A stretch of 36,150 bases of DNA from Solirubrobacterales bacterium (GTDB lineage: Bacteria > Actinomycetota > Thermoleophilia > Solirubrobacterales > Solirubrobacteraceae). Shown piece by piece: positions 1 to 36,150 of the stretch. The stretch covers positions 1 to 36,150 of the forward strand of contig JAOPZV010000146.1 in assembly GCA_025963935.1 (NCBI GenBank). The letters are read 5' to 3'. A program made the position numbers and the translations under genes. Position 1 is the first letter of the stretch, and each line of letters opens with the position of its first letter. Below the pieces are notes generated by a model that was given only the letters and a program-made list of their open reading frames with translations, was not told where the DNA came from and ran no database searches.

Positions 1-4
1 GACG

Positions 5-448
5 TCAAGCAGCGTCGTCGACACGAGCCGTGACCTCCGCGACGCCGCTCAGCAGCGCCGGTCGATGTTCGGTCCAGGCCGCTTTGTCCCACAGCTCCAG
101 ACGGTCGCCGACGCCCACCACCATGACGTCCTTGGCCAGCCCTGCGTGCTCGCCGAGGAAGCCGGGGATCATGATGCGCCCGGCAGCGTCGAGCTCTGCG
201 TCATGAGAGCTGCCGTAGAAGAAGCGTTCGAGCTCGGTGAGCGTCGTCGAAAGCGGCGGGAGCTCGGCGAGAGCCCGCCGTGTGTACTGCTCGTACTCCT
301 CCGGGCGCCACACACCGACACACGGCTTCAGGTCGACGGGCATCGCGAGCACGACTCCCTCGGAGAGGGCTGCCCGGTAGCGCGCGGGCACCGTAAGGCG
401 GTTCTTCGCGTCGAGCGTATGGTCGAAGGTGCCACGGAAGGGTGCCAC
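5..448 (-). CDS. mraZ: Transcriptional regulator / division protein MraZ; GTG start at 446-448 preferred over the longer 5..547 ORF
   Basis: FRGTFDHTLDAKNRLTVPARYR and ELDAAGRIMIPGFL are typical MraZ/SpoVT-AbrB half-domains. Confidence 0.93.
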   Translation of the reverse strand: MAPFRGTFDHTLDAKNRLTVPARYRAALSEGVVLAMPVDLKPCVGVWRPEEYEQYTRRALAELPPLSTTLTELERFFYGSSHDAELDAAGRIMIPGFLGEHAGLAKDVMVVGVGDRLELWDKAAWTEHRPALLSGVAEVTARVDDAA

Positions 449-532
449 GGTTGAGCTCCAAGCTTGTTTACCGAGCCGAGGTGGAGGAGTGGGAGGAGCC
501 CCTCCACCCCGGCTCGCTGAGCGCGAACATAC

Positions 533-578
533 CCCACTTCTCCCCACAATGCAACCCTAGTTGCACATCTTTTCCCAC
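533..578 (-). promoter_or_regulatory. Putative MraZ-box repeats (GTGGG on the minus strand) upstream of mraZ
   Basis: CCCAC (GTGGG on minus) at 533-537 and 543-547 (10-bp period) and at 574-578, about 85-130 bp upstream of the mraZ start. Confidence 0.45.
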
Positions 579-727
579 TTCGGCCCGCCGCGGCGCTCCG
601 GCGGCACAAATGCCCCGCACAGAACGTGTTTCCTCGTCGGCGACCGGCGCCGCCAGAATTGCGACCCCGGTGCAAGACGAGATGCATCGAGGCGAGATGA
701 AACGGCGCTTGCCGATTCGCCTGTGAC

Positions 728-2569
728 TTGCGTGGATCAGCGCCGTGCACGTACCATCGCCTCCCCCCGCCGGCCCGCACGGGCCGCCAGAAAGGACTCC
801 ACCCCTTGCTCCAGCTCCCGAGCCGCCAGCGCCGTGCCAGCCATCCATGGCGGTCTGCCTCGTCCCTGCGGCGCAGCGTCGCGTCGATCCTGACCTCCGC
901 ACTCGCCGCGGCGGCGCTAACTAGCTGTGGCTCCTCGCACAGCAGCGGCCCAGCGGCCGACCCTGCGGGCGCCGTGCCCGCCTCGGCGGCCATCTACGCC
1001 GGCGCGACGGTGCGCCCGACCGGCTCGCAGAAGACAGCGGCGCTGTCGGTGGGCCGCAGCCTGACCCACCAGACAGACCCCTACCTGCGGCTAACCCAGC
1101 TTCTCCAGGCGCCGGGCACGCCGCCGATCAGCTTCTCGCGGGACCTCGCGCCGTGGCTCGGCCCGAAGGCTGGTATCTACCTCAGCTCACTGGGCTCCCC
1201 GAGCACGGCGCAGAGCGGCCTGCTGCTCTCGCTCCTGCAGCAGGGCCTCGGCTCGTCCTCCACCGGCTCTCTCCCGTTCGGCGCCGCCGGGCTGCAGGGG
1301 GCGATCCTGCTCGACACGACCGACGTCGCGAAGGCCCGCTCGTTCCTCGCGTCCGAGGCCCAGCATGCCGGCGCGCACGCGACGTCCTATCACGGCGTGT
1401 CCTACCAGGCGAGCTCCGGCGGCCTGGCGTTCGGCCTGATCGGCCACTTCGCGGTGATCGGCAGCGAGGCGGGCCTGCACGGCGTCATCGAAACCACGCA
1501 GGGAGGCGCGGCGCTGTCCCGGGCGGGCGGCTACGCGAAGCTCCTCGCCGCTGCTCCGGCCGATGCGATCGCGCACCTCTACACCGCCGCGGCTGCAGCC
1601 GGCCGAGCGAAGGCGACGGGTGGGCTGACCGAACTGCTCGTAGGCGGCCGCGAAGCGAACATCTCGCTCATCCCGGCGGCTGGCTCGCTCGCCCTCGACG
1701 CCGACACAGTTGCGCCCGCCTCGCCCGCCTCGCCCGGCGGCGGCGGCCTGCTCGCCGCTGGGACAGACGGGGCGCAGGCACTCGGCGAACTCCCGGGAGA
1801 CTCCTGGCTGGCGTTCGGCCTTGGCCACGTCGGCGCGACGCTCGGCGAAGACGTCCGTGCGCTGCGGGCGCTTGCAACGCTGGGGAGCGCTTTGGAAGCC
1901 AAGGGCTCTGAAGCAGGCGCCGCGGTGACGCTGAACCTCAAGGGCCTGCTCGAGGGGCTTCTGACGCCGTTGGGGGTGCTCGGAGGCGAAAGCGCCCAGG
2001 CCCGGCGTGACTTCCGCAGCTGGATGGGATCCGGTGGCATATTCGCGAGCGGGGGCAACCTGCTCGAACTGAAGGGCGCTGTGGTGATCTCTTCGAAAGA
2101 CGCGGCGATGTCGCGTGCCGCCGTCGCGAAGCTCGCCGCCCAGCTGCGCAGCTCCGGGAGCTCGGTGCAGCCGATCACGATCGCGGGCACCGACGCCGCC
2201 GTGGGCGTGCGGGTGAGCGGACTTCCGCTGATGCTGGATATCGCCAACGGCGTTGACTCCAGCGGGCACACCAAGTTCGTCCTCGGCCTCGGCGAACCAT
2301 CGGTGACGGCCGCGCTGAACCCATCGAGCACGCTCGCCGGCGCGGCCGCGACCACGGCCGCTGCGACAGCCCTCGGCGAAGGCATGCATCCCAATCTGAT
2401 CGTGGACGCCCCGACGCTGCTCAGCCTGCTCGAAGGCGTCGGCCTGACCGAAGACCCCACCCTGTCGAAGGTCGTGCCCTACCTGCGCGCCGTCACGAGG
2501 CTCGCCGGCGGCACCCACAGTCTCGGCGGAGGGCTCGAACGGGCGCGCGTGACGGTCGCGCTGCGCTAG
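728..2569 (+). CDS. DUF3352-like secreted lipoprotein; exact start uncertain
   Basis: Signal segment with lipobox LAAAALTSCGSS; long Ala/Gly-rich repeat-like body consistent with DUF3352. Confidence 0.72.
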   Translation: MRGSAPCTYHRLPPPARTGRQKGLHPLLQLPSRQRRASHPWRSASSLRRSVASILTSALAAAALTSCGSSHSSGPAADPAGAVPASAAIYAGATVRPTGSQKTAALSVGRSLTHQTDPYLRLTQLLQAPGTPPISFSRDLAPWLGPKAGIYLSSLGSPSTAQSGLLLSLLQQGLGSSSTGSLPFGAAGLQGAILLDTTDVAKARSFLASEAQHAGAHATSYHGVSYQASSGGLAFGLIGHFAVIGSEAGLHGVIETTQGGAALSRAGGYAKLLAAAPADAIAHLYTAAAAAGRAKATGGLTELLVGGREANISLIPAAGSLALDADTVAPASPASPGGGGLLAAGTDGAQALGELPGDSWLAFGLGHVGATLGEDVRALRALATLGSALEAKGSEAGAAVTLNLKGLLEGLLTPLGVLGGESAQARRDFRSWMGSGGIFASGGNLLELKGAVVISSKDAAMSRAAVAKLAAQLRSSGSSVQPITIAGTDAAVGVRVSGLPLMLDIANGVDSSGHTKFVLGLGEPSVTAALNPSSTLAGAAATTAAATALGEGMHPNLIVDAPTLLSLLEGVGLTEDPTLSKVVPYLRAVTRLAGGTHSLGGGLERARVTVALR

Positions 2570-2579
2570 CTGCCTGCCG

Positions 2580-3809
2580 CTAGGGGAGCGTAATTGCGCG
2601 GTCGAAGACGGGCCTGCCGCCGACGACGCGGTCCACGCCGTAGCGGGCCAGCGTCGTTTCGCCGCTCGCCTCGACCGAGTAGCGGCCGATCACCGAGTCA
2701 CGGTCACGTGTGGCGAACAAGCGGTCGATAACGACCTGGCGGTCGTTGCCGCGGGAACCTGCGCCACGAATGGCATCGAGCACGACCCTCATGGCCTCGT
2801 ACCCGTACAGCGCGTAGGCGCCACCGTCGTAGCCGAAGTCGCGGCGGTAATTACCGAGCACGCGCTGCGCCACGCGCGGGTACAGCGACGGTGCCAGCGC
2901 CGGCGTCGTCAGGTAGGTGTTGGCGGCGGCTGAGCCGATTTGGGAGGCGAACGCTTCGTCGGCCATCGAGCTCGTGCCGAGCAGCGTGAGGCCGGGGTTG
3001 GCGGCGTGCAGCTGGCGCCATAGGCCAGCCGTCCCGGCTGCGCTCGAGCCGGCCAGGAACACGGCTGAGGCGTGGCTCTTTGCGATCTTTTCGATCGCGC
3101 CCGCATAGAGGGCGCCAGGTGCCAGCGTGAGGCTGTCACGGCCGGCGAGCGCGATCCCAGCATGCTGGGCTCCGATCGCGACGATGTCCGACAGCGGGAC
3201 GTGAAAGGGGTCCTGATCGTCCAGCACGTAGACGCTGCGCACGCCCAACAGCTTCATCAGCTTGACCTGCGCCGCGCCCTCCACGGAGTCACCCGGGGCG
3301 AGGCGTCCGAACGTCCGTCTCCCGGTCGGATAGAAGCGTCCGGGCTCGTCCTGCCCGGCGTACAGCGACGACGTCAGGCCGACGTAGGGACTGCCGGGGC
3401 TGACCTGGAGGATTCCCGCGGCGTTGATCAGCGGCAGCGAGACGGCGGTGGCGGCCGAGTTGTAATCGCCGAGGTAGGCGATCGTGCTGGTGTCCTGCGC
3501 CGCCGTCTTGGCGTCGCTGGCAGTGATTCCGGGATCCCAGCGACCGGTCTTGGGGTTCGAGTCATCGAGCGACACATAGCCGATCTTGAAGGACCCGGCG
3601 CGCCCCCCGGCCTCGCTGAGGGCGAGCTTCTCGCCGTTGACGATCTGCTGGGAGACGGCCGCATCGGGGCCCTGAAGCGGCAGGCTCGAGTAGATCGCGA
3701 GCTGGTTGCCGGCTGCTTCGGAGGCCCGCGACACTCCCGTGCCCCCACAACCGGCCGCTCCCGGCAGGACAGCGGCGAGAGCGGCTAGGCCCAGCCAGCG
3801 CGCACGCAC
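2580..3809 (-). CDS. ABC transporter substrate-binding lipoprotein (Leu/Ile/Val-binding, periplasmic-binding-protein type 6)
   Basis: Lipobox AAVLPGAAGCGG; 'LAIYSSLPLQGPDAAVSQQIVNGEKLALSEAGG' and 'YALYGYEAMRVVLDAI' are family-typical. Confidence 0.88.
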   Translation of the reverse strand: MRARWLGLAALAAVLPGAAGCGGTGVSRASEAAGNQLAIYSSLPLQGPDAAVSQQIVNGEKLALSEAGGRAGSFKIGYVSLDDSNPKTGRWDPGITASDAKTAAQDTSTIAYLGDYNSAATAVSLPLINAAGILQVSPGSPYVGLTSSLYAGQDEPGRFYPTGRRTFGRLAPGDSVEGAAQVKLMKLLGVRSVYVLDDQDPFHVPLSDIVAIGAQHAGIALAGRDSLTLAPGALYAGAIEKIAKSHASAVFLAGSSAAGTAGLWRQLHAANPGLTLLGTSSMADEAFASQIGSAAANTYLTTPALAPSLYPRVAQRVLGNYRRDFGYDGGAYALYGYEAMRVVLDAIRGAGSRGNDRQVVIDRLFATRDRDSVIGRYSVEASGETTLARYGVDRVVGGRPVFDRAITLP

Positions 3810-3816
3810 GCGGGCC

Positions 3817-3978
3817 CTAGCCGCGACGGCTCGGCAGGTAGCCGGAGAGAATCTTCAGAGTCGCTCCGACGAGGATGATCGCGGCGGACAGCAGGAAGGC
3901 GTCGAAGCCCTTGGCCCCGAGCGACCACAAAACGATCCAGACGATGAGGCCAGCTGTGACGGTGAGGATCAATCCCAT
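3817..3978 (-). CDS. Small 53-aa two-TM hydrophobic protein, absent from the ORF track (below its size cutoff)
   Basis: Translated by eye: MGLILTVTAGLIVWIVLWSLGAKGFDAFLLSAAIILVGATLKILSGYLPSRRG*; fills the gap between the solute-binding protein and trpA. Confidence 0.75.
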   Translation of the reverse strand: MGLILTVTAGLIVWIVLWSLGAKGFDAFLLSAAIILVGATLKILSGYLPSRRG

Positions 3979-3990
3979 GCCCGCCGGATC

Positions 3991-4815
3991 CTAGCTGGCC
4001 GATCTCTGGTCGGTCGGGGCGAGGCCGGCGGCGAGCTCGCTGACCACCAGCCCCACCGCGACCGCCGGGTCATCACCTTCGCCGGCGGCGCGGACCAGGC
4101 GCGTTCCCACGATCACACCGTCGGCTCCTGCGTCGGCCGCCTGGACGGCCTGGGCGGGCGTGCTGATGCCGAAGCCGAGCGCGACGGGCACGTCGGTGCA
4201 GGCCTTCGCGCGAGCGACGACCTCCGCGAAGCGCTCCCCGAGGGCGCGACGCTCACCGGTGGTGCCGACCACGGACACGGTGTAAAGGAACCCGCGCGCC
4301 CGGGCGCCGATCAGAGCAAGACTCTCAGTGGTCGTGGTGGGCGCCACGAGGGGCACGAGAGCGAGGTCACGCCTGTCACACGCCGCGAGCACCTCCGCCG
4401 ACTCCGCCTGCGGGAGGTCCGGAACGATCAGCCCGCACGCGCCGGACTGATCGAGTCGCTCGACGAACGCCTCGACGCCGGGCGCGTAGACCATGTTGGC
4501 GTAGCACATCAGGACAACCGGCACGCTGTCAGCGAGGGCCCGCGCGACCTCAAGCACACCGGCCACGTTCGCGCCCGCCTGCAGCGCCTCGGTGCCCGCC
4601 GCGTGGATCACCGGCCCGTCCGCCAGCGGGTCGGAGTAGGGCATGCCGAGCTCGAGCACGTCGGCACCGCCCTCAACGCACGCTTGGCCAATCCGCACCG
4701 ACTCCTCGAGGGTCGGAAAGCCACCCATCAGGTAGGGCATCAGCGCGGCGCGCTTGCTCGTGCCGGCGAAGCTCTCCGCGATGCGCTCGGCGCCGGTCGT
4801 GCGCACGCCGCTCAC
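3991..4815 (-). CDS. trpA: Tryptophan synthase alpha chain
   Basis: [52 protein letters not shown]. Confidence 0.97.
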
Positions 4816-6026
4816 GCGCGACCCTGGCCCAGCACCTCGGCGAGGTCCTTGTCACCGCGACCGGAGAGGCAGACGAGGTCCAGCTCACCGTCGTCCTGCG
4901 CGAGCACCCAGGCGAGCGCATGAGCGGTCTCGAGCGCGGGGATGATGCCCTCCAGCCGCGTGATCTCTTCGAACGCCGCGATCGCCTCGGCATCTGTGAC
5001 CGCCACGTATCGTGCCCGCCCGGTGTCCCTCAGGTGGGCGTGCTGCGGGCCGGCGCCGGGGTAGTCGAGGCCCGCCGAAACCGAGTGCGCCTGGATGATC
5101 TGACCCTCCTCGTCCTGCATGATCGCCGAGCGCGACCCGTGCAGGATGCCCGCGCGGCCGCCGACGGTCAGCGGCGCTCCGTGGCGTCCGGTGTCGATGC
5201 CCTCGCCACCCGCCTCGACGCCGACGAGCTCGACGTCCTCGTCGTCGATGAAGGCAGCGAAAGTGCCGATCGCGTTGGAGCCGCCACCGACGCATGCCAC
5301 CACGCGAGCCGGCAGCCTGCCCTCGCGGTCGAGGATCTGCGCGCGCGCCTCGTCGCCGATGACGCGCTGGAGATCGCGCACGAGAGCCGGATAAGGAGCC
5401 GGACCGACGACCGAGCCGATCACGTAGTGCGTGCTCTCGACGTTCGTGACCCAGTCTCTGATCGCCGCGGAGGTCGCCTCCTTGAGGGTCCTCGCACCAG
5501 CGTCGACGGGATGCACGGTCGCGCCGAGCAGTTCCATGCGCTGGACGTTGGGCAGCTGCCTGCGCGTGTCCTGCACCCCCATGTAGATCACGCACTCCAT
5601 CCCGAGGAGCGCGCATACCGTCGCTGTGGCCACGCCGTGCTGCCCGGCGCCGGTCTCGGCGATGATCCGCCGCTTCCCCATCCGCTTGGCGAGCAGCACC
5701 TGGCCGAGCGCGTTGTTGAGCTTGTGCGAGCCCGTGTGGTTGAGATCCTCGCGCTTCAGGTACACCGGCCGGCCGGCCCGCTCGGACAGACGTCGTGCCC
5801 GGTAGAGCGGCGTGGGCCGCCCGGCGAAATCGCGCAGGAGGCAATCCAGCTGCGCGCGGTAGGTCCCGTCATCCCTGGCCTGAAGCCATGCCTGCTCCAG
5901 CTCGGCGAGGGCCGGCATGAGCGTCTCGGGTACGAACTGCCCGCCGTAGGGACCGAAACGATGCTCGATCGGCGCGTCGGAGCTCTCGCGGTCGGGCCGC
6001 GCTCCGGTCTGCTCCCCGGCGCTCAC
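4812..6026 (-). CDS. trpB: Tryptophan synthase beta chain (GTG start at 6024-6026; longer ORF to 6746 is frame read-through over trpF)
   Basis: [61 protein letters not shown]. Confidence 0.97.
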
Positions 6027-6739
6027 GCCGGTTGACCGATCCTCGGCGGCCCGGGCTGCACCTCCGGGACCTCCGGTGACTCCTGCCGGCCGGCCGCGCG
6101 GGCCGCCGCGATGAAGGCGCGTAGCCGCTCGGGGTCCTTGCGACCGGGGGCGGCCTCGGTGCCGCTCGCGCTGTCGACCGCGAACGGGTGCGTCAGCGCG
6201 ATCGCCTCGCCGACGTTCGAGGCGTCGAGGCCGCCGCTCAGGATCAGCGGGACCTTCGAGCGCCGCGCGGCGAGCAGGTTCCAGTCGAACGTCTCCCCGG
6301 TTCCACCTCGAAGTCGCTGACCCGCCGGCGTCCGGCCGTGTGCGTCGAGCAGGTGGAAGTCCACGTGGAAACGCTCGAGGTCGCGTAGGTCGCCCGGTCC
6401 GGATACCTGGGCGGCCTTGATGATCCGCGCCCCGGTCCGTCTGCTCACCTCTGCGCAGTACGCAGGGCCCTCCTCGCCGTGGAGTTGCAGCATGCTCAAC
6501 CCGAGCGCCTCGGCCGTCGCGATGACCTCGTCGAGCGGCGCGTTGACGTACACCCCGCACAGCTCGACGCGGCGGCGCAGGCGCGCGACGATCCTCTGTG
6601 CCTCCGCCAGCGAGCAACGGCGCGGGCTGCCCTCGTAGAAGATCATCCCGAGCGCCCAGGCCCCAAGCTCGACCGCCAGCTCGGCGTCCTCGACGCTCGT
6701 GATCCCGCAGATCTTCACCTTTGGGGCCGGCTGGTCCAT
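6023..6739 (-). CDS. trpF: Phosphoribosylanthranilate isomerase
   Basis: [34 protein letters not shown]; overlaps trpB by 4 bp. Confidence 0.95.
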
Positions 6740-6790
6740 GTGCCAACCGTAGCGAGTCCCTACGCGGGATCCCGCCCGGCGGGCGCGGTC

Positions 6791-8005
6791 CTAGCCTTCG
6801 GGCGTGTTGGAGTTCGGCACCGAGTTGGGCCGGCTGCCGAGCGTCGCGGACAACGTCTTGCGTTCGTAGCCGCCTTTGCCGTTGGCGCGCAGCACGGTGA
6901 TCTTGATCGTCTGGCCCGGTTTCTTCGCGGAGACGTCTGTGGCGACGTCTTCGGAGCTCGTGACGGTCTTGCCGTCGATCGCGACGATGATGTCGCCTCC
7001 GACGGCTATCTGACCGCTTTCGGTCGTGCTGTTGATGGCTCCGGGGCGGATCCCCGCCTTTGCCGCGGCCGTTCCCTTCTGGACTGTCTGAACGAGGGCT
7101 CCGCTCTTCACCGGCAGGTTCAAGGCGGACAGCGCGCCGTCGATCGACAACGAGGTGAGACCGAGGTAGGCGCCGCGCACCGTCCCGCCTTTCTCCAGCT
7201 GGGAGATCTCGGCCTTTGCGGTATTGATGGGGACGGCGAAGCCGATACCCACGCTGCCGCCGCCGCTCCCACCCGTCGCGATCTGCGAGTTGATGCCGAT
7301 CACGCGACCCGCCGCGTCGAGCAGCGGTCCGCCGGAGTTGCCGGGGTTGATCGGCGCGTCGGTCTGCAGGACGTTGTTGATGGTGAACCCGTTGGGCGCC
7401 TGGATCTGCCGCTGGAGCGCGGAGATCACACCTGTCGTGAGGGTGCGTTCGAGGTCGAACGGGTTGCCGATCGCGTAGACAGGGTCGCCCACCTGCGCTC
7501 CATTGGAGTCCCCGAGGGTAAGCGGGTGAAGCGTCAAACCATCCGTCCTGATGCGCAGCACGGCGAGGTCATTCGAAGGGTCCTTGCCGACGACTTGAGC
7601 TTCGACGGACTTACCTTTTTCGAAGCTGACAGTCACCTTGACGGCGTTCTCGACAACGTGGTAGTTCGTGAGGATCGTGCCGTTGCTGTCGATCACGATG
7701 CCCGACCCCGTGGCCTGTCCCTGGCGCTGCGTTTCACCGCCGCCGAAGAGGTTGAACGGGGATTCCGATTTCTGCACGATCGTGGAGGTCACGAACGCGA
7801 CACCGGGCGCGTCGCGCACGTACACCTCGTGAGGCGTCATTCCGGTGCCCCGCTGCGAGGCGTTGGAGGGAGCGATCGGAGCGGCCTGGACCGTGGTGAT
7901 GGTCTGCTGGCTCTGGTCGAGGCCGCCGAAGGCAGCGACCAGCCCCACGACAAGCCCGCCACCGAGCAGCGCTGCAACGAATGGGATGACGATCATGCGT
8001 CTCAT
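6791..8005 (-). CDS. HtrA/DegP-like membrane-anchored trypsin-like serine protease with PDZ domain
   Basis: N-terminal TM; catalytic motifs [25 protein letters not shown]-terminal PDZ-like [12 protein letters not shown]. Confidence 0.93.
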
Positions 8006-8040
8006 TGAGTGACAGGATGGTCGGGGGCGATGAAGCTCAT

Positions 8041-8850
8041 CTAAAGGGGTTCGTGAGCGCCGCTAAAACCTCTGAGAGCGCGCAGAGCGCTCGCCGGGTC
8101 CGGCGAGCGCATCAGCGACTCTCCCACAAGTGCCGCCTGCACGCCCCTCTCGTACAGACCGCGAAGCTGCTCGGCGGTCGCGATGCCGGACTCCGAGACG
8201 ATCGTGACACCTGGCGGCACGTCGGCCATCAGCCGTTCCGTGCGCTGTAGATCTACGCTGAAGTCCCTCAGGTCGCGGTTGTTGACTCCGATGATGTCGG
8301 CACCCAGGGCGAGTGCAATCGCAAGCTCCTCACCGTCGTGAACCTCGACCAGCACGTCCAGGCCCATGGCCCGCGCCGCACGGTAGAGCGACGCAAGGTC
8401 CTGCGGCGCCAAGGCCGCGACTATCAGCAGCACGGCGTCGGCTCCGGCGGCCAGTGACTCCTCCAGCTGGTAGCTGTCGAGAATGAAGTCCTTGCGCAGC
8501 AGCGGAAGCTCGCAGCTGGCGCGGGCATCGCGCAGATCGTCGAGTGAGCCGCCGAAGTTGGGACCCTCGGTGAGGACCGAGATGGCGGCCGCCCCCCCGT
8601 CGCGGTAGGCGCCGAGGATCTCCTCGAGGTCGGGGTGATCGTGCAGCGCTCCGGCCGAAGGCGAGCGGCGCTTGAACTCGGCGATCACCGACATGCCGGG
8701 GGCGATCAGCGCGTCGTGGAAGGCGCGACCGGACGTGCGCCCGGCGCCCGCATCCGGCGGCGTCGGCGTCGGCGTCTGCAGCTTGCGGCGCGCGACCTCC
8801 TCACGCGTTTCGGCGAGGATGCGCTCGAGCAGGCTCGGAGCGCTGCTCAC
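8041..8850 (-). CDS. trpC: Indole-3-glycerol phosphate synthase
   Basis: VIAEFKRRSPSAG, LLRKDFILDSYQLEES, GVNNRDLRDFSVD, SESGI. Confidence 0.97.
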   Translation of the reverse strand: MSSAPSLLERILAETREEVARRKLQTPTPTPPDAGAGRTSGRAFHDALIAPGMSVIAEFKRRSPSAGALHDHPDLEEILGAYRDGGAAAISVLTEGPNFGGSLDDLRDARASCELPLLRKDFILDSYQLEESLAAGADAVLLIVAALAPQDLASLYRAARAMGLDVLVEVHDGEELAIALALGADIIGVNNRDLRDFSVDLQRTERLMADVPPGVTIVSESGIATAEQLRGLYERGVQAALVGESLMRSPDPASALRALRGFSGAHEPL

Positions 8851-9914
8851 CGCGGAGCCTCCGCGGGCGCGTGCCTGCGGCTCGCCTGGAGGTAGCGCTC
8901 CAGCGCAGCCGCGGCGCGTCCGTCGGCCAGCGCCTCGCGGGCGGCCTGCACGCCGTCGGCGATCGAGTCGGCGCGCCCGGCGGCGTAGATCGCGGCGCCG
9001 GCGTTGATCACCGCGAGGGACTCACCCACCGGACGACTCCCGTCGCTGCCCTGGCCTTCGAGGATCGCGCGCGTCACCTGGGCGTTCTCCTGCGGCGTCC
9101 CCCCGCCCCATCCGTCGGAGGCGGCGTGCGAGTCCGGCGAGACGCCGACGTCAGAAGGATCGAGCATGTACTCGCTGATGTCCTCGCCGTTGACCTCCAC
9201 CACGTGCGTGGAGGCGGCCGCGGAGATCTCATCCAGGCCGTCCTCGCTCGAGACGACGAGCGCACGATCGACCCCCAGCGTGGCGAGTGCCCTGGCGATC
9301 CGCTCGAGGAAACGCGGTTCGGAGACCCCGATCAGCTGACGACGGGCGCCCGCGGGGTTGGTGAGGGGGCCGAGCAGGTTGAAGATGGTGCGCACCGCGA
9401 GCTCGCGGCGAACGGGGATCACGAAGCGCGTGGCCTGGTGATGGGCAGGCGCGAACATGAAGCCGAAGCCCGCCTCATCGATGCACACCGCGACCGCCTC
9501 CGGCGCGAGATCGATGCGTGCGCCGAGCGCCTCCAACAGGTCCGCTGAGCCAGAGCGGCTCGTGGCTGAGCGGTTGCCATGCTTGGCGACCGCACAGCCG
9601 GCGCCCGCAGCGATGAGCGCGGCCGTGGTCGAGACGTTGAACGTGCTGCGTCCGCCGCCGGTCCCAGCGGTGTCGAGCAGGTCCGCGCGCTCGCTCTGTA
9701 CGTGCGACGCCAGCTCCCGCATCGTGCGGGCCAGGCCAGCGAGCTCCTCGACCGTCTCCCCCTTGGTCCTCAGCGCGACCAGGAAGCCGGCGATCTGGGT
9801 TTCGGAGACCTCCCCTCGCATGATCTCGGCGAGCACCTCGGAGGTCTCGTCCGCGCTCAGATCTCTGCGCGAGGCCAGTGCGTCGATCGCGGCGGTGAGG
9901 ATCGCACTGGGCAT
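8847..9914 (-). CDS. trpD: Anthranilate phosphoribosyltransferase
   Basis: LLDTAGTGGGRSTFNVSTTAALIAAGAGCAVAKHGNRSATSRSGSADLLEALG. Confidence 0.97.
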   Translation of the reverse strand: MPSAILTAAIDALASRRDLSADETSEVLAEIMRGEVSETQIAGFLVALRTKGETVEELAGLARTMRELASHVQSERADLLDTAGTGGGRSTFNVSTTAALIAAGAGCAVAKHGNRSATSRSGSADLLEALGARIDLAPEAVAVCIDEAGFGFMFAPAHHQATRFVIPVRRELAVRTIFNLLGPLTNPAGARRQLIGVSEPRFLERIARALATLGVDRALVVSSEDGLDEISAAASTHVVEVNGEDISEYMLDPSDVGVSPDSHAASDGWGGGTPQENAQVTRAILEGQGSDGSRPVGESLAVINAGAAIYAAGRADSIADGVQAAREALADGRAAAALERYLQASRRHAPAEAPR

Positions 9915-9917
9915 CGC

Positions 9918-10486
<569 letters not shown>

Positions 10487-10490
<4 letters not shown>

Positions 10491-12046
10491 GCCCAGTCCG
10501 GGTGTTCGCAGGCGAGCGCGATGGCCCGCATCGCAGCGGTCGACTTGGCCACCGACTCCTCGTACTCGTAGTCGGGCTTGGCGTCGGCCACAGTGCCACC
10601 GCCGGCCTGTATGTGCGCAACGCCGTCCTTGACGACGACCGTCCGAATGTGGATCGCCGTGTCGAGGTCGCCGGCGTAGCTCAGATAGCCGATCGCCCCG
10701 CCGTAGCCGCCGCGCTTGACCGGCTCGAGCTCGTCGATGATCTGCATCGCCCGCACCTTCGGCGCGCCCGAGAGCGTCCCGGCGGGCAGCACCGACCGCA
10801 GCGCGTCCATCGGCCCGACGTCCGGGCGAAGCATGCCTGACACCGAGGAGACGATGTGCATCACATGGCTGTAGGACTCGATCTCCATCAGCTCGTCGAC
10901 CGTCACCGTCCCGTACTCGCAGACCCGCCCGAGGTCGTTGCGCCCGAGGTCGACGAGCATCACGTGCTCGGCACGCTCCTTCTCGTCGCTGAGCAGCTCC
11001 GCGGCGATGCGACGGTCCTCCTCCGGGCTCACTCCACGGGGCCTGGTTCCGGCGATCGGCTTGGTGCTCACGTGACGGCCCGTGACCGTCAGCAGCGGCT
11101 CGGGGCTCGCCCCGGCCACCTGAAAGTCGCCGAAGTCGAGGAAGTACATGTAAGGACTCGGGTTCACCGCGCGCAGGCCCCGATAGATCGAGAACGCCTC
11201 GACCGGCACCGGTGCCGACCAGCGCTGGGAGGGGACGACTTGGAAGGCGTCTCCGGCGTAGATGTACTCGACGATCCGCTGCACGATCGCTTCGAACTGC
11301 TCGCGCTCCATGTTCGACTGGAAGGCCGGCAGCTCGCGCGAGCGATGCGGGTGCTCGCGGCCGGGCACGGGGCCTGCGAGCGCGCAGCGCACCTCGCCGA
11401 TCGTGCGGGCGGCCTGCCCGTAGGCGCGCTCGACATCCGGCTCGAGCTGCAGGTCGGCGTTCGCGATGATCGTCACGGTGTGCTTGAGATGATCGAAGAC
11501 GACGAGCGCGTCGGAGAGCATCAGGGCCATGTCGGGCAGCCCGAGCGGGTCAGGAGGCGGATCGCCGAGGGGCTCCACCGCACGCACCAGGTCGTAGCCG
11601 AAGTAGCCGACCGCCCCGCCTGTGAACGGGGGCGCGTCGACCATCGGCGCCTGGTTGAAACGGGCGACGTGCTCGGCGGCGAGCGCATAGGGATCGCCGC
11701 CGTCGGCGAGTGCCCAGCGCACGACCGCCTGCGGCCGAAAGCCGATGAACGACCACCGTCCCACCCGCTGTCCCTGGTCGGCGGACTCGAGCAGGAAGGC
11801 CGGCTCTCCGGGCGCGAGGGCGCGCAGCTTCAGAAAGGCGGACACCGGCGTCTCGCAGTCCTCGACGAAGCTGTAGCGCAGCGGGATGAGGTTGTGGGCA
11901 CGTGCGAGCTCGCGCGCCTGCGCAAGGCTCGGCTCGAGCGTCACCGCGTCGGGACGCGGTCCGTCGCCGTCGCCGTCGCCGTCCGGGGGCTCGACTGCCA
12001 CCGGATCGCCGGGCGGATCGCCGGGCGCGCTAGGAGCGACGGCCAT
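10487..12046 (-). CDS. trpE: Anthranilate synthase component I (internal ATG at 12044-12046)
   Basis: Chorismate-binding motifs: [70 protein letters not shown] overlap with trpG. Confidence 0.96.
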
Positions 12047-12656
12047 CGAGCACCCGCTCGGCGTCCGCCAGCGAACGTCCACGGCTTCGCAGGAGCACGA
12101 GCAGGTGGTAGAGCACGTCGGCGGCCTCTTCGTCGATGCGCTCCTCTGACTCCTCGCGAGCGGCACGAGCCACCTCCTCGGCCTCCTCCATGACCTTCTC
12201 GCCGATCCTCGCAGGATCGTCGAGCAGCTCGACGGTGTAGGAGCCGGCTGGACGCCTGCTGGCGCGATCGCGCAGGGTTCTCTCGAGCATCGGCAGAGCC
12301 TCATGCGGCGCGGCAGCGTCGACGTCGCCCCTGTGAAAGCACGAGCGCTCGCCGGTGTGGCATGCGGGCCCGGCCGGCTCGACCAGCGCGAGCAGCGTGT
12401 CGCCGTCGCAGTCGAGGCGCAGCGCGCGCACCGTCTGGACGTTGCCGCTCGTGGCACCCTTGTGCCACTGCTCGGCACGCGAACGGCTCCACAGGTGCAG
12501 CTCGCCCGTGTCGCGGGTACGCCGCAGCGCCTGTTCGTTCATGTAGGCGAGCATCAGAACCTCGCCGCTGCCCCAGTCCTGTACGACGCACGGCACCAGG
12601 CCCTCACGGTCGTACTCGACCAGCTCCTCGATGGATTCCGCCGCCGTATTGCTCAT
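12030..12656 (-). CDS. hisIE: Bifunctional phosphoribosyl-AMP cyclohydrolase / phosphoribosyl-ATP pyrophosphatase; start at 12654-12656
   Basis: [55 protein letters not shown], then His[15 protein letters not shown]...[14 protein letters not shown]. Confidence 0.93.
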
Positions 12657-12710
12657 CGCACGATTGTAGGTACAGCCCGCGCGTTGCGGTTTGAGACACA
12701 CTGCCACGCG

Positions 12711-13673
12711 ATGCAATCGCTGTTCGATCGGGAATTGGTGGTCATCACGGGCAAGGGCGGCGTCGGCAAGACGACGATCGCGGCTGCGATCGGACTCCTG
12801 GGGGCGCAACGGGGCCTGCGCACGATCGTGGTCGAGGTGGGCGACCAGACGCGCGTGCCGGAGCTGTTCGGTCACCCGGCGGGAGAGCCGGGCGCCGAGA
12901 GCAAGCTCCAGGCGCGATTGTCGAGTATCTCGGTCGACCCCGACCAGGCGCTGCTCGAGTGGCTGCAGAAGCTCGGCGGACGGGTCTCTGGCCGAGTGCT
13001 CGCGTCGAGCGGCACCTTTCAGTACTTCGCTGCGGCGGCTCCCGGTGCCAAGGAGCTCGTCACGATGGTGAAGATCTGGGAGTTGACACAGGGCCAGCGG
13101 TGGCAGCGGCGCGCCGCCGGCTATGACCTGGTCGTGCTGGACGCCCCGGCGACGGGCAACGCGCTCGGCATGCTCGGCTCGCCGCAGACGTTCGGCGCGA
13201 TCGCTCGCGTGGGTCCCGTCGCGGGGCAGGCGCAACGCGTGGGGGATCTGCTGCAGCAGCCTGAGCGCACCGCGTTCGTGGCGGTAGCCCTGCCGACGGA
13301 CATGGCGGTCACCGAGGCGCTCGAGATCCAGGACGGGCTGCGCACGCAGCTGGGTCGCACGCTCGACACCGTGGTCGTCAACGGGGTTCTCCCGCAGCGC
13401 TTCACCGCAGCCGAGCTGCGCCGGATAGCCGCACTGAGTGAGAAGAACCCGGCCGCCGGCGCATCGCGCCGCACGGCGAGCGACTCAGAGCTGAGGCGTT
13501 CGGCGGCGCACGCGGCCCAGACGGTCCATGACCGGGCTCGCTTTCAGCACAACCAGATCGCGCGCCTGCGGCGCCGGGACTTCGAGGTGCTCGGCGTGCC
13601 GTTCGTGTGGGGCGCCGGGATGGATCTGCCGGCCGTTGAACGCGTCGCCGAGCAGCTAGGCCGCCGGCTGTAG
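12711..13673 (+). CDS. ArsA/MinD-like P-loop ATPase; ATG at 12711 (upstream part of the longer ORF is antisense to hisIE)
   Basis: Walker [37 protein letters not shown]. Confidence 0.9.
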
Positions 13674-13709
13674 CAGGCGGGTCGCGTGCTGCATCGCCCG
13701 CCGGCCTAG
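13656..13709. terminator. Candidate bidirectional terminator between convergent ATPase and era genes
   Basis: CTAGGCCG (13656-13663) / CGGCCTAG (13702-13709) enclosing GGCGGG (13676-13681) / CCCGCC (13697-13702); no U tract. Confidence 0.4.
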
Positions 13710-14587
13710 GTGATCCCGAGGCGATCGAGCAGGCCCTCGTCGCCTCGCCAGTCGCGTCGAACGCGCACGGAGAGGTCGAGGTGCACCTGGCCGCCGAGCT
13801 CGCGCTCGATCTCGCGGCGCGCGGCAGTGCCGATCGCCTTGATCATCCGCCCGTGTGCGCCGATCAGGATGCCCTTCTGCGAGTCGCTCTCGACCCAGAT
13901 CAGGGCGCGCACCCGCGTCAGGCCGTCGCGCGGCGATTCGAGCTCTTCCACCACGACCTCGACCGAATGCGGAACCTCCTGGAAGGTCCGCCTGATGACC
14001 GCCTCGCGCACGAGCTCCGCGATCAAGAGCTCCTGCGGCTGGTCGGATCTCGCCTCCGGCGCGTACAGCAACGGGCCCTCCGGCATCAGCGTCGCGAGAT
14101 GCTCGACGAGCGCCGGCACGCCGGACCCGGTGCGGGCCGAGATCGGGAACACGTCGTCCCCCACCTCGAGCTCGGCGGCGCTCTGCAGCGTGGCCATCAG
14201 CTGGGCGCGGGCAAGACGGTCGACCTTGTTCACCGCGATGGCCACGGGTATGTCGACGCCGGCAAGAGCCTTGGCGATGAACCGATCGCCCGGTCCCACC
14301 CCCTGCTCGCCGTTGAGCATCAGCAGCGCGGCATCGGAGTCCTCGAGCTCCTGCTGGACGCGTCGAGCCATGCGCGAGGTGAGAGCGTCGCGCGGCCGCT
14401 GCACTCCGGGGAGATCGACGAGGACCAGTTGGCACGAGCCGCTCTGGTGAACGCCGCGGATTGCGCGCCTGGTCGTCTGCGGCCTGTCGGAGACGATCGC
14501 GACCTTCTGACCGACCACCGCGTTGACGAACGTCGACTTGCCGACGTTCGGCCGCCCGGCGAGCGCGACGAAGCCGCTGTGGGTCAC
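13706..14587 (-). CDS. era: GTPase Era
   Basis: GFVALAGRPNVGKSTFVNAVVGQKVAIVSDRPQTTR; C-terminal KH domain KGILIGAHGRMIKAIGTAARREIE. Confidence 0.97.
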   Translation of the reverse strand: MTHSGFVALAGRPNVGKSTFVNAVVGQKVAIVSDRPQTTRRAIRGVHQSGSCQLVLVDLPGVQRPRDALTSRMARRVQQELEDSDAALLMLNGEQGVGPGDRFIAKALAGVDIPVAIAVNKVDRLARAQLMATLQSAAELEVGDDVFPISARTGSGVPALVEHLATLMPEGPLLYAPEARSDQPQELLIAELVREAVIRRTFQEVPHSVEVVVEELESPRDGLTRVRALIWVESDSQKGILIGAHGRMIKAIGTAARREIERELGGQVHLDLSVRVRRDWRGDEGLLDRLGIT

Positions 14588-15042
14588 CGGCCTGCCTGCT
14601 GCAGCAGGCGCCGCTGCAGCGCGAGCATCTCGCCGTGATCGACCTCGTGATCCATACCGAGAAGATGGAGCATTCCGTGCACGATCGCCTCGGAGAGGTC
14701 GCTCGTGTGCGCGGGACAGATGACGATGTCACCGAGCTCGCGCATCACCGTGCCGGCGCCCCCGTCACCGGCGTTCGCCGCGACTGGCCCCCCGGTGGCT
14801 GGCGAGGCGGCGACAAGCGGCTCGGCCCCGTCGATCGGAAACGACAGCACGTCGGTTGCACTCGGCGTGCCGCGATGTGCGTCGTTCAGCTCGATGATCC
14901 GCTGCTCGTCCACGAACTCGACGGCGACATGCCCGTCGTGGACTCCCGCCGCGTCCGCGGCGTCCATGCACAGACGGCGGATCTTCGCCAGCGACGGCGC
15001 CCCGCTGAGATGCCCACGGCCGAACACCTCGACCTCGAGCAT
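14584..15042 (-). CDS. ybeY: Endoribonuclease / rRNA maturation factor YbeY
   Basis: ELNDAHRGTPSATDVLSFPID and HGMLHLLGMDHEVDHGEM (H3xH5xH-type motif). Confidence 0.95.
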   Translation of the reverse strand: MLEVEVFGRGHLSGAPSLAKIRRLCMDAADAAGVHDGHVAVEFVDEQRIIELNDAHRGTPSATDVLSFPIDGAEPLVAASPATGGPVAANAGDGGAGTVMRELGDIVICPAHTSDLSEAIVHGMLHLLGMDHEVDHGEMLALQRRLLQQAGR

Positions 15043-15049
15043 CAGGTGA

Positions 15050-16075
15050 TCAGGCGCTGCGGATCGCTGAACGGCCGCCGCCCTGCGCGGCCGCTCCGGC
15101 GACCCGCTCGCCGGGTGCTGCCGATCGGTCGCCGTCCCCCCGGTGGGAGTGCACGTCGTAGGCCTCGACGATCCGCTGGACGAGCTTGTGGCGAACCACG
15201 TCCTCGCCCCCGAATCGCACGAACTCGATTCCCTCGATCGCCTCGAGCACGTCGCCCACGACGATCAGCCCGGACTGCTGCTCGCGCGGCAGGTCCACCT
15301 GGGTCACATCGCCGGTGACTACCATCCGCGAGCCGAAGCCGAGGCGCGTGAGGAACATCTTCATCTGCTCTGGCGTCGTGTTCTGCGCCTCGTCGAGGAT
15401 CACGAAGGAGTCGTTCAGCGTGCGGCCCCGCATGAAGGCGAGCGGAGCGATCTCGATCACCCCGCGCTCGATGTGCTGGGAGACCTTCTCAGGGTCGATC
15501 ATGTCGTGCAGCGCGTCGAACAACGGCCGCAGATAGGGGTCGACCTTCGCCATCATGTCGCCCGGCAGGAAGCCGAGCCGCTCGCCCGCCTCCACCGCCG
15601 GCCGCGTGAGGATGATGCGATTGACCTCGTGTCGCGAGAGGGCGGCGGCGGCCATCGCGACCGCGAGGAACGTCTTTCCGGTGCCGGCCGGCCCGACCCC
15701 GAAGGTGACTGTGTTCTCCCGCACCGAGTCCACGTAGCGCTTCTGGTTGATCGTCTTCGGGGCGACCCTCAGTCCTCGGTGGCGCCAGACCACGTCCTCG
15801 AGGACCCGCGCGGGCGATTCGTGGGCGTCGAGCGCTCCGGTGACCGCCGTGATGGTCCCGGGCCCGATCTGATGCCCTCGGGAGATCAGATCGGCGAGCT
15901 CGTGCACGACGCGCTCGCCGACGTGCGTCTCGCCCTCGTCCCCGTCGAAGGTGAGCAGGTTCCCGCGCAGGAACACCTTGCAGTCGAGGTGGGCCTCCAG
16001 GGCGCGCAGCACAACGTCCTGGCTGCCCGCCAGCTCGGCTGCCACTTCGTTGGAGAGCTCTATCTGCGTCCTCAT
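15050..16075 (-). CDS. phoH: PhoH family ATPase
   Basis: FGVGPAGTGKTFLAVAMA, ILTRPAVEAGERLGFLPGDMMAKVDPYLRPLFDAL, FVILDEAQNTTPEQMKMFLTRLGFGSRMVVTGD. Confidence 0.96.
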   Translation of the reverse strand: MRTQIELSNEVAAELAGSQDVVLRALEAHLDCKVFLRGNLLTFDGDEGETHVGERVVHELADLISRGHQIGPGTITAVTGALDAHESPARVLEDVVWRHRGLRVAPKTINQKRYVDSVRENTVTFGVGPAGTGKTFLAVAMAAAALSRHEVNRIILTRPAVEAGERLGFLPGDMMAKVDPYLRPLFDALHDMIDPEKVSQHIERGVIEIAPLAFMRGRTLNDSFVILDEAQNTTPEQMKMFLTRLGFGSRMVVTGDVTQVDLPREQQSGLIVVGDVLEAIEGIEFVRFGGEDVVRHKLVQRIVEAYDVHSHRGDGDRSAAPGERVAGAAAQGGGRSAIRSA

Positions 16076-16503
16076 CCTTGCAGCGAGGCCCTCACGAGCC
16101 CCGAGACGCGCTTGCCGTCGGCGCGACCGTCGACTGCCTCCATCGCCTGTTTCATCGCGACGCCCATGTCCTTGGCCGACTCCGCTCCGCTCTCACGCAC
16201 GGCCCGCTCGACGATCGCGCGCAGCTCCTCTTCGGAGAGCTCGGCGGGGAGATAGCCGCTGATCAGCTCGGCCTCGGACTCCTCGCCCGCGGCGAGGTCG
16301 TCGCGCCCGGCGTCGCGATAGGCGCTGGCCGCCTCCAGGCGCCGCTTGCGCTCGCGCCGCAGCACCGCGAGGTCGTCCCCGCCGCCGTCCTTGGCGGCCT
16401 TCTGCAGCTCCGAGATCACCAGGCGCAGGGCGCCAACCCGGTCTTTTTCACCGGCACGCATCGCATCGCCGACGTCGGCTTTGATTCTCTCGATCGTGTC
16501 CAT
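16072..16503 (-). CDS. yqeY: GatB/YqeY domain-containing protein (ATG at 16501-16503)
   Basis: KADVGDAMRAGEKDRVGALRLVISELQ, LISGYLPAELSEEELRAIV, GVAMKQAMEAVDGRADGKRVSGLVR. Confidence 0.92.
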   Translation of the reverse strand: MDTIERIKADVGDAMRAGEKDRVGALRLVISELQKAAKDGGGDDLAVLRRERKRRLEAASAYRDAGRDDLAAGEESEAELISGYLPAELSEEELRAIVERAVRESGAESAKDMGVAMKQAMEAVDGRADGKRVSGLVRASLQG

Positions 16504-16634
16504 CTTCAGACCAGGATACGCCGGTCGGGAGATGCGTCGGGGCACTCGCTCCCCGGGGGCCCCCGGGATCGCGGTGGAAGCAGCCGTCGAGCCACCGTGG
16601 CGGCCCTGGGGCGCGAGCGAATAGGGTGCACGCC

Positions 16635-17768
16635 GTGAACGAGTCCCTGTACGCCGACGCGCTGGCTCCTTTCCTCGCTGAGGTGGAGCGCCTGCGTCCG
16701 CGGGAGGGGGAAGTGATCGACGCCCATACCCATCTCGGCCTCGATGAGGACGGTCGCTCGCTGACGCTCGATCAGCTGCTCCTGCTACTCGACGCCGCCG
16801 GCGCTCGTCGAGCATGCGTGTTCCCGCTGCATGACCCCGAGCGCCACCCGGCGTACCGGGTGCCGAACGACCGCGTGCTCTCTTGGGCCGACGAGTCCGA
16901 AGGCAGGCTCGTGCCGTTCTGCCGGCTGGACCCCGCCGAAGAACCGCTTGCGGAGAGCGAACGATGCCTGGCAGCTGGGGCGCGCGGAATCAAGCTGCAT
17001 CCGCGCGCTCAGGATTTTGATTTCGATGGCGAGGAGCTGGACAGTGTGTTCGGCCTCGCAGAATCGGCGAAGGTCCCGATCCTGATTCACGCCGGTCGTG
17101 GCCTGCCGCCGCTGGCGGAGGGGCTGGTCGGTCTCGCTCTGCGCCATCCGAACGCGGTCCTGATACTTGCTCACGGCGCGATTTGCGACCAGGGCATCCT
17201 GACCTCCCGCCTGGCCGACCACCCAGGGGTCCTGTACGACATCTCCTGCTTTTTTCCGCTCGATGTGATCGAGCTGTTCGCGCGTGTCCCCGCAGAGAGA
17301 ATCGTCTTCGCCTCCGACCCGCCCTATGGCATGCCGGCGACCTCGCTGTACATGGCACTGCGCGTCGCACTGCAGGCGCACCTCGACGAGGCGACGATCA
17401 GGGGGGTCCTCGGTGGCACGATGGCCGCGTTGCTGGACGGCGAGGGGCTGCCGGCGGTGTCCGCTCCGCGGCGTGTGGACTCGATCGAGCTGTCGGGCCG
17501 CCTCGCGCGCGTGTATGGCTACGCGAGCCTCGTCGGCCCGGCGCTGTTCACCGGTGTGCTCGAGCAGGCCCGAGCGATGCTGGACATGGCGCAAGCGGCG
17601 TGCCGTGATCCCGAGCCGGGAGCGGTCGGCGAGGCGCTCGACACGATCGGTGCGGCGCTGAGCGCGGCGGACGTGCTGCTCGACGCCGAGGGCGGGGTGC
17701 GCGCCGCGATCGATCTCGTGTATCGCTCGATCGTCAGAGCGGCAACCGAGATACCTGACAGCGCCTGA
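16635..17768 (+). CDS. Amidohydrolase (TIM-barrel metal-dependent hydrolase); GTG 16635 or 16626
   Basis: VIDAHTHLGLDEDG, GARGIKLHPRAQDF, PILIHAGRG, ILAHGAICDQ, RIVFASDPPYG. Confidence 0.87.
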   Translation: MNESLYADALAPFLAEVERLRPREGEVIDAHTHLGLDEDGRSLTLDQLLLLLDAAGARRACVFPLHDPERHPAYRVPNDRVLSWADESEGRLVPFCRLDPAEEPLAESERCLAAGARGIKLHPRAQDFDFDGEELDSVFGLAESAKVPILIHAGRGLPPLAEGLVGLALRHPNAVLILAHGAICDQGILTSRLADHPGVLYDISCFFPLDVIELFARVPAERIVFASDPPYGMPATSLYMALRVALQAHLDEATIRGVLGGTMAALLDGEGLPAVSAPRRVDSIELSGRLARVYGYASLVGPALFTGVLEQARAMLDMAQAACRDPEPGAVGEALDTIGAALSAADVLLDAEGGVRAAIDLVYRSIVRAATEIPDSA

Positions 17769-17867
17769 TCGGCCCAGCTCACACGGACGGCGGCCTGGCC
17801 CTGAACTCCCGGCAGGCCTGGCTTCGCGCCATCGCGGTGGCTGCCGCCGACGCGGAGGAGAGAGCTC

Positions 17868-18794
17868 TCATTCTGCTTGGAGCCACACCGCTGCCCACTC
17901 CCCACTCTCCCGGCGTTCGCGCTCGCTGAGGTTGAGGCGCTCGCCAAACGCACGCCGGACCTCCTCGACCTCAGCCCTCAGCAGCCCCCCGGCAATGAGG
18001 TGTCGCGGCGGCGAGGTCATCGTCCTCGCGAGCTCGAGAAGCAGCGGGCGAAGCAGGTTCGCGACGACCACAACCGAGCCGGGGGACCGTGTGCCGCAAT
18101 TGAACTCAGCAGTACCAGGAGAGGTCGTGGACATCCAGGGCAGCGGCTGAGCGCGCAGGTCAAAGCGGTGAACCTCGATCCGTGCGCCGTTCTGGGCGGC
18201 GTTCTGCCGGGCGGCCTCGACGCTCTCGCGCTCATGGTCGAGGCCGAGAACCGGATCGAAGCCGAGCCGAGCGGCAGCGATCGCGAGCACACCCGAGCCG
18301 ATGCCCACGTCGAGCAGCGCTCCCGTGCCCTCCCCATCCGCCGCAAGCCTGAGCAGCAGCTCGAGGCACATCCGGGTCGTCGCGTGGGCACCCGTGCCGA
18401 AGGCCTGGCCGGGGTCGATGATGATCTCCTCGACGCCCTCGCGCCGACGAGCGTGCGGCTCCTCCCAGGGAGGTCGCACGTACAGGGAAGGCACCGCGGG
18501 GCCGGCGCCCGATGGCGAGCGGGGCGCCTCGATCAGCACCGGGCGGTGGAACTGCTTCCACCGCTCATGCCAGTCGTCGGCTAGCTCAGTCGTGGAGACC
18601 TCGACAAGCGCATCGCCCGCCGCGGCGTGCAGGTCGGGGAGGGCCGGGAGCTCGCCCGGCGCCCCGTAAACGGCGAACTCCACGATCGTTGTGCCCAGCT
18701 GGCGCTCCTCGACGCCGGCCGGGGCGAGCTCCAACAGCTCGGCAAGCACGGACTCGGCCTGATCGCGCTGGACGCGAACGGCGAGGCGGATCAC
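17868..18794 (-). CDS. prmA: Ribosomal protein L11 methyltransferase
   Basis: [43 protein letters not shown]. Confidence 0.94.
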
Positions 18795-19945
18795 GCCGCG
18801 CGGCTGCCGAGCGCCCGACGCAGCTTCGCGAACATCGATTCGTCAGAGCGCAGGTTCTCCGCGGTGAGACTGTCGTTCAGCCGTTCCATCAGCTCGCGCT
18901 GCTCGCCGTCTAGGTTGTGCGGCACCACGACGTTGACGACGACCCGCAGGTCTCCGCGCCGGCCACGGCCGAGAGCCGGCATCCCCTCGCCGCGTACCGT
19001 CATCACCTCGCCGGGCTGCGTGCCCGGCGCCAGCTCGACGGAGGCTGTTCCGTCCAGGGTGGCCACCTCGAGCGTCCCGCCGAGGGCGGCAAGCGGAGCT
19101 GCGACATCCAGCGAGGTGATCAGATGGTCCCCTTCCCGGACGAACCTATCGTCTTCGATGACGTTCACGATGACGTACAGGTCGCCGGCTGGGGCCCCTG
19201 CCTCGCCGGCGTGCCCGCGTCCGCCCAGGCGAATCCTCTGCCCGTCGGCGATGCCCGCAGGCACGTCCACGTCGAGCTCGCGCCGCACCTGCAGACGACC
19301 GCGACCGCGGCACTCGCGGCAGGGCTGGGTGGCGACGCGTCCATCTCCATGACAGGCGTCGCAGGGCATGGTGCGCACCATCTGCCCAAACGGCGTGCGC
19401 GTCACCGCCTGCAGCTGTCCCGCGCCACCACATCGCTCGCATGTCTCGATCGGGGTGCCGGGCTCAGCGCCGTTGCCGTGACAGCGCTCGCAGCGGTCGA
19501 CGGCCTGGAAGGCGATCTCCGTCTTGACGCCGTTCGCGGCTTCGACCAGCTCGATGTCGACTGCGACGCCGATGTCTTCGCCCTGTGCGGGCCCGGCACG
19601 GCCGGTGAACGCGCCGCCGCCGAAGAACGCGTTGAACAGGTCGCCGATCGATCCGAAGCTCTCGAAGTTCGGCGCGTAGCCGCCGGACCTGAGCCCTTCG
19701 TGGCCATAGCGGTCATACGTGGCGCGACGCTCCGCGTCGGACAGGATCTCGTAAGCCTCGGCGGCCGCCTTGAACTTCTCCTCAGCGTCGGGATCGTGTG
19801 CGTTGACGTCCGGATGCAGCTCCCGGGCGAGCTGGCGGAAGGCTTTCTTGATCTCCTGCTCGGAGGCGTCCCGGCCGACGCCGAGCACCTCGTAGGGGTC
19901 GCGCGGCATGCTCTTCTTGTCAGCTCTCGGCATAGGTGTCTTCAA
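18791..19945 (-). CDS. dnaJ: Chaperone DnaJ
   Basis: J domain [33 protein letters not shown] and four CxxCxGxG zinc-finger repeats. Confidence 0.97.
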
Positions 19946-20948
19946 CGAACCGCGACAGCTCGTGCGCCGCCTCCCGCACCGTCGCGATGGCCCCGGCGTA
20001 GTCCATCCGCACCGGGCCGATCACCGATACGGTGCCGAGCTTGCGACGCGGCATCCCATAGCCCGTCGCGACCACGGCGAGCGACCGCATCGCGGGAAGC
20101 TCGTTCTCTTGCCCGATTCGGACGTACACGCCGGGCTCGCCGAGCGCGGCACGCAGGATCCGCAGCAGGGCGACCCTCCGCTCGAGCAGGCCAATCAGCT
20201 CGTTGAACTGCTCGGTGTCCTCGATCTGACCAGTAGAGAACAGCCGCGCTGTACCCTCGAAGTACAGCGAGTCCTCAGCGTCGGCGGCAAGGGTGCCGAA
20301 GGCTGGTGCGAAGCGCGCAAGGAAGTCGAGCTCGGTGACCGACAGGCCAGGCTCGACCAGGCGCTGGTGAATCATGCGTGCGCCAAGCCCCAGGCCGACC
20401 AGGCGCTCGTTGAGATACTCCCCGGCCCAGGCGAGCAGGCCCGGATCGACCGATCGCTCGAAGGTCGCGAGCATCTTCGAGACGCCGCCGGTCGAGGTGA
20501 TGATGACGACGAGCACGACCTGTGGCTGCAGCGCGAGCACCTCGATGCGCCGAATCGTCGCCGTGTTGCGCGAGGGCGCCGAGACGACTGCCAGCAGGTT
20601 GGTCATCTGCGACAGGGTTTCCGTCGTCGCGCGCATCGCCTCATCGACCTCGCGGCGGATCAGCGAGAGCTCGAGCCGAGGTTCCGGCGAAGCAGGAGCC
20701 TGGTCGGCGCTGAGCATGCGGTCGACCAGGTAGCGGTGTCCAGCGTCGGTCGGCACGCGTCCCGCGGACACGTGCGGGTGAGCCAGCAGGCCGTGCTCCT
20801 CGAGCTGGGCGAGCTCGTTACGAACGGTCGAGGGCCCGCAATCGAGCTCCGCGTCGGCGGCGATCACCCGCGAGGCAACCGGCATCCCCGTCCGCAGGTA
20901 GTCGTCGACGACCTTGCACAGAATGCGCTCCTGGCGAGGGGTGAGCAT
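19920..20948 (-). CDS. hrcA: Heat-inducible transcription repressor HrcA
   Basis: [65 protein letters not shown]. Confidence 0.96.
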
Positions 20949-20990
20949 GGGACTGATTGTAGGCGGCGTGCTGACGCCGGCAGACGGGGG

Positions 20991-21383
20991 TTAGAGCTCT
21001 AGCTCAGCCTCGGCGTTGCGGATGATCTGTGTGCCGCCCTGTTCGGCGACCGTGTCGATGAGCACCCGCCCGTCGGCCGCCTCGCGGACCGAGCCCGTAA
21101 CGAGCACCTCCTGCTCGGGCACTCCCATGCCGCGGAACTGGACCGACAGGCGTCTCAGATGCTCTGGTCCTCCGGCCGCCTCGGTCTGTGCACGTGCGAC
21201 CTGCGCCATCGTCCACAGGCCGTGAAGAATCCGCCCGGGCAGCCCGACCGACTGCGCGAACTCCTCATCGATGTGGATCGGGTTGAAGTCGCCCGACGCG
21301 CCTGCGTACCGTGCGGTGAGGTACCTGTCGGGCATGACCCTCAGCTCGGGGATCGTCGCGCCCGCCTCTAGATCGGCCATCAC
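20991..21383 (-). CDS. MaoC-like dehydratase (HadB-like)
   Basis: GASGDFNPIHIDEEFAQSVGLPGRILHGLWTMAQV hot-dog hydratase motif. Confidence 0.9.
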   Translation of the reverse strand: MMADLEAGATIPELRVMPDRYLTARYAGASGDFNPIHIDEEFAQSVGLPGRILHGLWTMAQVARAQTEAAGGPEHLRRLSVQFRGMGVPEQEVLVTGSVREAADGRVLIDTVAEQGGTQIIRNAEAELEL

Positions 21384-21824
21384 TCACACTCCTCTGACGA
21401 TGTTCGTCCACGTTCCGCGGCACACCTGCTCGCCGCGCTGATTCGTCGAGACCGACTCGAAGACGTAGTAGCCGCGACCGTCTCGTTCGGAGATGTCCTT
21501 GACGCTGGCTGTCGTCGTGATCTCGTCGCCCGCCACCACCAGCGGTCCCCACACGAACTCCTGGCCCCCGTGGACCATCATCGCGAAGTTGAGCTCGATC
21601 TCAGGATCGAAGATCGGCGGTCCCACCGATGGTGCGCTGTACACAACCGCGAACATCGGAGGAGCAACGACGTCCGCATGACCGGCCGCCCGTGCGGCGC
21701 CCACGTCGAGATGGACGGGATTGGTCTCGCCGACCGCCCTGGCGTACTCCTTGATCTTCTCTCGGCCCACCGCGTAAGGGACCGGCTCGTACGTCTTGCC
21801 GACTGCTTGCGTGTTGACTGGCAT
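21384..21824 (-). CDS. FAS1-like dehydratase / MaoC N-terminal-domain protein (HadA-like)
   Basis: YEPVPYAVGREKIKEYARAVGETNPVHLD, VAPPMFAVVYS, LNFAMMVHGGQEFVWGPLVVAGDEI. Confidence 0.9.
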   Translation of the reverse strand: MPVNTQAVGKTYEPVPYAVGREKIKEYARAVGETNPVHLDVGAARAAGHADVVAPPMFAVVYSAPSVGPPIFDPEIELNFAMMVHGGQEFVWGPLVVAGDEITTTASVKDISERDGRGYYVFESVSTNQRGEQVCRGTWTNIVRGV

Positions 21825-21982
21825 CGGGCGGCTCCTCGCGGGCGGATCGGTCGTCTGACTGTGTGCGCCTGTCGGCGCGGCGCGCCAGTTTACGCAGACC
21901 GCCGATCGCCCTGCAGCCAGCCCGCCCGCGTGCCGCTCCCCAACGGATTAAATAGAACAGCCGACGTCGGGCCACGGCGCGA

Positions 21983-22010
21983 GCGGGGACGCGGCTTTGA
22001 GCGTCCCCGC
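21983..22010 (-). terminator. Perfect 10-bp inverted repeat (8-nt loop) between ssb and hadA; possible terminator without a U tract
   Basis: GCGGGGACGC (21983-21992) / GCGTCCCCGC (22001-22010). Confidence 0.45.
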
Positions 22011-22053
22011 TGCCGGTGGAGGTGTCGACCCGCCGGCATTCGCCGTGCCGTGG

Positions 22054-22464
22054 CTAGAAGACCGAGTCCTCGCCATCGTCGCCAGCGCCGACGCCCACCA
22101 GGTCACCCTCGTCTGCGGTGCGCTCGCCTGGGCTGTCAAGGAACTGAACGGTGTCGGCCACGATGCTGACCGCTTGACGCTTCTGCTGATCAGTGGTTTC
22201 CCACTCGCGCCAGTCCAGTCGTCCGTCGATCGCGACGCGACTGCCCTTGTGCATGTAGGTGCCTACGTTCTCGCCGGGGGCGCCGTAGACGCTCACGTCG
22301 AAATAGTTGGGGCGCTCGGTGTACTCGCCGTCGGAGTCGCGGCGGCTCGAGTTGCAAGCGATCCTCAGGCTGCACACGCTCGTCCCGGACGGTAACGCGC
22401 GGAGCTCGGGGGCGCGAGTCAAACGGCCGACGAGTACTACACGGTTGATGTTGAACTGGGGCAT
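22054..22464 (-). CDS. ssb: Single-stranded DNA-binding protein
   Basis: INRVVLVGRLTRAPELRALPSGTSVCSLRIACN; acidic tail DDGEDSVF. Confidence 0.95.
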   Translation of the reverse strand: MPQFNINRVVLVGRLTRAPELRALPSGTSVCSLRIACNSSRRDSDGEYTERPNYFDVSVYGAPGENVGTYMHKGSRVAIDGRLDWREWETTDQQKRQAVSIVADTVQFLDSPGERTADEGDLVGVGAGDDGEDSVF

Positions 22465-22509
22465 TGCTGGGTCTCCCTTTGATTCGTGGTTGACCCCCCA
22501 CTGCAGAAG

Positions 22510-23247
22510 CTACGCATCGCTTGGGATGGTTCTCGCGCGCGAGTCTGGCGACCGCTCCTCGGTGGCGAGGCAGTCGAAGGGGACCACCACAATCCGCTCG
22601 CTCGCACCGGCCCTGGCGATTGCGCGGACGAGCGCGCGCTCCACGTCAGCTGGGGCGAGATACAGCACCCCCGATATCCGAGGAGACCTCGCCCACGCGC
22701 GGCATATCTCCTCAAGGCGCCGCGGCGCCTTTATCGTCAGCTCCACCTCGACGGCGATCGGCAACTGGTAGAGCGATTCTTGCGGCCACAGCACGAGGTC
22801 CGGCCTGTGGAGCAGCGGACCACCATCGGGGCCTGTGCCCAGTCGTGCGCTGGCGAGGGCGGCGCCGGCGAGCCGCTCCTCCCGGCGCAGCTCGCGCTCG
22901 CCCACGACGTGGTGTCCCGGATAGCGACCCTCCAGCGCTCCCGCGGCATGCGCGCAGGCGATCGCATGCGGCGCATTTGCGACGCTGATCCGGCACGGGT
23001 CGATCCCGCGCAGGCCGGACGCCCGCATGCCGGCTTGCGTGACCGTGTACAGCGCCGGCTTTCCGGCCAAGGGACGTTGGCTGGTGAGCTGGCGGTCGCG
23101 CTCCGCGGCCACAAGCCTCGCACGGGCCGAGGCGACGGTTCCCCCCTCCCGCGCGGCGAGCGCCTCCGCTGTCACAGCTCCTATGCGGGCAGTCCATCCC
23201 AGGATCTCCACGCGCTCGTCAGACTGCTTGTTGCGTGACTGGACCAT
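22510..23247 (-). CDS. Replication-relaxation-like protein (N-terminal winged-helix region); start at 23245-23247 preferred
   Basis: AGGAGG Shine-Dalgarno immediately upstream of ATG 23247; VTQAGMRASGL, HAAGALEGRYPGHHVVGERELRREER, HRPDLVLWPQ, AVEVELTIKAPRRLEEI resemble the replication-relaxation family. Confidence 0.72.
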   Translation of the reverse strand: MVQSRNKQSDERVEILGWTARIGAVTAEALAAREGGTVASARARLVAAERDRQLTSQRPLAGKPALYTVTQAGMRASGLRGIDPCRISVANAPHAIACAHAAGALEGRYPGHHVVGERELRREERLAGAALASARLGTGPDGGPLLHRPDLVLWPQESLYQLPIAVEVELTIKAPRRLEEICRAWARSPRISGVLYLAPADVERALVRAIARAGASERIVVVPFDCLATEERSPDSRARTIPSDA

Positions 23248-23282
23248 TGGTCCTCCTATCTCTCGTCGTTTCAATGGGTTCT

Positions 23283-24902
23283 TCAGTGGGGCGCCGGGCG
23301 GAGGATCCGTCCGATACGCGCTCCGCCGTCGCGGCCGAGAACGATCACGGCGGCTCGCCCTGGGCTGAGGCTCCGGACCTCGTCGGCATCGAGGATCGGC
23401 TCGCGGGTGCGGGTCTGCGTCGTTCTGCCGTCGCTGTGCCGCGCGACCCTCCAGGCGCCCCTGGTCCCGGCCAGGCTCGCGATCAGCTCCGCGGATGCCG
23501 GCACGACCTGGCGATGTCCGATGAGTACCGAGAGGTTGCCCATCACCTGCTCGAGGAGCCGCTCCCTGCCGGGGGGACGCAGGTCGGAGACCTCCTGGGT
23601 GCCGAGCAGCAGAGATAGCCCCGCGGAGCGCGCACGGCCGAACAGCCGCACGACGTTCTCGGCGGCGACTGCCGAGAACTCGTCGATCACGACGAGGGTC
23701 GGCACCGGTCGCCCCTGCAGGCTCGCGGCAGTCGTCTGCAGGTCCTGCACGATCGCCGCTCCGAGGATCTGCGAGAGCAGCGGGCGGCTGTCGGCCTGGA
23801 GATTGAAATAGACGACCGCCCGCGCCTGCGTCGTCGCAAGCAGATCGAACTCCTCTGCATCATGAGTCCGCGGATCGAGCCAGCGGCCCACATCGGACTC
23901 GGTGAGGATCGCCAATCTGTCGCGGACGCCAGCGAGGTCGCTCCGCTGCCGCGCCGTTAGCGAATCGAGGTAGTCGTACGTCCCGCGTGAACGTGATTCG
24001 GGAAGGCTCCTCGCGAGCGTCTCCAACCGGTCAGGATCGAGGTGCTCGACGATCGCGCGAAGGCTGATCTCAACACCCTCGTCGCGAAGCGCGCGAACCA
24101 CGTGACCGAGGTAGCGCTGAGCCTGGCGCTGGTAGTGAGGCTCCGTGAAGCGCTCACCGGCGAGCACCTTGTCGGCGATCTCGGTCTCACCTCCGTGGGC
24201 GTACGGGTTGTAGATCGACGGGCCGCCCGGGGTCCACTCGAGGAACCTCCGGCCGGCGGCGTGGGCAGCGATGCGCAGGTGCTCGCGCATCTCCACGTCG
24301 CCCTTCGGGTCGACCACCACGGCGCCCAGCCCTTGTTCGATGGCGCGTACCGCCAGCAACGTCTGCGTGACCGTCTTGCCCGAGCCCGTGGCGCCGACGA
24401 CGAGCGTGTGCTTGCCTGCGCCCTCGCCCGCGAAGGGGACCGAGATGGCATGGCCCCGCTCGTCTGTGCCGACGATCAGGTCATCTCCCCTCCGCCAGCT
24501 GTTTCCGCCAGCCGCCTCGCGACGGCGCAGCTCCACGTTCGCGAGAGCCGACCGAAGCACCGAGAACGGCCCACCTCGACGAGCCGCGGCACGAGCGAGG
24601 TCGGCGCCGGCTGCGAGGTCTTCCCGGTGCCAGCGTCGACCGACTTTGCTTGCCGACACGCTCGCGACGAGCAGCGTGGATGTCCAGCCGCCGAGGCTCG
24701 AGCCGATCAGGAGCAGCGGCACCATGGACGTCGCGGCCCAGCCCCAGTGCAGCTGCCTGCTGCGCAGAAGGCGGGCCGTTGAGATGCCGATCAGCAGGCC
24801 GAGCACGCAGTGGACGGTGCTGGCGAGCAACCAGTGGGCGAGTTCTTCCGCCGGCGCGGCCGGACTCGCGGACGCTTCGGGGAATGGGTTCGATGAGGGC
24901 AT
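23283..24902 (-). CDS. VirD4/TraG/TraD-like type IV coupling ATPase with N-terminal TM helices
   Basis: Walker A LVVGATGSGKTVTQTLL, VVDPKGDVEMREHL, Walker B-like TLVVIDEFSAVAAENVVRLFGRARSAGLSLLLGTQEVSDL. Confidence 0.85.
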   Translation of the reverse strand: MPSSNPFPEASASPAAPAEELAHWLLASTVHCVLGLLIGISTARLLRSRQLHWGWAATSMVPLLLIGSSLGGWTSTLLVASVSASKVGRRWHREDLAAGADLARAAARRGGPFSVLRSALANVELRRREAAGGNSWRRGDDLIVGTDERGHAISVPFAGEGAGKHTLVVGATGSGKTVTQTLLAVRAIEQGLGAVVVDPKGDVEMREHLRIAAHAAGRRFLEWTPGGPSIYNPYAHGGETEIADKVLAGERFTEPHYQRQAQRYLGHVVRALRDEGVEISLRAIVEHLDPDRLETLARSLPESRSRGTYDYLDSLTARQRSDLAGVRDRLAILTESDVGRWLDPRTHDAEEFDLLATTQARAVVYFNLQADSRPLLSQILGAAIVQDLQTTAASLQGRPVPTLVVIDEFSAVAAENVVRLFGRARSAGLSLLLGTQEVSDLRPPGRERLLEQVMGNLSVLIGHRQVVPASAELIASLAGTRGAWRVARHSDGRTTQTRTREPILDADEVRSLSPGRAAVIVLGRDGGARIGRILRPAPH

Positions 24903-24923
24903 GGGTGCCGCTCCTTTCGTGCA

Positions 24924-25045
24924 CCGGCCGTGCGGCCGGCTGTCGAGGCCGGCCGAAGCCGGCCAGTGGCTAACGAGCTCTGGCCGACGCGGAGGTCGGC
25001 CGTAGCGGTGTTACGTGTGTGCCGGGCTCGAGCCGTTGAGCCCGG
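24924..25045 (-). promoter_or_regulatory. Array of four consecutive perfect hairpins in the leader of the VirD4-like gene
   Basis: Stems: 24924-24929/24934-24939; 24947-24953/24958-24964 (UUCG loop on minus strand); 24982-24988/24995-25001; 25022-25029/25038-25045. Confidence 0.7.
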
Positions 25046-25098
25046 TCCAGGTTGGGGTGCGCCGCGAGCGAGCCGGCGGGCTGCCAGAGACGCGCGGC

Positions 25099-25914
25099 TC
25101 AGGTCAGGCGGTAGCCAACTCCACGAACGTTGACCACCCAGCGACCCTCACCGTGAAGGCTCAGCTTGCGACGGAGCCTGCTGGCGTGGCTGTCCAGTGT
25201 CCGGGTGGAGTCGCCGCAGGCGTAACCCCAGATGGCGAGCAGCAGCTCGCTCTTGGCGAATACTCGGCGGGGATCACGAGCGAGATGACAGAGCAGCTCG
25301 AACTCGAGCCGGCGCAGTGTCACCGGCCACCCGTGGAGGCTGACGGAACGAGCTCGCGAGTCGATCGTGAGCTCCCCTATCTCGAGCCGCCGGCGCGCGA
25401 GCGGATGCACCTCGGAGCGCCGCAGAACCGCGCGGAGGCGTGCGCGGAGCTCCAGGTAGCTCGCCGGGCGGGCGAGAAAATCATCAGCACCGGTCTCAAA
25501 GGCACGGAGCACGTCCAGTTCGTGTGCCAGATCACCGACGACGATCGCCGGTACTGTCGAGTCCCACATCATGCAGCGGCTGCGCGGTTGTCGTATCTCC
25601 GTAAGCAGCCGCAGCGCGCCGTGTGGACCATCCACCTGGCCGAGCACAGCGAGCCTCGGTGCCGCGGCCGCGGCCAGCACACGAGCGTGCTCGGCCGTCA
25701 ATGCGAGCTTGCTGAGATAGCCGTCCGCGGCCAGCTGCGCGACTATCCCGCGCCCCATCTCTCCATCTGACTCGACCACGAGGATCGGCCGCTGTGCGAG
25801 TCGGTCCTCGCCGGCGCACGGTCCCAGCTCGACACCGCCGGACGGGCATGCACCAGGATCCGGGCACGGGAGGGACGACGGCGGCGTGGCGAGCTCGAGC
25901 GTTGCTCGCGTCAT
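25099..25914 (-). CDS. OmpR/PhoB-type winged-helix response regulator with degenerate receiver domain (ATG 25912-25914)
   Basis: Receiver-like ILVVESDGEMGRGIVAQLAADGY...ETGADDFLARPASYLELRARLRAVLRR plus wHTH KSELLLAIWGYACGDSTRTLDSHASRLRRKLSLHGEGRWVVNVRGVGYRL. Confidence 0.88.
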   Translation of the reverse strand: MTRATLELATPPSSLPCPDPGACPSGGVELGPCAGEDRLAQRPILVVESDGEMGRGIVAQLAADGYLSKLALTAEHARVLAAAAAPRLAVLGQVDGPHGALRLLTEIRQPRSRCMMWDSTVPAIVVGDLAHELDVLRAFETGADDFLARPASYLELRARLRAVLRRSEVHPLARRRLEIGELTIDSRARSVSLHGWPVTLRRLEFELLCHLARDPRRVFAKSELLLAIWGYACGDSTRTLDSHASRLRRKLSLHGEGRWVVNVRGVGYRLT

Positions 25915-26867
25915 GGCACTTCCACCTCGCGTGGACTGAGGCCGAGCCCGCGACGAGCGATGAGCGCAAGTACGTCGGTGTGAACCCAAGGCGTCGGGAT
26001 GCCCTGACCCGCCTCGGGCAGCAGCCCCAGTCGGCGAGCCAGCCAGCTGGTCTCGCCACTCTCGTTTCCTCGGCGGTCCCGCTTGACCCGGCCGCACCTG
26101 AGCGCGATCTCGCTCATGCTCAGCTGCTGGCGATCGGTGCTCGCGAGGACCGCTTCTCGGAGACACCGGTTGAGGACGATGGGGCTGTTCTGAACCCGAG
26201 TGAGCTCGGCTCGCAGGACGGTTGTCGAGACCTCCGGGTCGCAGTCGTGCAGCGCTAGCGCCCGGATGGAAAGGCCTCGCACAGGCTCATAGCTCTCCAG
26301 GGCAGCGACGGCCTCGCGCACACTGACGATGGCGTTGCATGCCGGTGCCGGCGTGCCGTGCCGCTGCCAGCGCAGCTCCGGGATGGACATGCCGGTCTGC
26401 ACGCGGTCAAGGCGGTAGCGATACCCGCGTTGATCAGACGGTTCCCGGTCAGCCAGCAGAGTGGCCGCAGAGAGCTGCACCTGTTCCTCTTCAGCGAGCG
26501 GAACGGTACGCGCGTCGCGCGGCGTCAGCGCCCGGCAGACAACGCGCCTGTCGCGTACATCGTCGATGTAACGAAGCGAGACGATGGCAGCGTTGTCAAC
26601 GGGCTCGTCCGCCGCGAGGTGCGCCACCAGCCGGCGATCGCCTTTCGTTGTGGCGTCTCTGTCCACGACCAGAACGCTCCCGCCCGCTCCCGGACATGCA
26701 TGGAGCTCGCGAGGATCACCGCGCCAGTCGACGTAGCGTCCGAGGAGACGGCCCTCGTGGCCGGCCGCACGGCGCCGAGCGGCGGCTTGATGGGGCCCGC
26801 TCGAGCCGGCGCCTCGCCGCTTGGCCGCTCGGCCGGCTTGCGAATGCTTTGAGAGGGATGGCGTCAT
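25911..26867 (-). CDS. Uncharacterised 318-aa protein, possible C-terminal HTH; ATGA overlap with the response regulator
   Basis: Uninterrupted ORF, 4-bp stop/start overlap with downstream gene; LSMSEIALRCGRVKRDRRG...SWLARRLGL looks HTH-like. Confidence 0.7.
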   Translation of the reverse strand: MTPSLSKHSQAGRAAKRRGAGSSGPHQAAARRRAAGHEGRLLGRYVDWRGDPRELHACPGAGGSVLVVDRDATTKGDRRLVAHLAADEPVDNAAIVSLRYIDDVRDRRVVCRALTPRDARTVPLAEEEQVQLSAATLLADREPSDQRGYRYRLDRVQTGMSIPELRWQRHGTPAPACNAIVSVREAVAALESYEPVRGLSIRALALHDCDPEVSTTVLRAELTRVQNSPIVLNRCLREAVLASTDRQQLSMSEIALRCGRVKRDRRGNESGETSWLARRLGLLPEAGQGIPTPWVHTDVLALIARRGLGLSPREVEVP

Positions 26868-26982
26868 GGGTGTCTCCTGGCCGCTGGGTTCGTGGCACCG
26901 CCGAGCAGCGATGCGGGACTTGTGACGGCGTGCTTGTAGGAGCGCGAACGCCTTGCGTCAAGCGGCGTCGGGCGACATCGAT

Positions 26983-27035
26983 TGACGTTCCACAGAGCTC
27001 CGAGAACCCCTTAAGGGGGTCTCGGAAAAACGTCA
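26983..27035. promoter_or_regulatory. Large dyad: 26-bp near-perfect palindrome nested in an outer TGACGTT/AACGTCA inverted repeat
   Basis: CCGAGAACCCCTTAAGGGGGTCTCGG at 27000-27025 (12 of 13 pairs); outer arms 26983-26989 and 27029-27035. Confidence 0.6.
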
Positions 27036-27221
27036 GGTGAAGGAAGCTGCCAGCGAAAGTTGGCGCGGAAACGCTCGTCACCCAGCCGCCGGCGGGGGAG
27101 CGGCGAAGATCACTGGCGGACTGCTGAGACGCTCATCGCTGATGAGCTGTCGACTGCGCGGCGTAGGCCGCTGGCACGGGGAGGGCTCAGATGGGGACCG
27201 TGAGACTAGCGGCCAGGCCGC
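27036..27221 (+). ncRNA. Candidate structured RNA / long 5' leader of unknown class
   Basis: Three-way-junction-like GGTGA/TCACC with two GAAA tetraloop hairpins, then GCTCATC-gct-GATGAGC, GCGGC-gtag-GCCGC and other hairpins; no convincing ORF. Confidence 0.3.
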
Positions 27222-27496
27222 CGGTCGACCCGTGCCGGGCCGCCGACGTGGTCGAGCAGCGCAGTCACCCGCTGCCAAGCACGGCGGTTTTGGCTCTGCA
27301 AAGCGGAACTTTTACCCCGCGCCGTGCATTCGCCCCGGCCGCCGGATGGGAGGCGACTGCGGGAAGTGGCCGCGGCGCGCCGGGGCAACTGCGCCAATCA
27401 CCTGCCGGACCTCCTATTCGAGGGGGCCAAATGCATGGGCGCAAGCGCGCCGAGATGCGGGTTGACGCCACCGTCGCACGGAAGGAGAATGGTCCG

Positions 27497-27892
27497 GTGA
27501 ACCTGCAGACCTCAGTCGGCGTGCAGTTCGTGCGTGCGCTCGCTGAGAAGGACGCCGAGCAGCTGCTCGATCTGCTGCATCCGCAGGTCGAGTTTCGCGC
27601 ACTCACGCCGCGCCGCAACTGGGAGGCGGATGACCGGGAGGCGGTCCTCGCGGTGCTCCTCGGTAAATGGTTCGAGGCCGACGACGACATCGACAGCGTG
27701 GAGCGGCTCGAGAGCGACTCGTTCGCCGATCGCGAGCGGGTCGGCTACCGGTTCCGTGTCAGCAATCCCGAAGGCTGCTTTCTCGTCGAGCAGCAGGCCT
27801 ATATCTCCGAGCGTGACGGACGAATCGCGTGGATGCGGGTGGTCTGCTCCGGATTCCGCCCCACCGACCCGGCGGTCATCCCGGCCGAGTAG
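27497..27892 (+). CDS. NTF2/SnoaL-like small protein (GTG start)
   Basis: AAGGAG upstream of GTG 27497; VQFVRALAEKDAEQLLDLLHPQVEFRALTPRRNWEADDREAVLAVL typical of NTF2-like fold. Confidence 0.72.
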   Translation: MNLQTSVGVQFVRALAEKDAEQLLDLLHPQVEFRALTPRRNWEADDREAVLAVLLGKWFEADDDIDSVERLESDSFADRERVGYRFRVSNPEGCFLVEQQAYISERDGRIAWMRVVCSGFRPTDPAVIPAE

Positions 27893-27906
27893 CCAAGCGC
27901 GAACGC

Positions 27907-28068
27907 TCAGTGCCGGCCGGAGTGGAGCCTGCGGCGCTCCTCGATCAGCTCGGCGAGTCCCTTGCCGTCGCGGGCGGCGATCCATTCGAGCGCCGCCCTC
28001 GCCTCGTCCTCGCTTGCCGGTCGTGCGTGCACCAGTTCCTCGGCGAGCTCAACCAAATGGCCGTGCAT
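27907..28068 (-). CDS. Small 53-aa hypothetical protein (alternative longer start 28173)
   Basis: MHGHLVELAEELVHARPASEDEARAALEWIAARDGKGLAELIEERRRLHSGRH; AG-rich SD-like stretch upstream. Confidence 0.5.
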   Translation of the reverse strand: MHGHLVELAEELVHARPASEDEARAALEWIAARDGKGLAELIEERRRLHSGRH

Positions 28069-28092
28069 GTCCCGTGACCTCTCTCCCTCTAA

Positions 28093-28148
28093 GAGTCCTG
28101 GTGCCGCGCCCGAAGGGGCCAACTGGGCTGTGCGCGGAGACCAGGCTC
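28093..28148 (-). promoter_or_regulatory. Long stem-loop in the leader of the 53-aa gene
   Basis: GAG-t-CCTGGT-g-CCGCGC (28093-28109) pairs with GCGCGG-ag-ACCAGG-CTC (28132-28148). Confidence 0.5.
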
Positions 28149-28202
28149 CTTTTCCCTCTAGGCGGTCCCTCACCTCCCCTCCAGCCCTCCCTGCCGCTGG
28201 CG

Positions 28203-28231
28203 ACCCTAGGTCACGCGGAGACTTATGTCAA
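28203..28231 (-). promoter_or_regulatory. Near-consensus sigma70-type promoter TTGACA-N17-TAGGGT; -35 overlaps the stop codon of the DUF1275 gene
   Basis: tgtcaa at 28226-28231 and accctа-type -10 complement at 28203-28208 on the plus strand; 17-bp spacer. Confidence 0.6.
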
Positions 28232-28986
28232 TACCGCCGCGCCGCGGCGCGGCGACCCGCGCCTGAGGTTCCGCGTCGCGCCGCGGGGACGTAGAGCAGT
28301 GACGTCGCAACTGTCAGCCCAGCGGCGGCCACGAGCGGGAGTACGAGACTCGTCTTCAAGAGGAGCGCTCCGGCCAGCGCCCCGACGAGCATTGCGAGCA
28401 CTGCTGCGGTCCTTCGCGTCGAGCCCTTGCCCGTTCCACCAAACAGTGGTGAGTCCGCTGCGAGCCCGGTCAACGTCATCGTGAGCACGGTCGTGGTGAG
28501 GTCCGGCACGGCAATCCGTCGCACAGTCGCATTGCGGATGCCCATAGCGAGGGCAAGCAGGGCGATCATCATGTCGCCCGCGAACGCAGTCGGTTCCACG
28601 TCGGCCGCCGCCGCGACGACCGCAGCGATCGCGAGAAGTGACACCTCGATGGCCAGCGCGCAGGCTATGTGTCGGGGGTGATCATCTGCGAGCTTCGCCG
28701 CGAGTGTGCCGCCGGCGCCCGCCCCTACCAGGAACGCCGCCAGTGAGATGAGCGGCGCGACGACGGGCAGACCGCCGCTCCCGGCGATGCCGAAACCGAG
28801 GAGAACGATGTTCCCCGTCATGTTTGCCGTGAACACGTGGCCAAGACCGAGATAGCTGACGGCATCGACCAGGCCCGTCGTGAACGTCAGCACCAGCAGC
28901 GTCCGGGTGAGCGGGTGCCGGATGCTGCGGCCGGCCCGCATGCCGAGCGGCTCGAAATCGGGCCTGTTCAGAGCGCCAGCGGACAT
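28228..28986 (-). CDS. DUF1275 (YoaK-like) membrane protein
   Basis: TTGLVDAVSYLGLGHVFTANMTGNIVLLGFG and MGIRNATVRRIAVPDLTTTVLTMTLTGLAAD. Confidence 0.92.
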   Translation of the reverse strand: MSAGALNRPDFEPLGMRAGRSIRHPLTRTLLVLTFTTGLVDAVSYLGLGHVFTANMTGNIVLLGFGIAGSGGLPVVAPLISLAAFLVGAGAGGTLAAKLADDHPRHIACALAIEVSLLAIAAVVAAAADVEPTAFAGDMMIALLALAMGIRNATVRRIAVPDLTTTVLTMTLTGLAADSPLFGGTGKGSTRRTAAVLAMLVGALAGALLLKTSLVLPLVAAAGLTVATSLLYVPAARRGTSGAGRRAAARRY

Positions 28987-29118
28987 GTTGTGCTCCTCTC
29001 AACAGCGGTCAGTGGTCCGGCTCATCAGGCGAGCCCGGTCCTACCAAACTAAACGGTCCACCCTGTTTGCCGGCTGGCCCACACCGACATATGCGCAGCG
29101 GCTAGATGCTGCCCTCGG

Positions 29119-30540
29119 CTAGGAACGAAGCCGCTCCGTGTCGCGTAGTGACCGTAGCCACGCGGCGGCGTGCGCCTCGAGGTGACGTCGACGCAGCCCA
29201 GTTCGCGCGCGGCTGGGGCGAGATGGCTTGCTCGGCTGCTTTCGGGCAGCGGGGAAGTCGAGAACGGGCTGTCGATTCGGGTTCGTGCGTTGTTGCATGG
29301 TGTCTCCAGGGGCGAGTGAGGGGGGTTGATGGTTGGCGGGGCGATTCGCCTCGGTGTGGGTCGTGGCGACGAGCTCTGTGGCAAGGTGACGGCGGAGTCG
29401 TCGGTAGCCGAGCAGGCCGCCGATGCTCGGTATCCAGAAGGCGATCGCGTGGTAGACGAGCACGCCCGCCGTTGCCTCGGTGAGGGGAGCGCCGTAGAGC
29501 ACGAGCGTGCCGGCGAGGCCTCCCTCGAGCACGCCCACCGCGCCGGGGACGGGAATCAGGTTGGCGAGGTAACCGATGATGTATCCGAGGATCAGGACGG
29601 CCAGCGGCGCGGTGTAGCCAACTGCTCGGAGCGTCGCCCAGAGGACGGCTATGTCGAATGCGAGGTACCCGATCGCGCCGGCCAGCCGCCAGCTCGGCCG
29701 GCGCACTGCACGTTCGGCCGCAGCGATGCCTGCGACGAGCTGCCCGGCCCACGAGGAGTCAGCGAATCGCAGCGGCCGACGCCCCGTCAGCACCCGGGTG
29801 GCGAGCACCATCCCGATGGCTGCCGATCCGGCGAGAATGGGAAGCCCGGTGCGGAGCAGGTCGTGGCGGCCGGCGGACAGGCCCGCTGCGAGGAGCACCC
29901 CTCCTCCGGTCAGGGCCGCCAGGTTCACTGCGCTCGTGAGGAAGAACAGGCCGCTCGAGTTGCGGATGATCGTCCGGGTGGGCATCCCGGCGAGGTGCAG
30001 AAGCCACCCCCCGACGGCGAGCGATCCGACGCCGCCGCCGGGCAGCAGCGCGCCAGAGCCCATCTCGGTCCACGCGAGATCCCTCGCGGGGCGTGCCGGG
30101 ATCCCCCTGAAGAACTGGCGGAAGACGACCACGAAGCTCGTGCAGGACGCCAGCTCCAGCACGACCGCCAGCGCCAGCCACCCCCCGCTGACATGGCTGA
30201 TCTCGTTGGCTACCACGTTCAGTCCCGGCACCTCCAGAAGCAGCGACACCAGCGCGGCGACCAGGACCGCGATCGTCAGCAGCCGCGCGCGCACGGAGCC
30301 GCGCTCGAAACGCCAGAGCCGGGCGTGTCCGTTCTTGGGCGGCGCTGAGCCCAGATCTGGCGGCGCGCCCACCACGCTGGCCGGACCCGGCGTTTCACTC
30401 GCTTCATGGGGCTGTGCGCGTGCCGCAGCGGCCACAGTCTCAGTCGATCCAGTCGGACTCGTCGCCGACAACCATGACCGTTCGACTTCGCGTCGGTGGG
30501 GAGCTCGACATGGCACGATCGCCCTTCCTCGATTCGTCAT
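29119..30540 (-). CDS. Lysylphosphatidylglycerol synthase-TM / flippase-like integral membrane protein (start uncertain)
   Basis: Multiple TMs; IGYLANLIPVPGAVGVLEGGLAGTLVLYG...ATAGVLVYHAIAFWIPSIGGLLGYRRLRR. Confidence 0.85.
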   Translation of the reverse strand: MTNRGRAIVPCRAPHRREVERSWLSATSPTGSTETVAAAARAQPHEASETPGPASVVGAPPDLGSAPPKNGHARLWRFERGSVRARLLTIAVLVAALVSLLLEVPGLNVVANEISHVSGGWLALAVVLELASCTSFVVVFRQFFRGIPARPARDLAWTEMGSGALLPGGGVGSLAVGGWLLHLAGMPTRTIIRNSSGLFFLTSAVNLAALTGGGVLLAAGLSAGRHDLLRTGLPILAGSAAIGMVLATRVLTGRRPLRFADSSWAGQLVAGIAAAERAVRRPSWRLAGAIGYLAFDIAVLWATLRAVGYTAPLAVLILGYIIGYLANLIPVPGAVGVLEGGLAGTLVLYGAPLTEATAGVLVYHAIAFWIPSIGGLLGYRRLRRHLATELVATTHTEANRPANHQPPSLAPGDTMQQRTNPNRQPVLDFPAARKQPSKPSRPSRARTGLRRRHLEAHAAAWLRSLRDTERLRS

Positions 30541-30562
30541 GGGTCGATGGACGACAGCATCC

Positions 30563-30601
30563 TAGCAACCATTGGCGGGTAGCAATCATCCGTAGGTGCT
30601 A
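30563..30601. promoter_or_regulatory. Candidate MarR operator in the divergent flippase/marR region
   Basis: Direct repeat TAGCAACCAT / TAGCAATCAT (17-bp period) and TAGCA-N12-TGCTA inverted repeat (30580-30601). Confidence 0.4.
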
Positions 30602-30611
30602 TCTTTTTCTT

Positions 30612-31115
30612 ATGCCAGCGACAATTGTCGAGGAGACGTGCAGCGGTGCCGAGCAGGAGCTGACGCAACCCGCCGGTTTCCTGCTCGCGCAGCTTGGGCG
30701 GGCGATGACTCGTCGCTACCGCTGCGCGCTGTCGCCGATCGGGCTGAAGCCACGCGAGACCCATGCATTGCTGAGGCTGCGCGACGGTGGCGCGATGAGC
30801 CAGCAGGCTCTCGGCGTGGCGCTGGACATCGACGCGAGCAATCTAGTAGCGCTGCTGAACGATCTCGAATCAGAGAGCTTGATCAGCCGTCGGCGAGACC
30901 CCGCGGACAGGCGCCGTCACGTCGTGGAGGTCTCCAAGCGAGGCACGAAGCTCCTGAGCGAAGTGGAGCACGCAGCTGCCGAGGTCGAGGACGACTTCTT
31001 CGACGCGCTCGATGACGACGAGCGCGTCGCGTTGCAAGGTCTGCTCTCGCGCGTTGCGCGCAGCGCCGATGTGCCCTCACCGGCCGAGATGGCCGGTGAG
31101 GACAGCGCGTGCTGA
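30612..31115 (+). CDS. MarR family transcriptional regulator (ATG 30612)
   Basis: LKPRETHALLRLRDGGAMSQQALGVALDIDASNLVALLNDLESESLISRRRDPADRRRHVVEVSKRG. Confidence 0.93.
   Translation: MPATIVEETCSGAEQELTQPAGFLLAQLGRAMTRRYRCALSPIGLKPRETHALLRLRDGGAMSQQALGVALDIDASNLVALLNDLESESLISRRRDPADRRRHVVEVSKRGTKLLSEVEHAAAEVEDDFFDALDDDERVALQGLLSRVARSADVPSPAEMAGEDSAC
31075..31101 (+). terminator. Perfect 11-bp hairpin inside the 3' end of marR
   Basis: CCTCACCGGCC-GAGAT-GGCCGGTGAGG, 12 nt before the TGA codon. Confidence 0.45.
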
Positions 31116-31200
31116 AGACGGCGCTGGCAGAGAACTCGACGGCTCCGCCTCGTCTCGTGCGCTGAGGAGCTCGACCCTGCGACCTGGCCGGCGCGGATCC

Positions 31201-32709
31201 CTACGATTCGACCCGTTGCAGCGCCTCGACGGGGGGATGCGACTCGCGCCGGGACGCGGCGCCGTCTTCGGACGCTGTGGCCTTCTCGACGGCTGGCCCG
31301 TCGGCTCTGGCCTGGAGCAGCAGAGCGGCGATGCTCGCCGCGAGGACAGCGAACCCGGTCCCGACCAGGAATGCCGTGTGATAGCCGGCGCTGAGCGCGG
31401 CAATGCGACCGTGACCGGATGCGAGCAGGTGGCTCGTCCGGGACGCTGCGATGCTCGCGAGAATCGCCAGCCCGAGAGCGCCTCCCATCATGAAGGAGGT
31501 GTTGACGATGCCGGAGGCGAGACCGGAATCACTCTGCTCCACGTCACCCATCGCAGCCAGCAGCACCGGGTTGAATGCGATGCCGGCGCCGAAGCCCAGA
31601 AGGATCATGCTGGGCAGCACGTCGGTGAGGAAATGGCCACCGACCGGCGCTCGGGCGAACAGCCCCAGCCCTGCCGCGGCGAGCAGCAGCCCGGTTACGA
31701 GGGGACGCTTGAGCCCGAAGCGCATCACGAGCTTTGCCGAGCCGCCGAGCGATAGGGCGCCCATGATGAGGTTTGCCGGAAGGAACGCGAGGCCAACCTG
31801 CAGCGGGCTGTACCCGAGCACCAGCTGTAGGTACAGCGCCGACAGGAAGAACCAGGCGAACATCGCTCCGGCCCACAGCACCCCCACCGCGTTGGCCGTG
31901 GCCAGGTTGCGCAGCCGGAACAGGCCGAGCGGCACGAGTGGCGAGCGAACACGCGACTCAAAGGCGAGGAATCCTGCGAGCAACAACCCGGCAGCGGCGA
32001 GCAGCCCGAGGGTTTGCGCCGACGTCCAGCCCGCCTGGTTGCCGTTCACGATCGCGTAGACGGCAAGCATCAAGGAGGCAGTGATCGTGACCGCCCCGGC
32101 GACGTCGAGGCGAGGCCTCGAGTCGGCGCGCTGGCCGGCCGGCAGCACTCGCATCGCCAGCACGGACACGCCAATTCCGATCGGGACGTTGACGAGGAAG
32201 ATCCAGTGCCAGTTGAGCACGTCGGTCAGGACGCCGCCAAGCAGGACCCCGAGGCTACCGCCGCCCGCTGCAACGAAACCGAACACCCCCATCGCCTTCG
32301 CACGCTCGCCGGGCTCGTCGAACAGCGACACCATCAGCGACAGCGAGACCGCCGAGACCACCGCCCCGCCGAACCCCTGGACGACTCTGGCGGCGACCAG
32401 CATGCCCTGACTGGTTGCGGAGCCGCACAGCAGCGACGCGAGGGTGAACAGCACGATCCCTCCCAGGAACAGCCGCCGGTGGCCGAACAGGTCTCCGAGG
32501 CGTCCGCCCAGGAGCAGGAAGCCGCCAAACGTGAGCAGGTAGCTGTTCACCACCCATGCCAGGGACGATTCGGAGAACCCAAGGTCCTTCTTGATCGACG
32601 GTAGCGCCACGTTCACGATCGTGCTGTCCAGCACGATCATCAGTGACCCGAGGCAGAGCACGATCAGGGCAAACCAACGTGCGCGACTGTCCGACTTTCC
32701 TGAGGTCAC
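31201..32709 (-). CDS. MFS transporter, DHA2 (EmrB/QacA-like) family
   Basis: LDSTIVNVALPSIKKDLGFSESSLAWVVNSYLLTFGGFLLLGGRLGDLFGHRRLFLGG; about 14 TMs. Confidence 0.94.
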   Translation of the reverse strand: MTSGKSDSRARWFALIVLCLGSLMIVLDSTIVNVALPSIKKDLGFSESSLAWVVNSYLLTFGGFLLLGGRLGDLFGHRRLFLGGIVLFTLASLLCGSATSQGMLVAARVVQGFGGAVVSAVSLSLMVSLFDEPGERAKAMGVFGFVAAGGGSLGVLLGGVLTDVLNWHWIFLVNVPIGIGVSVLAMRVLPAGQRADSRPRLDVAGAVTITASLMLAVYAIVNGNQAGWTSAQTLGLLAAAGLLLAGFLAFESRVRSPLVPLGLFRLRNLATANAVGVLWAGAMFAWFFLSALYLQLVLGYSPLQVGLAFLPANLIMGALSLGGSAKLVMRFGLKRPLVTGLLLAAAGLGLFARAPVGGHFLTDVLPSMILLGFGAGIAFNPVLLAAMGDVEQSDSGLASGIVNTSFMMGGALGLAILASIAASRTSHLLASGHGRIAALSAGYHTAFLVGTGFAVLAASIAALLLQARADGPAVEKATASEDGAASRRESHPPVEALQRVES

Positions 32710-32831
32710 ATGTCCCTTTCATGTTGTGCTGCGATTGGCGTCTCACGGGTAGACCGGCCCGTGCATCGCATCTCATCGGTTGACAGCTCGGCCACTTCCA
32801 GTCCACCGGCGGGAACCAGTCGTAGCGCGGG

Positions 32832-33215
32832 CTAGGACGCTGCGGCGAGGCCCACCAGGTTGCCCTCTGGATCGGTGAAGTGGCCGACGACGAGCCCGGA
32901 TGGCGCCTGAGCAGGCCCCATCGTGCGGATGCCGCCGAGGCTCTCGGCGCGCTGCAGCGCGACCTCCACGTCTGGAACGCCGACGTAGAAGGTCACGCGA
33001 GGATCGTACCCGGAGCCTCCCCCAACGCCGCCCGGGATGCCGATCCCGCCGCCGCCATCCGGCTGCGCCACGAATCCATAGTTAGCCGGCTCAGAGACCG
33101 CTTCTGAGACAGGAGTGCTCGTGTCGAAGTCCCAGCCGAACAGCTCGGCGTAGTAGCCGCGGAGCCGCTCCGGGTCCGCGCCGATGATCTCGAAATGCAC
33201 GACCGGTTGCGCCAT
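32832..33215 (-). CDS. VOC family (glyoxalase/bleomycin-resistance fold) protein
   Basis: VVHFEIIGADPERLRGYYAELFGWDFD, FYVGVPDVEVALQRAESLGG, VGHFTDPEGNLVGL. Confidence 0.9.
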   Translation of the reverse strand: MAQPVVHFEIIGADPERLRGYYAELFGWDFDTSTPVSEAVSEPANYGFVAQPDGGGGIGIPGGVGGGSGYDPRVTFYVGVPDVEVALQRAESLGGIRTMGPAQAPSGLVVGHFTDPEGNLVGLAAAS

Positions 33216-33304
33216 CTCGCTCCTCTCTCGCCGCTGCTCCAGGGTCTCTCAAGCGCCGGGGCCCGACCATCGGTGCCGCCGGCGCCTGACGCTAGCACCG
33301 ACAA

Positions 33305-33414
33305 CTAAGCGTCCCCCACTAAATCGACCAGGCGCTCGGCCAGTTCGCCCGGACGCGACAGCATAGGCACCGAGGGTCCGCTCCGGCGCCGGGAATCAGT
33401 ACGAACGTGGTCAT
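33305..33414 (-). pseudogene. Remnant of an alpha/beta hydrolase: N-terminal tip joined to C-terminal tail with the middle missing
   Basis: MTTFVLIPGAGADP in one frame, then SVPMLSRPGELAERLVDLVGDA* in another frame within 110 bp. Confidence 0.55.
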
Positions 33415-33475
33415 CGGCAATCCTGGCGGCGTGGTCGAGCGCTCCCGCACGAGGTCAGTGTCGGGGCAGAGCCGC

Positions 33476-35737
33476 TCAGCGCACGGTGATCCGCAGCACT
33501 CTAGAGCCCATGCTTGACCGTCCGCTGTCACCCGCCCACTGCGCGACGAACACCGACGAGGTCTTCACGCGCCAGGTGGTGGTGAAGCTGCCGCCGTTCG
33601 CGCCGGCCACGGCGACCTGATGTTGCCATGAGCCACCGTCGAGGTTACGGCGGGACACGACGATCGGCTCCCCGCCGTGGGCGCCGCCGAGGATTCCGTC
33701 GATCCTCACCTTGCCGAGCGAACGGCGAAGAGCCTTCTTCGTCAGCCTCGTTGTCTTCGTCGAGATCTTCAACGTCGAGGCAGCGCCGGCATCGCCGCCG
33801 GAGGTGGTGAAGAACAACAGGTGAACTACGGGTTTGTCAGCGACCGCTTCGTGGCCGTCGACGAGCGCGAACGCATTCGACGCCCCTTCGGCGACCAGGC
33901 CCCCGGGAACAACGTCGCCGGCGGCGATCAGCTGAGGATGCCATGAGGAGCCGCCGTCTGAAGTGCGCAGCACATAGGCGTGGTTCGCGTCCTGCCCGAA
34001 GGAGCCGATCGTCATGTACCCGTGCAGCGGATCTGAGAATGCGAGACCTGTGCCATCACTCGTGCCGCTGGATAGGAGCTCCACCCAGGTGCGTCCGCGG
34101 TTGCTCGTCTTCCACGTGCGGCCCTGCGTATCGAGCAGCACGCCGCTTGACGCGCTGACGAAGGAGACGCTACGAACGGTGATCTTGCTCTTGCCCTTCT
34201 TGCTGGTCAGCGGGAGGCGCAGCGCTGACCACCTCGCGCCGCCGCTTGTGGAAAGGATCAGGGTATGCGGGCCGAAGGCGAACGTCGCCGTCCCGGCCAC
34301 GTCGACATCCGACAGCCGAGCTTTCGCGACCGCGCTTCCGCTCACCGGGTTGAAGCGACCACCGGCTAGCGACCGATAGACGCCCACAGGGCCGACGAGG
34401 AGGACCGAGTTCCCGCTCACCGCGGCCACCGCCTTGGCGGGCGTCGTTGTGCCCGGGTCAAGCGTCCTCCAGCTTGCTCCTCCGTTTGACGTCAGCTGTA
34501 GGCCGCCGGTTGCATCCAGGGCGTACCCGACCATGGAGGAGGCAAAAGAGACATCGGCGAGGTCTGCGGAGGTCTGGGTTGCGAGCGTGCTCCAACTCGC
34601 CCCGCCGTTAGTCGAGAGAGCAAGCAGACCGTTCGTCCCCGGCGCATACACCAGGCCGGCCGGGCCGCCCCGCAGCCGGGAGTAGCGTCCGCCAATGTCA
34701 CTGCTCCCTGAGGTGAAGTTCACGCCGCCGTCGTTGGACAGGACGATCGTGCCCCCCTGACCGACACCGACAACCCGGGTGGGCGTTGGGTATGCGGCGC
34801 CGAGGATCGTGCGGCTGGACGGGGTGGTGACCGACGCGGTCGCGCCGCCGTCAGCGGTGCGCACGAGGTGGTCGCCAGCGGCCACCGTCATCACACAGGT
34901 GGTCGCGCTCGCGCAGTCGATCGAGTTGAACGCGTTGCCATGGCCGATTGGCTGGACGGTCCATGTGCCGCCCCCGTCCGCGCTGCTGATCAGCGTGCTC
35001 GGCCCGATCGCGTACGCGTGCTGTGGGTCGACGAAGTGGACCGCCGTGACGTTCGCCGACGGAACGGCGACCGGTGCCCATGACACGCCGCCATCGGTCG
35101 TCTTGTACTCCCCGCTCTGCCCCCCGCCGGCAGGCCCCGCGAAAACGATGCCGACGAGAGAGCTGGCGAAATGGATGTCAATTCCGGCGTTCCCACCGCC
35201 GCCGCTCGAGGCCGTCGTTCCCGGGATCCCGGTCATGCGTGAGAAGGTGTTGCCGCCGTCATGGGTAGCAAGCACCGAGCCACTTCGCAGCAGGAGGAAG
35301 CCGACCTGCGGGGAGACGAAGCTGAACGACTTCACCTGATCTGTGCAGTTCGACTCGGCGATGGTGAAGATCCGTGTGAAGGTCACACCACCGTCACTTG
35401 AGATGCGCAGAGCGCAACCGTTGGCACTGCCGATCACCACGGTGTTGGCGTCGACGATCTGCAGGCCGGTGAGTTCACTGGCGGTGCCGGTCGCGAGCCC
35501 GCTCCAGCTGGCGCCGCCGTCGACCGTCTTCAACGTCGTGCCGTTGTCGCCGACTGCATATCCGACGGCCCCCGCGAAGGAGATCGTGCGAAGCGTGTTG
35601 CCCTGCGGTGAGGGGTTGCCCCATGCCCAGCCCGACTGGCTGACCGTGACGGAGCCGCTCGCGACCGATTGGCCGGCGAGCGCCGCACTGACTGCTGTCG
35701 CGGCCATGGCGAGCCGCCCCCAACTTGCAATGTTCAT
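33476..35737 (-). CDS. Secreted Asp-box (BNR / Ycf48-like) beta-propeller protein
   Basis: Signal peptide MNIASWGRLAMAATAVSAALAGQSVA; about a dozen SxDGGxxW-like motifs (KTVDGGASW, KTTDGGVSW, RTSDGGSSW and others). Confidence 0.85.
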   Translation of the reverse strand: MNIASWGRLAMAATAVSAALAGQSVASGSVTVSQSGWAWGNPSPQGNTLRTISFAGAVGYAVGDNGTTLKTVDGGASWSGLATGTASELTGLQIVDANTVVIGSANGCALRISSDGGVTFTRIFTIAESNCTDQVKSFSFVSPQVGFLLLRSGSVLATHDGGNTFSRMTGIPGTTASSGGGGNAGIDIHFASSLVGIVFAGPAGGGQSGEYKTTDGGVSWAPVAVPSANVTAVHFVDPQHAYAIGPSTLISSADGGGTWTVQPIGHGNAFNSIDCASATTCVMTVAAGDHLVRTADGGATASVTTPSSRTILGAAYPTPTRVVGVGQGGTIVLSNDGGVNFTSGSSDIGGRYSRLRGGPAGLVYAPGTNGLLALSTNGGASWSTLATQTSADLADVSFASSMVGYALDATGGLQLTSNGGASWRTLDPGTTTPAKAVAAVSGNSVLLVGPVGVYRSLAGGRFNPVSGSAVAKARLSDVDVAGTATFAFGPHTLILSTSGGARWSALRLPLTSKKGKSKITVRSVSFVSASSGVLLDTQGRTWKTSNRGRTWVELLSSGTSDGTGLAFSDPLHGYMTIGSFGQDANHAYVLRTSDGGSSWHPQLIAAGDVVPGGLVAEGASNAFALVDGHEAVADKPVVHLLFFTTSGGDAGAASTLKISTKTTRLTKKALRRSLGKVRIDGILGGAHGGEPIVVSRRNLDGGSWQHQVAVAGANGGSFTTTWRVKTSSVFVAQWAGDSGRSSMGSRVLRITVR

Positions 35738-35828
35738 CGCCCGTCTCCTCGGTTGGACTCAGCCCGCTGCTGTTGGGAGGGTTAACCCGACCCGCCGCGT
35801 TAAGTCGCGATTACATCATGAGGACCGG

Positions 35829-35846
35829 TCGACACGGCCGTGTCGA
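35829..35846. promoter_or_regulatory. Perfect 18-bp palindrome upstream of the propeller gene
   Basis: TCGACACGGCCGTGTCGA. Confidence 0.45.
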
Positions 35847-36023
35847 GTGACCTCGACGGGCGTCGCCTCAACCGCGACCGCCCGGCCACGGTGCGCTCAC
35901 GGCTGAGCCGGGAGCTCAGTTGTTTCGGTTGGCCGACGGGTGTCCCGCTGTTCTGGAGCGCATATCCGGTGTAGGTACGGACCGTCGCTCTGGACTCCGC
36001 TCACGCGCCGCACCGGCCCGACG

Positions 36024-36150
36024 CTAGAGGAGCGGCTCCCCGCTCCTCGCCACCGATGAAGTGCTGTGTGGGTCGATGAGGATCTTCGCGTGCACCTCGG
36101 GACTGCTGAGCGCTGCGAACGCGCCCTCAACGCCGTCGAGCCCCACGGTG
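36024..36150 (-). CDS. C-terminal fragment of a zinc-dependent alcohol dehydrogenase-like protein (truncated by window edge)
   Basis: Translated by eye: TVGLDGVEGAFAALSSPEVHAKILIDPHSTSSVARSGEPLL*. Confidence 0.6.
   Translation of the reverse strand, partial: TVGLDGVEGAFAALSSPEVHAKILIDPHSTSSVARSGEPLL

What the first reader, a model, noticed from the sequence alone, without database searches (positions are those of the whole stretch)
22054..26867. Conjugation-like gene block without relaxase or integrase: ssb, replication-relaxation-like protein, VirD4/TraG-like ATPase, degenerate response regulator, uncharacterised coupled protein
Five consecutive minus-strand genes combine ssDNA handling (SSB), a plasmid/ICE-type replication-relaxation-like protein, a membrane-anchored coupling ATPase and a dedicated regulator pair, embedded among core genes (hrcA/dnaJ on one side). 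No relaxase, VirB4, integrase or att-like repeat is visible in the window. It could be a domesticated DNA-translocation module, a relic of an ICE, or a chromosomal DNA-transfer or DNA-processing system. Gene family calls rest on motif recognition; the functional grouping is inference.
Basis: partly seen in the sequence, partly recalled or inferred. Interest (0 to 1): 0.8.

Follow-up and report, generated by a model that had tools for sequence, protein, structure and literature searches.

The report
Orphaned chromosomal conjugation DNA-processing module
The five genes are the DNA-handling half (a nuclease-type relaxase candidate, a DNA pump, an ssDNA-binding protein and two regulators) of a mating machine that a genus of soil actinobacteria keeps at two fixed places in its chromosome; this genome has lost the pore half, and the inherited chromosomal setting, not the kind of machine, is what is new.

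Summary
The five genes are real and in the stated order. The "replication-relaxation-like" protein (RRX) is a divergent relative of MOBC relaxases: winged helix plus an invariant PD…ExE…K motif, aligning with a PF13814 domain at 96.6% probability. The block sits at the same hrcA–dnaJ site throughout the genus and in two further genera. The ATPase tree follows the hrcA+dnaJ tree better than chance. Most of these genomes also carry a Tcp-type type IV secretion pore at a second fixed site (lon–BrkB–[pore]–FdR). In a sister family ATPase, RRX, SSB, pore and an integrase form one ICE-like cluster. In the window's own genome the pore genes are missing from the lon site although flanks and first genes remain; the closest relative keeps them. 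The operon has a conserved promoter with a 28-bp palindrome and an upstream box. Best reading: the DNA-processing arm of an ICE-derived, chromosomally fixed, split conjugation system, orphaned here by pore loss. Nicking, oriT and DNA transfer are inferred, not shown. P5 has no known fold.

The parts
25911..26867 (-). P5, 318 aa, first gene of the operon; conserved C-terminal region; proposed DNA-binding regulator or oriT accessory protein (inference)
   Evidence: ATG preceded by AGGAG; paralogues in integrase/ArdC/ParB islands
25099..25914 (-). RR, 271 aa OmpR/MtrA-type DNA-binding protein with a pseudo-receiver (phospho-acceptor Asp replaced by Gly); overlaps P5 by 4 nt
23283..24902 (-). ATP, 539 aa VirD4/TraG-type coupling ATPase; one predicted N-terminal membrane helix, Walker A GATGSGKT at 170, Walker B LVVIDE at 403
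22510..23247 (-). RRX, 245 aa MOBC-like relaxase candidate: winged helix plus PD-(D/E)XK-like domain, residues D150, E167, E169, K173 (an in-frame TTG start at 23274 is also possible)
22054..22464 (-). SSB, 136 aa single-strand DNA-binding protein
   Evidence: PF00436 5.7e-32
26999..27026 (-). conserved 28-bp palindrome TCCGAGACCCCCTTAAGGGGTTCTCGGA upstream of P5; candidate operator, or part of oriT
27057..27076 (-). conserved box GAGCGTTTCCGCGCCAACTT upstream of the palindrome
26933..26961 (-). operon promoter TTGACG-N17-TACAAG; its -35 element starts 63 nt after the palindrome starts
   Evidence: found by conservation; the simple consensus scan does not report it
19920..20948 (-). hrcA, anchor gene of the conserved site (context, not part of the system)

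Best explanation
The block is an operon encoding the DNA-processing and substrate-delivery arm of an ICE-derived conjugation system that became fixed in the chromosome, lost its integrase and was split over two sites. Proposed mechanism: RRX binds a transfer origin through its winged helix and nicks one strand by PD-(D/E)XK chemistry, like MOBC relaxases. The membrane-anchored VirD4-like hexamer (ATP) takes the DNA and pumps it to a Tcp-type pore encoded at lon-BrkB/FdR. SSB protects the strand. P5 and the phosphorylation-independent RR control the operon through the box/palindrome/promoter unit. In this genome the pore genes have been deleted, so the module is orphaned: it can act only with another element's pore, or it is decaying, or it serves a pore-independent DNA role. 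Shown: gene content, motifs, synteny, largely vertical ATPase tree, pore loss at the expected site, conserved promoter unit. Inferred: nicking, oriT, transfer, the roles of P5 and RR, and use of the chromosome as substrate.
For: RRX: PD...ExE...K invariant in divergent homologues (27 sequences, 28); confident fold, pLDDT 92.7, wHTH plus alpha/beta domain; homology to a PF13814 domain, probability 96.6%, E 6.6e-10 (that domain is above Pfam's cut-off). PF13814 = MOBC relaxase (PMC5357655) with a restriction-endonuclease active site (PMC12857230). Fixed site: P5-(RR)-ATP-RRX-SSB-maoA-maoB-hrcA-dnaJ in the genus and in G220 and G121. ATP tree shares 8 of 15 splits with hrcA+dnaJ, random maximum 4. 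Pore TcpC-TcpE-VirB4-SLT at lon-BrkB/FdR in same-genus genomes and beside FdR in G220; VirB4 in 20 of 24 genus genomes (one of them only a distant copy), plus pore genes in G309 at a contig end. Co-occurrence of pore and ATP: 19/1/1/3, Fisher p 0.008. One ICE-like cluster with integrase in G029 (L045+L058). Own genome: FdR...c6-BrkB-lon contiguous without the pore and no VirB4 or TcpC elsewhere; closest relative G309 keeps TcpC-TcpE. In G290 the pore deletion fused c6 to SLT, and ATP/RRX are also gone. In 8 pore-bearing genomes no MOBF or MOBP relaxase was found.
Against: G305 keeps the pore without ATP/RRX and G000 the reverse, and genera g13 and g14 keep RRX-ATP without a strong VirB4 hit, so the halves are not strictly coupled. 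RRX has no direct Pfam hit. The fold search gives only the winged helix clearly. RRX, P5, SSB and several pore gene trees agree with the core tree only weakly. No oriT was identified. The Fisher test ignores shared ancestry. dN/dS 0.19-0.23 for ATP, RRX and P5 is two to three times that of hrcA and covers time before the pore was lost. The own assembly is 82.5% complete, so an absence elsewhere is not proof.
Confidence: 0.7

Rival explanations
1. A mobilisation module (IME-like: VirD4 plus MOBC relaxase) that rides on the pores of passing elements; in this genus the integrase was lost and the site became fixed by chance.
For: Streptococcal IMEs with exactly VirD4 + Rel_PF13814 and no pore exist (PMC5357655). 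RRX-ATP beside an integrase without a pore within 20 kb in G274 and G047. G000, g13 and g14 keep RRX-ATP without a pore.
Against: The chromosomal pore and ATP co-occur in 19 of 24 genus genomes, and both are absent in G290 and G303. The site is unchanged across three genera and no integrase flanks it in most genomes.
Confidence: 0.3
2. A pore-independent DNA-processing, repair or defence device: a nuclease plus translocase pair, like HerA-NurA.
For: RRX-ATP is kept alone at a fixed core-gene site (dagK/relA-recJ-secDF) in genus g14 and here after pore loss. ATP matches PADLOC mad8 at 1.9e-18.
Against: The mad8 model also matches PhoH in the same window, so it is unspecific, and no MADS partner system is present. 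The N-terminal membrane helix, TraG-D_C domain and linkage to a pore in G029 and G065 point to conjugation.
Confidence: 0.15
3. A decaying ICE relic without function in this genome.
For: Pore deleted here; RR, FUS, ATP/RRX lost piecemeal in relatives; dN/dS two to three times that of neighbours.
Against: All five ORFs are intact with catalytic motifs and promoter unit preserved, and the four compared (SSB, RRX, ATP, P5) have dN/dS well below 1.
Confidence: 0.2

Closest known systems
MOBC relaxases with their VirD4 partner (pAD1 TraX, CloDF13 MobC/MobB, streptococcal IME class 8)
   Same: winged helix plus PD-(D/E)XK-type domain; relaxase gene next to a VirD4-type ATPase gene
   Different: sequence too divergent for the Pfam model; chromosomal at a fixed core-gene site, no integrase or plasmid; adds SSB, pseudo-receiver regulator and P5
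Tcp-type (FA/FATA) type IV secretion systems of Gram-positive conjugative elements (pCW3, Tn916 group)
   Same: TcpC, TcpE, VirB4-type ATPase and lytic transglycosylase in the pore locus of relatives
   Different: pore and DNA-processing genes lie at two separate fixed chromosomal sites; pore lost in the window's genome
Chromosomal T4SS of Patescibacteria (PMC12102498)
   Same: chromosomal, lineage-specific, monoderm-type pore not linked to an element
   Different: there most clusters lack a relaxase; here a MOBC candidate and coupling protein are kept with the system
Thermus thermophilus TdtA/ICEth1 transjugation (PMC5365140)
   Same: translocase plus nuclease that export chromosomal DNA (shown there by genetics, only proposed here)
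   Different: TdtA is HerA-like, with NurA and a type II enzyme, on an excising element with integrase

Membership tests
MOBC relaxase (PF13814) | PD-(D/E)XK-type active-site motif | tested here: met
   D150, E167, E169, K173 invariant in 28 homologues
MOBC relaxase (PF13814) | homology to PF13814 | tested here: met
   profile-profile 96.6%, E 6.6e-10 against a PF13814-positive domain
MOBC relaxase (PF13814) | direct match above the curated cut-off | tested here: not met
   no Pfam hit; NCBIfam MobC_subf 16.3 bits against 200. Hence 'MOBC-like', not a filed member
MOBC relaxase (PF13814) | site-specific nicking at an oriT | not testable with these tools
   needs biochemistry
VirD4/TraG coupling protein | TraG-D_C / TrwB domains above cut-off, Walker A and B | tested here: met
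   34.7 and 31.2 bits; GATGSGKT, LVVIDE
VirD4/TraG coupling protein | N-terminal membrane anchor | tested here: met
   hydropathy peak 22-40; simple scale only
Integrative conjugative element | integrase and att site with the module | tested here: not met
   no integrase among the annotated window genes; no tRNA
Integrative conjugative element | mating pore on the same element | tested here: not met
   pore at a separate site in relatives, deleted in this genome
Functional response regulator | phospho-acceptor Asp | tested here: not met
   Gly at residue 92, all 13 homologues
MADS defence system | mad8 with the other mad genes | tested here: not met
   mad8 model also hits PhoH; the only other hit is the PrmA-like gene to mad2

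The most novel reading that the evidence does not exclude
A genus-wide, vertically inherited conjugation machine whose natural cargo is the host chromosome: relaxase and coupling protein fixed at hrcA, pore fixed at lon, giving Hfr-like gene exchange between soil actinobacteria as a host trait and not a mobile-element trait.
Probability: 0.3. Interest if true: 0.88.

Novelty: new variant of a known kind. Interest (0 to 1): 0.62.

Why it matters
Conjugation is normally a property of plasmids and ICEs. Here a whole genus keeps the machine at two fixed chromosomal sites with a relaxase candidate, which makes the question whether bacteria domesticate conjugation for their own gene exchange directly testable. 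It also offers natural knock-outs (pore only, module only, neither) for comparison.

Tried and rejected
oriT search by repeats: only the palindrome unit stood out, equally explained as an operator. RRX and P5 by tblastn in plasmids: no match. CloDF13 record for a direct MobC comparison: the record held lists no MobC, and no ORF was used. P5 fold against PDB and viral models: nothing convincing. Defence reading by PADLOC: unspecific. Francia 2013 on TraX is not held, so a residue-by-residue comparison with TraX was not made. Box motif shared with the pore promoter: no convincing hit.

Full report
1. What is there. The window is contig C281 of a 2.59-Mb, 301-contig, 82.5%-complete Solirubrobacterales genome (relatives named). 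Five minus-strand genes lie at 22054-26867. In order of transcription: P5 (318 aa, no family), RR (OmpR/MtrA type), ATP (VirD4/TraG type), RRX, SSB. P5 and RR overlap by four bases. The neighbours downstream are two MaoC-like genes, hrcA and dnaJ.

2. RRX is a relaxase candidate. It has no Pfam hit and a weak NCBIfam MobC-family hit. Its homologues keep PD…ExE…K without exception in the 28-sequence alignment. The predicted fold (pLDDT 92.7) is a winged helix followed by an alpha/beta domain with the acidic residues at consecutive strands. It aligns over 204 columns with the C-terminal domain of a large fused protein, FUS, at 96.6% probability, and that domain is PF13814 above cut-off. PF13814 is the MOBC relaxase family (PMC5357655), described as restriction-endonuclease-like, with a winged helix in pAD1 TraX (PMC12857230). 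Fold search against PDB found the winged helix clearly and the second domain not convincingly. FUS itself, a VirD4-like ATPase joined to a PF13814 domain, lies next to the block in most relatives and on contig C24 here; in several FUS proteins the PD aspartate is lost, so RRX is the better candidate for the active enzyme.

3. A fixed chromosomal site. P5-(RR)-ATP-RRX-SSB-maoA-maoB-hrcA-dnaJ recurs in the genus and in two further genera, G220 and G121. In G246 the hrcA end is inverted; in G305 and G299 ATP and RRX are gone while P5, RR and SSB remain; in G186, G208 and a few others the ATPase is a divergent version at the same site. ATP trees share 8 of 15 splits with hrcA+dnaJ against a random maximum of 4; distances correlate 0.86 within the genus. 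RRX, P5, SSB and pore trees agree less well, so some exchange is likely.

4. The other half. Genomes of the genus carry TcpC, TcpE, a VirB4-type ATPase, a large membrane protein and a transglycosylase between lon/BrkB/c6 and a ferredoxin-reductase-like gene. VirB4 was found in 20 of 24 genomes (one of these, G290, has only a distant copy elsewhere), and G309 has TcpC-TcpE at a contig end. In the sister-family genome G029 integrase, ATP, RRX, SSB, transglycosylase, VirB4, TcpE and TcpC form one cluster (L045+L058), and in G198 the pore operon ends with FUS. These link the two halves.

5. Loss in this genome. Contig C243 (L163) reads FdR-x-x-c6-BrkB-lon with the pore missing, while the closest relative G309 keeps BrkB-c6-TcpC-c27-TcpE. 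No VirB4 or TcpC was found elsewhere. In G290 the deletion left a c6-SLT fusion and ATP/RRX are gone. Counting pore and ATP over 24 genomes gives 19 both, 1 pore only, 1 ATP only, 3 neither (Fisher p 0.008, 0.03 without G299), without correction for ancestry.

6. Control region. Upstream of P5 a box, a palindrome of about 26-28 bp and a TTGACG-N17-TACAAG promoter are conserved, with 62-66 bases from palindrome start to -35 in most genomes. RR's phospho-acceptor is Gly throughout, so control by a kinase is unlikely. P5 paralogues sit in islands with integrase, ArdC, ParB and SSB, which points to a mobile-element origin of P5.

7. Verdict. ICE-derived, chromosomally fixed, split conjugation system; DNA-processing arm in the window, pore lost in this genome. 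Canonical relaxases are patchy in the genus (TrwC 12 of 24, MobP 2 of 24), so RRX (and FUS) are the only relaxase candidates found in eight pore-bearing genomes, among the families tested. Enzyme activity, oriT and DNA transfer were not shown.

Noticed in passing
G000 contig C24:2277-6200 (L057): FUS: 1307-aa protein joining a VirD4-like ATPase with a C-terminal PF13814 domain; two predicted membrane helices; next to the block in most relatives but elsewhere here.
   Followed up: partly
L046-L051 (genus g14): RRX-ATP pair alone at a fixed core-gene site beside dagK, relA, recJ and secDF, without a strong VirB4 hit in the genomes checked.
   Followed up: partly
L157-L160, L162, L168: P5 paralogues in islands with tyrosine integrase, ArdC-like, ParB-like and SSB genes; five P5 matches in G246, one of them cut by a contig end.
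   Followed up: partly
L166 4847-5338: Deletion scar in G290: start of the sigma-like c6 gene fused in frame to the end of the transglycosylase gene.
   Followed up: yes
L052 1726-7463: Several RRX-like copies, one in a protein of 606 aa, upstream of P5 in G186.
   Followed up: no
window 30612-31115: 167-aa plus-strand ORF with a weak match to a CARF-type PADLOC model (7e-4).
   Followed up: no

What the first reader, a model, noticed from the sequence alone, without database searches (positions are those of the whole stretch)
24924..25045. Four tandem perfect hairpins, including a C(UUCG)G tetraloop, immediately upstream of the VirD4-like gene
In about 120 bp between the response-regulator stop and the ATPase start there are four separate perfect inverted repeats. 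Read on the transcribed minus strand they are CCGGGCTC-N8-GAGCCCGG, GGCCGAC-N6-GTCGGCC, GGCCGGC-UUCG-GCCGGCC and CCGGCC-GCAC-GGCCGG, followed by a GAAAGGAG SD-like sequence. The UUCG loop in the sense orientation argues for an RNA role (leader, attenuator or processing site); an oriT or ssDNA-initiation-like role is also conceivable beside a coupling protein.
Basis: partly seen in the sequence, partly recalled or inferred. Interest (0 to 1): 0.72.

Follow-up and report, generated by a model that had tools for sequence, protein, structure and literature searches.

The report
Conserved RNA hairpins before TraG-like gene
The four hairpins are real and their pairing has been kept through compensating mutations across related soil bacteria, so they are almost certainly a working RNA control element, most likely a terminator-like brake between two halves of an operon rather than a DNA-transfer origin.

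Summary
Between the response-regulator stop (25099) and the VirD4/TraG-like start (24902, minus strand) lie four perfect hairpins, and this is the most stem-rich 130-nt stretch of the window (0 of 2000 shuffles match it). Orthologues of the gene sit at the same chromosomal place (beside hrcA-dnaJ-prmA-phoH) in most species of the genus (Solirubrobacteraceae soil MAGs). Their leaders share one anatomy: AACTTGA box, hairpin 1, hairpin 2, CTCGTTAAC box, hairpin 3, optional hairpin 4, GAAAGGAG, start codon. Stem sequences differ but stay paired: 12 of 25 pairs show double changes; covariation score 0.318 against 0.171 in shuffles and 0.05-0.13 when slid. Sense-strand G.U pairs exceed A.C mismatches (24:12, against 0.60:1 in shuffles), so the RNA appears to be under selection. 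Hairpin 2 with its T/CGTTAAC tail resembles terminators after ssb and two tRNA genes in the genus, so I favour a U-poor terminator/attenuator cluster separating up2-RR from traG-mobC-ssb. The window copy lacks a proper U-tract, so an RNase-barrier role stays open. oriT and ssDNA-promoter readings are disfavoured. No Rfam match: a new member of a known kind.

The parts
25046..25053 (-). AACCTGGA, the window's version of the AACTTGA box that precedes hairpin 1 in relatives
   Evidence: alignment A2: GAACTTGA/AAACTTGA/GAGCTTGA in orthologues
25022..25045 (-). hairpin 1, CCGGGCTC-N8-GAGCCCGG
   Evidence: counterpart in orthologues; tandemly amplified about 7 times in G009
24982..25001 (-). hairpin 2, GGCCGAC-N6-GTCGGCC (longer imperfect arms 24977-25006); terminator-like in orthologues
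   Evidence: covariation in 8 of 12 pairs; RNAalifold predicts it unprompted
24970..24977 (-). CTCGTTAG, the window's version of the CTCGTTAAC box after hairpin 2
   Evidence: the same tail is found after a tRNA-Leu terminator in G003 (TTTTCTCGTTAAC)
24947..24964 (-). hairpin 3, GGCCGGC-UUCG-GCCGGCC
   Evidence: 95.7% of cells paired in 10 orthologues, 3 pairs with double changes
24924..24939 (-). hairpin 4, CCGGCC-GCAC-GGCCGG, an optional module; its presence or absence gives two hp2-to-ATG spacings (51-55 or 78-81 nt in nine of ten species)
24911..24918 (-). GAAAGGAG Shine-Dalgarno sequence, conserved
23283..24902 (-). VirD4/TraD-like coupling-protein ATPase (TraG-D_C, TrwB_AAD_bind)
   Evidence: Pfam; NCBIfam SXT_TraD 1.1e-32, below its curated cut-off
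25099..25917 (-). OmpR/PhoB-type response regulator (Trans_reg_C), missing from this place in several orthologues that keep the hairpins
   Evidence: start codon approximate
25911..26867 (-). up2, a conserved protein of unknown family, first gene of the module
   Evidence: no Pfam or NCBIfam hit
22510..23274 (-). distant MobC/replication-relaxation-like protein (weak)
   Evidence: NF041423 E=0.0046, below cut-off
22054..22464 (-). second SSB of the genome, last gene before the MaoC-like pair and hrcA

Best explanation
It is a conserved cis-acting RNA element in the transcript between up2-RR and traG-mobC-ssb. As RNA polymerase leaves the upstream gene, hairpins 1 and 2 form in the nascent RNA. 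Hairpin 2, followed by a short U-containing CUCGUUAAC tail, acts as a weak (U-poor) intrinsic terminator/attenuator, so only part of the transcripts continue. Hairpin 3 (plus 4 where present) sits on the 5' side of a strong GAAAGGAG ribosome-binding site and caps and stabilises the read-through or processed traG message. The result would be a lower or separately tuned output of the coupling-ATPase segment compared with the regulator segment. Shown: position, conservation, covariation, sense-strand RNA bias, resemblance to terminators of the same genus. Inferred: that transcription actually ends or is attenuated there, and the stabilising role of hairpins 3 and 4.
For: Covariation on a sequence-only alignment of 10 orthologous leaders: 12 of 25 pairs with double changes; score 0.318 against 0.171 +/- 0.022 shuffled (0/500) and 0.05-0.13 when slid. 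The covariance model hits held-out orthologues at the right place (L050 E=2.7e-4; L048, L043, L015 at 0.008-0.025) and gives strong hits only at this locus across 146 family genomes. Sense G.U 24 against A.C 12, where shuffles give 0.60:1 (binomial p = 4e-4), points to selection on the sense RNA. The hairpins remain in most species where the RR gene is absent, so they belong to the traG leader. Stem density in this gap is 8-11 bp/100 nt, against 5.7 at the operon end after ssb and 0-1 between relax-ssb and hrcA-dnaJ. Operon-end hairpins after ssb carry tails TTTTTGCGTTAAC, TTTTCGTCGTTAACG; terminators after tRNA-Leu and tRNA-Gly in G003 carry TTTTCTCGTTAAC and TTTTGTCGTTAA; hairpin 2 in L005, L014 and L024 ends TTCTCGTTAACC, TTCTCGTTAACC and TTTCTGCGTTAA.
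Against: The tail of hairpin 2 is U-poor in most species (1-6 T in 12; 3 in the window), and the consensus terminator scan does not call it in the window or in L055, L049, L046; it does call one in L025. Own-genome tRNA terminators have better U-tracts. The TNTCGTTAA motif alone is mostly not linked to hairpins genome-wide (5 of 30 sites). No promoter or expression data exist.
Confidence: 0.5

Rival explanations
1. Intercistronic processing/stabiliser cluster: no termination occurs; the polycistronic RNA is cut in the unpaired boxes and the hairpins act as exonuclease barriers at the new 3' end (hairpins 1, 2) and 5' end (hairpins 3, 4), giving unequal segment stability.
For: Fits conserved stems without U-tracts, hairpins packed against the ribosome-binding site, optional hairpin 4 and hairpin-1 amplification, and RNA-sense selection. 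Precedents: malE-malF and papBA-like barriers as described in PMC5927463.
Against: The hairpin 2 plus CGTTAAC tail recurs at likely transcript ends in the genus, which a barrier alone would not need.
Confidence: 0.27
2. Regulated leader: a trans-acting protein (or the downstream ATPase/MobC-like protein itself) binds one of the hairpins and controls read-through or translation, as in ANTAR- or RAT-type antitermination.
For: Several conserved unpaired boxes (AACTTGA, CTCGTTAAC) and a nearby response regulator.
Against: The regulator has an OmpR-type DNA-binding domain, not ANTAR, and is absent from this place in several species with the hairpins. Loops are not conserved in sequence or length, and no mutually exclusive antiterminator fold recurs across species (inspection).
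Confidence: 0.13
3. DNA element: oriT, single-strand initiation site or Frpo-like ssDNA promoter beside the coupling protein.
For: Gene neighbourhood: coupling-protein ATPase, distant MobC-like protein, SSB.
Against: Vertically inherited at one chromosomal place; stem sequence not conserved as a nick or protein site would be; strand-specific G.U tolerance; no VirB4-family match in the own genome.
Confidence: 0.05
4. Chance hairpins of a 70% GC genome.
For: Short GC-rich palindromes are common at this composition.
Against: 0/2000 shuffles; positional conservation and covariation.
Confidence: 0.01

Closest known systems
Intrinsic (Rho-independent) transcription terminators / attenuators
   Same: GC-rich hairpin with small loop, A-containing 5' shoulder and T-containing tail in some orthologues; located 50-90 nt before a downstream start; same tail as tRNA and ssb terminators of the genus
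   Different: U-tract weak or absent in most copies including the window; sits inside a syntenic gene module; flanked by further conserved hairpins
Hairpin-cluster terminators (PMC8355165)
   Same: Several short hairpins close together within 80 nt of a stop codon; there predicted and matched to RNA-seq ends in 13 genomes
   Different: That class is statistical; here one particular cluster is conserved with covariation. Two of the three gaps exceed the paper's 15-nt rule if only the perfect stems are counted
Intercistronic mRNA-decay barriers (malE-malF, papBA, puf; discussed or cited in PMC5927463)
   Same: Stable stems between unequal segments of an operon
   Different: No cleavage or decay data here; described cases are in proteobacteria
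ANTAR two-hairpin antitermination RNA (own knowledge)
   Same: Tandem hairpins, one overlapping a terminator, response regulator nearby
   Different: Adjacent regulator lacks ANTAR; loops are not conserved hexaloops

Membership tests
Intrinsic terminator | Stable GC-rich hairpin in the transcribed strand | tested here: met
Intrinsic terminator | U-tract directly after the stem | tested here: inconclusive
   window 3 T in 12 and not called by the scan; L005, L014, L016, L024 have 5-6 T in 12; scan positive in L025
Intrinsic terminator | RNA 3' ends form there | not testable with these tools
   no transcript data held
Hairpin-cluster terminator (PMC8355165) | Hairpins under 15 nt apart, within 80 nt of the stop codon | tested here: inconclusive
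   first hairpin 53 nt after the RR stop; gaps 20, 17 and 7 nt for perfect stems, about 15, 12 and 7 nt with extended hairpin 2 arms
Covarying structured RNA | Compensatory changes that keep pairs | tested here: met
Known Rfam family | Score at or above the gathering threshold | tested here: not met
   none; only chance-level matches
ANTAR-controlled leader | ANTAR-domain regulator | tested here: not met
   the adjacent regulator has Trans_reg_C only; the rest of the genome was not searched for ANTAR
ANTAR-controlled leader | Two hairpins with A1/G4 hexaloops | tested here: not met
   loops of 8, 6, 4 and 4 nt with no shared hexaloop
oriT | Conserved nic sequence and cognate relaxase | tested here: not met
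   stems vary in sequence between species; MobC-like protein matches only weakly, below cut-off
oriT | Carried by a mobile element | tested here: not met
   module syntenic beside hrcA-dnaJ-prmA-phoH in most genus members

The most novel reading that the evidence does not exclude
A lineage-specific, modular hairpin array that serves as a regulated RNA switch for a domesticated DNA-translocase module (up2, regulator, TraG-like ATPase, MobC-like protein, second SSB) fixed in the chromosome of Solirubrobacteraceae, with hairpins gained, lost or amplified as tuning units.
Probability: 0.12. Interest if true: 0.65.

Novelty: new member of a known kind. Interest (0 to 1): 0.36.

Why it matters
It gives a covariation-supported RNA element, absent from Rfam, in a poorly studied actinobacterial lineage. 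It also shows natural replicates of a terminator/attenuator-like cluster in which hairpin number and tail strength vary between species, useful for asking how high-GC bacteria end or divide transcripts with weak U-tracts. It marks a vertically inherited coupling-ATPase/SSB module whose role in these bacteria is unknown.

Tried and rejected
Rfam at gathering and relaxed thresholds: nothing. A genome-wide motif reading of CTCGTTAAC: one exact match in the own genome, and TNTCGTTAA mostly unrelated to hairpins, so the tail is a feature of some terminators, not a diagnostic motif. Leader peptide starting at CATGCAG after hairpin 1: frames and lengths differ between species, and the window copy has no ATG there (inspection). 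Alternative antiterminator folds: arms shared in the window and L009 only, not conserved. Promoter between hairpin 2 and the ATG: no conserved -10/-35, and the scan finds none there in the window or in orthologues. A same-genus weak model hit without traG (L156, G018, E=5e-4) showed no related gene nearby and was set aside as chance. In alignment A2 the L014 row lacks a 24-nt insertion between hairpins 1 and 2 (itself able to form a small hairpin), which I left out to keep the columns in register.

Full report
Observation. In perfect stems of at least 6 bp they add up to 28 bp, against 4.2 +/- 5.0 in dinucleotide shuffles (0 of 2000), and no other 130-nt stretch of the 36-kb window scores as high. 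The sense RNA folds with z = -4.9. GC content therefore does not explain them.

Context. The minus-strand genes are up2 (unknown family), an OmpR/PhoB-type regulator, a VirD4/TraD-like ATPase, a protein with weak MobC/replication-relaxation similarity, and an SSB that is the second of two in the genome. Twenty-kilobase neighbourhoods from relatives show this module beside hrcA-dnaJ-prmA-phoH in most species of the genus and in two further genera of the family. Public titles place the relatives in Solirubrobacteraceae/Solirubrobacterales MAGs. The module is thus inherited with the chromosome. No VirB4-family match was found in the own genome (a MAG, 82.5% complete); those in relatives are below the family cut-off.

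Conservation. Leaders of the orthologous ATPase gene share a layout: AACTTGA box, hairpin 1, spacer often CATGCAGCAC, hairpin 2, CTCGTTAAC box, hairpin 3, optional hairpin 4, GAAAGGAG, start codon. The regulator gene is missing in between in six species (L003, L004, L008, L010, L013, L016), yet most of these keep the hairpins, so the array belongs to the ATPase leader. In L008 and L010 the stems are not above chance, and the most distant relatives (L019, L020-L023) have short or plain gaps, so the full array is a feature of the nearer part of the genus. Optional hairpin 4 produces two spacings from hairpin 2 to the start, 51-55 or 78-81 nt, in nine of ten species measured. In G009 the hairpin-1 unit is tandemly amplified about seven times with a 25-27 nt period.

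Covariation. On a MAFFT alignment made from sequence alone, RNAalifold predicts hairpins 2 and 3 unprompted, with double changes in 8 of 14 pairs. Counting the three named helices gives 12 of 25 pairs with changes on both sides, 85% of cells paired, and a covariation score of 0.318 (0/500 shuffles; slid controls 0.05-0.13). The ten species were chosen because their leaders looked alike, and relatedness is not modelled, so these figures are supportive rather than exact probabilities. A covariance model finds four held-out orthologues at the right place (E from 2.7e-4 to 0.025) and gives strong hits only at this locus, once per genome, in 146 family genomes.

RNA rather than DNA. With G.T and A.C treated alike in hairpin finding, the leaders carry 24 sense G.U pairs and 12 A.C mismatches, whereas shuffles give 0.60 to 1 (binomial p = 4e-4). 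An RNA of the sense strand would tolerate this asymmetry; a DNA site would have no reason for it. An oriT or operator would also be expected to conserve sequence, not just pairing.

What kind of RNA element. Compared with other gaps in the same neighbourhoods, the regulator/up2-to-ATPase gap has the highest stem density (8-11 bp per 100 nt); the end of the module after ssb has 5.7, and the other gaps 0-5. Hairpins after ssb end in TTTTTGCGTTAAC-like tails, and tRNA-Leu and tRNA-Gly genes of G003 are followed by hairpins with TTTTCTCGTTAAC and TTTTGTCGTTAA. Hairpin 2 in L005, L014 and L024 is followed by TTCTCGTTAACC or TTTCTGCGTTAA. This is the main reason for reading hairpin 2 as a terminator/attenuator. 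The weak point is the window copy itself, whose tail AGAGCTCGTTAG is U-poor and not called by the scan. A partial terminator, or one that relies on the hairpin cluster as proposed in PMC8355165, is the reading I commit to at 0.5; an RNase-barrier role of the kind described in PMC5927463 is the main rival at 0.27.

Verdict. The finding is a new, covariation-supported member of the known class of intercistronic hairpin elements. Its interest is moderate.

Noticed in passing
window 22054-26867: A TraG/VirD4-like ATPase, weak MobC-like protein and second SSB form a module fixed beside hrcA-dnaJ in most of the genus, with no VirB4-family match in the own genome; its role is unknown and might be a domesticated DNA-transfer or DNA-processing system.
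   Followed up: partly
L174-L177, L180, L182-L184 around position 1480-1540: A multi-copy element in G002, G016, G018 and G020 with iterated TTAAC boxes (of the type GGCTTAACCATTTTCCCGTTAAGTCGTGAGTTAAGCAA) next to a Shine-Dalgarno complement; looks like a shared promoter/operator family.
   Followed up: no
L047 9585-9764: Hairpin-1 unit amplified to about seven tandem copies (period 25-27 nt) upstream of the ATPase gene in G009.
   Followed up: partly
L015 1007-1205: Three tandem copies of a 65-nt repeat in the same gap in G021, so this gap tends to carry repeats in several species.
   Followed up: no
window 30970-31240: Second most stem-rich stretch of the window, at and after the 3' end of the MFS transporter gene, including CTCACCGGCC-N5-GGCCGGTGAG on the minus strand.
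   Followed up: no
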